Assembly (NCBI RefSeq): GCF_000473165.1
Contig: NZ_KI421504.1
Span: 3,200,094 to 3,264,093 of the forward strand
DNA from: Leisingera aquimarina DSM 24565
GTDB lineage: Bacteria; Pseudomonadota; Alphaproteobacteria; Rhodobacterales; Rhodobacteraceae
Direction: 5' to 3'
Length of the DNA stretch: 64,000 nt
How positions within the stretch are numbered: the first letter of the stretch is position 1; the number at the start of each line of letters is the position of its first letter. The notes under the pieces are model-generated. The model was not told the origin of the DNA and ran no database searches. It worked only from the letters and a program-made list of their open reading frames with translations. The translations under genes were made by a program, and so were the position numbers. Below, piece after piece: positions 1 through 64,000 of this stretch.

Positions 1-500
1 CCGGCAATGCCGGTGCCGATCGCCTGCTGCCACCAGCTTTGGGTTTCGCGGTCATACATCACCATGTCGGAATAGCGCAGCTTGCCGGTGACCCCGAAAC
101 TCAGCACCCCCGCCTGGGTGCGCCGGTCGAATGTCATCGCGGAATTGCACAAGGGGCAATAGGTCACCGCCACCGGCACCCCTGCCACCTCGTCATTCAC
201 AATCTCATGCCATGTGAGATAGCGCAGCGGATAGGCACGCGCCCGCGCGCCCTCGATCTCCAGCGCGATCACCGGCTCCCGCGGCATCAGCCGCCGGTCC
301 TTGGCCGCCGCCACAAACTGCGGCGCATCCAGCGCCGGGATACCGTCCTTGGGCACTCCGCCGGACCGGATCTGGCCCCAATCCCCGACACTCGTCCGGC
401 TGAAATCGGTTTTCGGCCATTCCCGTTTCCACTCTGCGGGACTGGCCTGCGCCATCCAGGGCAAAAACACAGCCGCACTCATTAACAAACGTCCCAGCAT
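1..500 (-). CDS. DUF3179 domain-containing protein (partial, 3' end beyond window)
   Basis: Reading leftward from an ATG at 500, the protein begins with a hydrophobic stretch (MLGRLLMSAAVFLPWMAQA), which looks like a signal peptide, so a periplasmic location is inferred. It continues through the conserved DUF3179 core, visible as ARAYPLRYLTWHEIVND and then PVAVTYCPLCNSAMTFDR with its CPLC cysteine pair. The reading frame is still open at base 1, so the C-terminus is missing. DUF3179 proteins have no established biochemical role. The gene stands alone, with about 170 bp separating it from the next gene. The family call is secure; the function is unknown. Confidence 0.85.
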   Translation of the reverse strand, partial: MLGRLLMSAAVFLPWMAQASPAEWKREWPKTDFSRTSVGDWGQIRSGGVPKDGIPALDAPQFVAAAKDRRLMPREPVIALEIEGARARAYPLRYLTWHEIVNDEVAGVPVAVTYCPLCNSAMTFDRRTQAGVLSFGVTGKLRYSDMVMYDRETQSWWQQAIGTGIA

Positions 501-672
501 ACAACGCTCCCTGCTGTCTCCCCAGTATTCAGGGCAGGCCAGGACTGAACAGAGGGAAACACAGGCTTGTGACATCATGTCAGAGGCCTTGCACAGCGCA
601 GGGCTGCAACGGCAAAGGCCCGCCCCCGGATACCGGGAACGGGCCTTGGATCTTCCGGAAAACCGGACGTCC

Positions 673-1221
673 TTATTCGGTGACGGTTACTTTGGTCATG
701 GCGTCGGGCTGGCCAATCACCGCGCCATTTCCGCCTGTACCCAGCTTGATCGCGTCAACCACATCCATGCCTTCGGTCACCTTGCCGACAACAGTATACT
801 GCCCGTTCAGGAAGTGGCCCGCATCGAACATGATGAAGAACTGCGAATTGGCGCTGTTCGGGTTTTGCGAACGGGCCATGCCGACCACGCCGCGGTCAAA
901 CGGCAGATCCGAAAACTCGGCCGGCAAATCGGGACGGCTGGAACCGCCGCGCCCGGCCGCGCTCATGTCGCCGCCGGCCTTGCCGAACTCAACATCGCCG
1001 GTCTGCGCCATGAAGCCCTCGATCACCCGGTGGAACACAACGCCGTCATACTGGCCTTCGGCGGCCAGTGCGGTGATCTGCTCCACATGCGCGGGCGCCA
1101 CATCCTCGAACAGGTCGATCTTGATGGTGCCGTTGGCCTCGCCCGCGACCTGAACCTCCAGGCCAGTGGCAAAGGCAGGCCCTGCCGCAAGCAAGGCCAC
1201 CAGGGACAGGCTTTTAAGCAT
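673..1221 (-). CDS. Peptidylprolyl isomerase, cyclophilin type, exported
   Basis: Cyclophilin-family peptidyl-prolyl cis-trans isomerase, which speeds proline isomerisation during protein folding. The protein starts with a signal peptide (MLKSLSLVALLAAGPAFA), so it should act in the periplasm. The core motifs VVFHRVIEGFMAQTGD and NSQFFIMFDAGHFLNGQYTV are the cyclophilin active-site and substrate-binding segments, including the catalytic Arg of FHRV. I chose the ATG at 1221; a TTG at 1230 in the same frame is less likely. The ATG overlaps the stop region of the upstream cyclophilin gene by 8 bp, which suggests translational coupling. About 182 codons, normal for the family. Confidence 0.9.
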   Translation of the reverse strand: MLKSLSLVALLAAGPAFATGLEVQVAGEANGTIKIDLFEDVAPAHVEQITALAAEGQYDGVVFHRVIEGFMAQTGDVEFGKAGGDMSAAGRGGSSRPDLPAEFSDLPFDRGVVGMARSQNPNSANSQFFIMFDAGHFLNGQYTVVGKVTEGMDVVDAIKLGTGGNGAVIGQPDAMTKVTVTE

Positions 1222-1720
1222 CCGCAGCAACCTTGACCGAGATCATCCGGTCCGGGTTTGCCGGCGGCTCGCCTTTGGTGATCGCGTCCACATGCTCCAT
1301 GCCCTCAATGACACGGCCGTAAACGGTGTACTGGCCGTTCAGGAAGTGGTTGTCCTTGAAGTTGATGAAGAACTGCGAGTTTGCCGAATCCGGGTTGGCC
1401 GAACGGGCCGCGCCCAGGGTGCCGCGGTCATGCGGCAGTTTGGAGAACTCGGCCGGCAGGTTCGGCAGGTCAGAACCGCCAGTGCCCGCCATGCGGATGT
1501 TGAAGCCGTCTTCCATGTCGCCGTTGGCCACGTCGCCGGTCTGCGCCATGAAGCCATCAATCACACGGTGAAAGCAGACGTTGTCATATTCGCCGCCGCG
1601 GGCGAGTTCCTTCATCCGCTCGGCGTGCTTCGGCGCCACGTCGGGCAGCAGCTCAATAACAACATTACCGTCTTTCAGTTCAATGATGACGGTGTTTTCG
1701 GGATCTTTAATCTCGGCCAT
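1214..1720 (-). CDS. Peptidylprolyl isomerase, cyclophilin type, cytoplasmic
   Basis: Second cyclophilin of a tandem pair, 168 residues, with no signal peptide and hence probably cytosolic. It carries VCFHRVIDGFMAQTGD and NSQFFINFKDNHFLNGQYTV, nearly the same core as its neighbour, which suggests local gene duplication followed by different targeting. The start MAEIKDPENT follows a good ribosome-binding site (AGGAGG, 5 nt spacing). Longer in-frame extensions towards 2080 run antisense through pgk and are not credible. It is transcribed divergently from pgk, with about 140 bp between the two starts. Confidence 0.93.
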   Translation of the reverse strand: MAEIKDPENTVIIELKDGNVVIELLPDVAPKHAERMKELARGGEYDNVCFHRVIDGFMAQTGDVANGDMEDGFNIRMAGTGGSDLPNLPAEFSKLPHDRGTLGAARSANPDSANSQFFINFKDNHFLNGQYTVYGRVIEGMEHVDAITKGEPPANPDRMISVKVAADA

Positions 1721-1859
1721 CTGGCCCTCCTGTCGTCGAAATTTGCAACGATAGTTAAGGGCAGCGCCGGCAAATGCCAAGGGAGCATTGACTGATGCGC
1801 AAAAACCCCCGAAACAGCCCGCGGATTTACCTGCATTTTCACCATAAGGGGTCTCGCTG

Positions 1860-3053
<1,194 letters not shown>

Positions 3054-3088
3054 ACCGGCCTAGGCGCATCAGATGATCCGCCAACGAA

Positions 3089-3120
3089 CCGCCGCAAAGT
3101 TCCTGCGGCGGTTTTCTTTT
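3089..3120 (+). terminator. Intrinsic terminator after pgk
   Basis: Arms CCGCCGCA (3089-3096) and TGCGGCGG (3104-3111) form a perfect 8-bp GC-rich stem with a 7-nt loop, followed by TTTTCTTTT. It lies 36 bp downstream of the pgk stop. Confidence 0.85.
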
Positions 3121-3219
3121 GAATTACCCTTTGGGTTGAATTTCAAATTTTTCCAATATCTTAGATCAACATTTCTCCACATTCCGCAGCTAGGAGGACG
3201 CGACAGCAGAGGAATTTTC

Positions 3220-3861
3220 ATGAAAACGTTTAGATTACTATTGGCTGTATTTTTTACTCTGTGCGCAGCCGCAATACTATTTGCCACCCAGCCTTCCAAT
3301 TCCAAAGCGTCACAAGCAAACGCCCAGCTTGCCGGGATCACAGAACACTATTGCGCCCCGCAATGGGCCGCTCTGACGGCAATCAGACCAGACACCTGGC
3401 TGGACACAGCCCCTGAAAGAGTGCTGGTTTACGCAGAGTCTTTGGTCGCGGCGCCAGCTGATGCGGCAAACTCCGAAAGCTATGATGCCTGGAACAAGCA
3501 TATCGTTTCCACCCTGGCGCTGGAGGACTATATCAGCTCCTTTCAGACCCTGTACCAGGCGTCTTCCAAACAAGACGGCGGCAAAGAAGAACAACTTGCA
3601 AATGCCGTGGCATCCTATCGGGCCAAATATGAACTCTGGTCATGCCTGAGCCTCAAGGGTGCTGAGCGCGAGGTGCTGGAAGCCGAGTTCCAATCTATCG
3701 GCAAGACACTTGATACTTCGGACATTTTTCAACTCGAAAGTCAGTACCATTGCATGGGCCTCGAACGCATCAGAGAAGCGGTCTTCCGTCTCGATCCGTT
3801 GGACGAGAGATTTTCAAATAACTTTCTGGAAATCATGCATGAACATCTGAGGTTTTGCTAG
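3220..3861 (+). CDS. Exported protein of unknown function
   Basis: 213 residues starting MKTFRLLLAVFFTLCAAAILFA, a signal peptide or N-terminal anchor, followed by a mainly helical hydrophilic domain. Four cysteines lie in that domain (EHYCAPQ, LWSCLSL, QYHCMGL, LRFC at the extreme C-terminus), which would allow two disulfides in the periplasm. I do not recognise a family. The ATG was chosen because it directly precedes the signal peptide and has CAGAGGA 7 nt upstream; the frame is open further upstream only across the pgk terminator. It is an isolated gene with lower GC than its neighbours. Confidence 0.7.
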   Translation: MKTFRLLLAVFFTLCAAAILFATQPSNSKASQANAQLAGITEHYCAPQWAALTAIRPDTWLDTAPERVLVYAESLVAAPADAANSESYDAWNKHIVSTLALEDYISSFQTLYQASSKQDGGKEEQLANAVASYRAKYELWSCLSLKGAEREVLEAEFQSIGKTLDTSDIFQLESQYHCMGLERIREAVFRLDPLDERFSNNFLEIMHEHLRFC

Positions 3862-3908
3862 GCATGACTGTCTCCGCCAAGCGCGGTCCGGTATCTCTGC
3901 AAAAAACC

Positions 3909-3917
3909 TTATCCACA
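3909..3917 (+). promoter_or_regulatory. Perfect DnaA-box match upstream of the divIC-like gene
   Basis: TTATCCACA matches the consensus DnaA box exactly. It lies 108 bp upstream of the GTG start of the septum-formation gene, in a 164-bp non-coding gap. A single box is weak evidence for binding. Confidence 0.35.
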
Positions 3918-4025
3918 GACGGAAAAGGGATTCACAAGCCGAATCGCATGTGGCATAGTGAACGCAGACGCCGGGAAACGGCGCAAAAACAAAAACTTGA
4001 GCAGTAACATACAGGCACCTCCAAA

Positions 4026-4325
4026 GTGACCCGAAGCCCCCGGCCCTCTTTTGGCGCCATTGCTTTCTTTGCAATTGCATTCGCGCTCAGCGCGTATTTC
4101 ACCTTTGCGGCGGTGCAGGGCGACTTCGGTCTGTTCCGGAGGGTCGAGATCCAGGCCGAAGCAGAAGAACTGCGGCTGGATCTCGACCGTCTCCAGTCCC
4201 GGATCGGCGGCATGGAAAACCTGACTAGCCGCCTGTCCGACGACTACCTTGACCTTGATCTCCTGGATGAGCAGGCCCGCTCCGTGCTTGGCCTTGTCCG
4301 TGCGGACGAGATTGTCATCCGCTAA
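4026..4325 (+). CDS. Septum formation initiator (FtsB/DivIC family)
   Basis: Small bitopic membrane protein of 99 residues, expected in the divisome (FtsB/DivIC family bridges FtsL and FtsQ). A cytoplasmic basic N-terminus (MTRSPRPS) is followed by one membrane helix (FGAIAFFAIAFALSAYFTFAA, roughly residues 9-29) and a heptad-rich periplasmic coiled coil containing EAEELRLDLDRLQSRIGGMENLTSRL. The tail (DLLDEQARSVLGLVRADEIVI) is the conserved end of the family. The start is GTG. In alphaproteobacteria this gene commonly sits just before pdhA, as here. Confidence 0.85.
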   Translation: MTRSPRPSFGAIAFFAIAFALSAYFTFAAVQGDFGLFRRVEIQAEAEELRLDLDRLQSRIGGMENLTSRLSDDYLDLDLLDEQARSVLGLVRADEIVIR

Positions 4326-4382
4326 AGGCCCGCGGCTTTTCCCGCCGCTGCCGGTAAACCAAGCCTTGCTTCACCGCTCGCC

Positions 4383-4450
4383 CGTTTTCTTGCAAGAAAA
4401 CGGCCAGGGAAATTGCCAATTTTCCTAGACGGAATTTTCGCAAAATTCCG
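4383..4450. repeat. Tandem palindromic intergenic element (copy 1)
   Basis: The 339-bp gap between the septum gene and pdhA contains two neighbouring palindromes. The first is a perfect 20-nt palindrome at 4383-4402 with half-site CGTTTTCTTG. The second, at 4430-4450, has arms CGGAATTTT and AAAATTCCG around CGC. An imperfect GGGAAATT/AATTTTCC repeat lies between them. The same two-part design recurs at 35059-35104 between fabD and fabG. The rest of this gap (4451-4664) shows no gene; it should hold the pdhA promoter. Confidence 0.6.
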
Positions 4451-4664
4451 CCCCGCCCTGCCAGCAAAGGTATACGGCCTTTCTGCTGCTGCGTTTCGCC
4501 CGGCCCCTCCCGCACCAAAGGCCAGCGCGGCATTTTTGCGGTCCATGGGCGGATTTTTACGCGGCGGAAACCCCGCGGCAGAATAACACTATTCAGCCGG
4601 GTCAAAACCGGGTATCAATTGGTTTAACACTAAACTATCTAGCCTGCAGGGGGAGCCGACCACC

Positions 4665-5681
4665 ATGGCCGCTAGGAAAAGCGCAAAGAAACCAAACGTT
4701 TCTGCCGAAGAGCTGACAAAACACTACCGCGAAATGCTGCTGATCCGCCGATTCGAGGAAAAGTCGGGCCAGCTCTACGGCATGGGTCTGATCGGCGGCT
4801 TCTGCCACCTCTACATCGGCCAGGAAGCGGTTGTTGTCGGGCTTGAGGCCGCCGCCGAGGAAGGCGACAAACGCGTCACCTCCTACCGCGACCACGGCCA
4901 CATGCTGGCCTGCGGCATGGATCCGGACGGCGTCATGGCCGAGCTGACGGGCCGCGAGGGCGGCTACTCCAAGGGCAAAGGCGGCTCCATGCATATGTTC
5001 TCGAAAGAGAAGCATTTCTATGGCGGCCACGGCATCGTCGGCGCCCAAGTGCCGCTCGGCGCCGGCCTGGCCTTTGCAGACAAATACAAAGGCAACGGCC
5101 GCGTCACCTTCACCTATTTCGGCGACGGCGCTGCCAACCAGGGCCAGGTCTACGAGACCTTTAATATGGCCGCCCTGTGGAAACTGCCGGTGGTTTTCGT
5201 GATCGAAAACAACCAGTATGCCATGGGCACCTCGCAGCAGCGCTCCACCTCCAGCGCCGAAATCTGGGAACGCGGCAAGGCCTTCGGCATTCCGGGTGAG
5301 GCGGTCGACGGCATGAACGTGCTGTCGGTCAAGGAAGCCGGCGAACGCGCGGTCTCCCACTGCCGCAACGGCGACGGCCCCTATATCCTGGAAGTCAAAA
5401 CTTACCGCTACCGCGGCCACTCGATGTCGGACCCGGCCAAGTACCGCACCCGCGAGGAAGTCCAGAAAATGCGCGAGGAGCGCGACCCGATCGAGCAGGT
5501 CCGCGAGATGCTGCTGACCGGCAAGCACGCGACCGAAGACGACCTCAAGGCGATCGACAAGGAGATCAAAGAGATCGTCAGCAAATCCGCAGAATTCGCC
5601 AAGGAAAGCCCCGAGCCCGCCCTGGAAGAGCTGTGGACCGACATTTACGCCGACGACGTCCCGCAGGAGGCCAGCGCCTGA
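4665..5681 (+). CDS. pdhA: Pyruvate dehydrogenase E1 component, alpha subunit
   Basis: Thiamine-diphosphate-dependent alpha subunit of the pyruvate dehydrogenase complex, which decarboxylates pyruvate and acetylates the E2 lipoyl arm. 338 residues. The ThDP/Mg motif starts at GDGAANQGQVYETFNMA and ends at the distal Asn pair of VIENNQYAMG. GGKGGSMHMFS and YRYRGHSMSDPAKYR are conserved active-site and loop segments of the family. First gene of the operon pdhA-VOC-pdhB-pdhC; its TGA overlaps the ATG of the next gene by one base. No E3 (lpd) gene is in the window. Confidence 0.97.
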   Translation: MAARKSAKKPNVSAEELTKHYREMLLIRRFEEKSGQLYGMGLIGGFCHLYIGQEAVVVGLEAAAEEGDKRVTSYRDHGHMLACGMDPDGVMAELTGREGGYSKGKGGSMHMFSKEKHFYGGHGIVGAQVPLGAGLAFADKYKGNGRVTFTYFGDGAANQGQVYETFNMAALWKLPVVFVIENNQYAMGTSQQRSTSSAEIWERGKAFGIPGEAVDGMNVLSVKEAGERAVSHCRNGDGPYILEVKTYRYRGHSMSDPAKYRTREEVQKMREERDPIEQVREMLLTGKHATEDDLKAIDKEIKEIVSKSAEFAKESPEPALEELWTDIYADDVPQEASA

Positions 5682-6067
5682 TGCCTCATTTCGAAATCCA
5701 CGCAACGGATGTTGAGGCCGCAAAGGCCTTTTACAGCGGCCTGTTCGGCTGGCAGTTCGAGCCTATGCCGGGGGCCGAAGATGCGGCTTACCACCTGATC
5801 GAAGGCCGGGATATCGGCATGGCCCACGGCGTGACCGGCGGCCTGATGAAACGTATGGGCGATGCCCCTGCCGCCGGTGGCCCGGTCCGCGGCGGCACCA
5901 TGACCTTTGACGTCCAAGACTGTGACGAACGCTACAACTGGGCGCTCGGCAACGGCGGCGCCGAGGCCCTGCCGCCTCAGGATTACCCCGGCATTGGGCG
6001 CTGCGCCTATGTCGAGGACGGTCAAGGCAACATCGTCGGAATGATCACTCCTGCGGAGAGCAACTGA
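5681..6067 (+). CDS. VOC (glyoxalase/bleomycin-resistance fold) family protein
   Basis: 128 residues with the opening [24 protein letters not shown] and closing [12 protein letters not shown] typical of the vicinal-oxygen-chelate fold. It starts at the ATG overlapping the pdhA stop (TGATG) and ends one base before pdhB, so it is translationally embedded in the PDH operon. A VOC gene in this position is common in roseobacters, but its substrate is not known. One can only infer a link to pyruvate metabolism or aldehyde detoxification. Confidence 0.85.
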
Positions 6068-6068
6068 T

Positions 6069-7442
6069 ATGGCAACCGAAATTCTTATGCCCGCCCTGTC
6101 GCCGACCATGGAAGAAGGCACCCTGGCCAAATGGCTGGTCAAGGAAGGCGATACCGTGAACTCCGGCGACATTATGGCCGAGATCGAAACCGATAAGGCG
6201 ACGATGGAGTTCGAAGCCGTCGACGAAGGCATCGTCGGCAAGATCCTGATCGGTGAAGGCACCGAAGGCGTGAAGGTGAACACACCCATCGCCGTGCTGG
6301 TCGAAGACGGCGAAACCTATAACGCCTCCGCAGCACCTGCCGCAGCCAGCGAAGCGCCGGCGGCCGAGGCACCTTCGGCGCCCGCAGCCCCCGCCGCTGC
6401 TGCCGCGCCTGCGCCGGTCGCATCCGTGACCCTGGAACCGGACTACCCGGAAGGCACCGAAATGGTGCAGACCACGGTCCGCGAAGCCCTGCGCGACGCC
6501 ATGGCCGAGGAAATGCGCCGCGACGAAGATGTGTTCCTGATGGGCGAGGAAGTCGCCGAATACCAGGGCGCCTACAAGATCAGCCAAGGCCTGCTGGACG
6601 AATTCGGCGCCAAGCGGGTGATCGACACCCCGATCACCGAACACGGCTTTGCCGGCATCGCCACCGGCGCGGCCTTCGGGGGCTTGCGCCCGATTGTCGA
6701 GTTTATGACCTTCAACTTCGCCATGCAGGCGATTGACCACATCATCAACTCGGCGGCCAAGACGCTCTATATGTCCGGCGGCCAGATGGGTGCCCCGATG
6801 GTGTTCCGCGGCCCCAATGGCGCCGCCGCCCGCGTCGGCGCCCAGCACAGCCAGGACTACGCCGCCTGGTACATGCAGATCCCCGGCCTGAAAGTGGTGA
6901 TGCCCTATTCCGCATCCGACGCCAAGGGTCTGATGAAAACCGCAATCCGCGACAACAACCCGGTGATCTTCCTCGAGAACGAGATCCTCTATGGCCGCGC
7001 TTTCGACGTGCCCAAGCTGGACGATTACACCGTGCCCTTCGGCAAGGCCCGCATTTGGCGGGAAGGCACCGATGCCACCATCGTTTCCTTTGGCATCGGC
7101 ATGACCTATGCGCTGGAAGCTGCTGATAAGCTTGCGGGAGATGGTATTTCAGCCGAGGTCATCGACCTGCGCACCATCCGCCCGATGGACCTGCCCACAG
7201 TGATCGCTTCGGTACAGAAGACAAACCGCCTGGTCACGGTTGAGGAAGGCTGGCCGCAGGGTTCGGTCGGCAGCTATATCGCCTCGGAAGTGATGCAGCA
7301 GGCCTTCGATTACCTCGATGCGCCGGTCATCACCTGCACCGGCAAGGACGTGCCCATGCCCTATGCAGCAAACCTTGAACGCCACGCGCTGATCACCACG
7401 GATGAGGTGGTCGCAGCCGTGAAGCAAGTGACCTACCGGTAA
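6069..7442 (+). CDS. pdhB: Pyruvate dehydrogenase E1 component, beta subunit, with N-terminal lipoyl domain
   Basis: 457 residues, longer than a classical E1 beta (about 330) because residues 1-80 form a biotinyl/lipoyl domain. Lys43 in [10 protein letters not shown] is the lipoylation site. An Ala/Pro-rich linker (roughly residues 85-120) follows, then the transketolase-like beta subunit with [29 protein letters not shown] and [11 protein letters not shown]. This architecture is known in alphaproteobacteria. The lipoyl domain is almost identical to that of the downstream E2. It makes the alpha2beta2 E1 together with PdhA. Confidence 0.97.
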
Positions 7443-7453
7443 GGAGCCTCAAG

Positions 7454-8770
7454 ATGCCCACTGAAATCCTGATGCCCGCGCTGTCTCCCACCATGGAGGA
7501 AGGCACCCTTGCCAAATGGCTGGTCAAGGAAGGCGACACTGTCTCCTCGGGCGATCTGCTGGCCGAGATCGAAACCGACAAGGCCACCATGGAGTTCGAA
7601 GCCGTGGACGAAGGCGTTGTCGGCAAGATCCTGGTGGCCGAAGGCTCCGAAGGCGTAAAGGTCAACACGCCGATCGCAGTGTTGCTGGAAGACGGCGAAA
7701 GCGCAGATGATATCGGTTCCGCACCGGCAGCGTCTGAACCCGCCGCAGCACCTGCAGCAGCAGAGCCGGGGCCCGCAGCCGCACCCTCTCCTGCCGCTGC
7801 AGCACCAGCCCCGGCAGCACCCGCCGCGTCTGATGGCACCCGGATCTTCGCCTCGCCGCTGGCCCGCCGCATTGCAGCGGACAAGGGCCTGGACCTGAGC
7901 CAGATCACCGGCTCCGGCCCCAAGGGCCGCATCGTCAAAGCCGACGTGGAAAACGCCCAGCCGCAGGCTGCAGCTGCTGCCCCGAAAGCAGAAGCCGCTC
8001 CCGCCGCGAGCGCCCCGGCTGCCGCAGCCCCCGCGGCCGGCCCCTCGGCAGACATGGTCGCGCGCATATATGAAGGCCGCGAATATGAAGAGGTCAAACT
8101 GGACGGCATGCGCAAAACCATCGCCGCCCGCCTCACCGAGGCCAAGCAGACGGTGCCGCATTTCTACCTGCGCCGCGACATCCAGCTCGATGCACTGCTG
8201 AAATTCCGCGGCGAGCTGAACAAGCAGCTCGAGGGCCGCGCTGTGAAGCTGTCGGTCAACGACTTCATCATCAAGGCCTGCGCCCTGGCGCTGCAATCGG
8301 TGCCGGATGCCAATGCCGTCTGGGCCGGCGACCGGGTGCTCAAGATGAAAGCATCGGATGTGGCCGTTGCGGTCGCCATCGAAGGCGGTCTGTTCACTCC
8401 GGTTCTCCAGGACAGCGACATGAAATCGCTCTCGGCCTTGTCGACCGAGATGAAAGACCTCGCCAAACGCGCCCGCGACCGCAAGCTTGCGCCGCATGAA
8501 TACCAGGGCGGCTCCTTTGCGATCTCCAACCTCGGCATGTTCGGCATCGACAACTTCGACGCCATCGTGAACCCGCCGCATGCCGGCATCCTGGCGGTCG
8601 GCGCAGGCGTCAAAAAACCGATTGTCGGCAAAGATGGCGAACTGGCAGTGGCCACCGTGATGTCCGTCACGCTGTCCGTGGACCACCGGGTGATCGACGG
8701 CGCCCTTGGCGCGGAACTTTTGAACGCGATCAAGGACAACCTGGAAAACCCGATGGTGATGCTGGCCTGA
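7454..8770 (+). CDS. pdhC: Pyruvate dehydrogenase E2, dihydrolipoamide acetyltransferase
   Basis: 438-residue core of the complex, transferring acetyl groups from lipoamide to CoA. In order: lipoyl domain (Lys43 in [10 protein letters not shown]), a long Ala/Pro linker, a peripheral-subunit-binding domain ([17 protein letters not shown], about residues 134-165), a second Ala/Pro linker, and the CAT catalytic domain ending in [12 protein letters not shown], where the His and Asp of HRxxDG are catalytic. Eleven bases separate it from pdhB, and the SD AAGGAG lies just after the pdhB stop. A strong terminator follows, closing the operon. Confidence 0.97.
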
Positions 8771-8791
8771 CCCGCATCCAACGCGAAATGT

Positions 8792-8820
8792 AAAAAGCCC
8801 TGGCCAAACCGGGGCTTTTT
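8792..8820 (+). terminator. Intrinsic terminator of the PDH operon
   Basis: AAAAAGCCC and GGGCTTTTT form a 9-bp stem around an 11-nt loop, ending in a U-run. It lies 21 bp after the pdhC stop. Confidence 0.9.
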
Positions 8821-8886
8821 CTCTGCCTGCCGGCGCGCGGCCACACGGCTGAACACAAACGGAAAAAAGAAACGGCCCCGCTTCCT

Positions 8887-8908
8887 TTCATCTTTTCAAA
8901 GATACTCA
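8887..8908. repeat. 22-nt 3'-region motif, copy 1 (downstream of cysK)
   Basis: TTCATCTTTTCA followed by AAGATACTCA. It lies about 50 bp downstream of the minus-strand cysK stop and is 20/22 identical to the copy at 10288-10309 downstream of cysE. Read on the transcribed strand, it contains the small inverted repeat ATCTTT/AAAGAT. Confidence 0.5.
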
Positions 8909-8959
8909 CCTGCGCAACGACCGCCGCGCCCGCTCCATCAGAGGCGGCGCGCTAATCTC

Positions 8960-10024
8960 TCAGTACTGATAGCCGGGCGTCGAGGCCGACAGCGCCGCCT
9001 CCTCCTCATCCATCTCCGCCGCGATGCCGTCGAACAGCGGCGTCGACAGGTAGCGCTCCCCAGTATCCGGCAGCATTGCCAGCAGAACGGCCCCCTCCGG
9101 CGCGGTCTCAGCCACTTTGATCGCCGCTGCCAGGCTTGCACCGCCGGAAATCCCGGTCAGGATGCCTTCCTCAGCCGCCAGCCGCTTGGTCCAGGCAATG
9201 CTCTCCTCGCCGTTCACCGGCTCCAGCGCATCGAAATAGCCCCTGTCCAGAGCCTCCTGCAGCACCAGCGGGATGAAATCCGGGGTCCAGCCCTGGATCG
9301 GATGCGGGTTAAAGGCCGGATGCGTCGCCGCAGGCTCGCCTTCACCGTTGCGCGCCTGCGCCTCACCCGACTGCACCAGTGCGGCATTGGACGGCTCGCT
9401 GAGGGTGATCTTCAGCTCCGGGCGCGCGCCCTTCAGCACCCGCCCCAGGCCGCTCACCGTGCCGCCGGTGCCATAGCCCAGCACCATATGATCCAGCCGC
9501 TGCCCCTCGAAATCCCCCAGGATCTCCCGCGCAGTTGTGCTCTCATGAATGTCGGCGTTGTCCTTGGTCTCGAATTGATGCGCCAGGAACCAGCCGTTTG
9601 CTTCGGCCAGTTCCTTGGCCTTCACTACCATGCCAACTGCCTTGTCTTCCTTGCGGGTCAGCACCACCTTGGCGCCCAGCATCCGCATCAGCCGCCGCCG
9701 CTCGACCGAGAACCCGTCGTGCATGGTGATCACCAAAGGATAACCCTTGGCGGCGCAAACCATGGCAAGGCCAATGCCGGTGTTGCCGCTGGTCGCCTCC
9801 ACCACGGTCTGACCCGGCTTCAACCGCCCCTCGCGTTCGGCGGCCTCGATGATGTTCAGCGCCAGCCTGTCTTTCACCGATCCCGCTGGATTGAACGCTT
9901 CGAACTTCACGTAGATGGTCACATGATCCGGCGCAATCCGGTTCAGCCGGATCGCGGGCGTGTTGCCCACGGTTTCCAGGATCGAGCCATACAGCCGCCC
10001 GCGGCCTTCAGTTGTGTAAATCAT
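8960..10024 (-). CDS. cysK: Cysteine synthase (O-acetylserine sulfhydrylase), PLP-dependent
   Basis: Makes cysteine from O-acetylserine and sulfide. The PLP lysine is in NPAGSVKDRLA, preceded by VGNTPAIRLNRIAP. The phosphate-binding loop GYGTGGTVSGLGRVLKG and the Asn loop VEATSGNTGIGLAM are intact. At 354 residues it is slightly longer than standard CysK (about 310-325) because of an acidic C-terminal tail. The C-terminus ends in -QY rather than the Ile used for docking by classical CysE tails. The gene lies about 310 bp downstream of cysE on the same strand, pairing both last steps of cysteine synthesis. CysM-type specificity cannot be excluded. Confidence 0.88.
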   Translation of the reverse strand: MIYTTEGRGRLYGSILETVGNTPAIRLNRIAPDHVTIYVKFEAFNPAGSVKDRLALNIIEAAEREGRLKPGQTVVEATSGNTGIGLAMVCAAKGYPLVITMHDGFSVERRRLMRMLGAKVVLTRKEDKAVGMVVKAKELAEANGWFLAHQFETKDNADIHESTTAREILGDFEGQRLDHMVLGYGTGGTVSGLGRVLKGARPELKITLSEPSNAALVQSGEAQARNGEGEPAATHPAFNPHPIQGWTPDFIPLVLQEALDRGYFDALEPVNGEESIAWTKRLAAEEGILTGISGGASLAAAIKVAETAPEGAVLLAMLPDTGERYLSTPLFDGIAAEMDEEEAALSASTPGYQY

Positions 10025-10262
10025 CGTCGTTCCCCCGTTCCTGTGTGCTCAGATTGCAATAGACGCCCCAAACATATGCCCATCCTCGCTCCGCCGATCA
10101 AGGAGAGGCCACCGTAGCCGCGCATGGGAAGACAGATGTTCAAGGCGTTCCGTCCAAAGCAGAACCAAATGCCCGCCCGCGGCCCGGAAGCAGCAGGATA
10201 CCAGGCCGGTCCGTCTGAGAAAGGAGTATAATTCCCAGGTACTTACCCGTCGCTATTGACGC

Positions 10263-10286
10263 AAAAAAGGGGCGCCGGACCGCCCC
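10263..10286 (-). terminator. Intrinsic terminator after cysE
   Basis: On the minus strand GGGGCG-GTCCGG-CGCCCC is followed by TTTTTT. It sits about 50 bp past the cysE stop. Confidence 0.85.
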
Positions 10287-10287
10287 C

Positions 10288-10309
10288 TTCATCTTTTCAT
10301 AAATACTCA
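10288..10309. repeat. 22-nt 3'-region motif, copy 2 (downstream of cysE)
   Basis: TTCATCTTTTCA followed by TAAATACTCA, between the cysE stop and its terminator hairpin. It differs from copy 1 (8887-8908) at two positions. Confidence 0.5.
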
Positions 10310-10334
10310 AATCCCACGGCCGGCACCAGATGTC

Positions 10335-11156
10335 TCACTCTGCCGAAGGAGACCCTGCAGGCACCACCTGATCCATATTGACCGACGGCTGATCGCAGCC
10401 CGCCTCGCCGACAATCTTCGCCGGAACACCGGCAACCGTGGTGCAGGGCGGCACTTCCTGCAGCACCACGGACCCGGCAGCAATGCGGCTGCAATGGCCC
10501 ACTTTGATGTTGCCCAGAACCTTGGCCCCGGCACCGATCAGAACCCCATCACCGATCTTCGGGTGGCGGTCCTGCTCTTCCTTGCCGGTGCCGCCCAGTG
10601 TCACCGAATGCAGCATCGACACATTGTCTCCCACCACCGCGGTCTCGCCGATCACGATGGAATGGGCATGGTCGATCATGATCCCCTTGCCGATGCGGGC
10701 ACCGGGGTGGATGTCGATGCCAAAGATCTCGGACGTGCGCATCTGAAAGAAATAGGCCAGATCCTTTTGCCCCTGCTCCATCAGGTAGTGGCTGACCCGG
10801 TAGGCCTGCACGGCTTGAAACCCCTTGAAGTAAAGGATCGGCTGCAGCAGCCGGTGGCTGGCCGGATCGCGCTCGTTGATCGCCATCAGGTCGGCACGCG
10901 CCGCCTCCACCAGTTCGGGGCAGTCCGCATAGGCGTCATCGACAATTTCCCGCAGGATTGTCATCGACATCTCGTTTGAGGACAGCTTGGCAGCAATCCG
11001 GTAGGACAGTGCCTTTTCCAGCGTCTTGTGGTGCAGAATACAGGCATGGACCAGCCCGCCCATCAGCGGCTGGGTGGCCACGGCCTCCTCAGCTTCGCGG
11101 GTGATGCGGTCCCATACGGGATCCACCGGAGTAACGGCTTGCTGTGTTTTTGCCAT
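10335..11156 (-). CDS. cysE: Serine O-acetyltransferase
   Basis: Acetylates serine with acetyl-CoA, the committed step of cysteine synthesis in the cytosol. 273 residues. The N-terminal helical domain (PVWDRITREAEEAVATQP) is followed by a left-handed beta-helix with hexapeptide repeats, visible as IHPGARIGKGIMIDHAH and VIGETAVVGDNVSMLHSVTLGG; Asp and His of IDHAH are the catalytic pair. The SD AAAGGA precedes the ATG. The tail (about residues 250-273) lacks the terminal Ile of the classical cysteine-synthase complex, matching the unusual CysK tail. Confidence 0.95.
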   Translation of the reverse strand: MAKTQQAVTPVDPVWDRITREAEEAVATQPLMGGLVHACILHHKTLEKALSYRIAAKLSSNEMSMTILREIVDDAYADCPELVEAARADLMAINERDPASHRLLQPILYFKGFQAVQAYRVSHYLMEQGQKDLAYFFQMRTSEIFGIDIHPGARIGKGIMIDHAHSIVIGETAVVGDNVSMLHSVTLGGTGKEEQDRHPKIGDGVLIGAGAKVLGNIKVGHCSRIAAGSVVLQEVPPCTTVAGVPAKIVGEAGCDQPSVNMDQVVPAGSPSAE

Positions 11157-11240
11157 GGGTCAACGTCCTTTCTCCGCCCAGACTACCCATCTAAGGTGGA
11201 TTGCAGCAAACGCAAACCCGTGATGAGGCATATTTTTGAA

Positions 11241-11579
11241 ATGAATGAGTCCGATCAGGCTGCGCTGAAACAGCAGATCACCGCCCGCCTGGCAGAGTTG
11301 GCGGCAGAGGATGCCCTTGGCGCGGAGGCGCAGGGTGTGGTGGAGCTGGATCAACAGATGGTCGGCCGCCTGTCGCGCATGGACGCCCTGCAAATGCAGG
11401 CCATGGCCAAAGCGCAGGCCGCCCGCCGCCAGTTGGAAACCCTGCGCCTCAAGGCCGCGCTTTCCCGCTTGGACGACGGCGGGTACGGGTACTGCGAAGA
11501 CTGCGGCGGCGACATCGCCCTGAAGCGTCTGCAGTTGGACCCGGCAGCGCTCAAATGCATTTCCTGCGCATCCGGGTAA
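11241..11579 (+). CDS. TraR/DksA-family zinc-finger protein
   Basis: 112 residues with a helical N-terminal coiled coil (QAALKQQITARLAELAAED) and a C-terminal four-cysteine zinc finger, YCEDCGGDIALKRLQLDP then KCISCA (C-x2-C-x17-C-x2-C). DksA/TraR proteins bind in the RNA polymerase secondary channel, but short single-finger members like this one are mostly uncharacterised. I prefer the ATG at 11241, which has GAGG 12 nt upstream; an in-frame ATG at 11223 would add six residues. Divergent from cysE, with starts about 85 bp apart. Confidence 0.8.
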   Translation: MNESDQAALKQQITARLAELAAEDALGAEAQGVVELDQQMVGRLSRMDALQMQAMAKAQAARRQLETLRLKAALSRLDDGGYGYCEDCGGDIALKRLQLDPAALKCISCASG

Positions 11580-11933
11580 CGGCGGACAGAGGTATTTCGC
11601 TTCGGGCTTTGCCCGAAACGACCGGCGCCGCGCGCCTGCGGCGCGCGGCTTGGAGACTTGATTTCAGCTGTCATTATTCAACCAGAAATCCAGAGGAAGT
11701 GCCGCCTCTCTTGGCCAATAGACTTTGCTGAGAAGCCCTTGAGGGCGCATTCTGCGTCCTCAAGACGCCTGCCCAAGTGTACCGCCAGCCTGACAGCCTC
11801 AAGGACAAGCCGCGTCAGGGCGCGGGGACCTGCGGTCCTCCTTGACCCCGCCAGTCTGCCAGGGCGCGCGCACCCGCGCCGCCGGCAGGCGGCGCTGCGC
11901 CCAACGGCTGGCCGGGCAGGTTTCCTGCACGGA
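11580..11933. repeat. Palindrome-rich intergenic spacer between the DksA-like gene and the GTA cluster
   Basis: No credible gene. It contains TTCGGGC-TTT-GCCCGAA (11601-11617), GCCGCGCGCC-TGC-GGCGCGCGGC (11627-11649) and a 12-bp stem with one G/T mismatch starting CTTGAGG (11738-11764). The first two could act as bidirectional terminators for converging transcription from the DksA-like gene and the GTA cluster. Open frames here have random-looking composition and run through these palindromes. Confidence 0.5.
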
Positions 11934-12242
11934 TCAGCGGGCGGGAGCCACTCCTGCGATACGGAGATGCCGCGCCAGTTCCCGCAGCACCAGCCGGGAG
12001 CAGTTGAGATAGACCGGATCATCCAGAAACGGCTCAGAGGCCAGATCAAACCTTCGTGCCGCGGCACTCAAACTCCCGTCGCCCCAGCGCGGGTGCAGGC
12101 GGCCTGTCAGCCCCGTATAAGCCGCTGCCTCCGACGCACCGCCAAAGATCCTACGGCACAGGCGCAGGCGGTCCGCATCCCGAACCGCCAGCAAGGCGCG
12201 CGCCACCGCCGACACATCTCCGGGCAGCACCGGGTGTATCAT
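11934..12242 (-). CDS. DUF7742 family protein, GTA-associated
   Basis: 102 residues starting MIHPVLPGDVSAVARALLAV. The start codon overlaps the g15 stop by 4 bp (ATGA), so it is the last gene of the GTA operon. The sequence is helical and Arg/Leu-rich with no membrane segment, and contains RCRRIFGG-like and LGHPRWGDGSL-like family segments. Genes of this family lie directly after g15 in many Rhodobacterales, but the function is unknown; involvement in GTA assembly or an unrelated role are both possible. An ATG further upstream in this frame (12359) would lie inside g15 and is unlikely. Confidence 0.7.
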   Translation of the reverse strand: MIHPVLPGDVSAVARALLAVRDADRLRLCRRIFGGASEAAAYTGLTGRLHPRWGDGSLSAAARRFDLASEPFLDDPVYLNCSRLVLRELARHLRIAGVAPAR

Positions 12243-15200
12243 CCCAGCAAAACCCGCGCCGCCGGTCCGGCGCCGAACCGCGCCGACCGCTGCGCCGCTT
12301 CCAGCACATCCCCCGCCTGCGCGCCATCTTCGGCCTGCGACACCGCCGGATAGGCCCATTCCGGCGTGGCAGAGGTTGCCTCCCGCAGCACCGTGGACCC
12401 GCGCATCACCCGGATGCGGTAGGATTCGCTCTCTTCACCCAGTGGCACCTCCTCCAGCTCCCAGCTGTCGCCCTCGATCCTTGTGCGGCGGATCCACGTC
12501 GCTCTCAAGTCACTGCCAAGCCCCCCGCCAAGGCGCAGATGCACCGGCGCATAGGGGCGCAGACCAATGCCCTCAAAACTCTCCTGCCGGTGCAGATAAG
12601 ACGGATCCTCCAGCGCCCGCCGTGCGGGCCCGATCCGGTAGTGCCGCAGCTGGCGCCGCTGTTCCGGCGCCAGCTCCATCTGCATCGGCGTGCCATCCAG
12701 CAGCACCACAAAAGATCCCGCAGGCCAGACCTCAGGCATCAGCGCATCACTGCCCTGCTGGCCGCGCAAACGGCCCCGCAGCAAATAGGTCTGCGGCGCG
12801 ATCAGCTCCGCCTCGCGGAACTGGAACAGCTCCCAATTGCCGGATGTGCCATCGCCGATCGCAGCGGCATTGGCGCCGTTCAGCACCGCCTCCGCCGTGC
12901 GGCTTTCCAAGGAACCGGAGATCAGCTTCACCTGCAGATCCGCGCCCAGATCCCAGCGCCCGGCCCCGGCGGCAAACAGCGGCGTTTCCGTGACGCCGAC
13001 CACCTGCCGCGCGGCAATCACCTGCTCCAGCGCGTAATTCTCATCCGCCCCGGAGCCGTAGACCGCAACGCTGCCGGGCCAGGCCGCCGCGGTCAGCGCC
13101 AGATGCGGCGCATGCGGCACCTCATCGCCGCGCATCAGCGGCAGATCCATGAACAGGGGCAGCACCGGCCCGGGGGCGGCAAAGGCATTGACCCCCGGCA
13201 GCTCCTCGGCCACTGCGGCCAGATCGTAGACGCCGGGTTCGATCCGAACCGCTTCGACCATCTGCGCCTCGGCCTGTTCCACCCGGTCAATGCGGTACAG
13301 CTGTTCGCCGTTTTCCACCGGCAGGGAGACCACATCCCCCGCCCCCAGATGCAGCATCGAGGGCGGCAGCGAGAACCGCGCCGCATCGCGCGAAATCCGC
13401 GCCTCTGCCAGCCAGCGGCTGACCACCTGACGCGCCTCGGCCCGGGTCAGCGCCAGCGGCAGCTCATTCTGGCTGACGCTATGTGTCGCCTCATCCGGCA
13501 GCACCGCCTCAACCGATCCGGCCGCATGATCGCCGCCCAATTCGGTGAACCGCAGCCGCACCCGGCCCGCCAGCTCCGCCTCGCCGGCACGGGCCAGCTC
13601 CAGGCTGCCGTCCATTTCCTCGCTCTCGGCCAGATGCTCCAGCTTCAGCGCCTTGGCCCCGCTGCCCTTGCGCATCCGGAACATCAGAACCCCGTCGCGT
13701 TCCACCGCGTCAAACCCGTGCCTCAGCATCAAGGGTTGCAGCACCGCGCGGGCGTCCGCGACATCCGGGTTCACATACCCATGCACCACGCCGTAAAGCC
13801 CGGTAACATCAATGTCGTAAAGCCCTGCCCTGTGGCACACTTCCTCCACCACAGAGGCCAGCGTGCGCTGCCCGGCGCGCCCGTTCAGCCAATGGCCGCG
13901 CAGGTAATTTTCGCCGTCGTTCCAGATCTCGATCCGGCTGGGAAAGACCGGAAACGGCCGCGCGTCCCAGGCCCAGACATAGGCGTTGGACATATCCAGC
14001 ATCCGCCCTCCGTATTCCTCTGACAGCGGATTGTTTGCCGCTTCGCCCCAATGGCCCAGAAACGCCCGCAGATAGGAAATCTGCATCAGATCGTCCCGCA
14101 ACCCGTTGGAATAACGCGGCAGTTTCGATTCCGAGCTTTTCGGGTCCAGAAACTTGTTGGGCTGATTGGTGCCCTTGTCGATGGCGGCGCAGCCAAGCTC
14201 GGTGAACCAGATGGGCTTAGACTGCGGCACCCACTCTGTCGGCACCGCCTGCCGCACCCCGCCGATACGCTGATGGTGGTCATTCATCCACCAGCTGCGG
14301 ATATCCTTATAGCGCCAGACCCAAGGTTCATCATGCGCACCATCGGTGATCGGGGTGCGGATCTGCGCTTCGCGGGCTTCGGAGGAGTGGTAATACCAGT
14401 CAAACCCCTCGCCGCCCTCGACATTGCTGCTGAGGTATTCGGGGTCATAGATCGCCGGCACGCCGGATTGCGCGTCCAGGTGATCCTCACCTTCACGCCA
14501 GTCGGACAGCGGCATGTAATTGTCGATGCCGATGAAGTCGATGTTTTCATCCGCCCACAGCGGGTCCAGATGGAAATAGCGGTCGCCCTCCGGCGACTTA
14601 TACCCCCAGTATTCCGACCAGTCGGCGGCATAGCCGATCTTGGTCCCCGCCCCCAGAAGCGCGCGCACCTCAGCTGCAAGTGCCTTCAGCATCTGAACCG
14701 CGGGAAAACCGCTGGCGCCGCGGATCTGCGTCAGCGCCCGCATCTCGGAGCTGATGCAGAAGGCCTCAACCCCGCCCGCCGCTGCACAAAGTGCAGCATT
14801 GTGCAGGATGAAGCGGCTGAGGCTCCACTCGTCCGGCCCCGTATAGGCCACGCTGCCGTCTCCCACGGTGAAATCCGCTGCGGTGACTGTACCAAAGAAC
14901 GCCGCGACCTCCGCCTCCGCTGCAGCGGTGCCATCGGGGGAACCGGCCTGCCCGGGAGCAGCTGACAACGTAATCCGTCCGCGCCAGGGCAGATGCGGCT
15001 GGCTGGCACCGCCGGTCCAGGGATCGGGCAGCACGTTGCCCTCTGCCTGATCCATCAGGATGAACGGATAAAACATCACCCGCAGGCCGCGGCCCTGCAT
15101 CTCTTGGATCGACTGGATCACCGAGGCATCCGCCGGGGTGCCGCCATAAAGCGGCTCGCCGTCTTCCTTCAAAACCTCCTCTGCCGCCGCGCGGGTGACG

Positions 15201-16153
15201 CCGCTGACGGACCAAGCCATGTTTCCTTCGGCATCCTTATGTTCCACCTTGGGCTTCAGCGTGCAGTCCCCGCACCGCAGATCGCCACCAAACCACGACA
15301 CAATCAAGGAAGCCGCACCGCAGGCCGGCAGCTCCGCCTCCAAGGCGTTCAGCGAGGTCTTGAGGTCGCTGAGACCCGAGGGCGTATGCTCATTGGCCGG
15401 CTTGGCATCCCCGGGCCCGCCGGAGTATTGCACCACATCCGCGGCCAGCGCGTACTCACCGGTGCCAGGCATCAGCGCCACCCCTTGCACCAGCTGGCCC
15501 AGGTCCAGAGCATGGGTGCTGCTGGCTGGTTGTTCGGGGCGCAGAACATCAAATGAAAACTGCGGCACCCGGTTGCCAAAACGCGCAAGGTCCAGGTTTT
15601 CCATCACCACATAAGCGGTGCCGCGGTAGGCGGGCACCTGCCCCGGCCCCTCAATCGCCTCCATCACCGGGTCGGGCAGCTGGTCCGCGGTGCCGCTATA
15701 AACGGTCATGTTCAAATCCTTCGGCGCCACTTCTTCGCCATCGGCCCAAACGCGGGCGACATGGGCCACCTCGCCCTCGCACAGCGCAACCGCCAATGAG
15801 ACGGAATAGCTGTAGCTCGTCACCTGCGGCTGGCTGGGACGTCCCTTGCCACCGCCGCCGCTGGTCTGGGAGGTTTCCAGAAACCGCGAGGTCCAGATCA
15901 CCTGCCCGCCCAGCCGCATCCGGCCATAGACCTGCGTCATGGGCGCACCCTCGCTGGCCTGGGTCAGGCGGAAGCGGTCAACTTTGCCGGTCTCCACCGG
16001 ATCGGCACCGCTGCCCAGCAGCCGCTCGTCAATCATCCGGCCCAGGGTAGCGCCGACCGCGCGGCCAATCACTGCCGAGGACAGCCCCGCCACGGTGCCG
16101 CCAATGGTGCCGCCAATCGCAGCACCCGCGGCAGAAATAAGAATGGTTGCCAT
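12239..16153 (-). CDS. GTA g15, baseplate megatron / host-interaction protein (TIM-barrel domain)
   Basis: 1304 residues, the largest protein of the GTA tail tip. The N-terminus is glycine- and alanine-rich and membrane-like (IGGTIGGTVAGLSSAVIGRA), followed by WTSRFLETSQTSGGGGKG. The middle holds a glycosidase-like TIM barrel, with IDFIGIDNYMPLSDWR and PIWFTELGCAA as recognisable strands. C-terminal beta-rich and fibronectin-like regions follow. In R. capsulatus this protein closes the tail tube and contacts the cell. Large antisense frames here (for example 12056-14023 on the plus strand) are compositional shadows. It is coupled to g14 with a shared base at 16153. Confidence 0.95.
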   Translation of the reverse strand: MATILISAAGAAIGGTIGGTVAGLSSAVIGRAVGATLGRMIDERLLGSGADPVETGKVDRFRLTQASEGAPMTQVYGRMRLGGQVIWTSRFLETSQTSGGGGKGRPSQPQVTSYSYSVSLAVALCEGEVAHVARVWADGEEVAPKDLNMTVYSGTADQLPDPVMEAIEGPGQVPAYRGTAYVVMENLDLARFGNRVPQFSFDVLRPEQPASSTHALDLGQLVQGVALMPGTGEYALAADVVQYSGGPGDAKPANEHTPSGLSDLKTSLNALEAELPACGAASLIVSWFGGDLRCGDCTLKPKVEHKDAEGNMAWSVSGVTRAAAEEVLKEDGEPLYGGTPADASVIQSIQEMQGRGLRVMFYPFILMDQAEGNVLPDPWTGGASQPHLPWRGRITLSAAPGQAGSPDGTAAAEAEVAAFFGTVTAADFTVGDGSVAYTGPDEWSLSRFILHNAALCAAAGGVEAFCISSEMRALTQIRGASGFPAVQMLKALAAEVRALLGAGTKIGYAADWSEYWGYKSPEGDRYFHLDPLWADENIDFIGIDNYMPLSDWREGEDHLDAQSGVPAIYDPEYLSSNVEGGEGFDWYYHSSEAREAQIRTPITDGAHDEPWVWRYKDIRSWWMNDHHQRIGGVRQAVPTEWVPQSKPIWFTELGCAAIDKGTNQPNKFLDPKSSESKLPRYSNGLRDDLMQISYLRAFLGHWGEAANNPLSEEYGGRMLDMSNAYVWAWDARPFPVFPSRIEIWNDGENYLRGHWLNGRAGQRTLASVVEEVCHRAGLYDIDVTGLYGVVHGYVNPDVADARAVLQPLMLRHGFDAVERDGVLMFRMRKGSGAKALKLEHLAESEEMDGSLELARAGEAELAGRVRLRFTELGGDHAAGSVEAVLPDEATHSVSQNELPLALTRAEARQVVSRWLAEARISRDAARFSLPPSMLHLGAGDVVSLPVENGEQLYRIDRVEQAEAQMVEAVRIEPGVYDLAAVAEELPGVNAFAAPGPVLPLFMDLPLMRGDEVPHAPHLALTAAAWPGSVAVYGSGADENYALEQVIAARQVVGVTETPLFAAGAGRWDLGADLQVKLISGSLESRTAEAVLNGANAAAIGDGTSGNWELFQFREAELIAPQTYLLRGRLRGQQGSDALMPEVWPAGSFVVLLDGTPMQMELAPEQRRQLRHYRIGPARRALEDPSYLHRQESFEGIGLRPYAPVHLRLGGGLGSDLRATWIRRTRIEGDSWELEEVPLGEESESYRIRVMRGSTVLREATSATPEWAYPAVSQAEDGAQAGDVLEAAQRSARFGAGPAARVLLG

Positions 16154-16707
16154 CAGATCAGCTCCTTCGGGAAGTGAAACCGCGCCACGATGCGGCGCTG
16201 CCAGGGCGGACTCAGCGGGCTTTCGACAACCCCGTGGCCGGCATAGGCGTGGATAAAGGCGGGGCCATCGCTTGCCTGTCCCGCCTGGCCGAAGGCCAGG
16301 CAGCGTCCGTCCGCCCCCGTCCCGTCAGTGGATGACGGCTGGCGCTTCTCGCCCAGCCGTGGCCGGACGCTGCCCTCGCCGGTTTGAATGCTAGTTTCGG
16401 ACTGCACCCCCAGATGCTTGGCCACCGATCCCTCGCGCATCCGGAACAGGATCACATCTCCTGCAGCTGCTTCCTCCAGCGGCTTTGCCACCAGATGCCG
16501 CGCCGCGGCCTGCCACAGTGCCTCGGCCCCCTGCGGTTCCGACCAGTCCATCGTATAGGCAGGCGGCGCTTCGGGTTCGGACCCGTACAGCTCCCGCCAC
16601 AGGCCCCGGATCAGGCCCAGGCAGTCGCAGCCCGCCCCCTGGCAGCAGGCCTGATGCACATAGGGCGTGCCGATCCAGCCCCGCGCCGCTGTCACCACCC
16701 GGATCAT
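16153..16707 (-). CDS. GTA g14, NlpC/P60-type cell-wall peptidase, with in-frame insertion
   Basis: 184 residues, about 40 longer than typical g14 proteins. The NlpC/P60 catalytic Cys lies in QGAGCDCLGLIRGLWRE and the His in FIHAYAGHGVVESPL. The enzyme is expected to cut peptidoglycan during DNA entry. Between AKHLGVQ and GPAFIHAY, where homologues run almost directly on, is an extra segment rich in Gly, Ser, Arg and Gln. It is encoded by a DNA element built of nested palindromes (16283-16374). The frame is kept, so a functional protein with a surface loop is possible. Its start overlaps g13 by 4 bp. Confidence 0.92.
   Translation of the reverse strand: MIRVVTAARGWIGTPYVHQACCQGAGCDCLGLIRGLWRELYGSEPEAPPAYTMDWSEPQGAEALWQAAARHLVAKPLEEAAAGDVILFRMREGSVAKHLGVQSETSIQTGEGSVRPRLGEKRQPSSTDGTGADGRCLAFGQAGQASDGPAFIHAYAGHGVVESPLSPPWQRRIVARFHFPKELI
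16283..16374. repeat. Multi-stem palindromic element inserted in frame in GTA g14
   Basis: Perfect hairpin GCCTGGCC-GAA-GGCCAGGC (16283-16301), then perfect 11-bp outer arms GGCAGCGTCCG (16299-16309) and CGGACGCTGCC (16364-16374). These enclose two further hairpins, CCGTCA/TGACGG (16322-16338) and GGCTGG/CCAGCC (16337-16358). The result is a cloverleaf-like fold that coincides with the extra residues of the g14 protein. Confidence 0.75.
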
Positions 16708-17591
16708 CGCCTGCTCCCGCCGGTGTTCATACCGGACTGGCGCGGCACCGCCATCACCCAGTCCTCGCCCGGAATATCGGGGAAGCCCTGGAAATTCAGC
16801 AGGTTATTGAACTTCAGCCGGCAGGTCTCCATGCGTCTGTCGCAACCGGCCTCCAGCCGGACCGTGTCACCCGGCGCCACTGCCGCGCGGATCGGTTCCC
16901 ACAGGGTGATCCGGCGCCCGTCGGCCTTGGCTTGATCCGCCTTCACGGCGGCCCACAATCCCGCAGCCGGACCGCTCAGCACCGACAGCCGCCCGCCGGT
17001 GAACCAATCCGGCTCAAACCCCGGCAATGCCTCCCAGCGGAACACTTCATTGCGTTCCACGCTTTCAGCATCCAGTTCCACGGCATAACCCGGCGTCTGC
17101 ATGTCAAACCGGCAGGCGGTATCGCCCAGCACCGCCGTGCAGGGCTTCTGATAGATCCGCCCCAGCGGCTGGTTCAGCGTCTCGGTCAGCCCGCGCAGCT
17201 CTGCCTCAAAAGCGCCGCCCGCGCGGCGGATCTCGCCGATGGAGCCGCGGAACTGCAGCCAGCGCATCGAGACATCCTGCCAGTTGACCAGCCAGCAGCG
17301 CACCTCGGCGCCGTCAAAGCGGCCTGCCTCGATATCCTCCTCGCGCACGGCAGCGTCGCTCAGCACCCCCAGCGCCTCGGTGTTGTCGACCGAGAGGCCA
17401 GTGGCCTGTTGCACCGCCCGCGCGGTCAACCCGCTGCCGGGCTGAAAGTCGACGCCATCAAACGACAGCACGCAGTCGTGATCAGTGAAGCCCAGCACGG
17501 TTCCATCGCGCCGTTCCAAGGCCCAACAGCGGCAGACAGTTGTGATGCCTGACTGAAGATGGTTCTGCAACTCCTTGGAAAGACTACTCAT
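16704..17591 (-). CDS. GTA g13, tail hub protein (DUF2163 family)
   Basis: 295 residues with the DUF2163 start (VCRCWALERRDGTVLGFTDHD) and the cysteine-containing C-terminal domain (EAGCDRRMETCRLKFNNLLNFQGFPDIPGEDW). In the R. capsulatus GTA structure this protein forms the hub of the tail tip, and its cysteines bind a metal cluster; the same CDRRMETC and upstream DTACRF cysteines are visible here. Four-base overlaps with g12 and g14 indicate coupled translation. Confidence 0.93.
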   Translation of the reverse strand: MSSLSKELQNHLQSGITTVCRCWALERRDGTVLGFTDHDCVLSFDGVDFQPGSGLTARAVQQATGLSVDNTEALGVLSDAAVREEDIEAGRFDGAEVRCWLVNWQDVSMRWLQFRGSIGEIRRAGGAFEAELRGLTETLNQPLGRIYQKPCTAVLGDTACRFDMQTPGYAVELDAESVERNEVFRWEALPGFEPDWFTGGRLSVLSGPAAGLWAAVKADQAKADGRRITLWEPIRAAVAPGDTVRLEAGCDRRMETCRLKFNNLLNFQGFPDIPGEDWVMAVPRQSGMNTGGSRR

Positions 17592-18220
17592 ACCCGCACC
17601 TCCACCACCGGCACCGCTGGTGCCTCTCCGGCCTGGAACGACGCCACGCTGGTCTGGATGCTGGCGGTATCAAACCGCACCGGCACGTCGAATTCGAACC
17701 CGGCATTGATGCTGAGACCAACCTCCGGCGGGTGCGCCAGGGTGATCAGGCCGGTGGCGGTGTCGAGGTCGTAATCGACGCTCTCGCGCAGCTCATCCTG
17801 TTCGATGCCCACCCGCACGCTGCCCGCCACAGGTTTCGAAATCGGGCGCTGATAGGTGAATTCACCGGAGCGGTAGGTCTTCATCAGCTGGAACGTTACG
17901 GTGCTGCCATCGCCCGTTGCAATTTCCTGATCGTCAAACGCCACCGCGGCGCTGGGCCGGGCGGATTTGTAATCGCTCCAGTCCTTCCAGCGGAAGCCGT
18001 AAAGCTGCCCCTGACGCGCCTCGAAGAAGGCAATCAGCACCTCGATATCCTCCAGCGCGCGCAAACCAAGCCCGGCATCATAGCGGCGGCGGGAGTGCGC
18101 CCAGGGGGTGTTGCGTTCTTCAAACCCGTTGGCGAGCGTCACTACATCGGTGCGGCGTTCCGGACCGCCAACGGAGCCGAAACTGAGCGAGGCAGGAAAG
18201 CGGACTTCATGGAAATTCAT
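17588..18220 (-). CDS. GTA g12, distal tail protein (DUF2460 family)
   Basis: 210 residues beginning MNFHEVRFPASLSFGSVGGPERRTDVV, the hallmark N-terminus of the family, with NTPWAHSRRRYDAG and FEARQGQLYGFRWKDWSDYKS as further conserved blocks. It forms the ring joining the tail tube to the hub. The ATG has AGGGTAAAC upstream, and 17 bp separate it from g11. Confidence 0.94.
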   Translation of the reverse strand: MNFHEVRFPASLSFGSVGGPERRTDVVTLANGFEERNTPWAHSRRRYDAGLGLRALEDIEVLIAFFEARQGQLYGFRWKDWSDYKSARPSAAVAFDDQEIATGDGSTVTFQLMKTYRSGEFTYQRPISKPVAGSVRVGIEQDELRESVDYDLDTATGLITLAHPPEVGLSINAGFEFDVPVRFDTASIQTSVASFQAGEAPAVPVVEVRV

Positions 18221-18237
18221 TTGTTTACCCTCCGTAT

Positions 18238-18897
18238 TTAACGGTTGCGCCCGCCGCGGTTCAGCGCGCGGGACAGCTGTGCTGCGATCTGGCTGCGGCT
18301 GCGTTCAAAGCCTTTGACGTCGGGGGTGGAGACATTCATCACCACATTGACAGCGCCGCCGCCCTGGCTGCGGACGCCAAGCGAGCCATCAGCGCCGCGG
18401 GTCAGCGGCAGGATCGCCTCCGGCCCGGCCTCGCCCATCAGCCCGGTCCCGCCGCGCATCGGAAAAGTTGTGGGTCCGGTAACGACGCCGCCCTTGGCAA
18501 AGGGCATCACCTTGCCCTGGCTGAAGGCTGCCCCGTTGGCGAAGGGCAGGATGCTGCCGATCAGGCTGCCGAAACCGTCTGAAATCAGCCCTCCCATGCG
18601 GTTCGTCACCGGCTTCATCGCGGCGTTATAGGTGGTGCGGATCATCGAGCGCGCGAGTGTATCCATCGACTCCGACAGGTTGTCGCCATCAAACACCAGC
18701 CCGTCAAAAGCGCGCCGCAACCCCTTGGAAAGGCTTCGGTCCAGAATCTGGGCGTCACGGCCGGTCTCGGAGAAACCCTCCTTCACCCGCCCCAGCACTT
18801 CTGCAAAGGCCGAGGCCATTGCGGAGGCACCGTCCAGCGCTTCTCCCAAAGCATCGCCCTGCAATTCCAGTTCTGCCATCGAGGATGAGTCAGTCAT
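18238..18897 (-). CDS. GTA g11, tape-measure protein
   Basis: 219 residues, short for a tape-measure protein, fitting the short tail of GTAs. It has an N-terminal amphipathic helical part (ALDGASAMASAFAEVLGRVKEGF) and a glycine-rich segment (AAFSQGKVMPFAKGGVVTGPT, broken in the text only by its length) near the middle, ending in a Ser/Arg/Gln tail. The start overlaps the preceding small gene by 8 bp. Confidence 0.92.
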   Translation of the reverse strand: MTDSSSMAELELQGDALGEALDGASAMASAFAEVLGRVKEGFSETGRDAQILDRSLSKGLRRAFDGLVFDGDNLSESMDTLARSMIRTTYNAAMKPVTNRMGGLISDGFGSLIGSILPFANGAAFSQGKVMPFAKGGVVTGPTTFPMRGGTGLMGEAGPEAILPLTRGADGSLGVRSQGGGAVNVVMNVSTPDVKGFERSRSQIAAQLSRALNRGGRNR

Positions 18898-19105
18898 CTG
18901 TTGTCTCCTTTTCCTGTGGGCCGGGGATGTCGGGGAAGTCCTGCATCAGGGCTGCCAATCGGTCCCGGTCCAGGGGCTGGGTTGCAGCGGCCTCACCCAG
19001 CATCAGCCGCAGTTCCGCAGGGGTCAGTTGCCAGAAGTCGCGCGGCAGCAGTTTCAGCCCCGCCATCCCGGCGCGCATCAGGGCGGGCCAGTCGAGCGCG
19101 GTCAT
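18890..19105 (-). CDS. GTA g10.1, small tail-assembly chaperone-like protein
   Basis: 71 residues, MTALDWPALMRAGMAGLKLL, followed by the conserved FWQLTPAELRLMLG segment of the family found before the tape-measure gene in Rhodobacterales GTAs and phages (rcc01693-like). Tail-assembly chaperone function is inferred from position. ATGA overlap with g10 and 8-bp overlap with g11. Confidence 0.88.
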   Translation of the reverse strand: MTALDWPALMRAGMAGLKLLPRDFWQLTPAELRLMLGEAAATQPLDRDRLAALMQDFPDIPGPQEKETTDD

Positions 19106-19422
19106 TTGCTCTCCGGCACGGCAAAGCTGCGCACCAAAAGTTCCGCCGCCACCCGCGCCGCCTGCATCGGGCCGCCGGTGATACTGGCGGATGCCAGATC
19201 GCCATGGCTGATGGAATGACCACCGCCCTGCAAACCGGCTGCCAAGAGTGCCAGCACATCGCGGGCGGAAAACCGGCCCTGTTCGAACCGCTGAACCAGA
19301 TCGACCAGCGTGCCTTCCTCCAGCGCGGTCTCAAGGCCTGCCAGTGCGCCAAGGGTCAACTTCAGCGCGTAAGGAGTTCCGTTTACCAGCAATTCCGCCT
19401 CGCCTGCCTGCGGATTCACCAT
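19102..19422 (-). CDS. GTA g10, tail-assembly chaperone (GTA gp10 family)
   Basis: 106 residues starting MVNPQAGEAELLVNGTPYALKLTLGALAGLE, which matches the GTA gp10 family (phage tail tube chaperone-like). ALLAAGLQGGGH in the middle is conserved. It lies two bases after the g9 stop and overlaps g10.1 by 4 bp. In tailed phages, this pair of small genes before the tape measure aids polymerisation of tube protein around it. Confidence 0.9.
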   Translation of the reverse strand: MVNPQAGEAELLVNGTPYALKLTLGALAGLETALEEGTLVDLVQRFEQGRFSARDVLALLAAGLQGGGHSISHGDLASASITGGPMQAARVAAELLVRSFAVPESK

Positions 19423-19424
19423 GG

Positions 19425-19838
19425 TCAGACCGCCGCAAAGCTGAGCTGGCCGGCGCTGGCGAGCGACAGCTCATAGGTCGCCTCGCCGTTGTGGCTGCCG
19501 GCATATTCCAGCGCGGTGACCTGGAACGGCCCCTGCACGATGCCGAAGTCGGGGATGATCACCTGGAACTCGGGCGTGAGGCCTTCAAAAAACAACTGCC
19601 GGGCGCGTTCGTCGGTCGCCTCGTCCCGGAAGATGCCGGAGCCGGAAATACTGGCCGAACGCACCCCAGCGCCTGCCAGCAGCTCGCGCCAGCCGCCCTG
19701 GCTTTCGAGGCTGGTCACATCGACGCTTTCGGCGTTGAAGCTGATCCGCGTGGCGCGCAGGCCGGCGATGGTTTCAAACAGGCCTGCGCCGTTCATGTCC
19801 ACTTTGACCAAGAGGTCCTTGCCGTTTTGAACTGTCAT
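19425..19838 (-). CDS. GTA g9, major tail tube protein (TP901-1 family)
   Basis: 137 residues. The opening NGKDLLVKVDMNGAGLFETIAGLRATRISFN and the segment VRSASISGSGIFRDEATDERARQLF are the conserved core of the TP901-1-type major tail protein family (broken here only for length). It stacks into rings forming the tail tube. The SD AGAAACCCC region precedes the ATG, and a 46-bp gap separates it from g8. Confidence 0.94.
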   Translation of the reverse strand: MTVQNGKDLLVKVDMNGAGLFETIAGLRATRISFNAESVDVTSLESQGGWRELLAGAGVRSASISGSGIFRDEATDERARQLFFEGLTPEFQVIIPDFGIVQGPFQVTALEYAGSHNGEATYELSLASAGQLSFAAV

Positions 19839-19884
19839 GGGGTTTCTCCATGTATTTCAACTGGTTTCACAAAGAATGTAAGGT

Positions 19885-20292
19885 TCAGACGTCATCCACC
19901 CGCGCCCTGAAGCGCAGGGTGATCTGCCTGCCGCCGGTATTCAGCCGTTCGGCCTTGGCCCGGTCGAACCAGAGGCCCGTGAGCTGGCCGCGGGTAAGCG
20001 GCACCGAGGCACCAACGAGCGCGTCGCAGACGGCTGCGGCGGTGGCCTTGGCGCCGGCAAAACCGGCGGTGTCGGTGGTGACGGTGATGAAGAACCGATG
20101 CTCGGCGCCGCCCGCGGACTTGTCGGAACGGTCCAGCACCTCCTCCGACCCCAGCGCCACATAGGTCTGCGGCAAGGGGCCTGCGGGGATGGCGTCATAG
20201 ATGGCGCTGCCGACCAGCGCGGTCAGGCCCGCGTCTCCGGTCAGATGGGTGTAGACAGCGGATTGCAGCCCGCCAGCGATGGCATAAGTCAT
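19885..20292 (-). CDS. GTA g8, tail terminator (DUF3168 family)
   Basis: 135 residues. It begins AIAGGLQSAVYTHLTGDAGL and has AIYDAIPAGPLPQTYVALG, the signature of DUF3168 proteins that cap the tail tube at the head side. It overlaps the stop of g7 by 4 bp (ATGA). Confidence 0.94.
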   Translation of the reverse strand: MTYAIAGGLQSAVYTHLTGDAGLTALVGSAIYDAIPAGPLPQTYVALGSEEVLDRSDKSAGGAEHRFFITVTTDTAGFAGAKATAAAVCDALVGASVPLTRGQLTGLWFDRAKAERLNTGGRQITLRFRARVDDV

Positions 20293-20621
20293 CCGCTCAC
20301 CTCCTCAACCGCAAAACAGGTGAGGCAGCGGGCGTCCGGATCAGATTCCGCAACTGCATCAATGCGGTACAGCCTGTTGATGTCGCGGAAACGCTGGTCC
20401 GGACGCGGGCGGGATGCAAAACCTTCAGGTGCGGCACGCAGGGTGATCCGGTATTTCTGCAAAGACAGGCCATCGCCGCTCAGGCGGCCGCTCAGGGGCT
20501 TCACTTCAGCCCAGAGGGTGCCAAGCGCCACCCAGGTTTCCGTAAAACCGCCGGCGCCGTCGGAGCTGCGCTGGGGGTCTTCCAGCACCAGCTTGCGGGT
20601 GAGTTTCGGGGGGCGCTTCAT
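20289..20621 (-). CDS. GTA g7, head closure / stopper protein
   Basis: 110 residues starting MKRPPKLTRKLVLEDPQRSSDGAGGF and containing WVALGTLWAEVKPLSGR, the family core of head-tail closure proteins (shown in parts). The ATG at 20621 overlaps the g6 stop (ATGA). An extension to 20786 in the same frame would run inside g6 and is rejected. Confidence 0.92.
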   Translation of the reverse strand: MKRPPKLTRKLVLEDPQRSSDGAGGFTETWVALGTLWAEVKPLSGRLSGDGLSLQKYRITLRAAPEGFASRPRPDQRFRDINRLYRIDAVAESDPDARCLTCFAVEEVSG

Positions 20622-21220
20622 GCCAGGCCTCCCAAGGTCAGCCGCAGGCTGCGGTAGCGTTCGATCAGGCTGGTGACGCCAAACGGCATGCAGCCGCCAT
20701 GCAGCCCGGTGTCGGCCCGGTATTCGTAGTAATGCGCAGCCAGCAGCATCACTGCCTGGCCCAAATCGGCGGGTAAGCCGCCCCAATCCGCGGCCATGCC
20801 GGCCTGCAGGGAAATCCGCACCAGACCGCCTGCCGGGATTGCGGGCAGCAGGCTGCCGGCCGGACGCAGGCGCCGGCGCTGGCTGTCGCGCTCCAGGTGA
20901 TAAAGAGTGGCGTCCAGAACGGTTTCGGTGCCGCCTGCGTCGCGCATCACAACCCCGGATACCGCCTGCACAGGGGCGATGGGCAGGATCATCTGCACTC
21001 GGTCGCGCCAGTGGCGGATTTCCAGTTCAAACTCGCGTGCAATCAGCGCCTTGCCGGTCCTTGCCTCAATTGCAGCCAGGGCGGCGCGCAGAAAGCCAAA
21101 CAGCACCTCGTCCTGCAGGCTGTCCTCGCCAAAGCCGGTGCCCAGACGCAGATGCGCCTTGAACTGGGCCAGCGGCAGGGCGGCCTCGGGCACGGGTGTC
21201 ACTTCGCTCAGCATCATCAT
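20618..21220 (-). CDS. GTA g6, head-tail connector (adaptor)
   Basis: 200 residues with the gp6-like connector core: LAQFKAHLRLGTGFGEDSLQDE, then FLRAALAAIEARTGKAL and a C-terminal LGQAVMLLAAHYYEYRAD helix. It binds below the portal ring. The start is the first of three consecutive ATG codons at 21220, with AGGAG four bases upstream. Upstream frame extension goes into a structured non-coding gap. Confidence 0.92.
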   Translation of the reverse strand: MMMLSEVTPVPEAALPLAQFKAHLRLGTGFGEDSLQDEVLFGFLRAALAAIEARTGKALIAREFELEIRHWRDRVQMILPIAPVQAVSGVVMRDAGGTETVLDATLYHLERDSQRRRLRPAGSLLPAIPAGGLVRISLQAGMAADWGGLPADLGQAVMLLAAHYYEYRADTGLHGGCMPFGVTSLIERYRSLRLTLGGLA

Positions 21221-21394
21221 CTTACTCCTGCGGGCCTTCCCCTGTTGCGGCCCTGATCTGCTGTCCGGGTGGGGTTCGGCGGGCATGCACCATCCCTTGC
21301 CGCTCGGACGGAGGGGAGCAGCTGGACGGCAAAGGACTGTGGGGTGCATGCCCGCCGGCGGACCGGTCTGCCGGTCCGCCATCAGCGCAAAGCG
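21221..21394. repeat. Structured element in the g5-g6 gap of the GTA cluster
   Basis: Perfect 14-bp inverted arms GGCGGGCATGCACC (21278-21291) and GGTGCATGCCCGCC (21343-21356) enclose 51 nt, in which CCCTTGCCG can pair with CGGCAAAGG. Directly adjacent is a perfect hairpin GGCGGACCGG-TCTG-CCGGTCCGCC (21357-21380). There is no U-run on the transcribed strand, so it is not a simple terminator. It lies between the capsid and connector genes. Confidence 0.65.
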
Positions 21395-22582
21395 TTAGCT
21401 CGCGCCGAATTTCATCAGCTTGATCGCGGCAAAATCGCTGACGTCGCCGCCGACACGCTTGGTCGCGTAGAACAGCACATGCGGCTTGGCACTGAACGGG
21501 TCGCGCAGCACACGCAGGTCCGGGCGTTCGGCGATCGTGTAACCGGCGCGGAAGTCGCCGAAGGCGATGGAAAAGCTGTTGGCGGCCGGATCCGGCATGT
21601 CCTCGGCGATCAGCACCGGGTAGCCCATCAGCCGCGCAGGTTCACCTGCGGCCAGCCCATCGGACCACAGGAAGCGGCCGTCGGCGTCTTTCAGTTTCCT
21701 GAGCATTCCTGCGGTCTTGGAGTTCAGAATGAAGGTGGCGTTGGCGCGGTATTCCGCCCCCAGCGCATAGACCAGGTCGATGATCGCGTCACCGTTGCCA
21801 ATTTCACCGTCCACGCCAGTCGCCTTGTAGCCGAGGTTGCCCCAGCTCCAGCTGTCGTTCTCGGACACGGTGTAGTCGAGGAAGCCGCGGGGCTTGTCGA
21901 CACCGTCGCCGTTGATGAAGGCGTCGGCCTCCGAGCGGGAAAACTTGTCGGCGATGCGGCCGGCCAGCCAGCCCTCGATATCAAAGGCGCTGTCGTCCAG
22001 CAGCCGCTGCGACGCCTTGGGCAAAGCGCTCAGTTCATGCAGCGGGATCGAGATGCGGTCGATATTGCCGGTGGAGGTTTCCGCCGCCGGGCCGGTTTCA
22101 TTGGCCCAGCCGGCGCCCATTTCGCTGTGGTCGATCAGCACGTCATAAGACGAGGCCTCCACATGCACCACCGAGGCCACGGCGCGGATCGAGGCGGAGG
22201 CGTTCAGCACCGCCTTGACGGTTTCCGAGGTCTGCGGGTCGACCAGATAGCCGCCGTCGCTGCCCACGGCGGTGGACATTGCCTTGCCTTCCAGTTCGAG
22301 GCCGCGCAGGCCGTCGTCATCGCCGCTGCGCAGATAGGCGTTGAACGCCTTTTGATGCGGCGCACCCGCGTCCTGGCTGGCTGCCAGATGGGGACGGCTC
22401 TGTGAGATTGTCTTACGGTCCAGCATGTTCACTCGCTCTTCTGCCTGTTTCAGCCTTGATTGCACGTCGTTCTGAAACCCCTTGAATTCATGAAGAAAGC
22501 CGGTGACAGCCTGTTTCACTTCATGCGCCAGGGGCGCTGTATCCCCGGTGGCGCCGGGGTGGTCTGGGTTGTTCATGGTCAT
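21395..22582 (-). CDS. GTA g5, major capsid protein (HK97 fold)
   Basis: 395 residues. An N-terminal coiled-coil scaffold segment (FKGFQNDVQSRLKQAEERVNML, about residues 34-55) should be removed by the g4 protease. The HK97-type core follows, with AMSTAVGSDGGYLVDPQTSE, VIDHSEMGAGWANETGPA-like E-loop residues and the closing KRVGGDVSDFAAIKLMKFGAS. It forms the GTA head. Start overlaps g4 stop by 4 bp (ATGA). Confidence 0.96.
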   Translation of the reverse strand: MTMNNPDHPGATGDTAPLAHEVKQAVTGFLHEFKGFQNDVQSRLKQAEERVNMLDRKTISQSRPHLAASQDAGAPHQKAFNAYLRSGDDDGLRGLELEGKAMSTAVGSDGGYLVDPQTSETVKAVLNASASIRAVASVVHVEASSYDVLIDHSEMGAGWANETGPAAETSTGNIDRISIPLHELSALPKASQRLLDDSAFDIEGWLAGRIADKFSRSEADAFINGDGVDKPRGFLDYTVSENDSWSWGNLGYKATGVDGEIGNGDAIIDLVYALGAEYRANATFILNSKTAGMLRKLKDADGRFLWSDGLAAGEPARLMGYPVLIAEDMPDPAANSFSIAFGDFRAGYTIAERPDLRVLRDPFSAKPHVLFYATKRVGGDVSDFAAIKLMKFGAS

Positions 22583-23142
22583 TGTCCTGCCTTGAGGTCA
22601 CTGGTGATCTGGCGCAGGCCGGTTGCCAGTGCGCGCAGCGCCTCGGCCTCCGCATCCAGGCCGGTGGATTTACCCGCCACCCGCGCCGCGGGCAGCATCG
22701 GGAAGGTGACCAGCGACACCTCCCACAGCTCCACCTGGGTCAGGTTTCGGGTGCCGTCCTGGCCGCGGGTGGATTTCACGGTGCGGTAGCCGATTGACAG
22801 CCCGTCAATCGCGCCGGCCCCGATCAACGCGGCGGCTTCGGCGCCCTTGGGGGTGGCGGTCAGGATGCGGCCCTTGACGTAAAGCCCGCGCTTGTCCTCG
22901 CGCACCTCGTCCCAGACGCCGATGGGTTGCGCCGGGTCGTGCTGCCACAGCATCTTGACTGTGCGGCCCTGATCCTGAAGCGCCTTGAGGGACGCGGTAT
23001 AGGCGCCGAGCACCACCACATCGCCGCCCTGATCGGTCTGGCCGAACAGGCTGGCGTAGCCGCTGATTTCTGTTGCGTCCTTCAGCGAGAGATCCTCGCC
23101 GAAGCGTGCGAATTTATGTTCAAGCCGGGGTGGTCCCTGCAT
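22579..23142 (-). CDS. GTA g4, prohead protease (HK97 family)
   Basis: 187 residues. The serine protease core ISGYASLFGQTDQGGDVV, then VKMLWQHDPAQPIGVWDEV (catalytic His) and IDGLSIGYRT (catalytic Ser) are all present. It matures the capsid by cleaving the g5 scaffold. The ATG at 23142 has a fair SD, and a 26-bp gap separates it from g3.5. Confidence 0.95.
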   Translation of the reverse strand: MQGPPRLEHKFARFGEDLSLKDATEISGYASLFGQTDQGGDVVVLGAYTASLKALQDQGRTVKMLWQHDPAQPIGVWDEVREDKRGLYVKGRILTATPKGAEAAALIGAGAIDGLSIGYRTVKSTRGQDGTRNLTQVELWEVSLVTFPMLPAARVAGKSTGLDAEAEALRALATGLRQITSDLKAGQ

Positions 23143-23168
23143 GATATTTGCCTCGCAAGTTGTTGTTG

Positions 23169-23393
23169 TTACGGCAATTGAACCGTCAAGAAGGATTGAA
23201 AGGCCTGCGCCAGGATCACCGCGGCGACACCGTAAACGGTGAGCCAGAGACGTTTTTCCAGCCGCTCCATCATCTGTTCGATCCGGTCGAGGCGACGGTT
23301 CACCGCCTCGTTCTGGATCTGGGCTACCCTCTCATGGGCGGACAGGCGCAATCCCGGTGAACAATCGAAGGCGTGCATCGGGTGCTCAGTCAT
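23169..23393 (-). CDS. GTA g3.5, small membrane-anchored protein
   Basis: 74 residues: a soluble part with a coiled coil (NEAVNRRLDRIEQMMERLEKR) and one C-terminal membrane helix (LWLTVYGVAAVILAQAFQSFL). Position between portal and protease matches g3.5 of the R. capsulatus cluster. Its exact role is unsettled. The ATG overlaps the end of the portal gene by 8 bp. Confidence 0.85.
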   Translation of the reverse strand: MTEHPMHAFDCSPGLRLSAHERVAQIQNEAVNRRLDRIEQMMERLEKRLWLTVYGVAAVILAQAFQSFLTVQLP

Positions 23394-24615
23394 CCTGTCC
23401 GCCCTCCGCCTGCCCGCCCTCAGCCTGGCATTCGCCCGGGGCTTGTGCGGGCAACCCCAGCAGCTGCCGCTTTTCCGCGGGCGTGAGGAAATCCGCGGCG
23501 GCAACCCGGCGCCACTGCGCCTCGCGCTCGGCCGCCAAGGCGGGCAATTGATCAAGGTCGGGTTTCAGGGTTAGGACTTCGCCGGTCCAGCCGGTCAGCC
23601 AATCAGCCAGGGCTGCGGTGACCTTGGAGACCAAGGGCAGCACGGTCAGCCGGTAGAAGGCGCGATGGGCCTCCTGGTAATTGGCATAGGTCGCATCGCC
23701 CGGAATGCCGAGCAGCATCGGCGGCACCCCGAAGGCCAGTGCAATCTCGCGGGCGGCGGTATCCTTGGTCTTTTGGAATTCCATGTCGGAGGGCGAGAAG
23801 CCCATCGGTTTCCAGTCCAGCCCGCCCTCCAGCACCATCGGGCGGCCGGCATTCTTGGCGCCCTGAAAGTTTGATTGAATCTCGTCGCTCAGGACGCGGA
23901 ATTGTTCGTCGGACATGCGGCCATGGCCATCGGAACCCTTCCAGATCAGCGCACCGGAAGGACGGGCTGCGTTGTCCAAGAGCGCCTTGGACCAGCGGGA
24001 GGCGGCGTTGTGCACGTCAATCGCCATGGCCGCGGATTGCAGCGATGACAGGCCATAGTGGTCATCCTGGGGATGGAAGCTCTTGATATGGCAGATCGGG
24101 GATTGGGCGGGGTCGTTGGCAAAGCGGTGCTTGCGCCCGCCCACCACATAGTCAAAACCCGCAGGCCAGCCGTCCGGCCCCGGCACCACGTTCATCCGGT
24201 CTGAGCGCAGCACATGCAGCTCTGCCGGGATGCCGTCCTCTGCTGCCACCGCCTCGATGTAGGCATTGCCGAACAAGAGCAGGTGGCCATAAAGCGCCTC
24301 CAGCAGTTCGGCCTGGGTCTGGGCGGGGTTGGGGCGCACCAGCAGTGCCTGCCAGGGGTGGCTGTCATAGCGCTGGCGGCTGTCCTGCAGCACCAGCGGC
24401 ACCGCGGCGGCGGCCTCGGCGATCATGCGGATCACCCGATGGCCGACCGGATTGCCGGCAAAGCCGCTGCAGGTCAGCGATACACTGTCGCGCGGGCTCC
24501 AGGCGGTGCGGCCTGCGCCCTGCCAGGAGACCACGCGGGCGGTCTGGCTGGCCTTCTGTTCCAGGGCGGTTTCCGGGGGTTCGGGCTTGTTGCGCCGCAG
24601 CAGGTCAAAGACCAT
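23386..24615 (-). CDS. GTA g3, portal protein (HK97 family)
   Basis: 409 residues with NPVGHRVIRMIAEAAAAVPLVL near the start, then IPAELHVLRSDRMNV, ICHIKSFHPQDDHYGLSSLQ and LALAFGVPPMLLGIPGDATY-like blocks of HK97 portals. It forms the dodecameric ring for DNA entry. I set the start at MVFDLLRRNKPEPP (24615), which has GAGGAG at good spacing; a frame extension to 24795 crosses a hairpin-rich gap and lacks an SD. Confidence 0.95.
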   Translation of the reverse strand: MVFDLLRRNKPEPPETALEQKASQTARVVSWQGAGRTAWSPRDSVSLTCSGFAGNPVGHRVIRMIAEAAAAVPLVLQDSRQRYDSHPWQALLVRPNPAQTQAELLEALYGHLLLFGNAYIEAVAAEDGIPAELHVLRSDRMNVVPGPDGWPAGFDYVVGGRKHRFANDPAQSPICHIKSFHPQDDHYGLSSLQSAAMAIDVHNAASRWSKALLDNAARPSGALIWKGSDGHGRMSDEQFRVLSDEIQSNFQGAKNAGRPMVLEGGLDWKPMGFSPSDMEFQKTKDTAAREIALAFGVPPMLLGIPGDATYANYQEAHRAFYRLTVLPLVSKVTAALADWLTGWTGEVLTLKPDLDQLPALAAEREAQWRRVAAADFLTPAEKRQLLGLPAQAPGECQAEGGQAEGGQDD

Positions 24616-24842
24616 TGTCCGCTCCTCATGGTTGCTGATTGTGGCGCCGGTGCCGGTGGGGCTGTTGCGCCTTTGCTGAGGACCATTAATGGCAGACAGG
24701 CCTGAAGATTTGGCCAGCGGTGCGTACGCAGGGGGCGCAACACCTGACCGTAAGCCATTGTAAAAATTGAAAATGGCAGCGTTGCACGCTGCCATCTCCG
24801 AGCTTCCATTTTGCGGTTCCCCAGCCCGAGGCCGGGCTGTGT
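24616..24842. other. Gap between g2 and g3 with two hairpins
   Basis: 227 bp without a gene inside the GTA operon. It contains ATGGCAGCG-TTGCA-CGCTGCCAT (24773-24795), and CAGCCCG-AGGC-CGGGCTG (24822-24839) immediately after the g2 stop. Neither has a U-run, so RNA processing or stability control is more likely than termination. Confidence 0.5.
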
Positions 24843-26198
24843 CTACAAGACCCGCACCTGCGGCAGCTTCAGTTTCGCCGCCGGATGAATGATCAACTCA
24901 TGCAAGGCCCAGACCAGTGCATCCAGCCGGTCCGGTGAGCCGCTGCCGCGGTAGCCTTGGGGTGTCATCAGGCACATCTGGTCCTCCAGGCCTCCCAGCC
25001 CCGGCAGATGTTTGACGCGGCCCTGTTCATAGAGCGCCGCGGCGGGTTCGGCGCGGGCCGATTTGCCTTTTCTTGCGTGCAGCGCCCGGAACGGCACCAG
25101 CGGATCGGCCTGGCGCAGCACGGTTTCCACCAACGCGCCGCCCTGGTTGACTTCGGCCACCACCCGGTCGGCGCCATGGGCATCGCGGGCGGCAATTGCG
25201 GCCTGTGCCCAGGCCAGCGGACCCACGCCCTGCACGGTGCAATCCGCCAGAACATAGGCGCACCAGTCCTGCGGCGGGCCTTGGGTGACGGCGCCGACCA
25301 CCACAATCCCGCAAGCGTCGGACCCTTTACCTGCGCTGACCGCCGGGTCGACGGCGACCACGACCCTGTCAAGCGGCGGCGCCTCTGCCACTTGCGCATC
25401 AGCCAGCGCCGCAGTGGTCCAGAGCGCGCCCTGTACATCGGCCAGCATCACCCCGTCCAGCTCCTGCCGGCCCAGCCGGGTGCCTGCATAGCGCGCGCGC
25501 ACTTCCACCAGGAACGACGGTGCAAGATTGGCGCGGTTGGCTTCGGTCGCGGCGTGGGTCTGGACGGTACTGGGCGAGGCCAGCAGCCGTTTCAGCACCG
25601 GCGCATTGCGCGGCGTGGTGGTGACGCAGACCCGCGGGTCCTGGCCCAGCCGCAGGGCAAACTGCAGCATGTCCCAGCTCTCCTGCCCCTTTTTCCATTT
25701 GGCCAGCTCATCTGCCCAGGCAGCATCGAACTGGGGACCGCGCAGGGCCTCCGGGTCGTGGGCGGAAAACGCCTGCGCCTCCGCCCCGTTGGGCCAGACC
25801 AGCTTGCGCTCGGACGCTTTCCACTTGGGGCGGCGGTCGGGCGGCGAACAGGCCAGGATGCCGCTGTCGCCATGTATCATCACATCGCGCACCTGGTCGT
25901 AGGTTTCCGCCACCAGTGCGATGCGCCTTGCGGTGCCGGGATCATGCGGGCAAGGCCCTTCGGCGAGCGAGCGGATCCATTCGGCCCCTGCCCGTGTCTT
26001 GCCTGCGCCGCGGCCGCCCAGGATCACCCAGGCGCGCCAGCCCCCCGGCGGCGGGCGCTGGTGATCCAGCGCCCAGATGTCAAAAAGATGCGGCAGCGCG
26101 CAGAGCGACTTGCGGTCCAGCTCATTCAAGAACCAGTTCTGGAGCGAGGGCGGCGCGCAGGCTAGTAAGTCCGCGCTCGACAGCTGCGCGCGCCGCAT
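24843..26198 (-). CDS. GTA g2, terminase large subunit
   Basis: About 451 residues. The ATPase has Walker A ILGGRGAGKTRAGAEW and Walker B FDAAWADELAKW, and the nuclease domain carries VVAVDPAVSAG and later acidic residues (PDRLDALVWALHEL). It pumps DNA into the capsid. The start is uncertain: MRRAQLSSADLL at 26198 overlaps g1 by 77 bp, and the frame remains open to 26258. GTA terminases cut headful DNA without sequence specificity. Confidence 0.93.
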   Translation of the reverse strand: MRRAQLSSADLLACAPPSLQNWFLNELDRKSLCALPHLFDIWALDHQRPPPGGWRAWVILGGRGAGKTRAGAEWIRSLAEGPCPHDPGTARRIALVAETYDQVRDVMIHGDSGILACSPPDRRPKWKASERKLVWPNGAEAQAFSAHDPEALRGPQFDAAWADELAKWKKGQESWDMLQFALRLGQDPRVCVTTTPRNAPVLKRLLASPSTVQTHAATEANRANLAPSFLVEVRARYAGTRLGRQELDGVMLADVQGALWTTAALADAQVAEAPPLDRVVVAVDPAVSAGKGSDACGIVVVGAVTQGPPQDWCAYVLADCTVQGVGPLAWAQAAIAARDAHGADRVVAEVNQGGALVETVLRQADPLVPFRALHARKGKSARAEPAAALYEQGRVKHLPGLGGLEDQMCLMTPQGYRGSGSPDRLDALVWALHELIIHPAAKLKLPQVRVL

Positions 26199-26490
26199 CG
26201 AGATCGAGTTCATGTTCGGATTTGAGCATGCGGGCGAATTCGGTGCATTGTTCTGCAAGGAGTCTCTCCACTTTCTGGCAATCGCGGATCAGCTGTTCCA
26301 GTTTGCTGATCTGGCTTTTGGCGCCGGCCGCTTCGTCGGCGCCTTGTGCGTCGAGCTGTTCGCGCAGCTCTTCCGCCTCGTTGCGCAGGCGGTGGATGCT
26401 GTCCTGCAGGGATCGCAGGAGATCGGCGGTGTAATGCACCTGCCGTGTCAGAACGGCGGCGCTATCCTGGTCTGTTGGATGATCTGTCAT
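26122..26490 (-). CDS. GTA g1, terminase small subunit
   Basis: 122 residues beginning MTDHPTDQDSAAVLTRQVHYTADLL, almost entirely helical with two long amphipathic helices (QDSIHRLRNEAEELREQL and LEQLIRDCQKVERLL). Such a coiled protein fits g1, shown in R. capsulatus to be the small terminase. First gene of the GTA operon. Start at 26490; the longer frame to 26601 lacks homology-like content. Confidence 0.88.
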   Translation of the reverse strand: MTDHPTDQDSAAVLTRQVHYTADLLRSLQDSIHRLRNEAEELREQLDAQGADEAAGAKSQISKLEQLIRDCQKVERLLAEQCTEFARMLKSEHELDLDAARAAVERGLTSLRAALAPELVLE

Positions 26491-26875
26491 GAAATTGTCT
26501 GCCTCATGCGTTTTTGTCCGCACAAGAGAAAGAGCGGCGGCCACCGTCGGAGGGGTCCGGGGCCGTCCATGTTTCTTCCAGCTGCAGCTCAACCTATACA
26601 CGATTTACCTGTGGCTGTCAAGAATTGCATGAGCAGCAGCGCACGGTGGGGCCGCAACAGGCTGCGGCCGGCGCTGTTGGTGCTGCGCTTTTTGAACAGA
26701 CCATCCAAGCCATTGAAAAAGGGGAATACAGAGATGGGCGGCTATAGAACCGAGGCAATTCAAATAATGCGCATCTTCCGCAAAAACACTCTTTCCGAAA
26801 TGCAATCTTAGATTGTAACGTCAAGCCTGCACAGCACCGTGCAGCAACATCATTTTTGATAACGAGGAACCGCAC
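26491..26875. other. Divergent promoter region at the head of the GTA cluster
   Basis: 385 bp without a convincing gene, between g1 (minus) and the small plus-strand gene at 26876. It must contain the GTA promoter. I could not find a TTAA-N7-TTAA CtrA box here, which fits indirect (activator-mediated) rather than direct CtrA control. The region nearest 26700-26830 is AT-richer. Confidence 0.45.
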
Positions 26876-27274
26876 ATGGGTTGGACCAATTACCAGATTG
26901 CCACCGCGCAGGAGTCGACACCTGTCCCGGGGGATGCCGGAAAGATCTTTTATGATGCCACACTCCACTATGTGAACATTCCGGCAAACGCCACAATCGT
27001 GATGTCAGGCGGCCGCAGAGGCGAGGGCCAGACCTCCGTTGACGATGTGGTCAAACTGACCATGACGGATCAAAGCGATCCGGAGAACACCGCTACATAT
27101 TCGCATGACTACAGCAACGGCTGTTCCGGCGTGGTGACGCCGATGCAACCGGTGGATCTGAGCTCGCAGTTCGGCTCTCTGGCTGGAAAAACCGTCAAGG
27201 CAACCATTGAATTCTATGACAAGTGCGGCGGCTACCAGAGCGGGACCAATTTCTACATCTGCATCTATACTTGA
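26876..27274 (+). CDS. Small beta-rich protein of unknown function beside the GTA cluster
   Basis: 132 residues, MGWTNYQIATAQESTPVPGDAG onward, with alternating hydrophobic residues suggesting a beta-sandwich. Near the C-terminus are DLSSQFGSLAGKTVKATIEF, a DKCGGYQSG segment, and a terminal ICIYT. No signal peptide or membrane helix. The SD GAGGAA lies 9 nt before the ATG, so it is a real gene. Composition is closer to a carbohydrate-binding or appendage protein than an enzyme, but I recognise no family. It is transcribed away from the GTA genes and shares a terminator with mltG. Confidence 0.7.
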   Translation: MGWTNYQIATAQESTPVPGDAGKIFYDATLHYVNIPANATIVMSGGRRGEGQTSVDDVVKLTMTDQSDPENTATYSHDYSNGCSGVVTPMQPVDLSSQFGSLAGKTVKATIEFYDKCGGYQSGTNFYICIYT

Positions 27275-27314
27275 CACCAGCCTGCCCATACGGGCCGTTC
27301 CTGGGCCTGTCATC

Positions 27315-27345
27315 AAAAAGGGCGCCCCAAAGGCGCCCTTTCCAT
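27315..27345. terminator. Bidirectional intrinsic terminator
   Basis: AAAGGGCGCC (27317-27326) and GGCGCCCTTT (27332-27341) form a 10-bp stem with A- and T-rich ends on both strands. It serves the plus-strand gene at 26876 and the minus-strand mltG converging on it. Confidence 0.88.
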
Positions 27346-27367
27346 AAACGGTCTGCGAGCCTCAGCC

Positions 27368-28522
27368 TCAGTTGTTTTGCTGCTGGGCTTCGATCTCGCG
27401 CCATTTTGCAACGTTGCGGTTGTGTTCGTCCAGGGTCTCGGCAAAGGCGTGGCCGCCTGTGCCATCAGCAACAAAAAACACATAATCGGTGGCCTCAGGG
27501 TTCACCGCGGCTTCCAGGCTTTTCATGCCAGGATTGGCGATCGGGGTCGGCGGCAGGCCTTCGATCACATAGGTGTTCCAGGGCGTGGCCTTGCGCAGCT
27601 CGCTTTGGCGCAGGCCCCTGCCCAGGGTTCCCTCGCCCTTGGTGACGCCGTAAATCACAGTCGGATCCGTCTGCAGCCGCATGCCGCGGTTCAGGCGGTT
27701 GGTGAAGACCGAGGAGACCACACCGCGTTCGGAAGCGACACCGGTTTCCTTCTCGATGATCGAGGCAAGGACCAGCATTTCTTCGGGGCTGCCGACCGCG
27801 GCGTCTGCGGACCGGCTTTCCCAGGCGGCGTTGATGCGCAGCTGCTGGTGCTCCTGCATCTCAGCCAGAACGGCGGCACGGTCTGTGCCGGGGGTGACCT
27901 CATAGCTGTCAGGCGCCAGCAGACCCTCGGCGGGGCGTTCGCCCGGGTCGCCATCCAGCACGTCCATGGCCTTCAGCGCCTCAACCACCTGCCAGCTGGT
28001 CACGCCTTCGGCCAGCGCAATCCGGTAACGGGTGTCGGCCTCCTGGCGGGTCTCGGTGTATGCCGCGGGCACCTCATCCTCTCCGAGGATGAATTCCGCC
28101 TTTTCCACAAACTTGCTGGTGGCCGGGTCCAGCTCGCGCACCTCGGCCTGGGTACGGGTCACGCCGATACGGTAGACAATCTCGGTGCCGCAGGTTGAGG
28201 CGCCGGAATGGGTGATCCCGTCGATGATCCGCTCCATCGAGGAGCCCGGCTCCACCAGGAAGCTGCCGGCCTTCAGCTGGCCGGTTTTCTCGCTGTATTT
28301 GGCGCCGAGGCGGAAGATGGCAGCGGAGGCAACCGCGCCCTGGGTTTCCAGGTCGCGGCTCACCCGTGCCATGTTCGAGCCCCGCTCGACCCGCAGGCAG
28401 ATCGCTGTCTCCAGCGGCCCTTCAGCGGTGTATTGCGATTTGCCCCATAGGATCAGGCCGCCCAGCAGAAACAAAGCCGCAATGAGCACTGTCAGCATGT
28501 TGGAGGCGAGGCTGCGCCACAT
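27368..28522 (-). CDS. mltG: Endolytic transglycosylase MltG
   Basis: 384 residues. One N-terminal membrane helix (MLTVLIAALFLLGGLILWG) anchors a periplasmic YceG/MltG domain. The catalytic Glu is in LASIIEKETGV, followed by SSVFTNRLNRGMRLQTDPTV and IANPGMKSLEAAVNPE, all family signatures. It cuts nascent glycan strands and terminates their synthesis. Its start shares one base with the fabF stop (TGATG), so the two form a coupled pair, a conserved arrangement. Confidence 0.96.
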   Translation of the reverse strand: MWRSLASNMLTVLIAALFLLGGLILWGKSQYTAEGPLETAICLRVERGSNMARVSRDLETQGAVASAAIFRLGAKYSEKTGQLKAGSFLVEPGSSMERIIDGITHSGASTCGTEIVYRIGVTRTQAEVRELDPATSKFVEKAEFILGEDEVPAAYTETRQEADTRYRIALAEGVTSWQVVEALKAMDVLDGDPGERPAEGLLAPDSYEVTPGTDRAAVLAEMQEHQQLRINAAWESRSADAAVGSPEEMLVLASIIEKETGVASERGVVSSVFTNRLNRGMRLQTDPTVIYGVTKGEGTLGRGLRQSELRKATPWNTYVIEGLPPTPIANPGMKSLEAAVNPEATDYVFFVADGTGGHAFAETLDEHNRNVAKWREIEAQQQNN

Positions 28523-29787
28523 CAGCCGGCCTTTCCGAAGATCACCGAGGCGTTGGTGCCGCCAAAGCCAAAGGAGTTCGACAGCGCCACTTCAACCTTG
28601 CGCGGCCGTTTGGCGTTGGGGGCCAGGTCAATCGGGGTCTCAACGGCCGGGTTGTCCAGATTGATGGTCGGCGGAGCAATCTGATCGCGGATCGCCAGGA
28701 TTGAGAAGATCGCCTCAATCGCGCCGGCGGCCCCCAAAAGGTGGCCGGTGGCCGATTTGGTCGAGGACATGGTAACATTGGCGGCGTGATCACCCAGCAG
28801 GCGCTCCACGGCGCCCAGTTCGATAGTGTCAGCCATGGTCGAGGTGCCGTGGGCATTGATATAGTCGATCGCCGAAGGCTCCAGCCCGGCGTTCGCCAGG
28901 GCGGCCTTCATCGAGCGTTCGCCGCCTTCGCCGTCCTCGGACGGCGCGGTGATGTGGTAGGCGTCGCCCGACAAGCCGTAACCCAGCACCTCGGCATAGA
29001 TCTTGGCGCCGCGGGCTTTGGCGTGCTCATAATCTTCCAGAACCACGATGCCGGCGCCCTCGCCCATCACGAACCCGTCGCGGTCGGCGTCATAGGGGCG
29101 CGAAGCCGCTTTGGGGTCGTCGGCGCGTTTGGTGGACAGCGCCTTGCAGGCGTTGAAGCCGGCGATACCGATCTCGCAGATCGCCGCCTCGGCGCCGCCT
29201 GCAATCATCACGTCGGCATCGCCGGATTTGATCAGCCGCGCCGCGTCGCCGATGGCGTGGGCGCCGGTCGAGCAGGCAGTCACAACCGAATGGTTCGGGC
29301 CCTTGAAGCCAAAGCGGATCGAGACCTGGCCGGAGATCAGGTTGATCAGTGCGCCTGGAATAAAGAACGGCGACACGCGGCGCGGGCCCTTCTCCTTGAT
29401 CATCACAGCGGTGTCGGCGATGGAGGAAAGACCGCCGATGCCAGAGCCGATCATCACGCCGGTGCGCAGACGGCTTTCCTCATCCTCGGGCGTCCAGCCG
29501 GCGTCGCGCACCGCCATGTCGGCAGCAGCGATACCATAGAGAATGAAGTCGTCAATCTTCTTCTGATCTTTCTTGATGACCCAGTCATCCGCGTTAAAGG
29601 TCCCCTCGGAGCCATCACCGCGCGGAACCTCACAGGCATAGGTGGTGGTTACACCGCTGGCTTCGGCGTCAAACTGGGTGATCGGACCCGCGCCCGACTG
29701 GCCGTCCAGCAACCGGGACCAGGTTTCTTCGACTCCGCTGGCCAGCGGGGTAACCAGGCCCAGACCGGTGACAACTACTCGACGCAT
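28522..29787 (-). CDS. fabF: Beta-ketoacyl-ACP synthase II
   Basis: 421-residue condensing enzyme that elongates acyl-ACP with malonyl-ACP in fatty-acid synthesis. The catalytic triad is visible: Cys in VVTACSTGAHAIGDAA, His in YINAHGTSTMADT and His in KSATGHLLGAAGAIE. Starts MRRVVVTGLGLVTPL with SD GGAG. In most relatives it directly follows acpP; here about 3.8 kb of other genes separates them. Confidence 0.97.
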   Translation of the reverse strand: MRRVVVTGLGLVTPLASGVEETWSRLLDGQSGAGPITQFDAEASGVTTTYACEVPRGDGSEGTFNADDWVIKKDQKKIDDFILYGIAAADMAVRDAGWTPEDEESRLRTGVMIGSGIGGLSSIADTAVMIKEKGPRRVSPFFIPGALINLISGQVSIRFGFKGPNHSVVTACSTGAHAIGDAARLIKSGDADVMIAGGAEAAICEIGIAGFNACKALSTKRADDPKAASRPYDADRDGFVMGEGAGIVVLEDYEHAKARGAKIYAEVLGYGLSGDAYHITAPSEDGEGGERSMKAALANAGLEPSAIDYINAHGTSTMADTIELGAVERLLGDHAANVTMSSTKSATGHLLGAAGAIEAIFSILAIRDQIAPPTINLDNPAVETPIDLAPNAKRPRKVEVALSNSFGFGGTNASVIFGKAG

Positions 29788-29960
29788 TCCTTGCTCTCCT
29801 TTGCCTCGGCAATCCGTCCGTTCAAATAGCTTGGAAAGGCGGCTGGGTGCAAGAGCGGGCTGATCTGCAGTGCCGCCATGCGCAATGTGCGTTTTACGGA
29901 AGAATTGCGGGGGTGGAATTTTTTATTAACAAATACCCTCTAGGTTGATATTACGATGAT

Positions 29961-30041
29961 AACAGAACTTGGCACCCGTCCTCGTGGATTGCCAAAACCG
30001 GGCTGGAGGTCTGGGCCATTTTGCCTCCAGCCCGTCTTTTT
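29961..30041 (+). ncRNA. Candidate small RNA with its own terminator
   Basis: In the 618-bp gap upstream of fabF, an AT-rich tract (29915-29960) is followed by a short stretch with two stems. The first has arms TTGGC and GCCAA; the second is a strong terminator, GGGCTGGAGG (30000-30009) and CCTCCAGCCC (30024-30033), followed by TCTTTTT. No open frame lies upstream on the plus strand that would need this terminator, so an independent transcript of roughly 75-85 nt is inferred. Confidence 0.45.
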
Positions 30042-30405
30042 CTTCCCGCTATCCTGACAGCACATTGCTTGTGCCCGCTTCACCGGCCATCTGTGCCCTG
30101 ACTTAACTGGCGTCCCTGCTCCGCCGGGTTCATTCTGTTTTTCCCGCCCTTGCCAGCCGCGGTTCAGATCCGGGTGCCGTCCAGCCGCCAGAGACCGGCA
30201 ATATTCCGCCTTTGGGGAAACTCAAAGCAAAGGCCGCCGGTACTCAAGCTTCGAGGCGTCCCTGGCCTCCGGAACATCACTGCGGCGGCTGCCTGTGCCG
30301 TCGTTCCTGCGCTCTTGACTGCCCCGAAAAGCCGTCGGCGTTAACGGCACATTTGCATTTTTACGCCATTCTTTCAGTCCAAAGGCATAAAGGAACGACC
30401 CCGCC
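30042..30405. other. Non-coding spacer before the first PilZ gene
   Basis: 364 bp without a credible gene. The stretch 30340-30400 is AT-richer and probably contains the promoter of the PilZ gene. Confidence 0.4.
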
Positions 30406-31278
30406 ATGCGCCAATGGCTCCCGACAACTGTACTTCTACTGGTGATTGGCCTGCTGCCGGAGCGCGCAGTTGCAAGCTGCGCTGTGCATCAGGATTTGTC
30501 GAACTTGCACCGGGCCTCAAAGGGGTTCCTCTCCTACCTCAACACTGGTCAGAGTGCATTCTATGTGCAGCATCTGCGCAGCTGGATCAGCACAAACCCG
30601 CCCGCGCCGATGCGGCAGCGGATGAAAGCGGTCGGCATTCAATCCGCCGCTGTCAGCATGGAGGAGCTTTTGAAGCAGCAGCAGGTCCTGCTGAAAATCC
30701 TCTCCAGCCAGGGCCGGGCCGCCGCGTTGGAAACCGCGCGTCATTTGGGAACCCCGGTGCTGGCGTCTGAATTCGGAACCCGTGTCGAAGCTTTGCCCTG
30801 CGACCAAGTGAAGGAAAGCGGAAACGGCAGCAAGCTGGTTGCTGTGGCCGCCTCTGACGCGCGACAGCAGCAGCAGATCAGAAATGCCGCAATTGCCTGG
30901 CTGTCCTTTCTGGTTCTGGGCGGCAGTGCACTGTATTTCCTGGACCGGATCGGCATCCGCAAAATCCGCCGCACCAAACGCTATCCCTGCGCGGTTCCCT
31001 GCGTTTTGCAGGCGGGCGGCCGGACCGTCCAGGCCCACCTGGTCGATCTGAGCCGCGCTGGTGCCAAGGTGCGCCCCGACAGCCCCTGCGAAATCTCAGG
31101 GCGGGTGACCCTTAATTTCGGCGGCTATACCATGGAGGCCCAGGTCCGCTGGCAAACCGCCGGCTATTGCGGCGTGCAATTCTCCAAGGACTTCAACTTC
31201 ATGCAATTGCACCGTCTGCTGGAGGCCTTTCCGCTTCAGGGCGACGGCCTGCGCGAAGAGGTGCGGCTCGGGGCTTAA
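30406..31278 (+). CDS. Membrane-anchored PilZ protein with Cys-containing periplasmic domain (paralogue 1)
   Basis: 290 residues. A signal peptide (MRQWLPTTVLLLVIGLLPERAVA) leads to a helical periplasmic domain (about 24-150) with cysteines near its start (ASCAVHQ) and end (ALPCDQ). A single membrane helix (AIAWLSFLVLGGSALYFLD, about 165-183) follows. The cytoplasmic C-terminus is a PilZ domain with RRTKR (RxxxR) and DLSRAG (DxSxxG), both needed for cyclic di-GMP binding. This looks like a sensor or effector coupling an extracytoplasmic signal and c-di-GMP; the output is unknown. A paralogue follows about 340 bp downstream. Confidence 0.8.
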   Translation: MRQWLPTTVLLLVIGLLPERAVASCAVHQDLSNLHRASKGFLSYLNTGQSAFYVQHLRSWISTNPPAPMRQRMKAVGIQSAAVSMEELLKQQQVLLKILSSQGRAAALETARHLGTPVLASEFGTRVEALPCDQVKESGNGSKLVAVAASDARQQQQIRNAAIAWLSFLVLGGSALYFLDRIGIRKIRRTKRYPCAVPCVLQAGGRTVQAHLVDLSRAGAKVRPDSPCEISGRVTLNFGGYTMEAQVRWQTAGYCGVQFSKDFNFMQLHRLLEAFPLQGDGLREEVRLGA

Positions 31279-31620
31279 CGGCCTCGGCGTGCCGGCTGTG
31301 CGATCCGGCGGGACCAGCACGGAAACTGTGCCATTCAACGACCATTCCAAATGCACCCGCCTGGAAAAGACGCACAAACCTGACGTGTCCCGCACCGCCC
31401 AGCCAATCGGCACGCGCATTGCAGGCCCCTTCAGTTCCAAAGCCAGAGTCACTGGCCAGTGTCACAAGCCATGATGTGCAACCCCGGACGGGGTTACCGG
31501 TTTTACGATGAATTTCTCACCCGCATAGCGGGTGTTAACGGTATCCGATTATCCATTTAGCGGTTCTATTACATCCAACACCGCGACTGCGCTTCCTCCT
31601 ATGACCGGAAGGATCCTGTA
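31279..31620. other. Spacer between the two PilZ genes
   Basis: 342 bp, no convincing gene. It contains the inverted repeat CACCCGC/GCGGGTG near 31519-31535 and an AT-rich stretch (31535-31575) that may be the promoter of the second gene. Confidence 0.4.
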
Positions 31621-32529
31621 TTGAAACACTGGCCATTGATTATCGCATTATCTATTGCCCCGGCTGTGGTCTGCGGCAGTGCCGGCATGGCCGCTGCGAC
31701 TTCCAGGGCAACCTGCATGCTGCAATCAGATCTTACATTCATGCAGCATGAAATGCGCCAATTCCTGGAGTTTTTGCAATCCGGCCAAGAAGATGGACAG
31801 GCCAGGCAGCTTCGCCACTGGATGCAGGACCACCCCACCGTTCCGCTGCGCATGCGCATGCGCATGCGGCGGGCGGGCATGGGCGCCTATGAACCGATTA
31901 CCATGAGGCTGATCACACAACAAAAAGGCCTGCTCGAAGTTTACCGGCTCCATGGACGGGAACGGGCGGAAATCAGTGCGAGACGGCTTGGCGCACAGGT
32001 CTTGCTAGAGGAGTTCTCCAGCCAAGTCATTCCCTTGCCTTGCGATTTCGCACCAAAAGAGTTGCAAACCGGCCAGGCAAAGGCAGGCCTTGGTCAATTG
32101 CTGCCGTTCCGGCGAACGACGGCCATTGCCAGTATTCTCCTAACCTTGCTTCTCGGCGCCGCTGGTCTGTTTTTAGCAGAGAGGGTCAAGCGCAAACGCC
32201 TGCGGCTGACACGCCGTTACCATTGCGCGCGGCCTTGCACCTTGCACTGCAACCAACGCCGGTACCCTGCAAAAATTGTGGACATCAGCCGGGTGGGCGC
32301 AAAAATCCGGGTTTTGGAACAGTCCCAGGAACCGCAGTTCAAAATCAAAGAGGATGTATGCGTCTCGGTGCCCGGCGTAGCGTCCTTTGACGCGCAGATT
32401 CTTTGGCAAAACGCCGATTGCTTCGGCGTCAAATTCAAAGCAAAACTGCTTCGTGCCGACCTGAAAGCCTTGCTCAACTCAAATAAGGCGGTTGAGGAGC
32501 AGCAGGAACCCGCGGCCACCCAAGCATGA
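31621..32529 (+). CDS. Membrane-anchored PilZ protein with Cys-containing periplasmic domain (paralogue 2)
   Basis: 302 residues, same layout as the gene before: signal peptide (MKHWPLIIALSIAPAVVCG), helical periplasmic domain with a Cys near each end (ATCMLQS, LPCDF), one membrane helix (IASILLTLLLGAAGLFLAE) and a C-terminal PilZ domain with RLTRR and DISRVG. The start is a TTG at 31621 with GGAAGGAT six bases upstream; no ATG is available near the signal peptide. A (TGCGCA)3 microsatellite encodes Arg-Met repeats in the periplasmic part. Confidence 0.78.
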   Translation: MKHWPLIIALSIAPAVVCGSAGMAAATSRATCMLQSDLTFMQHEMRQFLEFLQSGQEDGQARQLRHWMQDHPTVPLRMRMRMRRAGMGAYEPITMRLITQQKGLLEVYRLHGRERAEISARRLGAQVLLEEFSSQVIPLPCDFAPKELQTGQAKAGLGQLLPFRRTTAIASILLTLLLGAAGLFLAERVKRKRLRLTRRYHCARPCTLHCNQRRYPAKIVDISRVGAKIRVLEQSQEPQFKIKEDVCVSVPGVASFDAQILWQNADCFGVKFKAKLLRADLKALLNSNKAVEEQQEPAATQA

Positions 32530-32607
32530 ATTCGCAACATGCTGCCAGCCTTCCGGATCCCCGCCTTAGGTACCGCGCGCCCCAAGCGGGGGACGCAACG
32601 TGAGCGG

Positions 32608-32644
32608 AAACGCCTGCGAACCAAAATCCGCAGGCGTTTGTTTT
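32608..32644. terminator. Bidirectional terminator between PilZ gene 2 and the HisA-like gene
   Basis: AAACGCCTGCG (32608-32618) and CGCAGGCGTTT (32629-32639) form an 11-bp stem with a 10-nt loop. TGTTTTATT follows on the plus strand. It closes the converging genes on each side. Confidence 0.85.
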
Positions 32645-33386
32645 ATTGGAACTCTGCCACCGGCTCAGCCTCGGGCCGGGCCACTTCCAGCACTTCTTCG
32701 ACCGTCACGGTTTTGCGGAACAGCGCCCGGCCAACCATCGCTCCGGAAATGTTATAGACGTATTTCAGGCGCGAAACGTCATCCGAACTGCGCACAACGC
32801 CATTGGCGATCACCGGCGTGCGCGCTTTTTCCGCGAGGGCGGAAATCAGGCCAAGCTGGGCTTCGAGATCCGACATATCGCTGTCGATATCGGTGACAAT
32901 GATTCCCGCCAGCGGCGCGGAATCAAACGCCGCGATAAAGTCCTCGGGAGAGATTGCGCCGGACTGGCGCCAGCCATCGGTCATCACCTGGCCCTGGTAC
33001 ACATCCACGGCCAGCACGATCTGGTCCGGGTGGTGTTTGGCCAGTTCCTGAACCAGCTGCGGATCGCGCGCGGCCAGAGTGCCGATCACGACGCGCCCTG
33101 CGCCTTTGTCGATCCAATGCTCGGCATGCTCGCGCGAGCGGATGCCGCCGCCCAGCTGCACTGGAATGCCGGCACCGCGGATGATGTCGCTGATCAGCTC
33201 CTCATTGCAGTGATCGCCTTCAATCGCGTTGAAATCGGTCACATGCATCCATTCCGCCCCGGCGGCCGCAAAGCCCTTGGCGGTTTCCACCGGATCCACA
33301 TGCCAGATCATCGGCTCATCCAGGCGGCCCTTTTCGAGGCTCACGCAGCGGCCGTTCTGAATCTCCATAGTGGGGTAAATCATCAT
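32643..33386 (-). CDS. Divergent HisA/HisF-family (beta-alpha)8-barrel protein
   Basis: 247 residues, clearly of the HisA fold: VQLGGGIRSREHAEHW, GRVVIGTLAARDP, QVMTDGWRQSGA and VTDIDSDMSDLEAQL. True HisA isomerises ProFAR in histidine synthesis. Two family hallmarks differ here. The catalytic Asp at position 8 is Glu (YPTMEIQNG), and the DLDGA loop reads DFNAI. The second catalytic Asp (about 128, AVDVYQG) remains. It stands alone, away from other his genes, so a second function or a lineage-specific isomerase is likely. Confidence 0.75.
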   Translation of the reverse strand: MMIYPTMEIQNGRCVSLEKGRLDEPMIWHVDPVETAKGFAAAGAEWMHVTDFNAIEGDHCNEELISDIIRGAGIPVQLGGGIRSREHAEHWIDKGAGRVVIGTLAARDPQLVQELAKHHPDQIVLAVDVYQGQVMTDGWRQSGAISPEDFIAAFDSAPLAGIIVTDIDSDMSDLEAQLGLISALAEKARTPVIANGVVRSSDDVSRLKYVYNISGAMVGRALFRKTVTVEEVLEVARPEAEPVAEFQ

Positions 33387-33568
33387 GATGCCTATCTCCT
33401 AAGTTTTGCCTCTTACGAAGAGATTAGCACGGAACGACGCCGCCGGAACGCCGTATCATGACGATTTATGGAACAATTGCGGCGCGGCCGGGCCGCCGCT
33501 TGATAGCGCAAACAAGCACCCCGCAATATTTCTGGTAAAATGGGAATCAGAACCCTGCCGGACAAACG

Positions 33569-33601
33569 AAAAACGGCGCCTTCCCCGATGGGAAGACGCC
33601 G
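33569..33601 (-). terminator. Intrinsic terminator after acpP
   Basis: On the minus strand a 12-bp stem with one mismatch (CGGCGTCTTCCC and GGGAAGGCGCCG) and ATCG loop is followed by TTTTT. It lies about 28 bp past the acpP stop. Confidence 0.85.
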
Positions 33602-33628
33602 CCAGGTCCGGTTCTCCGGAAGCGTGGC

Positions 33629-33862
33629 TTAGGACGCTTCGGAGATGAATTTGACCGCGTCGCCGAAGGTCTGGATGGTTTCGGCTGCGTCGTCCGGGAT
33701 CTCGATGCCGAACTCTTCTTCAAACGCCATCACCAGCTCCACGGTGTCCAGGCTGTCTGCGCCCAGATCGTCGATGAAGGAAGCGTTTTCGGTGACCTTG
33801 TCTTCTTCTACACCCAGGTGCTCAACAACGATCTTTTTTACGCGGTCTGCGACGTCGCTCAT
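33629..33862 (-). CDS. acpP: Acyl carrier protein
   Basis: 77 residues, very acidic. The phosphopantetheine serine lies in [18 protein letters not shown], with the usual start [17 protein letters not shown]. It carries acyl intermediates in fatty-acid synthesis. It has its own terminator and lies 419 bp after fabG, consistent with independent high expression. Confidence 0.98.
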
Positions 33863-34281
33863 GTCTATTCCTCGTCTTTCAGGGCACTCTGCCCAGTTCT
33901 GCCCTTGCCCGTGCGGGCGGCGTGGTTGTTGCCCGGAGCGGGCGGTGTAGCCCCCGGCAGGCGGGGACAGTGCGGCGTTTCCGCTAGGAAATACCAGCGT
34001 GGATACGGGCCGCCTATAACATAGACCGCGGCCAAGGCAAACGATTTCGCTTGGTCACGGCAACGGCGGCAGCCGGCATCGCGCGGCTATGAAGCGTGCA
34101 GATGGCGCCGCAATCAAGGGCTTGCAAGGGCGCGGCGGGATTTTTTTCGCAATTCGGTAGTATTTCAACTGCTTGCCGGGGAAAGCTGATCGGGTGCCTG
34201 TTCCTCGGCTTCCTGCTGCAAACGTGAAAAAGCCCCGCAACCGTGCTGCAGGGCTTGGGGATGCAGCGGTTGACGCCGCGG
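33863..34281. other. Gap between fabG and acpP
   Basis: 419 bp without a gene. It contains the fabG terminator (34230-34256) and must contain the acpP promoter. The GC-rich stretch 33900-33990 has several short direct and inverted G/C runs but no clear element. Confidence 0.45.
34226..34256 (-). terminator. Intrinsic terminator after fabG
   Basis: On the minus strand AAGCCCTGCA and TGCGGGGCTT pair with one mismatch around a 7-nt loop and are followed by TTTTC. Confidence 0.75.
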
Positions 34282-35019
34282 TCAGATCATTGCCATACCG
34301 CCGTTCACATGCAGCGTGGTGCCGGTGACATAGCCTGCTTCCTGGCTGGCCAGGTACAGAACGGCTGAGGCGATTTCCTTCGATTCCCCCATGCGGCCCG
34401 CCGGGATCTGGGTCAGGATCGCGTCTTTCTGGCCATCGTTCAGCTTGTCGGTCATTGCGGTGGCGATAAAGCCCGGGGCAACCGCGTTCACCGTTATGCC
34501 GCGGTTGGCGACCTCATAGGCCAGCGATTTCGACATGCCGACCATGCCGGCCTTCGAGGCGGCATAGTTGCCCTGCCCCGGGTTGCCGGTGGCGCCCACC
34601 ACAGAGGAGATGTTGATGATGCGGCCCCAGCGCGCCTTCATCATGCCGCGCAGAACGCCGCGGCAGAGCCGCATGGTGGAGGTGAGGTTCACGTCCAGCA
34701 CGCTCTGCCATTCCTCATCCTTCATGCGCATGAACAGGTTGTCGCGGGTGATGCCCGCGTTGTTCACCAGGATATCGACCGAGCCCATGGCGGCAGCCGC
34801 CTGTTTCGGCAGGGCCTCTACCGACTCCGCATCCGACAGGTTGCAGGTCACCACATGGGCGCGCTCGCCCAGTTCTGCAGCCAATGCCTTCAGCGGCTCT
34901 TCGCGGGTGCCGGACAGCGCCACGGTGGCGCCGGCTGCGTGCAGCGCGCGGGCGATGTCGCCGCCGATGCCGCCCGAAGCGCCGGTCACAAGGGCGTTCT
35001 TGCCAGTCAGATCAAACAT
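34282..35019 (-). CDS. fabG: 3-oxoacyl-ACP reductase
   Basis: 245-residue short-chain dehydrogenase reducing beta-ketoacyl-ACP with NADPH. The cofactor motif GASGGIGG and the active-site Ser-Tyr-Lys (ISSVVGATGNPGQGNYAASKAG, given in part: Ser in NISS, YAASK) are intact, and NNAGITRDNLFMRM and TVNAVAPGFIATAMT are family signatures. It lies just downstream of fabD on the same strand, separated by the second palindromic element. Confidence 0.97.
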   Translation of the reverse strand: MFDLTGKNALVTGASGGIGGDIARALHAAGATVALSGTREEPLKALAAELGERAHVVTCNLSDAESVEALPKQAAAAMGSVDILVNNAGITRDNLFMRMKDEEWQSVLDVNLTSTMRLCRGVLRGMMKARWGRIINISSVVGATGNPGQGNYAASKAGMVGMSKSLAYEVANRGITVNAVAPGFIATAMTDKLNDGQKDAILTQIPAGRMGESKEIASAVLYLASQEAGYVTGTTLHVNGGMAMI

Positions 35020-35058
35020 GTCATTTCCTTTATGAAAGCACCGGCCCGCAACGGGCGC

Positions 35059-35104
35059 CGTTTTCCGGCGCGGAAAACGGGCCGGAATTTTTGCAAAATT
35101 CCGG
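35059..35104. repeat. Tandem palindromic intergenic element (copy 2)
   Basis: CGTTTTCCG-GCG-CGGAAAACG (35059-35079) and CCGGAATTTT-TGC-AAAATTCCGG (35082-35104) fill the short gap between the fabD stop and fabG start. The order, and the AATTTT/AAAATT second palindrome, match the element at 4383-4450. Confidence 0.65.
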
Positions 35105-36037
35105 TTACCCGGCAGCGGCGGCCTGGGCGTCTTCCGGGCTGCCCACCTGGCGGCAGGCCAGCGCGCGGTCGATCTTGCGGATCATGCCGGACAGCGCCTT
35201 GCCGGCACCGATCTCCCAGAACTCGGTCACGTCCTTGGCCGCCATGACCTGCACGCTTTCGCGCCAGCGCACGGAACCGGTTACCTGCTCTACCAGCAAG
35301 GCGCGGATTTCATCCGGGCTGGTCACCGCGTCTGCGCGCACATTGGCAATGAGCGGCACAGCCGGCGATTTGATGTCCACACCGGCCAGCGCTTCGGCCA
35401 TGGCGTCGGCAGCGGGCTGCATCAGAGCGCAGTGGAACGGGGCGCTGACCGGCAGCATCACCGCGCGTTTGGCGCCTTTTTCCTTGGCGATCACCGCGGC
35501 GCGTTCCACCGCGGCCTTGGTGCCGGAGACCACAACCTGGGTGGGGTCATTGTCGTTGGCGGCCTGGCAGACCTCGCCCTGGGCTGCTTCCTCGGCCACG
35601 GCGCGCACGGCCTCGAGGTCCAGGCCGAGGATCGCGGCCATTGCGCCCTCGCCCACCGGCACGGCGCTTTGCATCGCGAGGCCGCGGGTGCGCAGGAGCC
35701 GTGCGGTGTCGGCCACCGAAATCGACCCCGCCGCAGCCAGCGCTGAATATTCACCCAGGGAATGGCCGGCCACAAAGGAGGCTTTTTCAATGGTGACGCC
35801 TTCGGCTTCCAAGGCGCGCATGGCGGCCATCGAGGTGGCCATCAGGGCGGGCTGGGCGTTCTGGGTCAGGGTCAGGGTTTCTATGTCGCCCTCCCAGATC
35901 AGCTGGCTCAGGCTTTCACCCAAAGCGTCATCCACCTCGTCAAAGATGGCTTTGGCAGCCGGATATGCCTCGGCCAGCGCCTTGCCCATACCGATGGTCT
36001 GGGCACCCTGTCCCGGGAACACAAATGCGATCGTCAT
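35105..36037 (-). CDS. fabD: Malonyl-CoA:ACP transacylase
   Basis: 310 residues. The N-terminus AFVFPGQGAQTIGMGKAL and the active-site Ser in VAGHSLGEYSALAAAG identify the enzyme, which loads malonyl groups onto ACP. The catalytic His is in SAPFHCALMQPAAD. Start chosen at MTIAFVFPG (36037); frame extension to 36214 lies in the divergent promoter region. First of the fabD-fabG-acpP set. Confidence 0.97.
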   Translation of the reverse strand: MTIAFVFPGQGAQTIGMGKALAEAYPAAKAIFDEVDDALGESLSQLIWEGDIETLTLTQNAQPALMATSMAAMRALEAEGVTIEKASFVAGHSLGEYSALAAAGSISVADTARLLRTRGLAMQSAVPVGEGAMAAILGLDLEAVRAVAEEAAQGEVCQAANDNDPTQVVVSGTKAAVERAAVIAKEKGAKRAVMLPVSAPFHCALMQPAADAMAEALAGVDIKSPAVPLIANVRADAVTSPDEIRALLVEQVTGSVRWRESVQVMAAKDVTEFWEIGAGKALSGMIRKIDRALACRQVGSPEDAQAAAAG

Positions 36038-36213
36038 TGAAGACCTCGTCTGTTTTAACGTTTTGCCTGATTTAACGGGCCTTTCCCCTGCGTACAAGCA
36101 AAGCCGCACTTTGCGCACCAAGGCTGTGCGCCGGCTGACAAACCCTGCCGTTGCAACGCAGCCCCTCGGAGTTAGGTTAAAGCCACCGGAATCTGACAAG
36201 GAAATGCGCGCCA

Positions 36214-37479
36214 ATGTCCCGTGCCAACACGTTCACCTCTTACGGCAGTGTCGCCAAGAGTTTCCACTGGCTGACCGCCTTGCTGATTTTCTCGGCCTTT
36301 CCGCTGGGGTATGCCGCCAATGAGCTGGCTTATGAAATCCAAAGACCCGGGTTTGACGGCAGCCAGGCGGTGATTGAACGGGCCACCCTATTGTTCTCGC
36401 TGCACAAGACCATTGGCGTCGCAGTATTCTTTACCGCGCTTTTGCGGATCCTGTGGGCACTGAGCCAGCCGAAACCCGGCCTGCTGCATCCGGACCGCAA
36501 GGCGGAGGCGCTGGCGGCGGAGATGGTGCATTGGCTGCTGTACGGCTCGCTGGTGGCGGTACCGCTGTCGGGCTGGATCCATCATGCCGCGACCACCGGC
36601 TTTGCGCCGATCTGGTGGCCGTTCGGGCAGAGCTTGCCGTTTGTGCCGAAATCCGACCACATGGCGGGTTTTTTCGGAGGCTTGCACAGGGTGCTGGTCT
36701 GGACCCTGGCCGCCGCGCTGGGGCTGCATATTGCCGGGGCGCTGAAACATCATGTGATTGACCGTGACGCAACTTTGCGCCGGATGCTGCCGGGCCGCGC
36801 AGATCTGCCGCAGCCGCCCGCGCAAACCCACAGTCTGGTGCCGGTGCTGGCGGCGCTGGCGGCCTGGGCAGGTGCCTTGGGGGGCGGCGCAGTAATTGGT
36901 GTCTATGGCGGGCAGAGTCAAAGCCAGGCCGAGAAGCAGGATCTCGGTGCGGGAGGCATCATGGCCCCGGTAGTGGCTGCGGCCCCTGCGGCAACGGGAA
37001 CCTGGGCGGTCCAATCCGGCAATTTGGGCCTGTCTGTCACCCAGATGGGCAGCGTCATTTCGGGCAGCTTCGGCGAGTGGACCGCCGTGATCAACTTTGA
37101 TGAAACTGCTGGTCCGGGACCCGCGGGTGATGTGGAAGTGACAGTGTCGATCCCGACTCTGGAGCTGGGATCGGTTGCCGGTCAGGCCATGGGCGCCGAT
37201 TACTTTGACGGCGCCAATTTCCCGACCGCCTTGTTCAAGGCGGATATCGAAAAGCTGGCCGTGGGGTATCAAGCAGCCGGCACCCTGACCATCAAGGGGC
37301 AGACGGTGCCAGTCACCCTGCCCTTCAGCCTGGATTTGCAGGGAGACACGGCAAAAATGGCCGGCACGCTGACCCTGGACCGTCTCGATTTCGGCGTTGG
37401 CAAAAGCCTGCCGGATGAAAGCTCTCTGGGGATTGCCGTTGATGTGCAGGTGGAGCTGGAAGCCAAACGGGCGAAGTGA
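36214..37479 (+). CDS. Cytochrome b561-like / YceI fusion protein
   Basis: 421 residues. The N-terminal half (about 1-195) is a cytochrome b561-type four-helix membrane domain with haem-ligand histidines in VAKSFHWLTALL, FSLHKTIGVAVF, LSGWIHHAATTG and LGLHIAGALKHHVIDRD. Another membrane helix (about 208-232) and a Gly/Ala linker precede a periplasmic YceI domain (about 255-421; GSFGEWTAVINFDE, MGADYFDGANFPTALFKA). YceI folds bind isoprenoid lipids, so the fusion suggests quinone-linked electron transfer. A separate YceI gene lies 670 bp downstream on the other strand. Confidence 0.88.
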   Translation: MSRANTFTSYGSVAKSFHWLTALLIFSAFPLGYAANELAYEIQRPGFDGSQAVIERATLLFSLHKTIGVAVFFTALLRILWALSQPKPGLLHPDRKAEALAAEMVHWLLYGSLVAVPLSGWIHHAATTGFAPIWWPFGQSLPFVPKSDHMAGFFGGLHRVLVWTLAAALGLHIAGALKHHVIDRDATLRRMLPGRADLPQPPAQTHSLVPVLAALAAWAGALGGGAVIGVYGGQSQSQAEKQDLGAGGIMAPVVAAAPAATGTWAVQSGNLGLSVTQMGSVISGSFGEWTAVINFDETAGPGPAGDVEVTVSIPTLELGSVAGQAMGADYFDGANFPTALFKADIEKLAVGYQAAGTLTIKGQTVPVTLPFSLDLQGDTAKMAGTLTLDRLDFGVGKSLPDESSLGIAVDVQVELEAKRAK

Positions 37480-37640
37480 TCCGGGCGCTGTTCGATCCGG
37501 GGCCGGCGCCCTCCCGCGCCTTCGGGTGATCAGCGGGCTGATCCCCCTGGCAGCCTTGGGCCGGGCGCCGCGCTGACGCGCGGCGCTGTGCCGTTTCAGA
37601 CGGTCTGTTTCTGCTCAACAGGTTTTACCGCATCCGGATG

Positions 37641-37964
37641 TCAGTGACGGTGCCGGTAGTAGCCGCCGTGACGGGTGCGGTGGCGGTGTATGCCGCGGTC
37701 ATGGTTCCGGTGGCGGCCGGCGTAATGGCCGTGGCCGCGATGGGTCCGGTAGTAGGTGCGCGGCTGATATGAATGCGTGTAGCCGCGGTGGCGGTCATTA
37801 CGGTCATTCAGATTCTTTGCGATGAGTCCCAGAGCGATCAGCCCGGCAATGGCGCGGGCGGTATCACGGCCTGAATCATGGGCGGCGGCCGGTGGTGTGA
37901 ACGCCAGATTGGCAGCAAGGGCCAATGCCGCACCGGCTGACACGAAATAGCCTAGGCGAAACAT
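37641..37964 (-). CDS. Exported His/Arg/Tyr-rich small protein
   Basis: 107 residues. A signal peptide (MFRLGYFVSAGAALALAANLAF...AAA, about 26 residues) precedes a short hydrophobic helix (AIAGLIALGLIAKNL). The rest is a low-complexity tail of His, Arg, Gly and Tyr (for example HRGHGHYAGRHRNHDRG). Metal binding is plausible from the many histidines but unproven. Similar short tails are common in envelope proteins of this group. No family recognised. Confidence 0.65.
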   Translation of the reverse strand: MFRLGYFVSAGAALALAANLAFTPPAAAHDSGRDTARAIAGLIALGLIAKNLNDRNDRHRGYTHSYQPRTYYRTHRGHGHYAGRHRNHDRGIHRHRTRHGGYYRHRH

Positions 37965-38086
37965 GGTGCCTCCTTTCTTAAGCGGCCGGAGGGGCCGGCT
38001 ACAGCCTGCCGCAATGCCTGGGAAAACTCCAATGAACTCCTGTCACGCTTTGGGGAGGGTCCATTGCTGGACCGGTGGCCGACAAC

Positions 38087-38119
38087 AAAACGCCGCCAGC
38101 CCCGGAGGAGCTGGCGGCG
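38087..38119 (-). terminator. Intrinsic terminator after yceI
   Basis: CGCCGCCAG (38091-38099) and CTGGCGGCG (38111-38119) form a 9-bp stem followed on the minus strand by TTTTG. Confidence 0.8.
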
Positions 38120-38144
38120 AGCCTTGCGCAGCAGCGGCTGAGCC

Positions 38145-38723
38145 TTAGCTGTCGGCCTTCAACGCTTCGACTGAGATTTTGATGTTCACCTCGTCGCTGA
38201 CGAAAGGTGCGAACTGGCCCAGGTTGTATTCCGAGCGCAGAACCGACGTGGTGGCGTCAAACCCGGCCCAGGGTTTTTTCGCCATCGGGTGATCGCCGGA
38301 CTGGTTCAGCTTGGCGTCCAGCACCACCGGATTGGTCACGCCGTTCAGGGTCAGATCGCCGCTGATCTTGGCGGTGTTGTCGCCGGTCACTTCGATCGCG
38401 GTGGAGGTGAAGCTGACAGTTTCGTCTTCGGTTGCGTCGAAGAAATCCTTGGTCATGAAATGGTCGAAACGGGCCTGCCAGCCGGTGAACATCATGCTGA
38501 GCGGCATGGTCACCGAGACGCTGGAGGCTGCCGGATCTTCCTGATCGAACATGATCTCGCCTTCAAAACCCGAGAACAGGCCGTAGGTGGTCGAGTAGCC
38601 CAGGTGATTGTAGTCAAACAAGATCTGGCTGTGGCTGGAATCCAGCACGTATTTTTCCGGGGCGGCAGCAGCGCCGGTTGCGGCAACAGCAGCCAGGGCG
38701 GCAGCGAACAGGGTCGTTTTCAT
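38145..38723 (-). CDS. YceI family periplasmic lipid-binding protein
   Basis: 192 residues with a signal peptide (MKTTLFAAALAAVAATGAAAA) and the YceI lipocalin-like barrel: YVLDSSHSQILFDYNHLGYS, HFMTKDFFDATED and ISGDLTLNGVTNPVVLDA. YceI proteins bind polyisoprenoids in the periplasm. The start was placed at MKTTLF (38723), directly before the signal peptide. It pairs functionally with the b561-YceI fusion nearby. Confidence 0.93.
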   Translation of the reverse strand: MKTTLFAAALAAVAATGAAAAPEKYVLDSSHSQILFDYNHLGYSTTYGLFSGFEGEIMFDQEDPAASSVSVTMPLSMMFTGWQARFDHFMTKDFFDATEDETVSFTSTAIEVTGDNTAKISGDLTLNGVTNPVVLDAKLNQSGDHPMAKKPWAGFDATTSVLRSEYNLGQFAPFVSDEVNIKISVEALKADS

Positions 38724-38822
38724 GGGAAAGGCTCCGTCAGAATAAATCATGAGGCTACAGATGCGGCGCGCGGCGCCAAAAAGGAAGCCCGCAAAAACCA
38801 ACACTATCTGTGTGCGCGCAAA

Positions 38823-38853
38823 CACAAAACCCGGCTGAAAGGCAGCCGGGTTT
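38823..38853 (-). terminator. Intrinsic terminator downstream of the 38878 gene
   Basis: AAACCCGGCTG (38827-38837) and CAGCCGGGTTT (38843-38853) form a perfect 11-bp stem, followed on the minus strand by TTTGTGTTTG. Confidence 0.8.
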
Positions 38854-38877
38854 GCCTCGCGCGAATGCGATGAGGGG

Positions 38878-39411
38878 TCAGGTCAGGATCCGCACCGCGC
38901 CGCTCAGCTGGTCGCGAAGCTGGCTGCGCAGTGCAGCGGAGCCAATCGGCAGCTCGATCAGCAGGCTGCCGTCGGTTTCATACATCTGCACCGTTGCCGC
39001 TGTCAGCCGCACCCCGCCCAGCGTGTCATAGCTGCGGCGCAACACGGTGCGCGGACGGCCCCGCTCATCGCGCTTCAGCACCCGCAACTCCCGGCGCACC
39101 GGATCAAAGCACGCCTCGGGGCGGCTGCCGGGCTCGTGCGCAGTCATCAGCACCAGCCCGATCAGCAGAAACACCACCGAGATGCCGATCCGGATCAGGT
39201 TCATCTCGGGATCTGCACCCGCGCCCGGAACCAGCCACAGCCCGGTGGAGCTGAGGATCATTGCCGCCCCCAGCACCCGCAGCAGAACAACGCGCAGCTT
39301 CCAGTTTGCTTCCAGCCGCAAGCTCAGCGGCACCGCGCGCGCCACCGCGCCCAAGGCATTGGCCACAGGGGCGCGGGTTAACTGCGGCGGGGTTTGATCT
39401 GTCACTGCCAT
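38878..39411 (-). CDS. Membrane protein of unknown function
   Basis: 177 residues. Two adjacent membrane helices (VVLLRVLGAAMILSSTGLWLV and IGISVVFLLIGLVLM, about 45-100) are followed by a soluble domain with paired basic residues (VRRELRVLKRDERGRPR). No signal peptide, no recognised family. Start at MAVTDQTPPQL (39411). A full CtrA-type TTAA-N7-TTAA box lies about 60-75 bp upstream. Confidence 0.7.
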   Translation of the reverse strand: MAVTDQTPPQLTRAPVANALGAVARAVPLSLRLEANWKLRVVLLRVLGAAMILSSTGLWLVPGAGADPEMNLIRIGISVVFLLIGLVLMTAHEPGSRPEACFDPVRRELRVLKRDERGRPRTVLRRSYDTLGGVRLTAATVQMYETDGSLLIELPIGSAALRSQLRDQLSGAVRILT

Positions 39412-39714
39412 TCGACTGCCCTTTCTCAAGCTGCCCCTGCCGGATGCGCCGGCACCGCGGCTGCTTTCCGCGTTAAGGCTTCGTTAAGGAGTGAAGACCT
39501 GTTTTGCGGCATCAATGCGGCGGCCTTGCGGTTTTGCGGCGGCGGCGGCTGCCGGTGGCCTGAAACCGCCCTTTTGCCTTGCTCTTTCAGCCGCAGCCTG
39601 TATAGGAGGCCCTGCTTCCGCGACATTTTCGATCCGCGCAGCCTCTCGTGACCGGGCAGCGGAAGCTTTGATGCCCGTTCTATGAAATGCGCCTAGACAC
39701 AAACAGGAGTTCGC
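39412..39714. other. Divergent promoter region between the 38878 gene and rpsF
   Basis: 303 bp, no gene. It carries the CtrA-like box (39473-39487) and should contain the rpsF-rpsR-rplI promoter near 39640-39690. Confidence 0.45.
39473..39487. promoter_or_regulatory. CtrA-type site TTAA-N7-TTAA
   Basis: TTAAGGCTTCGTTAA is a perfect match to the alphaproteobacterial CtrA full site. It lies 62-76 bp upstream of the 38878-39411 gene and about 230 bp upstream of rpsF. Confidence 0.45.
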
Positions 39715-40068
39715 ATGCCACTCTATGAGCATGTCATGATTGCGCGTCAGGACCTGTCCAACTCGCAAGCTGAAGGCCTCATCGAACATTTCGGTGCTGT
39801 TCTGTCCGACAACGGCGGCAAGCTGGTCGAGCAGGAGTACTGGGGCGTCAAGACGATGGCCTACAAGATCAACAAAAACCGCAAGGGGCATTACTCCTTC
39901 CTGAAGACTGACGCCTCTGCCGGCGCCATTCAGGAAATGGAACGCCTGATGCGTCTGCATGACGACGTGATGCGCGTCCTGACCATCAAGGTCGACGAGC
40001 ACAAGGAAGGCCCCTCGGTCCAGATGCAGAAACGCGATGAACGCGACACCCGTCGCGAGCGCCGCTGA
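39715..40068 (+). CDS. rpsF: 30S ribosomal protein S6
   Basis: 117 residues with MPLYEHVMIARQDLSNSQAE at the start and EQEYWGVKTMAYKINKNRKGHY in the core, typical of S6. The C-terminus ends in a charged tail (MQKRDERDTRRERR). First gene of the rpsF-rpsR-rplI operon; S6 binds S18 in the 30S platform. SD AGGAG precedes the ATG. Confidence 0.98.
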   Translation: MPLYEHVMIARQDLSNSQAEGLIEHFGAVLSDNGGKLVEQEYWGVKTMAYKINKNRKGHYSFLKTDASAGAIQEMERLMRLHDDVMRVLTIKVDEHKEGPSVQMQKRDERDTRRERR

Positions 40069-40096
40069 TCTTAGCTTGAGAAAAGGACGCTAAACC

Positions 40097-40324
40097 ATGG
40101 CAGCCAAACCGTTTTTCCGCCGCCGCAAAGTCTGCCCCTTCTCGGGCGACAACGCACCGGCGATCGACTACAAAGACACCCGCCTTCTGCAGCGCTACAT
40201 CTCTGAGCGCGGCAAGATCGTGCCGTCGCGCATCACCGCCGTTTCGGCCAAGAAGCAGCGTGAGCTGGCCCGTGCTATCAAGCGTGCCCGCTTCCTCGCC
40301 CTGCTGCCCTACGCCGTGAAGTAA
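40097..40324 (+). CDS. rpsR: 30S ribosomal protein S18
   Basis: 75 residues, [22 protein letters not shown] and [31 protein letters not shown] (shown only by its parts) identify S18. It pairs with S6 in the 30S platform. 28 bp after rpsF, 12 bp before rplI. Confidence 0.98.
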
Positions 40325-40336
40325 GGAGATAAGCAC

Positions 40337-40948
40337 ATGCAAGTTATCCTTCTTGAGCGCGTTGCAAAGCTGGGCCAGATGGGCGACGTCGTTGACGTGA
40401 AGCCCGGGTTCGCCCGCAACTTCCTGCTGCCGCAGGGCAAGGCGAAAACCGCCTCTGAGGCCAACATCGCCTCTTTTGAGGACCAGAAAGCGCAGCTGGA
40501 AGCGCGCAACCTGGAAACCAAAAAAGAGGCCGAGGCTCTGGCAGCGAAGCTGGACGGCCAGCAGTTCATCGTGATTCGCTCCGCATCGGACGCGGGCGCG
40601 CTGTACGGCTCGGTCACTCCGCGCGACGCAGCCGATGCCGCAACCGCGGACGGTTTCACCGTTGACAAGAAACAGGTCGTCCTGATCGCTCCGATCAAAT
40701 ACCTCGGCCTGCACTCGGTCTCCGTGAAACTGCACCCGGAAGTCGAAGCCGTCATCAATCTGAACGTTGCCCGCTCGGTTGAAGAAGCCGAACTGCAGGC
40801 ATCCGGTAAATCGATCCAGGAGCTGGCCGCCGAAGAGGAAGCCGCTGCTGAATACGAGATCTCCGAACTGTTCGACGATATCGGTTCCGCTGCGTCAGAC
40901 GACGACGACGCGCCGGTTGCTGACGCCGCTGGCGAAGAAACCAACTGA
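40337..40948 (+). CDS. rplI: 50S ribosomal protein L9
   Basis: 203 residues; the signature [21 protein letters not shown] lies near the N-terminus. L9 usually has about 150 residues. Here the C-terminus extends by an acidic stretch ([20 protein letters not shown] then [14 protein letters not shown]), a known feature of alphaproteobacterial L9. A strong terminator follows. Confidence 0.98.
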
Positions 40949-40972
40949 TCCAGCCGGATCAGGGAAACACGG

Positions 40973-41007
40973 AAAAGGCCGCTCGATTGAGCGGCCTTTT
41001 CTTTTTT
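40973..41007 (+). terminator. Intrinsic terminator of the rpsF-rpsR-rplI operon
   Basis: AAAAGGCCGCTC (40973-40984) and GAGCGGCCTTTT (40989-41000) form a 12-bp stem followed by CTTTTTT. Confidence 0.93.
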
Positions 41008-41124
41008 ACCTTAACAGTTTGAAAAGATGCCCTAAGTTGTAGAAACATACACCTCCCCCATAAACCTCCTGTTTGCCCTCCTTTGACAGGATGGTGCCGG
41101 GAGAGAGAAAAACGGGGACGTGAT

Positions 41125-41364
41125 ATGGAAAAATCATTGGAGCAAGAGGAACTGGCCTTGCGCCGCCGGCTGTTGTTCCGGCTGCTGCGCGGGCACAGGT
41201 TCGACACGCCGGTCTTCAAAACCGAGGCGATTTCCGACCCGGTGCCGCAGGGGATGATCAAACCTGGAAGCGGGTTTTTCGCGCCTCCGGGATCTGCTGG
41301 GCAGCCCGCTTCCCGGGACGGGCTCCGGTCCGGCAGGACATACTCTGGAATGCCGCCAGGCTGA
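41125..41364 (+). CDS. Doubtful small ORF, possible remnant
   Basis: 79 codons starting MEKSLEQEELALRRRLLFRLLRG, with GGGGA six bases upstream. The first 35 residues look protein-like (charged, helical), but from about residue 50 the sequence becomes a Gly/Pro/Ser/Arg run typical of out-of-frame high-GC DNA. It may be a short real protein or a decayed gene. No family recognised. Confidence 0.3.
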   Translation: MEKSLEQEELALRRRLLFRLLRGHRFDTPVFKTEAISDPVPQGMIKPGSGFFAPPGSAGQPASRDGLRSGRTYSGMPPG

Positions 41365-42003
41365 CAGTCCAAAGATCAATAAAGCGCGGCAAAGGCGCAC
41401 GCCTGTGAGCGGACCAGCAGCTGCCCGGTTTGGCGCGGACCTGTTCCAGCGCTGCCTGGATGGCGTTGAACGACGGCTAGGCGCCGGGCCAAGCAAGATC
41501 TGATGCAGGCGCTGTCATCCGCAGGGTATTCGGAGCGGCAGACAGCACGGTTGGCAAAGAGTGCAGCCAGCACATTGTGAACATCAATTGCAGGAAGAAC
41601 CGCGGCCATCCGATGACCGGCGCCTCGTGCATCAGTTGAGGCGGATGCGTGTTTCAAGAGTTACCCGGCGCTTATAGGGACCGCGGAAAAGTTGGGAAAC
41701 AGCCGCGGTCCCCTCTGCCCGATTTGGTCAGCAGCCCCACAGGCGTGAGGGGCTAACTGCCCTGAGGGTTGGTTCTGCCTCAATGCGCATACTCAATATG
41801 TAGTAGGGAGCCATATTTAACAAATGTCTAATGATTAAAGTTTGATCCAGTCTGGGAGGTATCGCCCGGGCCTGGTTGCGCGGCAGACTCCCTAACAGGT
41901 TTGGCGGTTCCCTGCCGGTTGCAGCGCAGCGGCGGCAGGGAACCGTTGCAGCCCGCTGCAATGCGGTTAAGCTGCGTTCAACCCCCCTGCTTTCGGAGGC
42001 TGC
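41365..42003. other. Gene-poor interval before the SLT lipoprotein
   Basis: About 640 bp without a convincing gene. A 93-codon minus-strand frame (41376-41657) has no ribosome-binding site and a composition like its complement. The stretch 41800-41860 is AT-rich and may be promoter DNA. Confidence 0.45.
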
Positions 42004-42474
42004 ATGACGCGCCGGAACCTTCTGATTTCATTTTTTGCCGCCGCTGTTCTGGCGGCTTGCGCAGGCACAGCTTCGCCTCCCAAGGCGGTTCAGCACACGC
42101 CGCCGCTCTTTCCCAATGAAACACCCGAACTGCGGCAAAAGATCAATTATTGGGCCGATCATTACGAGGTGCCGCGCAGCCTGGTGCACCGGCTGGCCGT
42201 GCGCGAAAGCACTCACCGGCCCCATGCGGTGAACCGGCCCTATTACGGGCTGCTGCAGATCCTTCCTGCCACCGCGCGCTCGATGGGGTTCAGGGGCAAG
42301 CCCAAGGATCTGCTGGATGCTGACACCAACTTGCAATTCTCGGTGAAATATCTGCGCGGTGCCTGGCTGATCTCCGACGGCAGCCAGGACCAGGCCGTCA
42401 AACATTATTCGCGCGGCTATTACCACGAGGCCAAGCGCCGCGGCATGCTGAAGGAAACCGGCCTGCGCCCCTGA
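42004..42474 (+). CDS. Lytic transglycosylase lipoprotein (SLT domain)
   Basis: 156 residues. The lipobox AAVLAAC near residue 19 marks a lipoprotein. The SLT catalytic Glu is in LAVRESTHRPHA, followed by YYGLLQILPATARSMGFRG, the expected motif order. It should cut glycan strands in the periplasm. It is short, with just the core SLT domain. The start ATG at 42004 follows TCGGAGGCTGC. Confidence 0.9.
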   Translation: MTRRNLLISFFAAAVLAACAGTASPPKAVQHTPPLFPNETPELRQKINYWADHYEVPRSLVHRLAVRESTHRPHAVNRPYYGLLQILPATARSMGFRGKPKDLLDADTNLQFSVKYLRGAWLISDGSQDQAVKHYSRGYYHEAKRRGMLKETGLRP

Positions 42475-42637
42475 TCCCCCGGCGCCGCAGACGGCCGCAG
42501 CGCCCGGCGGGGCGCTGCCCGGCCCAACGGGACGCGGTGCCTTTCGCAGAAAGGTATCAAGGACGGGCGGGAGCCCTGCGCCGTGAAACAGCCGGGGTTT
42601 TAGCAGAATTCTAACCGTTCTTCGGTTTACTGGCGCC

Positions 42638-43084
42638 ATGCTGCCCTTGCTGAACCTCCTGCTGCCCGCGCTGATTCCGTCCTGGCGTTTCTTCAAATCG
42701 GTCGACCCGTCGCCGCGGGTGGAATGGGCTATGCTTGCCGCGGCCACAGGCGTTGCTGCGCAGTGGCATGAATTCAGGGCCCGCCCGCAGTACCTGACGC
42801 CTTGGGCAATGGCCTGCCGGATGCTGTGGAACCCGCGCTGGAACGAAACCTTGTTCGTGGTCAGCTGCGCAGAACGGCTGACGCTAACCCCAAGCAGCCA
42901 CAGCCAGCAGGAAATCCTGCGCCGCATCTCCGCCGAGCTGGAGCGCACGCTGCCGCCCGGTGCCTGCCTGCCCTATCTGCAATTCCGGCTGGTCTTCACC
43001 GACCGCAATGAGGACGGCCGGCTGGTCAAGGCTGTCACCTACCAATCCGACCCGTTTCTGATTGCCGGGATGGCATCCGCATGA
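42638..43084 (+). CDS. Conserved-looking protein of unknown function
   Basis: 148 residues beginning MLPLLNLLLPALIPSWRFF. The N-terminal hydrophobic patch may be a weak anchor. The motif PAL-PSWRFF and later RWNETLFVVSCAERL suggest a compact soluble protein. Its ATGA stop overlaps the start of the next gene by 4 bp, so the two are coupled. No family recognised; the pair likely acts together. Confidence 0.65.
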   Translation: MLPLLNLLLPALIPSWRFFKSVDPSPRVEWAMLAAATGVAAQWHEFRARPQYLTPWAMACRMLWNPRWNETLFVVSCAERLTLTPSSHSQQEILRRISAELERTLPPGACLPYLQFRLVFTDRNEDGRLVKAVTYQSDPFLIAGMASA

Positions 43085-43764
43085 GCCTGGAGCTGGCCCT
43101 GCGCACAACTGAAATTCTGCTGGCTTTTGCCTTCCTGCAGCAAAGCGCCGAACATCTGGCGGGCTTCCGGAATGAACAGGTGATTTACGGACCGCGCCTC
43201 CTGCTGTCCGGGCTTCTGCTGTTCGGCATTGCCACACCTTGGGTGCTGCTGGGGCTGCTCGGTCTGGGCCTGCTGATCCTGCAGCGGTTCCAAGGCCCCT
43301 ATAACGGCGGCAGCGACAAGATGAGCCTTCTGGTTCTTTGCTGCCTTACTGCAGCCCGCTGGCTGCCGTCCGAACAGTGGCAGGAATATGCGTTCGCCTA
43401 TCTCGCCGGGCAGCTGGTGATCTGCTACTTCATTTCCGGCCAGGTGAAGATCGTGAACCCGGAGTGGCGTTCCGGCCGCGCGCTTCAGGACGTGTTCCGC
43501 TTCTCCGCCTATCCGGTCAGCGAGGACCTGCGCGGGCTGGCGGACCGCCCACGGCTGCTGTGGGCCATGGGCTGGGCCGTGATGCTGTTCGAGGTGCTGT
43601 TTCCGCTGGCCCTGTTCAGCCGCGAGGCTTTGGTCCTGGCGCTGTTCACCGCAGCGCTGTTCCATCTGGCCAATGCCTGCCTGTTCGGGCTGAACCGGTT
43701 CTTCTGGATCTGGCTGGCCGCCTACCCGTCCTTGTTATGGCTGCAGGAACGGGTTGTTCTATAG
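43081..43764 (+). CDS. HTTM-like polytopic membrane protein
   Basis: 227 residues with about six hydrophobic helices (for example LLLSGLLLFGIATPWVLLGL, LLWAMGWAVMLFEVLFPLAL and LALFTAALFHLANACLFGL). The Asn-rich and His positions in FHLANACLFGLNRFFW and WRSGRALQDV resemble the HTTM/vitamin-K-carboxylase-like membrane domain. Enzymatic function is not implied. Coupled with the preceding gene by 4 bp. The family call is moderate. Confidence 0.65.
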   Translation: MSLELALRTTEILLAFAFLQQSAEHLAGFRNEQVIYGPRLLLSGLLLFGIATPWVLLGLLGLGLLILQRFQGPYNGGSDKMSLLVLCCLTAARWLPSEQWQEYAFAYLAGQLVICYFISGQVKIVNPEWRSGRALQDVFRFSAYPVSEDLRGLADRPRLLWAMGWAVMLFEVLFPLALFSREALVLALFTAALFHLANACLFGLNRFFWIWLAAYPSLLWLQERVVL

Positions 43765-43783
43765 TCACCTGCGCGCAAACGAA

Positions 43784-43808
43784 AAAGGCCGCCCCATGGG
43801 CGGCCTTT
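43784..43808. terminator. Bidirectional intrinsic terminator
   Basis: AAAGGCCGCCC (43784-43794), CAT loop, GGGCGGCCTTT (43798-43808). It serves the HTTM gene and the converging tig gene. Confidence 0.88.
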
Positions 43809-43832
43809 CCGTAATGCTGAGGGCTGAGAGGA

Positions 43833-45164
43833 TTACTCCTCGTCCAGCTCCTCGACAGCTTTCTGCAGATCGTCCTTGGAGATTTCTTTCTCCGTAACTT
43901 TCGCCTGCTCGACGATGTGATCGACAACCTTGTCTTCAAACAGCGGCGCGCGCAGCTGCTGCTGCATCTGGGCGTTCTGCTGGATGAATTCAAAGAACTG
44001 GCGTTCCTGGCCCGGATACTGGCGCGCCTGCGCCATGATCGCCTGGGTCATTTCGGCGTCGGTCACTTCGACTTCGGCTTTCTGACCCAGCTCGGCCAGC
44101 AGCAGGCCCAGGCGCACGCGGCGCTCGGCCAGTTTGTTGTGCTCGTCGGTGGCTTCGATCTCGGCGTGATCGTGGCCTTCGACTTCCGGGTTGTCCTCGT
44201 GCCACAGCTGATGCGCGATCTGCTTGGCTTCGGCCTCGACCAGCGACGGGGGCAGATCGAAGGAGACCAGAGTGTCCAGCTGGTCCAGCAGCGCGCGCTT
44301 CATCACCGCGCGGGCGGCACCGGCGTATTCGGCTTCCAGACGCTCGGTGATCTGGGCTTTCAGGGCGTCCAGATCGTCAGCGCCGAATTTGGCCGCCAGC
44401 TCATCGTTGATCTCAGCCGCTTTCGGGGCTTTCACCTCTTTCACCTTGCAGGTGAAGACAGCTTCTTTGCCGGCCAGGTGCTCAGCGCCGTATTCTTCCG
44501 GGAAGGACACGGTCACGTCTTTTTCTTCACCGGCTTTAGTGCCGATCAGCTGCTCTTCGAAGCCGGGGATGAAGGAGTTGGAGCCCAGTGCCAGCGGGTA
44601 ATCGTCGCCTGCGCCGCCTTCAAAGGCTTCGCCGTCGATCTTGCCCAGGAAGTCGATTACGACCTGGTCGCCGTCTTCAGCTGCTGCGCCCTCTTCACGG
44701 GCTTCGAATTCCTTGGCTGTGTCGGCCAGGTTGGTCAGCGCTTCGGTGACGGCTTCTTCTTCGGCCTTCACAACCAGCTTTTCCAGCTCAACGCCGGAGA
44801 AGTCGACCTCGGGAATTTCCGGCAGTGCCTCATAGGCCAGCTCGACGTTGACGTCGTCGCCTTCTTTCCAATCTTCATTGGTCATTTTCACGTCGGGCTG
44901 CTGCGCCGGACGGTCGCCGCTGTCCTCGAAGTGCTTGTTCATGGCGCCGTCAACGGCTTCCTGCATGGCTTCGCCCATCAGGCGCTGGCCGAACTGCTTT
45001 TTCAGCAGCGCCATCGGCACCTTGCCCTTGCGGAAACCTTTCATTTCGACTTCCGGCTGTGCTTCGACGAGCTTGTCGTTGACCTTCGCGTCCAGCTCAG
45101 CAGCCGTGACGGTGATGGCGTAGCCGCGTTTCAGACCTTCGTTCAGCGTCTCGGTGACCTGCAT
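43833..45164 (-). CDS. tig: Trigger factor
   Basis: 443-residue ribosome-bound chaperone and prolyl isomerase. The ribosome-docking loop GFRKGKVP is at about residue 45, and the FKBP domain ([19 protein letters not shown], about 150-240) is intact. The long helical C-terminal domain ends in a Glu/Asp-rich tail (AVEELDEE). Start at [15 protein letters not shown] (45164). Upstream of it the frame continues to 45344, but that stretch is Cys/Arg-rich and not trigger-factor-like. Confidence 0.97.
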
Positions 45165-45303
45165 CCTATACCCCATAGAGATTCGGGGCGCGTGCGCGCA
45201 GGCGCCCCCAGACAATTTGCGGTCTTCTATTTCCCCAGGCGCCGCGGCGCAAGAGGCATTGCCGGTTTCGCGCGCAATCCCGCGGATTTCCGGGCCGCGC
45301 AAA

Positions 45304-45333
45304 AGAAAAACACGCCCGCAAAGGGGCGTGTTT
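45304..45333 (-). terminator. Intrinsic terminator after the porin gene
   Basis: AAACACGCCC (45308-45317) and GGGCGTGTTT (45324-45333) form a 10-bp stem, followed on the minus strand by TTTCTTTT. Confidence 0.85.
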
Positions 45334-45359
45334 CCGTTCTGCAACCGAGGGAGGGAGGT

Positions 45360-46478
45360 TCAGAACTTCCAGCGGGCGCCGGCCAGGATCACATTGGCAT
45401 CCTGATAGGTGGCAGCACTGGTATCGGCATAGGAATAGTCACGGTAGGCCAGATAGGTTTCTACATTGTATGCGTCGATCTTCTGGACCGCGGCCACGCC
45501 CCAGGACTCGGCGCTGTCACCGGTGGTGACCATGTCCGAGCCGTCATAGTAATCAACCGAGAACGCAGTAGAGCCCGCCGAGATCAGATCCGCCTTGTAG
45601 CCCAGCTTGACGTAGGCGTAGGTGCCTGCAATGTCGCGCTCGCCCGCAGCCAAGTTCAGCGACAGCCCGGTAGCCTTGTGCAGCACCGCAAACGAGCCTG
45701 AGATATCGCGCTGGTCGGCTTTACCGGTTTCTTCTGTCCAGGATGCGCCGATGCCGCTGTCGATGGCAAAGCCGGCAGCGTCATCATTGGCCCAACGCAC
45801 CGCCACGTCATAGCTTTCGCGGTCGTTTGCGTCTTTCAGCACGTCAGTGCCGTAAGAGGTGGACAGGGTAAAGCCCGCAAGTTCCGGGGTGTCATAGCGA
45901 ACCCGGCCAAGGCGGCCGCCGTCCAGATCGGTGAAGGCATCACCGATATCCACACCGCTGAGAGCGCCGCCAGTGGTGCGGAAAGCATAGCCGCCGGCGG
46001 AGTCGGCAACAGAGTTGGAGGCGCCGAGGCCAGTGCCCGAGAAATCCGCGCCGGTGATGCCGTCGGTTGCCATCGAGCCCTGACCCGCGGAAAAGCGGCC
46101 ATAGCTGGCGGTGTCGAACTGGAAATCAACATGGCGGATGTTGGTGCGGTCCCAGCTTACGTTATCACCAGTGGTCAGCTGGCTGACCCCGTCAGACCCG
46201 CGAAACCCGAAAGCGGTCTCAAAGCGGAACCGCAGAGTATTCTCGCCGTAGGCCTGCTCCAATTCGAAACCGATGCGCGAATTGGATGCCTCGTTGTCCA
46301 CCAGGCGGTTAAAGTCATCCTGCCCGTCATCAAAGGACTGGAACGACGGGTTGAATTGCCCGTACCAGCGGAAGCTGCCGCCGGTGTCATTGGTGTAAGT
46401 CGGGCCCGCAAATGCCGGGGCTGCAAGCGCTGCTGCCAAAGAGGCCGCGCCTGCTCGCGCTGCAAATTTAATGCTCAT
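45360..46478 (-). CDS. Outer-membrane porin
   Basis: 372 residues. The signal peptide (MSIKFAARAGAASLAAALAA...AFAG) leads to a beta-barrel ending in VILAGARWKF, the C-terminal Phe required for outer-membrane insertion. GGSFRWYGQFNPSFQSFDDG and RFRFETAFGFRGSDG are typical alphaproteobacterial porin strands. It forms a general diffusion channel. Start set to MSIKF (46478); the frame extends to 46520 only through low-quality sequence. The gene lies beside a broken paralogue (46845-47145). Confidence 0.9.
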   Translation of the reverse strand: MSIKFAARAGAASLAAALAAPAFAGPTYTNDTGGSFRWYGQFNPSFQSFDDGQDDFNRLVDNEASNSRIGFELEQAYGENTLRFRFETAFGFRGSDGVSQLTTGDNVSWDRTNIRHVDFQFDTASYGRFSAGQGSMATDGITGADFSGTGLGASNSVADSAGGYAFRTTGGALSGVDIGDAFTDLDGGRLGRVRYDTPELAGFTLSTSYGTDVLKDANDRESYDVAVRWANDDAAGFAIDSGIGASWTEETGKADQRDISGSFAVLHKATGLSLNLAAGERDIAGTYAYVKLGYKADLISAGSTAFSVDYYDGSDMVTTGDSAESWGVAAVQKIDAYNVETYLAYRDYSYADTSAATYQDANVILAGARWKF

Positions 46479-46844
46479 TATCTTCAGGTCTCCTGTTCCG
46501 TCAGCAGCAGGTCTCTCCATCCCTGAGACCGCTGCTTGAGCCAGGAGCTATCACGCGTTTTTCCGCCGCTTCAGGGTTGAAAATTCACCCCGGGATCAGA
46601 GAAAATGAATAGGCGAGTTTTTGCCTACAGCAATTTTCAGCCTGCAAGAAACCGCTTACGGACAATGCGTTAGGTGAAGAAGGTCACTTTCACCCAATCG
46701 TCAGGATCAGAGTGGCCATGCAATTTCTGCAACCCTGCGCATACGCTCAATACTGCATTCATTTTTGCACAGGGCAGCGCCGCGGCGACCGGCAAAAAAC
46801 GCCCCGGACAACCGGGGCATTTCAATGCGCTGCGCCTCGCTGGA
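46479..46844. other. Porin upstream region
   Basis: 366 bp. It contains the porin promoter region and, at 46794-46818, a hairpin (GCCCCGG-ACAA-CCGGGGC) with a U-run on the minus strand that acts as terminator of the porin remnant. Confidence 0.55.
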
Positions 46845-47145
46845 TCAGAATTTCCAACGTGCGCCCAGGACCCAAGTGGTCAGATCCTGATAAGTCGCTG
46901 CCGCATCTTCATATTCATACATCTGATAGGTCAGGTAGATATCGGTATTGAGGTTCTCGACCTTCTGAACCGCACCGATCCCCCAGCCTTTGGCGCTGGA
47001 CCCGGTGACATTGAAGTCTTCGCCGTCATAGTAATGCACTCCGACACCGGTTTTCCCCCAGTTGAACCACTCATTTTCATAGCCGATCTTGGCGTAGTAA
47101 TAACTTGGGTCGCTGGCGCCCGCTGCGTCATCGTCCCGGGTGCCG
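46845..47145 (-). pseudogene. Truncated porin gene (3' third only)
   Basis: The last about 100 codons match the neighbouring intact porin: SYYYAKIGYENEWFNWG, GVGVHYYDGEDFNVTG, AKGWGIGAVQKVENLNT and the final WVLGARWKF. Upstream of about 47145 the frame continues straight into transposase-derived sequence, so start, signal peptide and most barrel strands are missing. It cannot form a porin. A terminator (46794-46818) still follows it. It is the breakpoint on the core-genome side of the accessory region. Confidence 0.85.
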
Positions 47146-47985
47146 CCGCTGTCTTGGAGATGCTGACGGGGGCGCTCCCTTTTCCGGTCTGGTGAGAAGC
47201 GGTAGACCACGCCGGGCGGCGCCGTGCCGGCCCAGGGCCTCTGATCCGAGACGTAGGCCCAGCCCCGGCCTTGCTTGACCCCTTTGCCCAGGCCGCGGTC
47301 CCGGCGGGACCGATCCAGGACGCAGATCGGTGTGTCATCCATTGCCCGGCAAGCGCATCCGAAGGATGCTGCCGAGAGGGAGCGTGGAGCAACGGTGCCG
47401 CCATGACCTCGGCTTCTATCCTTTCGATGACCGGCTCAAGCACCTTCATGCCCCGGCCGCACCCATGCGGGCGTAGATCTCGTTGAGGCGGTAGAGCGGC
47501 ACGTGGCCATCAAACTTGGAGACCAGCACGTGAGCCAGCAGGCCCGGCCATACTGCCGGGGATGGGGCGGCTCGGGGCGGCGGGCTGCACCATCTTCTCG
47601 CACCGGCGGCAGGACTTCTTCACCCGCGCGACTTGGATGACTTTCATCTGCGCAGCGACCATGTCGAGCAGTTCGCTCACATCCTCGCCGACCACACGGA
47701 GACCACCCCCGCAATCGGGACAGCAGGTGCCGGGATCAAGCTCACGGCGTTCAAGTGGTGTCTCGTCCGACACCCGCGGCCTGCGACGGGGGCGCACCTC
47801 GGCGGTCCCGGGATCGGTGGCGGGAGGCTCGGCATCCTCCTCCTCGGGCGGTTCGTCTTGCTGTTCGGCGGTTACGATCAGCAGGTCTTCCAGCGCCAGT
47901 TCGAGCTGGGCGATCTCCCTTTCGATCTTCTCTGATGACTTCCCGAAGGCTTGCTTCTGGAGCTTGGCAAGCGAGCCAGCCAATC
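47146..47985 (-). pseudogene. IS66-family transposase (tnpC) remnant
   Basis: Fragments of one IS66 TnpC in several frames, in order on the minus strand: KLQKQAFGKSSEKIEREIAQ, the zinc-finger part CCPDCGGGLRVVGEDVSE and SCRRCEKMVQPAAPSRPI, then after a frameshift LLAHVLVSKFDGHVPLYRL. A gap follows, then MKVLEPVIERIEAEVMA, then MDDTPICVLDRSRRD and GVVYRFSPDRKRERPRQHL. At least one frameshift and two internal losses or insertions are visible, and the C-terminal catalytic part is missing. No tnpA or tnpB and no terminal inverted repeats recognised. It fuses to the porin remnant on one side and to the tail gene on the other. Confidence 0.85.
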
Positions 47986-48453
47986 GGCGCGCTGCTCATC
48001 GGTCAGCCCACCGGCGAAAGCCAGATCGGACGGACCGCGAGTGTAAGTCACTTTCGCGCCCACAAGGTCCAGATAGCCCCGCACCGCGGCCATGGTGCCT
48101 TTCTGGCGCTGCAGCCTCGGCGCTTCGGCAATCGCCCGGCGCTGCGTATTCTCTGGCCAGTCGTCGAACCACAGGTCGACGCCCCAGGTTTGCGCCAGCC
48201 ATGGCAGCAGATGCGCCGGGCACGTCCAGGCGTTCAGGGTTCCGGGCAAGCCCTCGCTGCCTAGCGCCCAGCGCGTACCGCTGCCCTCTGCGAACTCGGC
48301 CAGGGGGTAACGCACCACATCCGGCAAATCGAGCTGTGCGGCCACCTCTGCCGGTGCTGGACGTTGCGACGCTGGGCGCCCAGCGCGTTGCGCCTGATCC
48401 AAGAGTCCGCGCAGCTGCTTGTTCTCTGCCTTCAGATCCTCGACCACCCCCAT
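47985..48453 (-). pseudogene. Truncated P2-like tail protein I gene with foreign N-terminus
   Basis: The first about 30 codons encode a coiled coil (MGVVEDLKAENKQLRGLLDQ) unlike known tail I proteins. Then comes a clear gpI segment: LPGTLNAWTCPAHLLPWLAQ, LWFDDWPENTQRRAIA, and QRQKGTMAAVRGYLDLVG, ending at DWLARLP where the IS66 remnant begins. So a deletion may have joined an early gene to the tail gene, and the IS later removed the tail gene end. The natural start of gpI cannot be recovered. Confidence 0.7.
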
Positions 48454-48456
48454 GCG

Positions 48457-48858
48457 TCAGCCTTTCGCCTTGGTGATAAAGATCTCGATGCCTTGGGCCG
48501 CAAGAATGGCCTTCACGAGTTTGAATTTCTCAGTTTCATGGCCCTTGCGGTCCTCGATCACGGCACAGCCAAGCCGTTTGTCGACATAGGTGAAGTCAGC
48601 CCGGTAAACGCGCTGTTTCTTTCCGCTGTCCGTCATGACGGGGCCATCCCTACCTTGCAGCGGGATTTCCACCTGGCGACGCAGACCGCAGATATCGCCT
48701 GCCTCTTGCAGGAGCAGCAGTTCCGCCCAGCGCTGGGCCTCTGTCTTGCTGTCGTGGGTTATGCCGTCTGGTGTGGTGGTGCGCTTGGTTCCCCGCACAC
48801 GGCGCTTATCCTGCTCCTGTGTGCCTTCCAGCTCCTTGCGGTACTGCTCTGCTGTCAA
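48457..48858 (-). CDS. DUF1064 domain-containing phage protein
   Basis: 133 residues. The segment GITHDSKTEAQRWAELLLLQ and the pairs YRADFTYVDKRLGCAVIEDRKG and KLVKAILAAQGIEIFI match DUF1064, a small nuclease-like fold frequent in phage replication/recombination regions. Conserved Glu and Asp (SKTEAQRW, YRADF, VIEDRKG) look like a PD-(D/E)XK active site. The start is a TTG at 48858, since no ATG precedes the domain. Lies 19 bp after the preceding gene and 3 bp before the tail fragment. Confidence 0.78.
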   Translation of the reverse strand: MTAEQYRKELEGTQEQDKRRVRGTKRTTTPDGITHDSKTEAQRWAELLLLQEAGDICGLRRQVEIPLQGRDGPVMTDSGKKQRVYRADFTYVDKRLGCAVIEDRKGHETEKFKLVKAILAAQGIEIFITKAKG

Positions 48859-48877
48859 TCAGTCTGTCATGGTGCCC

Positions 48878-49912
48878 TCATATGCCCAGCGCTTCTTTGT
48901 ACATTTCGAGCACCGCCTCTTCTTCGTCGATATCGTCCTTGTCGCGTTTCCGCAGGGCGATGATCTTGCGCATCACCTTGGTGTCGTACCCGCGCGCCTT
49001 TGCCTCTGCCATCACCTCTTTCTGCTGTTCGGCGATGGTCTTCTTTTCCTCGTCCAGGCGTTCAAAGCGTTCAATGAACTGGCGCAGCTCGCTGGCGGTG
49101 GCCCGATATGTGGAATTCGACGCGTCCTCGAAATCAGGGTCGGCTTTCATCTTGGGCTTACCGCTCTTCTGTCGCTGTTCCTCATGCTTTTCCTTGAGTG
49201 CTCGGGAGGCGATATCGTCAGAAGCTGCCGCCAGCATCTGCACGACGGTTTCGCGGTCAGCGTCTTTCGGAATGGCAGCCTGCAATGCAATGGCATCCAG
49301 GATGGCTTCAACAGTGGCGATCTCACGCTTGCCCACCTTGTCGGCGACAGACACGATCCCGGCCTCTTCCAGCCTTTCCATGAGCCGTGAAGCTTTGTTG
49401 TAGCCGATGGAAAGTTTGCACTGGATGTAAGACGTGCTGGCCTTCTGTTCCTTCACCACCACTGCAGCGGCACGGAAATAGAGCGCGTCACCTTCGGAAT
49501 TGAGCTGGCCAGCGGCGGGCGCCGCGTCTTTCCCCTGGAAGGAATTCGCGCCGACGCGGACGTGCGCGCCAGCACCAAACGTAATATGCCCCGGATCAGC
49601 CTTCTGAAGCGGCTGAACGATTTCCTTAATCAGCGCAGTCCTTTCAGAGCTACCCCGGATTTCTTCCCAGCGTGCCGCCAGCGCCGCCCAGTAAGCGTTG
49701 ACCTCGGCCATGCGGTGCAATTCGCCGCGCAGGCTGGGCACCATGTCGAGCAGTTTCTCGCAACGGCCAAAGTCCCCCGCATCGAGCGGATAGCTGCCGT
49801 CCTGGCTTCCTGCGCCTACCAGATGCGCGGTGATGGCGTGAGCGGAGGCACCGGCCGCCCCAGACTTCACCCATTCGTTGTATCCTTCTGGTGCCTCGTC
49901 GAAATCGAGCAT
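48878..49912 (-). CDS. FtsK-gamma / GapR (DUF2312) fusion protein
   Basis: 344 residues, three parts. Residues 1-120 resemble phage proteins of unknown role (YPLDAGDFGRCEKLLDMVPS, NAYWAALAARWEEI). Residues 142-200 form an FtsK gamma winged helix (LYFRAAAVVVKEQKASTSYI, LSIGYNKASRLMERLEEAGI, VGKREI), which in FtsK reads polar chromosomal sequences. Residues 268-344 are DUF2312/GapR (ASELRQFIERFERLDEEKK, RGYDTKVMRKIIALRKRD), a nucleoid protein that binds overtwisted DNA. No ATPase motor is present. It probably acts on phage or host DNA topology. Confidence 0.85.
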   Translation of the reverse strand: MLDFDEAPEGYNEWVKSGAAGASAHAITAHLVGAGSQDGSYPLDAGDFGRCEKLLDMVPSLRGELHRMAEVNAYWAALAARWEEIRGSSERTALIKEIVQPLQKADPGHITFGAGAHVRVGANSFQGKDAAPAAGQLNSEGDALYFRAAAVVVKEQKASTSYIQCKLSIGYNKASRLMERLEEAGIVSVADKVGKREIATVEAILDAIALQAAIPKDADRETVVQMLAAASDDIASRALKEKHEEQRQKSGKPKMKADPDFEDASNSTYRATASELRQFIERFERLDEEKKTIAEQQKEVMAEAKARGYDTKVMRKIIALRKRDKDDIDEEEAVLEMYKEALGI

Positions 49913-49913
49913 T

Positions 49914-50210
49914 CTACCGCTTCCTTTCCTGATGGTCTTTCAGCTTCCGGCCAGCGAACTTGAGCGCGTTGGCCATGTCCTGGGCGTTCGGGTGCTTGTC
50001 CGCGGCGGAGGCGGCGAGCTGGCACTGAGTGCGGTATGCCCCGGCGATCTCGTCGAGGCTGTTGAACCGCTTGCTGCTGGGCACCTCCTGGCCGACCAGG
50101 CCCTTGCCCGGGGCGATGATAATGCAATCGCCAAGGTCCAGATCTACGGTGACGGTGATCTTGCCGAACTTGGTGCCATGGGTGGCCGGGTCGAGGTGCG
50201 GGCTGTTCAT
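49914..50210 (-). CDS. Small phage protein of unknown function
   Basis: 98 residues, MNSPHLDPATHGTKFGKITV, with a Lys/Gly-rich middle (IIIAPGKGLVGQEVPSSKRF) and a basic helical end (ALKFAGRKLKDHQERKR). The ATG overlaps the preceding stop (ATGA). It lies one base before the FtsK-gamma/GapR gene. Lysine-rich helical tail suggests nucleic-acid contact, but there is no family match I can name. Confidence 0.6.
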   Translation of the reverse strand: MNSPHLDPATHGTKFGKITVTVDLDLGDCIIIAPGKGLVGQEVPSSKRFNSLDEIAGAYRTQCQLAASAADKHPNAQDMANALKFAGRKLKDHQERKR

Positions 50211-50761
50211 ACGTTGATCCCCGCCGCCTGGCATTCCGCCGCTGTCACCAACCCGGCCGCGATGCGTTCGCCCGCCTGACTGGGCTTGATGGTCCGCGCC
50301 CAAGCCTTGCGGTCCCGGATTTCCTGGGCCCGTGCTTCCAGCACCTTCTGCGGATCAACGGTTTCGACCGGAGCGGTCACGTGCTGGCGCCAGCGCTTCT
50401 CGTCGATCCAGTTCTCGGAATACTTGATGAAACGCGGCTTGTTGCCGACCTGCTCGACGGCATAGGCCCGGGCCCCTGCCAGGATCTCTTTCGGTTCAAC
50501 ACCGGCGCCTAGCGCTTCTCTCAGCGATTCCTCGGTCTCCTCGTGGTCACCCATCCGGGGATAGACGCTGACGAACTCACCAAAGAAACCATCAAAATCA
50601 AAATCGGATTTGTGCGGGGCGTCAGCCGCGCAACTTATTTGTTTTTCTTTTTGTTTGTTGTTCTTTCTTAAGGGGCCGGTTTTACCGGCGGGCGGGTTTT
50701 TCCGGCTCACGGTGACCAGTTTCAGCGGCAATTTCACCGGGGGCCGGTTTTTCCGGCTCAC
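50207..50761 (-). CDS. Phage protein, probably continuation of the replication-type gene
   Basis: 184 codons. The part after about residue 40 looks real: FDFDGFFGEFVSVYPRMGDHEE, ALGAGVEPKEILAGARAYA and NKPRFIKYSENWIDEKRWR, of the kind found in C-terminal halves of phage replication proteins. The first 40 codons are basic and Pro-rich and overlap the upstream gene by 80 bp in another frame. GTG starts have no SD. A frameshift joining both frames into one protein is possible. Confidence 0.6.
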   Translation of the reverse strand: MSRKNRPPVKLPLKLVTVSRKNPPAGKTGPLRKNNKQKEKQISCAADAPHKSDFDFDGFFGEFVSVYPRMGDHEETEESLREALGAGVEPKEILAGARAYAVEQVGNKPRFIKYSENWIDEKRWRQHVTAPVETVDPQKVLEARAQEIRDRKAWARTIKPSQAGERIAAGLVTAAECQAAGINV

Positions 50762-51122
50762 GGTGCGAAGACGCCCCGACTACATCTTGTGGTGCGTTCC
50801 CCGCTTGTTCTCCACTATCGTGTGCTGACGGCTCATCGATCACTTCCCATTCATAGCCATCAAGGCGCCCATCGGCTCCCTGTTTGGGGCGGATGATCAG
50901 GTAGCCAGCTGCTTTCAGCTCGCGAATGATGCGCTGATATTTGTCTTTCTTGCACCCAAGGATTTCCATGGATTTTTCACGGTAGAAAACCCATTCCTCA
51001 CTGCACGACATGATGTAACAGAGCATCAGCCGCGACTCGGCGGTGATGGACGTGTCACGAATGACGGCGTTTGGAATTGTGGAGTACCCTGACCGCCGTC
51101 GGATTCTGATCCGCTGGCTCAT
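50682..51122 (-). CDS. Phage replication-type winged-helix protein
   Basis: 146 residues. It begins MSQRIRIRRRSGYSTIPNAV, then LMLCYIMSCSEEWVFYREKSM and GCKKDKYQRIIRELKAAGYL, the replication-organiser-type winged helix frequent in phages, followed by a Pro/Glu linker. The stop codon falls in the middle of a Pro/Lys repeat that is preserved in the next frame (50207-50761). Good SD (AGGAGAG) upstream. It should bind the phage origin. Read as two genes or as one gene with a frameshift. Confidence 0.7.
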   Translation of the reverse strand: MSQRIRIRRRSGYSTIPNAVIRDTSITAESRLMLCYIMSCSEEWVFYREKSMEILGCKKDKYQRIIRELKAAGYLIIRPKQGADGRLDGYEWEVIDEPSAHDSGEQAGNAPQDVVGASSHREPEKPAPGEIAAETGHREPEKPARR

Positions 51123-51222
51123 CTTTCTCTCCTGCTGCTCGATTGATTGCGCCCAGCGCGCTTGGCGGCTCCTGCGGGGCCTGTGTCGCCATCAGCAGCC
51201 GCTATGTGGGCCGTGACGACAT

Positions 51223-51327
51223 TCAGGCGTTCATGATGCGCGCGGTGCTGCGGTGGCCCCTGCGGGCCTTGTGCGCGTCCGTCAGCAGGCAAAGGCGCTC
51301 AACCCTGGCGACGATAAGGTCGGTCAT
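51223..51327 (-). CDS. Small ORF coupled to the methyltransferase-like gene
   Basis: 34 codons starting MTDLIVARVERLCLLTDAHK and ending with ARIMNA. Its ATG overlaps the preceding stop by 4 bp (ATGA), which favours a real translated peptide. No family recognised. It could be a truncated helical DNA-binding protein or an incidental overlap. Confidence 0.4.
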   Translation of the reverse strand: MTDLIVARVERLCLLTDAHKARRGHRSTARIMNA

Positions 51328-51863
51328 GACGCCCTCCCGTAGAACTCGGTGGGCGCGTTATCTGGCTCTTGGAACAGATGCCACGCAACGTTGTCTTTGC
51401 CGGTCTGTTTGGTGTTCTCGATCCAGCACAGGCGGCCTACGGATATGACCTTGCGAAGACGAGGCAGATACGCCTGTGCCTGGGCGGTATGAACCCAATC
51501 AGCATCGAACAGCAGCCATGTCGGCAGCGCGTCCGAAAACTGAACAATCATCGGGTGCAGGATCCGCCGCGTCCAAGCCGAGTTGGTAATGATCACCTCG
51601 GCACCGGTGGCGCGGATCTCTTCCGGCGTTGCGGTCAGCGCATCGGCGCGGAAGATCCATTCATCCTGCGGCCGAATGTCGGTAGCGACGACACACTCGT
51701 GCCCTTGGGCCATAAGTTCAAGGGCCATGTCACCCCGGCCCGCGCACGGTTCCCAGAACTTCACGCGCGGTGCCAGATGGCGGAAGAGCGGCGGATAGGT
51801 CCGCTTGTCAAAGGTCAGGTAGGCGTCATTTTTCCGACGCTGGAAAGAACAGCGCTTCCCCAT
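51324..51863 (-). CDS. Phage adenine-methyltransferase-like protein with altered motif IV
   Basis: 179 residues. The SAM-binding motif is clear (FWEPCAGRGDMALELMAQGH, then VVATDIRPQD). The catalytic motif, usually NPPY or NPPW in N6-adenine methyltransferases, is here NSAW in VIITNSAWTRRILHPMI. Substitution of both prolines makes activity questionable. The remaining fold and length fit small phage methyltransferases. Start at MGKRCSFQRRKND (51863); divergent from the SWIM/BRCT gene. Confidence 0.75.
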   Translation of the reverse strand: MGKRCSFQRRKNDAYLTFDKRTYPPLFRHLAPRVKFWEPCAGRGDMALELMAQGHECVVATDIRPQDEWIFRADALTATPEEIRATGAEVIITNSAWTRRILHPMIVQFSDALPTWLLFDADWVHTAQAQAYLPRLRKVISVGRLCWIENTKQTGKDNVAWHLFQEPDNAPTEFYGRAS

Positions 51864-52275
51864 TAGCCTGCCCTCTGCTGAATAACTGGCAGTGACGGGT
51901 GAACCCGCCTCTGGCGCCTGCTTGCGCCCCGGTGACGGCACCTACCGGCTAAATTCTCCCCCTGAGGGGCGCGCCAGGTCCGGTTGTCAGTGCTGTCTTG
52001 TTGTTCCGCTGTCCCGTGATGCCCAGCGGCAGGTTCTCCCGGCGCTTGTCCGGTGATGCGCGGCAGGTCTCGACCCCTGCCGCGCTGTTTCATCCCGCAC
52101 CCAAGGAAGGAAAGTGCAGAATGAAATCTCTGGTGCGGCAGCTGCTCGCCACCACTTGCCCCACGCAACCCCTGATGGATAACGGACGGACAGATTTAAC
52201 CGATTGATTGCGGGCCGCACCTCGCACGTGCGACCCGCTACCCCCCTTGCTTTGCACACAAGAAAGGAGCGCATC
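51864..52275. other. Divergent region upstream of the SWIM/BRCT gene
   Basis: 412 bp. Apart from a small ORF (52121-52207) I see no gene. It must hold promoters for the minus-strand methyltransferase-like gene and the plus-strand SWIM/BRCT gene. No direct operator match to the 53.5-54.1 kb sites. Confidence 0.4.
52121..52207 (+). CDS. Candidate leader or micro-protein gene
   Basis: 28 codons, MKSLVRQLLATTCPTQPLMD and on to a TGA, with a near-perfect SD (AAGGAAGGAAAG, about 5-nt spacing). It ends 68 bp before the SWIM/BRCT start. A leader peptide or a short helical protein is possible. Too short for family evidence. Confidence 0.35.
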   Translation: MKSLVRQLLATTCPTQPLMDNGRTDLTD

Positions 52276-52896
52276 TTGGAATTTTTGATTGAGAGCAGAT
52301 CCAGCGAAAACATGTACAACGTGACGGTAACCCAGGAGAGCAATGGCCCGGCACTTACCTGCACCTGCCCTGCTGCGGCGATGGGCAGCTACTGCAAGCA
52401 CCGCTTGGCCATCATTGATGGTGATGGCCGTGACGTTGTTCGCGCCACTCACGATGTAAAAACCGTTCCCGCACTCATTTCCGGCACCCCTCTTGAAGAG
52501 GCAATCACGCGGATGCGCCAACAGGAGCAGGCGCTCAAAGACGCGCAAGCCGAATTGAAAAGAATCAAAAAAGGCGTGGCGCGGATCATGCAGGGTTCTC
52601 AGAAGCAGCCGTCAGAAAGCACCCCCGTGGTTAGCGCCGCGACCAATGGCTTTGATCCTGATGACAAGCGCCCACTCGCGAACACGGCAGTGGTTTTCTC
52701 TGGAACGTTTGAAAAGCTGAGCCGCACAGAGGCCAAACGAGCGGCGGAAGAGAACGGTGCGAAGGTGTACGGGAATATTACAAAGAAGGCCGATTTTCTT
52801 GTCTGCGGAGAAGGCGCAGGAAGCAAAGCCGCCAAAGCCGCCGAACTTGGCATTCGCACTATTTCGGAAGCTGAATTCCTTGCTATGCTTGAGTAA
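52276..52896 (+). CDS. SWIM zinc-finger / BRCT domain protein
   Basis: 206 residues, three parts. Residues 15-50 hold a SWIM zinc finger, Cys29, Cys31, Cys40, His42 in LTCTCPAAAMGSYCKH (CxC-x8-CxH). Residues 75-112 form a coiled coil (ITRMRQQEQALKDAQAELKR). Residues 135-206 form a BRCT domain (TAVVFSGTFEKLSRTEAKRA, then ADFLVCGEGAGSKAAKAAEL) like the C-terminal domain of LigA. The start is TTG with AAGGAG eight bases upstream. Likely a DNA-repair or DNA-end-binding protein. It lies in reverse orientation among the early phage genes. Confidence 0.82.
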   Translation: MEFLIESRSSENMYNVTVTQESNGPALTCTCPAAAMGSYCKHRLAIIDGDGRDVVRATHDVKTVPALISGTPLEEAITRMRQQEQALKDAQAELKRIKKGVARIMQGSQKQPSESTPVVSAATNGFDPDDKRPLANTAVVFSGTFEKLSRTEAKRAAEENGAKVYGNITKKADFLVCGEGAGSKAAKAAELGIRTISEAEFLAMLE

Positions 52897-52898
52897 GG

Positions 52899-53222
52899 TC
52901 ACGCCGCCCGCTCCATCGCCTGGCCGAAGAACTCCGGCGCGGCGGGGTCGGTCAGCATGACAAGCAGCGCAATATGGCTGGTGGGGGCTGTGACGGCGCC
53001 CCACCAGTTTAACGCGGTCTGGAATGATACGTCGCAGAACAGCGCGACCTCGCGCGGACTGTGAAACCGGGCGCGGAAGTAGCTCGACCATAGGTCAGGC
53101 GCGCTGACCTTCAGGGCGTAGGGGTCAAATTGTTTTGACCAAGACGTTTGCCCAGCGCCTGCCCCAGTGTCAGGGCATGGCACATCATTGTTCACAATTA
53201 GGGTCAGGCGGGGGCGGCTCAT
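52899..53222 (-). CDS. Phage protein, helix-turn-helix type, of unknown role
   Basis: 107 residues. Middle segment SSYFRARFHSPREVALFCDVSF, then TALNWWGAVTAPTSHI looks like a helix-turn-helix DNA-binding region (broken for length). It overlaps the preceding Cro-like gene by 4 bp, so the two form a coupled unit that converges with the SWIM/BRCT gene 3 bp away. Probably a second regulator of the early operon. Confidence 0.65.
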   Translation of the reverse strand: MSRPRLTLIVNNDVPCPDTGAGAGQTSWSKQFDPYALKVSAPDLWSSYFRARFHSPREVALFCDVSFQTALNWWGAVTAPTSHIALLVMLTDPAAPEFFGQAMERAA

Positions 53223-53455
53223 GCGGCTTCCTCTCCACTGGCGTCGGGATGGCCTTTGAAAAGGTGCTCAGGAACCTTGGTTCCCCTCCTGTCACAGTAT
53301 TCGCGAACCTTCCAAAACCAGTGAGCCGGAAACAGGCCGACACGTTTTGCGCGTGTGACAAGCTGGACCGAAAACCCAGTCTCCTTTTGAAACTGGGCAC
53401 GGTCAGATACCTCGAGGAATTCAGCAACTGTCTGGGGTCTATTCTCTTCATTCAT
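53219..53455 (-). CDS. Cro-like regulator
   Basis: 78 residues: MNEENRPQTVAEFLEVSDRA, with a helix-turn-helix candidate between residues 20 and 60 (QKETGFSVQLVTRAKRVGLF, HWFWKVREYCDRR). It is divergent from the XRE repressor gene, with 80 bp in between, the classical arrangement of a lambdoid switch. Role inferred from position. Confidence 0.65.
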   Translation of the reverse strand: MNEENRPQTVAEFLEVSDRAQFQKETGFSVQLVTRAKRVGLFPAHWFWKVREYCDRRGTKVPEHLFKGHPDASGEEAA

Positions 53456-53465
53456 GCGTACAGTT

Positions 53466-53508
53466 ACTATGCATTACGTTTAGTTTATAAATACGCAAAT
53501 TGTTCAGT
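53466..53508. promoter_or_regulatory. Two candidate operator sites in the divergent regulator gap
   Basis: GCATTACGTTTAG (53471-53483) and GCAAATTGTTCAG (53495-53507), 24 bp apart, fit the pattern GCAWWWTGYTYRG with one or two mismatches. Two further matches are at 54048 and 54078. Confidence 0.5.
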
Positions 53509-53535
53509 GCTGCAATTCAGCTTCAAGGGTAGATA

Positions 53536-53802
53536 TTGAACATGCTGGAAGACCAGGAAGACCATATTGAAGCCGTAGCAGCGCGCCTGAGGCGGGTCCG
53601 GGAGATACTCGGCCTCTCAAAGAAGGAGTTTGCGGAGCGGGCAGGCATGACCGAACAGGGCTACGGCCCCTTCGAGAACGCAAAGCGTGAACTATCCCTG
53701 ACCGCCGCCAAAAAGTTAAGGAAACGCTACGGCTTGCCGCTCGAGTTCATGTACTTCGGGAAGATCGAAGACCTACCCACCAGAATCTCCAAAGAGCTGT
53801 AA
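53536..53802 (+). CDS. XRE-family repressor
   Basis: 88 residues with a helix-turn-helix between 16 and 70: RLRRVREILGLSKKEFAERA, GMTEQGYGPFENAKRELSLTAAKKL (shown in parts). Start TTG at 53536 or ATG at 53542, with AAGGG upstream. It lacks a C-terminal cleavage or multimerisation domain, so it is a short repressor, typical of P22-like or satellite phages. Divergent from the Cro-like gene; likely binds the repeated sites in the gap. Confidence 0.8.
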   Translation: MNMLEDQEDHIEAVAARLRRVREILGLSKKEFAERAGMTEQGYGPFENAKRELSLTAAKKLRKRYGLPLEFMYFGKIEDLPTRISKEL

Positions 53803-53903
53803 TCCAACCCTTCCGTAAGATCAGCCCAGAAATCCAAGGGCAGCCCCGAACGCTTGCGAGCCTCTTTTAGCAACCGCAAGAACCTTTCGTCGTCAGTATT
53901 CAT
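53727..53903 (-). CDS. Possible antisense small ORF
   Basis: 58 codons starting MNTDDERFLRLLKEARKRSG and containing LDFWADLTEGLDYSSLE, a helical, protein-like composition. It overlaps the end of the XRE gene by 76 bp on the opposite strand. SD is weak. It may be a real small gene reading against the repressor mRNA. Confidence 0.3.
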   Translation of the reverse strand: MNTDDERFLRLLKEARKRSGLPLDFWADLTEGLDYSSLEILVGRSSIFPKYMNSSGKP

Positions 53904-54041
53904 TGGTCTTATTCCGCATCAGCTAGAGATGTTTTCGGGGGTCAACTGGCCTCTGACCACCAATGAGTTGCGCCAAATCTGCAATCTCAGAATCCCCCAC
54001 CGGCAATAGCTGCGCTAAATCGTAGACCTGGCACTAACGCG

Positions 54042-54090
54042 AACTAAGCATTTTGTTTAGTTTTTATCTTGAGCTACGCATTTTGCTTGG
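54042..54090. promoter_or_regulatory. Two candidate operator sites upstream of the 54126 gene
   Basis: AACTAA-GCATTTTGT-TTAGTT (54042-54062) is a perfect 6-bp inverted repeat around a 9-nt centre, and the related GCATTTTGCTTGG is at 54078-54090. Both resemble the sites at 53471 and 53495, suggesting one regulator controls both loci. Confidence 0.55.
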
Positions 54091-54125
54091 CTTATCGATG
54101 GCGGTATCAACCGATGGAGGATTGA

Positions 54126-54407
54126 ATGCAAGACCAAACCAACAGTGTGCTTCGGGATGCCCGCCAGATTGCCGGATCGCCCGAGAACTACCTTGACGAC
54201 ACCACCCTGTTCACGACCGCATGGGCCGCCATGAAGGCTGCGCGCGGCCAGGGCTTTGACCCTGCCCGCCTGCGCGCCGCGCATCTGATTGACCGGCCCG
54301 AACCCGCGCCGGAGCCGACCGACCAGACCCTCGCCCGTGTCGGCGCCAGGGTGCGCAGCCTAATCGCGGAAAAGAATATCACGGTGCCGCGCCGCGATGC
54401 AGCCTGA
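54126..54407 (+). CDS. Early phage protein of unknown function
   Basis: 93 residues, MQDQTNSVLRDARQIAGSPE, with FTTAWAAMKAARGQGFDPAR and a charged tail (VPRRDAA). SD GGAGG is six bases before the ATG. Its promoter carries two operator-like repeats shared with the divergent regulator gap. No family recognised. First gene of the rightward early set. Confidence 0.6.
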   Translation: MQDQTNSVLRDARQIAGSPENYLDDTTLFTTAWAAMKAARGQGFDPARLRAAHLIDRPEPAPEPTDQTLARVGARVRSLIAEKNITVPRRDAA

Positions 54408-54518
54408 CCCTGCATTCGCTGTCATGCCCTCTGATATCATGACCGCCGCCGGAGCGGCCTGCCGCCCGGCCCCACGCGGCCCGCCCGCACAAAAATAACT
54501 GACAAACCGGAGCCTGAA

Positions 54519-54600
54519 GGAGGATTGCACGCGCCGGTTTCTCTTGAGCATCTGCGCCACTGCCTTGCGGCGCGGACCGGCGCGGGCGGTGCAATCCTCC
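54519..54600 (+). ncRNA. Long hairpin that sequesters a perfect Shine-Dalgarno sequence
   Basis: GGAGGATTGCAC (54519-54530) pairs with GTGCAATCCTCC (54589-54600), and directly inside them GCGCCGGT (54531-54538) pairs with ACCGGCGC (54576-54583). The result is a 20-bp stem with only a 5-nt bulge. The left arm includes AAGGAGG, a perfect anti-16S match. It lies in a 230-bp gap and could be an RNA regulator, an attenuator or a stable 5' leader. Confidence 0.6.
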
Positions 54601-54637
54601 AAATTCTCGCCCGCGCCACCAATGAACAGGACACGCC

Positions 54638-54895
54638 ATGACGATAGAGCAAGCAGACACCGCCGCGCGGTTTGCAGAGACCATCGCCGGTATGATCGGC
54701 AGGGACCGCCGCGACACCGTCGCCTGCGCCGTGATCGAGACCGGCGGACTTTACCCCTACCAGGCTCCAGCGCAGGCGCTGGTCGAGATCCAGCTGCACG
54801 GCATCTGCGCCACCGGCACGGGCGAAGACGAGGCAATCGACAACTGGATCGCCAAGGCGCGCCTGGCTCATTCCGGATCTGCAGGGGCTGAGTAG
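54638..54895 (+). CDS. Early phage protein of unknown function
   Basis: 85 residues: MTIEQADTAARFAETIAGMI, then ACAVIETGGLYPYQAPAQAL and ICATGTGEDEAIDNWIAKAR. Similar segments (TGxDxxxxAxxxWIxxAR) are seen in the next gene, suggesting the two are distantly related. They share one base (54895). No known function. Confidence 0.6.
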   Translation: MTIEQADTAARFAETIAGMIGRDRRDTVACAVIETGGLYPYQAPAQALVEIQLHGICATGTGEDEAIDNWIAKARLAHSGSAGAE

Positions 54896-55269
54896 TGGAA
54901 CCCACCCGGCAAGAAATCTACGCTGCGGCGCAGGATATGCAAAGCCGCTGCCCGTTCCGCCAGGCGATGCTGCTGCAGACGCTGGGCGGCAAGGTTTTCC
55001 CAGGCAGCGCCGATCCCAGCGACCGCTTTGATTACGATGCCGTGCGCTGGCACGTCTCCCTGCTGGGCATCACGGCCAGCGGCGACGACATGCCCAGCGC
55101 TCTGGACGCGTGGATCCGCTCGGCCCGGCTCCATCACACGCTCGACGGCTCCCGGGGCGCGACCGATGGGCGGCCCGATTGCCCCTACAGCGGCCAGGCG
55201 CCGTTGCCCAAAACACTCCCTGTTGCCGAGGCCAGAAACCTGCCGACGCATCAACTGGCCCGGGGTTAG
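54895..55269 (+). CDS. Early phage protein, relative of the preceding gene
   Basis: 124 residues starting at a GTG (MEPTRQEIYAAAQDMQSRCP). It has VRWHVSLLGITASGDDMPSA and LDAWIRSARL, echoing the preceding protein. The start overlaps the previous stop by one base, so it is translated by coupling. A terminator overlaps its end. Function unknown. Confidence 0.6.
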   Translation: MEPTRQEIYAAAQDMQSRCPFRQAMLLQTLGGKVFPGSADPSDRFDYDAVRWHVSLLGITASGDDMPSALDAWIRSARLHHTLDGSRGATDGRPDCPYSGQAPLPKTLPVAEARNLPTHQLARG

Positions 55270-55284
55270 CCCCCGGCCCTTTTT
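55257..55284 (+). terminator. Intrinsic terminator inside the early block
   Basis: GGCCCGGGG-TTAG-CCCCCGGCC, one mismatch, followed by CTTTTT. It overlaps the 3' end of the preceding gene. Confidence 0.75.
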
Positions 55285-55322
55285 GAACACCCGCGGGATG
55301 GTACCCGCCGAAAGGAACGCAG

Positions 55323-55766
55323 ATGAAGAAACTGAAATCCATCTCAGCCTATGGCTTGGCCGCGCTGCCCCTGGCCGCACTGACCCTGGCCGCTTGTAAC
55401 GAGGATGACGCTGTAATTGCATCCCGCAACCTATCCAAAGCTGCCGATAACTTCGAAATCATCCGCAACATTGTGTTTTACAATACGTGGACAGACACCG
55501 AAGTGGTTTCGGTCTTGGGGCGATGCTCCATCGAGGATTACACGCAAAAGCTGGCGGCCGTCTGCAAGGACGGTGTGGGGGACTTCAAGAAGCACTACCT
55601 TGGACGCTCTGAGAACCTCTCCTATTTCGCGGTGCAGGCAGTGGGCGCGGACGTCTCGACCTTCCACACTCGCATCACATGGAAGCCCCAAAGCTTTCTC
55701 CCGGATATCGACCTGCACACCAGTGGCGAAGAATTGCTAGAGAACGCTTCCGAGGCAAACCAGTAG
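55323..55766 (+). CDS. Phage lipoprotein (beta-sandwich type)
   Basis: 147 residues with a lipoprotein signal (MKKLKSISAYGLAALPLAAL then TLAACNED, lipobox LAAC). The segments SRNLSKAADNFEIIRNIVFY and DFKKHYLGRSENLSYFAVQA, then WKPQSFLPDIDLHTSG match a lipoprotein widespread in phages and prophages. A role in blocking superinfection at the envelope is plausible, not shown. Preceded by a terminator, so it probably has its own promoter. Confidence 0.75.
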   Translation: MKKLKSISAYGLAALPLAALTLAACNEDDAVIASRNLSKAADNFEIIRNIVFYNTWTDTEVVSVLGRCSIEDYTQKLAAVCKDGVGDFKKHYLGRSENLSYFAVQAVGADVSTFHTRITWKPQSFLPDIDLHTSGEELLENASEANQ

Positions 55767-55844
55767 CCCACTTTTCCCTGGCGCGGCAGCCACCACTCAC
55801 GAACCGGCCGCGCCCAGCGCCACAGAAACACTGGTAGAATCGAA

Positions 55845-56534
55845 ATGAAGCCCCTGAAAGTTCTGATCGGCTGCGAGACTTCCGGCATCGCCCGCCGCAC
55901 CTTTTCTGACCGTAACCATAACGTATGGTCCTGCGACATCGCGGCGGCCGAAGACGGATCGAACCCCCATATCCGCTGCGACATTCGCGACGGCATCCTA
56001 TTTGAGGGCTGGGACCTGCTCGCAGTAATGCACCCACCCTGCACCCGCCTCTGCCGCTCTGGCCGCCGCTGGATGAGCGGCCCGGGAAAGTGGACTGAGC
56101 CGAAACAACTGCCCAAGGGCAAAAGCTGGGACGACATGCGCGCTGAGTTCGAACCCGGCATCAGCATCTTCACCGCCTGCTGGACAGCACCCATCCCGCG
56201 CGTTGCCATCGAGAACCCTGAAATGAACGACCTGGCTCGCGACAGGATGCCTGCCGATCTGCCCGCGCCGCAGATGGTGCAGCCGCACTGGTTCGGCGAA
56301 CCGACGTACAAGGCAACAGGCTGGTATATTCGCGGATTGCCCCAGCTGGTCGAGACACAGCGCTTGCCGGAGCCTGAGCGGGGCACAGACGAATGGAAAA
56401 AATGGAACCGGATCCACCGCATGCCGCCCAGCGCGGAACGTGCTCGCCTGCGCAGCCGGTCTTTCCCAGGAATGATGAATGCCGCAGCCGACCAGTGGGG
56501 CGGCTGGGCCAGAAGGCAAGAGGCAGCAGTATGA
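55845..56534 (+). CDS. Phage DNA cytosine-methyltransferase-like protein
   Basis: 229 residues. The N-terminal motif LIGCETSGIARRTFSDRNHN and DIAAAED are SAM-binding-like. HPPCTRLCRSGRRW contains the PC motif with the catalytic Cys of C5-methyltransferases, and PRVAIENPEMNDL supplies the ENP (ENV-like) motif. It lacks a target-recognition domain of normal size. Such proteins are common in phages and may protect DNA. The ATGA stop overlaps the excisionase gene. Confidence 0.75.
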   Translation: MKPLKVLIGCETSGIARRTFSDRNHNVWSCDIAAAEDGSNPHIRCDIRDGILFEGWDLLAVMHPPCTRLCRSGRRWMSGPGKWTEPKQLPKGKSWDDMRAEFEPGISIFTACWTAPIPRVAIENPEMNDLARDRMPADLPAPQMVQPHWFGEPTYKATGWYIRGLPQLVETQRLPEPERGTDEWKKWNRIHRMPPSAERARLRSRSFPGMMNAAADQWGGWARRQEAAV

Positions 56535-56713
56535 GCGCTCAAATGAAAATCTATGCCCGGATCAAAGAGCGCCGCGATCTGTTCGGCATGAGCCGGGCGA
56601 CCGTATACCGGCGCGCAAAGGAAAAGTGCTTCCCGATCTACAAGCGCAACGGCATGTCGGTGGTCAAAATCGAGGAAGTGACAGCCTGGCTTGAAGCCGA
56701 AACCCTATACTGA
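56531..56713 (+). CDS. Excisionase-like winged-helix protein
   Basis: 60 residues: KIYARIKERRDLFGMSRATV, then YRRAKEKCFPIYKRNGMSVV and KIEEVTAWLEAETLY. The small MerR-like/excisionase fold is typical of proteins near phage integrases. The ATG overlaps the preceding stop by 4 bp (ATGA). No integrase follows, unlike in intact phages. Confidence 0.7.
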   Translation: MSAQMKIYARIKERRDLFGMSRATVYRRAKEKCFPIYKRNGMSVVKIEEVTAWLEAETLY

Positions 56714-56794
56714 TTTGCCTGGGGGGCCATCTGGGGAACCAGCAAATTCACCTCGCGCACCGCGCCATAAAAACAAGGGTTCTATTGAGAGTAA

Positions 56795-56899
56795 ATGGTG
56801 CGCCTAAAGAGAGAAAGTTCGAACACTCTAATTGATGCACTCCTTGAGTGGGAAGAGAGAATCGAAGCCTTCAAATTGGAAAATGTACCGCCGGTTTAG
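56795..56899 (+). CDS. Small ORF of doubtful status
   Basis: 34 codons, MVRLKRESSNTLIDALLEWE and a short tail. Amphipathic and protein-like, but SD is poor. It might be the end of a lost gene. Confidence 0.25.
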   Translation: MVRLKRESSNTLIDALLEWEERIEAFKLENVPPV

Positions 56900-56938
56900 C
56901 TCCAATCAGCTCTACCTGAAGATGCCATGCACGAAGAA

Positions 56939-56969
56939 AAACGACCTGGTTTCCAGGTCGTTTGCTTTT
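56939..56969 (+). terminator. Intrinsic terminator after the excisionase block
   Basis: AAACGACCTGG (56939-56949), TTT, CCAGGTCGTTT (56953-56963), then GCTTTTC. Also fits the minus strand only weakly. Confidence 0.8.
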
Positions 56970-57134
56970 CTCGGGCGGAAATATCCCTCCGACCCCAACC
57001 GAACTTGCAGATAGGAACTCTACTTTGAATTTGGGAACACCTTGTGAACATCAATGTGCTCACGAGTAAATCGCTCTGAATTCTGAAACTCGCTTGACTG
57101 CGTGCAATCTCTAACCTGGCATTTTTTGGGACAG

Positions 57135-57548
57135 TTAAACACGGCGCAGAGCGAGTTTTAGCTGTCTCATAGCAGCTTGCAGGTCTCGAACTTGCCTGCG
57201 AATACGCTGAAAACTCTTCCACCTCTCAGCCAACTGGCGGAGCCTTTCCCTATTCTCGTCAAAAATCAGATGTTCCGAGGTATCGATACGCATAGCCAGG
57301 TCACCATAACCAGGCTTGAGCTCGTTCAGTGCAGTCCTGATTTCTACCACCATAAGATCCAACGCGTTTTCATCGTTAATGGCCAGCGGGTCCCCATCTT
57401 TCAGACGCTGCAACAGTTGCGGCAGGAACGGACGGAGGTTGTGGGCGGGACGGATACCAACTTCCTCCCATCCCTCGGCGAGCCATCGTCCTTGCCTTAT
57501 TGATGAAAGAACGGCTTGCTCGAGCTGCTCATTGATTGCGTTCGCCAT
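57135..57548 (-). CDS. Protein of unknown function in AT-richer block
   Basis: 137 residues, MANAINEQLEQAVLSSIRQG, helical throughout with a basic C-terminal coiled coil (WKSFQRIRRQVRDLQAAMRQ, then LKLALRRV). SD AAGGAG 8 bases before ATG. Lower GC than the core genes. Last gene of a minus-strand set starting at 58717. No family recognised. Confidence 0.65.
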   Translation of the reverse strand: MANAINEQLEQAVLSSIRQGRWLAEGWEEVGIRPAHNLRPFLPQLLQRLKDGDPLAINDENALDLMVVEIRTALNELKPGYGDLAMRIDTSEHLIFDENRERLRQLAERWKSFQRIRRQVRDLQAAMRQLKLALRRV

Positions 57549-57640
57549 GGAAAATCTCCTTTGCTGAGGTGGTCACTGAAATGGGACATCATTGTCTCTC
57601 AAGAAGCCGAGGTGGGCAGGCAGACCCCGGCTTTGCTGTT

Positions 57641-58015
57641 TCATACTGGCTTCAGCGCATTGGGAGCATCAACCTGAGCTGAGATGTACATTCGCAGGTG
57701 ATCGGATAGTTCATCCGACAGAAGACAGATGTTTTCCACAATGGGCGAGGTTGGATCGATCTCGGCGAAACACGCCGCCTCGATTCGGTCCGGATCGTGA
57801 ACGTTTTCCAGAGTCAGCAAATCGTAGAGGCTGGTCAGATTACGCTCCATCCTGCGAGTCAGCTTTGGCTGGATTTCCAAATCATCCAACAGCGCCTGAA
57901 CGCAACGAACTCCGGGCTGGCCACCGAGCAGGACGGACGCATTCTGCAGAGCTTCCGATTTCAGGTGGAAAAAATCCCTGAGATCTTTCAGGGGGTCGTG
58001 GTGTAAGTCGAACAT
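57641..58015 (-). CDS. Protein of unknown function in AT-richer block
   Basis: 124 residues, MFDLHHDPLKDLRDFFHLKS, helical with LTRRMERNLTSLYDLLTLEN and ENICLLSDELSDHLRMYISA. SD GGAG eight bases before ATG. No family recognised. A longer frame to 58216 is unlikely because it has no SD and odd composition. Confidence 0.65.
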   Translation of the reverse strand: MFDLHHDPLKDLRDFFHLKSEALQNASVLLGGQPGVRCVQALLDDLEIQPKLTRRMERNLTSLYDLLTLENVHDPDRIEAACFAEIDPTSPIVENICLLSDELSDHLRMYISAQVDAPNALKPV

Positions 58016-58303
58016 TTTTCGTTCTCCTTCGCAGCACCCTCGCTTTCTTGCTCGGGTTTCAAGGGCGCCTGATTTCCTTCTTGGGTTTGCGCTAATGTCG
58101 GTTCGGAGAGGCTGCTGTCTCTCGCTGGTCACATTTTTTGGTTTGAATTGTTCTTTGTTTGGGGCTTCGAAAAAACTGCCCAAAACAAAGAAAATATGAA
58201 AACTAAGAACACTCACAGAATAGGTGTATCAGGTTCGATTGCCACTAATACCAACTCAACGCTGGCCTGCTCAAATTGCCAGTCAGGTTCCGTCTTTGAA
58301 CTT
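58016..58303. other. Spacer within the AT-richer block
   Basis: 288 bp. It contains an imperfect inverted repeat (CTTTGTTTGGGG near 58153 with CCCAAAACAAAG near 58179) and no gene. Confidence 0.4.
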
Positions 58304-58501
58304 TTATTGGCTATTCGTTCCAGTCTGTTCAAATTGTTGCAGATCCACTGCCTCAAAAAGATCCTTCATCATTCCAGCTTGGTCACGTGGAGGTAGGGGC
58401 GAACAACATTCTACGTTCATCTCGTCAAAAGCAGCCTGGATTTCCTGATACTGTTGAAATCGCCGCGCGATCCGCGCGGCATCGCTCGTAAGCACGATCA
58501 T
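58304..58501 (-). CDS. Serine-recombinase domain, C-terminal half (split)
   Basis: 65 residues beginning MIVLTSDAARIARRFQQYQE, which matches the second half of a resolvase catalytic domain (usual form VxVxxLDRLARSxxE). IAARR-like arginines of the family (ARIAR) are kept. SD AAGGAAAG is 4 nt before the ATG. The first half of the domain is the gene 9 nt upstream. No DNA-binding domain follows. Confidence 0.65.
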   Translation of the reverse strand: MIVLTSDAARIARRFQQYQEIQAAFDEMNVECCSPLPPRDQAGMMKDLFEAVDLQQFEQTGTNSQ

Positions 58502-58510
58502 TTTCTTTCC

Positions 58511-58717
58511 TTACTGTGAACGTAAAAACTGCGTCATCCATTGAAAAGCGGGGTGCTCGCCGTTTGCTCCGCAACCATGTTTCTGAAAAGTGCACTCGAT
58601 CATCAGCCCAGCATCAGCAGCCCTGTCCTCGCAATCCTGGATCTGGGAGAGAATTGCGGAAGGGTTCGCTGTTGCAGACTGGGCGTAGATAACGGCAGGA
58701 TGGCTTGAGTTTGACAT
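58511..58717 (-). CDS. Serine-recombinase domain, N-terminal half (split)
   Basis: 68 residues. SHPAVIYAQSATANPSAILS, then QIQDCEDRAADAGLMIECTF and HPAFQWMTQFLRSQ match the first half of resolvases. In the family motif YARVS, the Arg is Gln13, and the catalytic Ser position is Ala15 (with Ser14 just before). SD GAGGTG precedes the ATG. The second half is the next gene. Likely not active as a recombinase alone; could be regulatory or a remnant. Confidence 0.65.
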   Translation of the reverse strand: MSNSSHPAVIYAQSATANPSAILSQIQDCEDRAADAGLMIECTFQKHGCGANGEHPAFQWMTQFLRSQ

Positions 58718-59392
58718 TTTTCACCTCATAAGTTGTGGGTATTTCACAGCAGTTCCTCAGATTGCAGGCTCCGCGAGTGTCAAGAAGGGAGGTCAGGCGA
58801 AGCATTCACGGGTTGGCAGCCGAAACCTCGATCCGAACCTAAACGCACATGTCACTCTATGTAGCACATCCATCAAACGGCGAACCGTACCCCAGCTCTT
58901 AGTTTTCACGCTGAACGCAATACATGGGAACCTACGAAAAAACCGAAGTCGATGTGAGAAGATAGCCGCGGAATTCATTCCACAAAGGACAAATAGCTTT
59001 CCCAATCCAGTATTTTTCTCATTTTTGTTTTGGTTGATTTGTCTCATGACTATTACATTGGCTATTCTGAGAAAACCGAAGCCCCCTCAACGAAAAAATT
59101 TTGAAAGGTGTAGCTGCGAGGCGAACCGACGACTGAATCGCGGGACTTTCCCGCCGTTCCCTGCAAGGGCTCAATCGGCGCTGCATCAGCGAAGGTGACC
59201 TGTAAGAAGGGCGGACAGTGGCCTTTCGCTGTGCGCGCGAAACGATCCTGCCACCTCGATAAAAGCGGACACTCGGGCGATCATGGATTACGGGTTTGCT
59301 CCGCAGCGGCACATGGCGGCTCTGAGCCCATTCAGTCAAATGCTGCGCGCTCGACAAACAGCACCGAGGAAGCCCGTATCAGCTGATCCACG
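58718..59392. repeat. Boundary region with a probable dispersed repeat
   Basis: 675 bp without a convincing gene. The first 350 bp are AT-rich and phage-like. From about 59128 to 59380 the sequence (including GGGCGGACAGTGGCC and GGATTACGGGTTTGCTCCGC) resembles a GC-rich intergenic repeat I recall from Roseobacter genomes, where it is often miscalled as small ORFs. No terminal repeats recognised. Confidence 0.4.
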
Positions 59393-60406
59393 TCACCCAC
59401 CCCAAGTGTCCGACAGAATAAATCCGCTCGGAAATGGATCGCTGGGCTCCAGTCCGATCTGGGACATGCCATAGATCCAGCACTGACCGGTCACGCGTAC
59501 ACGACAGCCGCTGAAAGGCCCGATTTGTGCTTCTCTCAAGAGTTCGGCGCGGAATTCACCACCGATGATCGAGCGCGTCGTGATCTCATCACCCGGCCCG
59601 ATCTCTCCCTTGGCGAGCAGCACGGCCATAGCGGAATTGGTGCCGGTTCCGCAGGGCGAGCGGTCGGCGCGAGCCGGCTTGAGGGTCGTGCAATGGCGCA
59701 TAGCCCCGTCCGCTTCCCGCGCGCGGAACATCACGTAGGCCAGCCCGTGCACTTCGGGGATCTCGGGATGCGTAATTGCTGTTTGTTCGGCAATCTGGTC
59801 CCGCAGGGTGACGCCGATCTCGGCAAGCGCACGCGCGTTCTCCGGCGCAATTGCCAGCCTAATTTGATCCACATCGACCAGTGCATAAAACACGCCACCA
59901 TAGCACAAGTCATAAGCCACGCGGCCCCATTCAGCCGTCTCCACTTCGCCTGATGCAGCTACGAACGAGGGTGGCATGTCCAGACTGACACCCGTGACCT
60001 TGCCGTCCCTGCAGCTGGCCGTCGCTTGCACCAATCCGGCGGCCGTATCCAACGTCACCACGGTTTCCGGTTCGACCATCTCCATCATCCCGGTTTCCAG
60101 TATGGCCGTGACAGCACACATGGAATTGGACCCCGACATGGCGTGGGCCTGATCGTTTTGTAGCACAATCATGCCGAAATCGGCCTCCGGATGGCAGGCC
60201 GGTGGGATCAGCACGAAGGAATGGTTGGCGGCGGCGCGTGGCTCGGAACAGAGCCAGCGGCGCAAGCTGTCGTCCACTTCGTTGATATGGGCCAGCTTGG
60301 CCGCCATTGTGTCGCCGGGAATGTCCAGAACACCGCCGGTGATGACCCGCCCGATCTCACCTGCACAGTGAACATCGACGGTCTGCAGCGTGCGCTTCCA
60401 CCGCAT
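59393..60406 (-). CDS. Proline-racemase-family enzyme, probable hydroxyproline epimerase
   Basis: 337 residues. The family has a pair of catalytic residues: first site in HAMSGSNSMC (Ser where most have Cys, MCG), second in RSPCGTGTNSAMA (Cys). This Ser-Cys type, known to have hydroxyproline epimerase activity, differs from Cys-Cys epimerases and Cys-Thr dehydratases. The operon contains enzymes for the D-hydroxyproline route, so 4-hydroxyproline 2-epimerase is most likely; 3-hydroxyproline activity is possible. The start is MRWKRTLQTVDVH (60406), five bases after the aldehyde dehydrogenase stop. Confidence 0.82.
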   Translation of the reverse strand: MRWKRTLQTVDVHCAGEIGRVITGGVLDIPGDTMAAKLAHINEVDDSLRRWLCSEPRAAANHSFVLIPPACHPEADFGMIVLQNDQAHAMSGSNSMCAVTAILETGMMEMVEPETVVTLDTAAGLVQATASCRDGKVTGVSLDMPPSFVAASGEVETAEWGRVAYDLCYGGVFYALVDVDQIRLAIAPENARALAEIGVTLRDQIAEQTAITHPEIPEVHGLAYVMFRAREADGAMRHCTTLKPARADRSPCGTGTNSAMAVLLAKGEIGPGDEITTRSIIGGEFRAELLREAQIGPFSGCRVRVTGQCWIYGMSQIGLEPSDPFPSGFILSDTWGG

Positions 60407-60411
60407 GGTTC

Positions 60412-61887
60412 TTACTCCTTGATGTACCAGCCCCACGGGGACGAGCGGTCGTAGGTCGTGATCTGCTTCGTCTCGAGGTAGTTGTTGAAGCCCCATTCCC
60501 CCAGTTCACGACCGATGCCGGACTGTTTGTAGCCACCCCAGGGCGCTTCGGTGAAGGTTGGCTGCGAGCAGTTGATCCAGACGATCCCGGCACGGAAGGC
60601 GCGAGCGACGCGTTCCGCCCGGTCCAGATCGTTGGAGAGAACCGCTGCCCCAAGGCCAAAGCGCGATGCGTTGGCCAAATCAATCGCCTCTTCTTCGGTT
60701 GCAAACCTGCGGATGCAAACGACGGGGCCGAAGATTTCCTCGTTCCAGATCCAGGCATCGGTGGGCACGTCGGTGAAAATCGTCGGCTCCACGTAACAGC
60801 CGTGTTCCAGCCCTTGGGGAACGCCGCCGCCGGTGGCCAAGGTGGCTTCGGCCTTTCCCTTTTCGATGGCGGCCAGCACTTTGTCGTGTTGCGACGGGCT
60901 GACCAGGGGGCCCAGCAGAACACCATCGTCCAGCCCATGGCCGATCTTGATCTTCCGGGTTTCCGCCACCAGCCGTTCCATCAGTGCGGGATAGATGTCC
61001 TCGTGGATCAGCACCCGGCTGGTAGCCGAACAAACCTCGCCCTGGTTCCAGAAGATACCGAAAAGGATCCATTCCACCGCTTCGGCGATATCGGCATCCT
61101 CGAAAACCACCATCGGGGATTTCCCGCCCAATTCAAGCGAGATGGTTTTGATGTCCTGCGCGGCGGTGGCCATGATCCGCGATCCGGTGGGAACTGAGCC
61201 GGTAAAGGCCAGTTTGTCGACATCCGGATGTTCGGTCAGCGGCTGGCCCGCATCCGGACCGAAACCGGTGACAATGTTCAGGACACCGTCTGGTAGCCCC
61301 GCCTTTTGCGCAATGACGCCCAATTCCAGTGCGGTCAGCGGCGTCAGCTCCGAGGGTTTTAGAACCATGGCACAGCCTGCAGCCAGGGCCGGCGCCACCT
61401 TCCAAGCCGCCATCAACATGGGGAAGTTCCACGGAATGATGGCACCCGCAACGCCGACCGGGTCCTTGACCGCCTTGGACTTGAATTCATCCATGGATAG
61501 CGCGATTTCCTGTTCGGCGCTGTTGTCGAACCGTTCGGCCATGTCGGCGTAGAAGTGGAAACACCCGGCGGTGTCCTGGATGTCCCAAACGGCCTCTGGC
61601 AGGGGCTTGCCGTTGTCGCGGACTTCCATGTGGGCCAGTTCATCTGTACGAACCGTAATCTCGGTGGCCATCTTGCGCAGGATGGTGGCGCGTTCGGCAC
61701 CGGTCATGCGTGGCCAAGGGCCATGGTCAAAAGCTGCGCGCGCGGCCTCGACGGCAGCATCGATGTCTCGGGCACTCCCTGCCGCGACCTGATGGAACAC
61801 GCTTCGATCCGAAGGATCGACGACATCGAACATTTTTCCGGAGGCGGGCGCGACCCAGGCGCCATTGATGAACAAGTGGTTTTGCAT
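60412..61887 (-). CDS. Aldehyde dehydrogenase, probable 2-oxoglutarate-semialdehyde dehydrogenase
   Basis: 491 residues. Catalytic Glu in ISLELGGKSPMVV and Cys in NQGEVCSATSRVL, with cofactor loops AGAIIPWNFPMLMA and AFTGSVPTGSRI. In this operon the expected substrate is 2-oxoglutarate semialdehyde, the last step of hydroxyproline breakdown. Betaine-aldehyde-type specificity cannot be excluded from sequence. Start at MQNHLFINGAWV (61887). Confidence 0.85.
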   Translation of the reverse strand: MQNHLFINGAWVAPASGKMFDVVDPSDRSVFHQVAAGSARDIDAAVEAARAAFDHGPWPRMTGAERATILRKMATEITVRTDELAHMEVRDNGKPLPEAVWDIQDTAGCFHFYADMAERFDNSAEQEIALSMDEFKSKAVKDPVGVAGAIIPWNFPMLMAAWKVAPALAAGCAMVLKPSELTPLTALELGVIAQKAGLPDGVLNIVTGFGPDAGQPLTEHPDVDKLAFTGSVPTGSRIMATAAQDIKTISLELGGKSPMVVFEDADIAEAVEWILFGIFWNQGEVCSATSRVLIHEDIYPALMERLVAETRKIKIGHGLDDGVLLGPLVSPSQHDKVLAAIEKGKAEATLATGGGVPQGLEHGCYVEPTIFTDVPTDAWIWNEEIFGPVVCIRRFATEEEAIDLANASRFGLGAAVLSNDLDRAERVARAFRAGIVWINCSQPTFTEAPWGGYKQSGIGRELGEWGFNNYLETKQITTYDRSSPWGWYIKE

Positions 61888-61900
61888 CGTTTGCGATCCT

Positions 61901-63148
61901 TTAGAAACGGTCAATTCGGTAAGGGGACATGTCCAGCGCCGGTTGGCCACCGGTGATCAGATCCCCCATCAGATGGGCACAGGTCGCCGCATAGGTCAGG
62001 CCAAGGTGACCGTGCCCGGTCGCATAAAACAGACCCGGTGTTTTGGCCGAGGCCGACATCACGGGAATGGTGTCCGGGAAAGCCGGGCGGTGTCCCATCC
62101 ACTCGGTGAAATCTTCGACCTTCAGGTTCGGCAACGCCTCGCGGGCGCGCCTCACGGTAATTTTCGCGCGCCGATAGTCCGGGGCTGCATCCAGCCCGGC
62201 CATTTCAACCGTGCCACCCACCCGGATGCCATCTGCTGTTGGGCTGACCATGAAGGCCTTGGCCGGCCAGATGATGGAATGCGCCATCTCGATCCCCGGC
62301 GCCATGATCTGAGTATGATAGCCGCGTTCCGTTTCCAGCGGCATCAGCTCACCCAGCAGCTTGGACAGCCGCGCCGTAAAAGCCCCGGCGCTGAGGACCA
62401 CCTCATCTGCTCTCAAGACCCCCGCGCCCAAACGGACCCCGGTGATCCGCTCGTCGCGTTCAAATCCGGTGACATCAGCCCGGCGCACCACCCCGCCAAA
62501 CCCCTCGAACCGCTCGACAAGGCGCAAAACGATCTTCTGCGGATCAGCCACGGTCCGATTGTTCGGCAACAAGACAGCCTTGGTGATTTTCTGGGTGATT
62601 TCCCGCTCCAACGCACGGATCGCGGGTGCATCCAGCACATCGTAGTCGAATCCGAACCGGTCCAGCATGTCGATGCGCTCACGGTCCGCCTGGAATTCCG
62701 CTTCATTGGCGTAAAGCGACAGACACCCTGCATTCGACATTTGATCGACGATCCCGATCTCGCGCATCAGCGCCTGCGTGTCCGCCAGCGCGTGCTCACA
62801 AAGGGCCGCCCCGGCCGCCTCCAATCTGCGCACCGCCGAAGGACGGCTGGCCGCCAGAAACCGCAGAAACCACGGGATCAGGCGCGGCATATAGCGCGGG
62901 CTGACCCAGATTGGGCCTTCTGGGTCCATCATCCAGCCCGGGATCTGTTTCCAGGTCGAGGGGCGCGCGACTGGCATGAACTCGGTCACCGCAATCGACG
63001 CCATGTTTCCGAAAGATGCGCCAGAGCCGGGAGCATCCCGGTCGATCAGGGTAACGGAACGGCCCCGTTTTTGCAGATCATAGGCGATGGCGGCGCCGAT
63101 CACCCCTGCACCGATGACAATTGTGGATGTCGATTGCGATGTGCTCAT
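61901..63148 (-). CDS. FAD-dependent D-amino-acid dehydrogenase, probable D-hydroxyproline dehydrogenase
   Basis: 415 residues of the DadA type. The FAD motif is VIGAGVIGAAIAYDLQKRG at the N-terminus, and the C-terminal FAD/substrate segment is ATGHGHLGLTYAATCAHL. It would oxidise cis-4-hydroxy-D-proline to pyrroline-4-hydroxy-2-carboxylate. Start at MSTSQSTSTI (63148), SD AAGG. Located between the aldehyde dehydrogenase and the deaminase. Confidence 0.85.
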   Translation of the reverse strand: MSTSQSTSTIVIGAGVIGAAIAYDLQKRGRSVTLIDRDAPGSGASFGNMASIAVTEFMPVARPSTWKQIPGWMMDPEGPIWVSPRYMPRLIPWFLRFLAASRPSAVRRLEAAGAALCEHALADTQALMREIGIVDQMSNAGCLSLYANEAEFQADRERIDMLDRFGFDYDVLDAPAIRALEREITQKITKAVLLPNNRTVADPQKIVLRLVERFEGFGGVVRRADVTGFERDERITGVRLGAGVLRADEVVLSAGAFTARLSKLLGELMPLETERGYHTQIMAPGIEMAHSIIWPAKAFMVSPTADGIRVGGTVEMAGLDAAPDYRRAKITVRRAREALPNLKVEDFTEWMGHRPAFPDTIPVMSASAKTPGLFYATGHGHLGLTYAATCAHLMGDLITGGQPALDMSPYRIDRF

Positions 63149-63206
63149 GACGCGCACCTTGTAAGTGGGGTCCGAGAGCCACCGAAGCAGCTCCCGGAGC
63201 TTCGGA

Positions 63207-64000
63207 TCACATAGCCTGGATCGGTGCCAGCGCCTCTTTCAGCGCGGCCTTTTCTTCGTCGGTCAGCGGACCCAAGGGGGCACGGCATTCGCCGACCGGC
63301 AGCCCCTGAAGCTCGCAGCCATATTTGATCTTCTGCACGAACTTGCCGCTTTCGAGGATATTCATCGCCCGGTAGAGCTTGGCCATGATCTCCTTGGCCC
63401 TGGCCAATTCCCCTGCCTTGTAGGTGCGGTCCAGATCACAGCAGGCCTGAGCCAGGAAGTTCGAGGGGCCACAAATCCAGCTGTCTGCCCCCCAGAACAT
63501 GAAGTCCAGCGCGATGTCGTCCGAGCCCGAGATCAGCTGGATCTTGCCCTCGTAACGGGTAGAAATGTCGATGGCGCGTTGCAGCACACCCGAGCTTTCC
63601 TTGATCCCGATGACGCGTGGGTTGTCGGCAAAGTGATCCATCAACTCGAACGAAATATCCGACCCATCCTTGGCCGGGTAGCTGTAGAGCACCAGGTTCA
63701 CGTCGACCTCGGCCAGCACGGTTTCATAGTGCTTGATCAGTTCGTCCTGGGTTGGGCGGGTGTAGAAGGGCGGCGCCAGCAACACGTTGTCATAGCCGAT
63801 TTCCTTGGCCATGGCGGTCTGCTCGATCACCTCGCGGGTGGCGGGCGCGTTGGTTCCGGCGATCAGGATCTCATCGTCATTGGCGAAATCCTTGACGAAT
63901 TGCAGAACCTGACGGCGCTCTTCGGTCGACTGGCTGAAGTATTCACCCGTCGATCCGTTCGGCACCCAGCCGGTCACACCGGCCTCGCGGAAATGGGTCA
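63207..64000 (-). CDS. Dihydrodipicolinate-synthase-family protein, probable pyrroline-4-hydroxy-2-carboxylate deaminase (partial)
   Basis: The frame is open at the window end, so the N-terminus is missing; about 264 residues remain. The Schiff-base Lys is in RVIGIKESSGVLQRA and the catalytic Tyr in VLYSYPAKDG. NGSTGEYFSQSTEERRQVL is the family GSTGE loop. In the operon it fits the deaminase that forms 2-oxoglutarate semialdehyde. The alternative is a general aldolase such as NAL-type. Confidence 0.82.
   Translation of the reverse strand, partial: THFREAGVTGWVPNGSTGEYFSQSTEERRQVLQFVKDFANDDEILIAGTNAPATREVIEQTAMAKEIGYDNVLLAPPFYTRPTQDELIKHYETVLAEVDVNLVLYSYPAKDGSDISFELMDHFADNPRVIGIKESSGVLQRAIDISTRYEGKIQLISGSDDIALDFMFWGADSWICGPSNFLAQACCDLDRTYKAGELARAKEIMAKLYRAMNILESGKFVQKIKYGCELQGLPVGECRAPLGPLTDEEKAALKEALAPIQAM

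What the first reader, a model, noticed from the sequence alone, without database searches (positions are those of the whole stretch)
16283..16374. In-frame palindromic element inside the GTA peptidase gene
The g14 protein is about 40 residues longer than its relatives. The extra segment sits between AKHLGVQ and GPAFIHAY and is encoded by a nested palindrome: an 8-bp hairpin, then perfect 11-bp arms (GGCAGCGTCCG / CGGACGCTGCC) enclosing two more stems. The frame and catalytic motifs are kept. This resembles the Rickettsia palindromic elements that insert in frame into genes. To my knowledge none is described for a GTA gene.
Basis: partly seen in the sequence, partly recalled or inferred. Interest (0 to 1): 0.75.

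Follow-up and report, generated by a model that had tools for sequence, protein, structure and literature searches.

The report
Mobile palindromic repeat inside GTA gene
A short, GC-rich palindromic repeat that is scattered through the genomes of Leisingera and its relatives sits in frame inside the cell-wall-cutting gene of their gene transfer agent, and very probably inside at least three other genes, so it seems to add tolerated stretches to working proteins, much as the Rickettsia palindromic elements do.

Summary
In g14 (window 16153-16707, minus strand) the loop between KHLGVQ and FIHAY has 48 residues; 62 of 65 named loci outside the group have 8. The extra DNA is a copy of a dispersed repeat: a covariance model built from six copies elsewhere in this genome, without g14, finds the g14 copy (39.3 bits) among 27 places at E<=0.01. 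The family is in 21 of 21 congeneric genomes (Leisingera by matching named contigs) and in 79 of 149 genomes of the family, this one included. Most copies lie outside ORFs, a median 12-13 nt from gene 3' ends. In the genus, copies also lie in frame in pabB (16 of 21 loci), pbpC (21 of 21, near the N-terminus) and plasmid-borne xdhC; xdhC is filled or empty between strains named as one species. In g14 the copy is recognised in 13 of 21 Leisingera loci and in Parasedimentitalea, in none of 66 others, and is read in two frames. The comparison with Rickettsia palindromic elements is right in behaviour; kinship by descent was not tested. REP tags are lacking. How it moves is unknown.

The parts
16153..16707 (-). 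g14, NlpC/P60 GTA cell-wall peptidase (rcc01697-like), 184 aa
   Evidence: TIGR02219 175 bits, cut-off 81.9; overlaps the neighbouring ORFs by 1 and 4 nt; core dN/dS median 0.135 over 210 pairs of 21 genomes
16261..16401 (-). the enlarged loop (47 codons); holds the element plus short non-element flanks
   Evidence: AlphaFold2 model: between strands 98-104 and 150-155, pLDDT block means 47, 51, 40, 61 for residues 111-150
16283..16376 (+). the palindromic repeat element (own orientation + strand, antisense to g14)
   Evidence: cmsearch with R1, which was built without this copy: 39.3 bits, E 8.2e-6 in the window
16283..16301 (+). hairpin A of the element
   Evidence: pairing in 20 dispersed copies: 84.3% of cells
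16299..16374 (+). long hairpin B: outer arms 16299-16312 / 16361-16374
   Evidence: 8 of 15 pairs of this stem change on both sides in 20 dispersed copies, 0 of 500 shuffles as high
16335..16360 (+). inner stem ACGGCTGG / CCAGCCGT
16704..17591 (-). g13, GTA baseplate hub
   Evidence: TIGR02218 329.5 bits
12239..16153 (-). g15, GTA megatron
   Evidence: NF048004 1914.7 bits

Best explanation
The segment is one copy of a non-autonomous, palindromic, REP/MITE-like repeat. It is about 80 bp, or about 107 bp with a 27-bp internal hairpin module, made of a short hairpin followed by a long hairpin. It normally lies just after genes. A copy entered g14 in an ancestor of Leisingera and Parasedimentitalea, at the turn between two strands that carry conserved His motifs (catalytic by recall of the NlpC/P60 fold). 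The repeat is GC-rich and often free of stop codons, and a copy of suitable length leaves the frame open, so a copy can persist as a disordered loop while the enzyme core stays under purifying selection. Since then the loop has lost parts, gained the 27-bp (9-codon) module, changed reading frame, and apparently been exchanged between species. SHOWN: repeat kinship, genus-wide presence, open in-frame position in g14, pabB and xdhC (and pbpC if its inferred start is right), short loops outside, filled and empty xdhC alleles between strains named as one species, purifying selection on the g14 core. INFERRED: a single ancestral entry, tolerance rather than benefit, movement in trans by an unknown enzyme, allele exchange.
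For: Own genome: 27 places at E<=0.01 with R1, built from 6 copies without g14, one of them the pbpC copy. Genus 21/21, 17-57 matches each at E<=0.01 (at most 150 candidates per genome were scored). Outer-stem covariation. g14 loop hits: 12 of 21 Leisingera loci at E<=2e-4, a 13th at 0.064, Parasedimentitalea 2.5e-12, none at the loop in 66 other loci. pabB 16/21, pbpC 21/21, 0 of 11 outgroup pabB (R2 itself contains this genome's pabB and pbpC copies). xdhC filled in L. caerulea S185, S122, M561, empty in S141: 114 or 108 bp longer, in frame. Usual 3' position, median 13 and 12 nt. g14 core dN/dS 0.135. 10 of 24 named genomes have no match, so the model is not simply finding GC-rich hairpins.
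Against: No target-site duplication or clean ends were found: filled xdhC carries about 30 nt of non-element sequence before the element and differs from the empty allele for about 25 nt after it; g14 loops too carry non-element flanks; of two strain-variable plasmid copies one is swapped with a different spacer and one faces a degraded site. No mobilising enzyme was identified: two of the genome's three Y1 transposases are IS200 type, the third was not typed because it holds a stop, and none of the three has a match within 1.5 kb. Eight of 21 Leisingera g14 loops are not recognised by the model and are read as remnants by eye only. Frame states are patchy on the gene tree, which fits re-insertion or conversion as well as one entry. 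An open frame is common in dispersed copies too (32-49 of 53 per frame), so it is no proof of coding selection on the insert.
Confidence: 0.88

Rival explanations
1. Repeated independent entry: the g14 loop is a hotspot that was hit, or overwritten by ectopic gene conversion from other copies, several times in the genus, rather than once.
For: Two reading frames, two arm types (GGGCAGCG and GGGCTGCG, with matching partner arms; read by eye) and module gain are scattered over the tree. The second arm type also exists among the dispersed copies (L078).
Against: Same site and same orientation in the copies recognised. G000 and G004 share 24 of 26 nt of non-element loop flank though distant on the tree, which points to allele transfer instead. 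Most remnants lie at the same spot (by eye).
Confidence: 0.3
2. The segment has been taken into use: it now serves the peptidase or the GTA, or its RNA hairpin tunes expression of the downstream g15 or turnover of the GTA mRNA.
For: It persisted in many species; arm pairing is kept with compensating changes even inside g14 (G001, G018; read by eye).
Against: Eight of 21 species have shorter loops without a recognisable copy; it is the least conserved part of the protein; low model confidence there suggests disorder.
Confidence: 0.12
3. It is a normal family loop that happens to be palindromic.
For: Perfect 11-bp inverted repeats are common in this window.
Against: Independent-model match to dispersed copies, same element in three other genes, short loops outside the group.
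Confidence: 0.02
4. It belongs to a known REP class (GTAG or CGTC tagged) moved by a REP-associated tyrosine transposase.
For: Dispersed palindromes close to gene 3' ends, as reported for REPs (PMC3733652 section 15). Weak REP_Tyr_transpos hits, below the cut-off, of two Y1 proteins.
Against: No flanking GTAG in 20 of 20 copies (its complement CTAC lies somewhere within 4 of 20) and a CGTC-like tag in 1 of 20; no stem has A/T at both first positions, 20 of 20. The two typed Y1 proteins pass the cut-off only as IS200.
Confidence: 0.05

Closest known systems
Rickettsia palindromic elements (RPE; Ogata et al. 2000, 2002, not seen; known here through passages of PMC10969869 and PMC3733652)
   Same: Dispersed palindromic repeats found in frame inside unrelated protein genes; a similar peptide recurs (G.xRPR.GE.RPP..ADGRCPA-like in g14, pabB, pbpC).
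   Different: Leisingera group instead of Rickettsia; GC-rich; short hairpin plus long hairpin; both orientations and two frames used; most copies lie outside genes. Sequence kinship to RPE families was not tested.
Intragenic REPs with GTAG or CGTC tags (PMC3733652)
   Same: Mostly between unidirectional or convergent genes, close to 3' ends; some within ORFs.
   Different: Tags absent; about 80-107 bp with two hairpins instead of 20-40 bp. A text search of that paper's main text finds Rhodobacter, Ruegeria, Roseobacter, Silicibacter, Dinoroseobacter, Paracoccus and Jannaschia 0 times; its supplements were not searched.
Enterobacterial RU/ERIC elements fused in frame (Delihas 2007, PMC2759123, passages)
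   Same: Small repeats that add codons to ORFs.
   Different: Another lineage and other elements (no sequence comparison made); here insertion sites are compared across a genus and, for g14, pabB and xdhC, against outgroups.

Membership tests
Rickettsia palindromic elements | palindromic repeat in many copies, some in frame within protein genes | tested here: met
Rickettsia palindromic elements | sequence belongs to one of the RPE families | not tested
   RPE sequences were not at hand; Ogata 2002 is not held
Rickettsia palindromic elements | carrier proteins are expressed | not testable with these tools
   g14 core is under purifying selection, which is indirect only
REP (GTAG/CGTC) | terminal GTAG or CGTC tag next to the stem | tested here: not met
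   flanking GTAG 0 of 20; CGTC/TGTC/CCTC 1 of 20
REP (GTAG/CGTC) | mostly intergenic, near gene 3' ends | tested here: met
   by a simple codon-usage gene finder: 23 of 27 own copies and 27 of the best 30 of G003's 54 outside ORFs; median 13 and 12 nt from 3' ends
REP with RAYT | REP-associated tyrosine transposase flanked by copies | tested here: not met
   3 Y1 loci, none with a match within 1.5 kb; the 2 typed are IS200 family, the third not typed
MITE | terminal inverted repeats with target-site duplication | tested here: inconclusive
   outer arms exist; no duplication seen at the xdhC filled/empty site
Rfam families | score above a family's gathering threshold | tested here: not met
   9 loci of 3 kb: 3 matches at E<=1, all below the gathering score; one (nadA, 21.9 of 37.5 bits, E 0.83) overlaps hairpin A in g14
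GTA peptidase (TIGR02219) | score above curated cut-off | tested here: met
   175 against 81.9 bits; Pfam NLPC_P60 22.2 bits, just under its cut-off of 23

The most novel reading that the evidence does not exclude
Leisingera and its relatives harbour a still-moving family of palindromic repeats that regularly writes new, in-frame, disordered segments into working proteins in both orientations and several frames. The loop alleles it makes in the GTA peptidase travel between species, perhaps by way of the GTA itself.
Probability: 0.25. Interest if true: 0.78.

Novelty: new variant of a known kind. Interest (0 to 1): 0.62.

Why it matters
In-frame palindromic inserts were called unique to Rickettsia in a paper title of 2002 (seen in reference lists), and PMC3733652 later listed them in several REP-rich genomes. 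Here is a family in free-living marine bacteria with four comparable insertion sites, outgroups with short or empty sites, decayed copies, and one gene that is filled or empty between strains named as one species. That makes it possible to follow how mobile DNA adds protein segments and how they decay. It also shows that a conserved GTA tail enzyme carries a changing loop of 15-52 residues (count) between two conserved His-bearing strands.

Tried and rejected
Rejected: chance palindrome; ordinary loop; known Rfam RNA; tagged REP; RAYT partner. Tried with little result: solved structures of g14 (none at E<=0.001); phages collection (no match); clean insertion ends from two L. aquaemixtae plasmids (five copies in one, three in the other, three shared; at the two unshared sites one is a spacer swap, one a degraded site). 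Stop-free frames of 53 copies (25 own, 28 of G003, one of them in xdhC): 32-49 of 53 open in a given frame. An intragenic call for L071 (coding score 0.06 per codon) was not counted as a carrier gene. pbpC caveat: the insert is close to the N-terminus and the start is inferred from overlap with the upstream stop, so translation through it is likely but not proven. I first counted outgroup loops with a pattern that missed 9 of 65 loci and recounted them all.

Literature: no account of an in-frame palindromic repeat in Leisingera, Rhodobacterales or a GTA gene showed up in the listings of searches; most subscription journals are not held, and the listed Leisingera and Phaeobacter genome papers were not opened. 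Seen: PMC3733652 (passages, section 4 part 1 of 4, section 15); PMC10969869, PMC2759123, PMC7296036, PMC5082802 (passages); all others as search listings only; Ogata 2000/2002 not seen.

Full report
OBSERVATION. The g14 gene (window 16153-16707, minus strand) encodes an NlpC/P60 peptidase, TIGR02219 at 175 bits, in a GTA cluster with hub and megatron. Between KHLGVQ and FIHAY lie 48 residues. The palindrome has the parts described: 8-bp hairpin 16283-16301, outer arms 16299-16309 / 16364-16374, inner stem 16335-16360. A palindrome alone is not remarkable in this window (25 pairs observed). Folding of 111 nt gives z -2.6 (coding strand) and -3.5 (other strand).

A DISPERSED REPEAT. A DNA search of the whole genome gave a cluster of short matches over the same part of the element. 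Reading them showed one architecture: GCCTGGCC..GGCCAGGC hairpin, then GGGCAGCGCCCG ... CGGGCGCTGCCC. Model R1 was built from six such copies without g14. It finds 27 places at E<=0.01 in 5.34 Mb, g14 among them (39.3 bits, E 6.8e-4 genome-wide; 8.2e-6 in the window). Model R2, from 20 copies without g14 but with this genome's pabB and pbpC copies, gives 17-57 matches at E<=0.01 in each of 21 genomes of the genus (at most 150 candidates per genome were scored). In the family it finds matches in 79 of 149 genomes, this one included, at E<=0.001 under stricter filters. Of 24 named genomes, 14 have matches: Parasedimentitalea denitrificans 57, a Rhodobacteraceae MAG (DT_103) 32, Phaeobacter italicus 11; 10 have none. 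In plasmids a blastn search finds 68 of 72,556 records: Phaeobacter 36, Leisingera 27, Tritonibacter 2, Paroceanicella 2, Ruegeria 1. In phages it finds none.

STRUCTURE. In 20 dispersed copies the outer stem keeps 83.6% of cells paired, and 8 of 15 pairs show changes on both sides; 0 of 500 shuffles reach this and all six slid controls are lower. Hairpin A: 84.3% paired, 4 of 8 pairs with both-sided changes; 4 of 500 shuffles reach that count, and one slid version has 5 such pairs though only 24.5% pairing. I chose the pairs with the sequences in view, which favours the structure; RNAalifold on the same alignment chose a different, shorter set.

PLACE IN THE GENOME. By a simple codon-usage gene finder, of the 27 own copies 15 lie between unidirectional genes, 7 between convergent, 1 between divergent, and 4 inside ORFs: g14, pabB, pbpC and one doubtful ORF. 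The best 30 of G003's 54 copies give 14, 9, 4 and 3 (xdhC, pabB, and pbpC, which I set by hand). Median distance to 3' ends is 13 and 12 nt. This resembles what PMC3733652 section 15 reports for REPs.

IN-FRAME COPIES. pabB (NF005698, 553.8 bits) carries the peptide GIARPRGGEYRPP..ADGRCPAY; pbpC (TIGR02073) carries nearly the same near its N-terminus; g14 carries GSVRPRLGEKRQP..ADGRCLAF. All three run antisense to the element as defined here. Across the genus R2 recognises the element in 16 of 21 pabB loci (the other five have shortened inserts), 21 of 21 pbpC loci and 0 of 11 outgroup pabB loci. pabB inserts were read in all 20 loci given (the 21st is cut by its contig end) and pbpC in 15 of 21 by my pattern. 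xdhC (TIGR02964), found through plasmid annotation and in G003, carries it in sense orientation. It is filled in one L. aquaemixtae and three L. caerulea strains and in G003, and empty in L. caerulea S141, L. sp. S132, L. methylohalidivorans and Pseudosulfitobacter. By match length, 8 of 17 Leisingera plasmid records have the long form and 9 the short. The filled allele is 114 or 108 bp longer, includes about 30 nt of non-element sequence before the element, and differs from the empty one for about 25 nt after it. No target duplication is seen. Species names are those of the records.

THE g14 LOOP IN RELATIVES. All 21 genomes of the genus have g14. Loops are 14-51 residues by the count, which stops one residue short of that. 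Of 80 named loci, 13 belong to the Leisingera group (15-52 residues), one is Parasedimentitalea (40), one a MAG (13); of the other 65, 62 have exactly 8, one 4, one 12, one 19. R2 hits the loop in 12 of 21 Leisingera loci at E<=2e-4, a 13th at 0.064, and Parasedimentitalea at 2.5e-12; none of the other 66 loci has a hit there at E<=1. Eight Leisingera loops without a hit look like remnants by eye, some more clearly (GAGGGCAGCGCCCGGC left in G005 and G014) than others (G008, G020). Two reading frames are in use: GAG GGC AGC or its variants in G000, G004, G006, G007, G016 (G016 with a shortened copy), and AGG GCN GCN-like in most others (read by eye). An internal 27-bp hairpin, nine codons, separates loops of 126 and 153 nt in g14 and of 123 and 150 nt in pabB.

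HISTORY. On a tree of 25 g13-g15 stretches with the loop removed (13 of 22 inner branches well supported) the frames and variants are scattered. G004 is 91-98% identical to its close relative G001 in the flanks but 52% over the first 26 loop bases, where it is 92% identical to the distant G000. I infer exchange of loop alleles; conversion by other copies is the alternative. The gene core is under purifying selection (median dN/dS 0.135, 210 pairs). The AlphaFold2 model from 49 sequences has mean pLDDT 73 (the other four models 62-64); the insert falls between strands 98-104 and 150-155, with block means of 40 to 61 for residues 111-150; residues 15-21 are also below 50. The insert is most likely a floppy excursion from a beta turn.

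FUNCTION. In R. [quoted passage not shown] The simplest account is a tolerated passenger. No test here shows a benefit or a cost.

WHAT IS KNOWN. RPEs in Rickettsia, tagged REPs inside ORFs, and RU/ERIC fusions are precedents. This family lacks the REP tags, reaches no Rfam threshold and has no RAYT partner found. It therefore works like an RPE; descent from RPEs was not tested.

Noticed in passing
window 21277-21291 / 21343-21357: A perfect 15-bp inverted repeat with 51 nt between the arms at the start of the ORF 20618-21382, just downstream of the GTA capsid gene; not among the R1 matches.
   Followed up: no
L304-L311 (two L. aquaemixtae plasmids of about 175.5 kb): Two element copies are present in one plasmid only; at one site, 3' of a doc-type toxin gene, the other plasmid has an unrelated spacer with (by eye) its own inverted repeat.
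   Followed up: partly
L117, L150: Contigs titled Nocardioides marinus and Enemella evansiae carry typical Rhodobacterales GTA genes; probably mislabelled records.
   Followed up: no
L081-L083: Three Y1 transposase genes in the genome, two typed as IS200, one with an internal stop.
   Followed up: partly
L056, L059, L064, L070, L073, L074, L078: Two kinds of internal hairpin module of about 27-30 nt occur in copies at different sites, as if exchanged between copies.
   Followed up: partly
L060, L067, L068: A short form of the element with a single long hairpin (GGGCAGCGCCC..GGGCGCTGCCCTC) coexists with the long form.
   Followed up: no
L014 2257-2390: A sub-threshold Rfam match to a Rickettsia sRNA family (Rp_sR47, 35.8 of 60 bits, E 5.9e-6), away from the element copy in that locus.
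   Followed up: no
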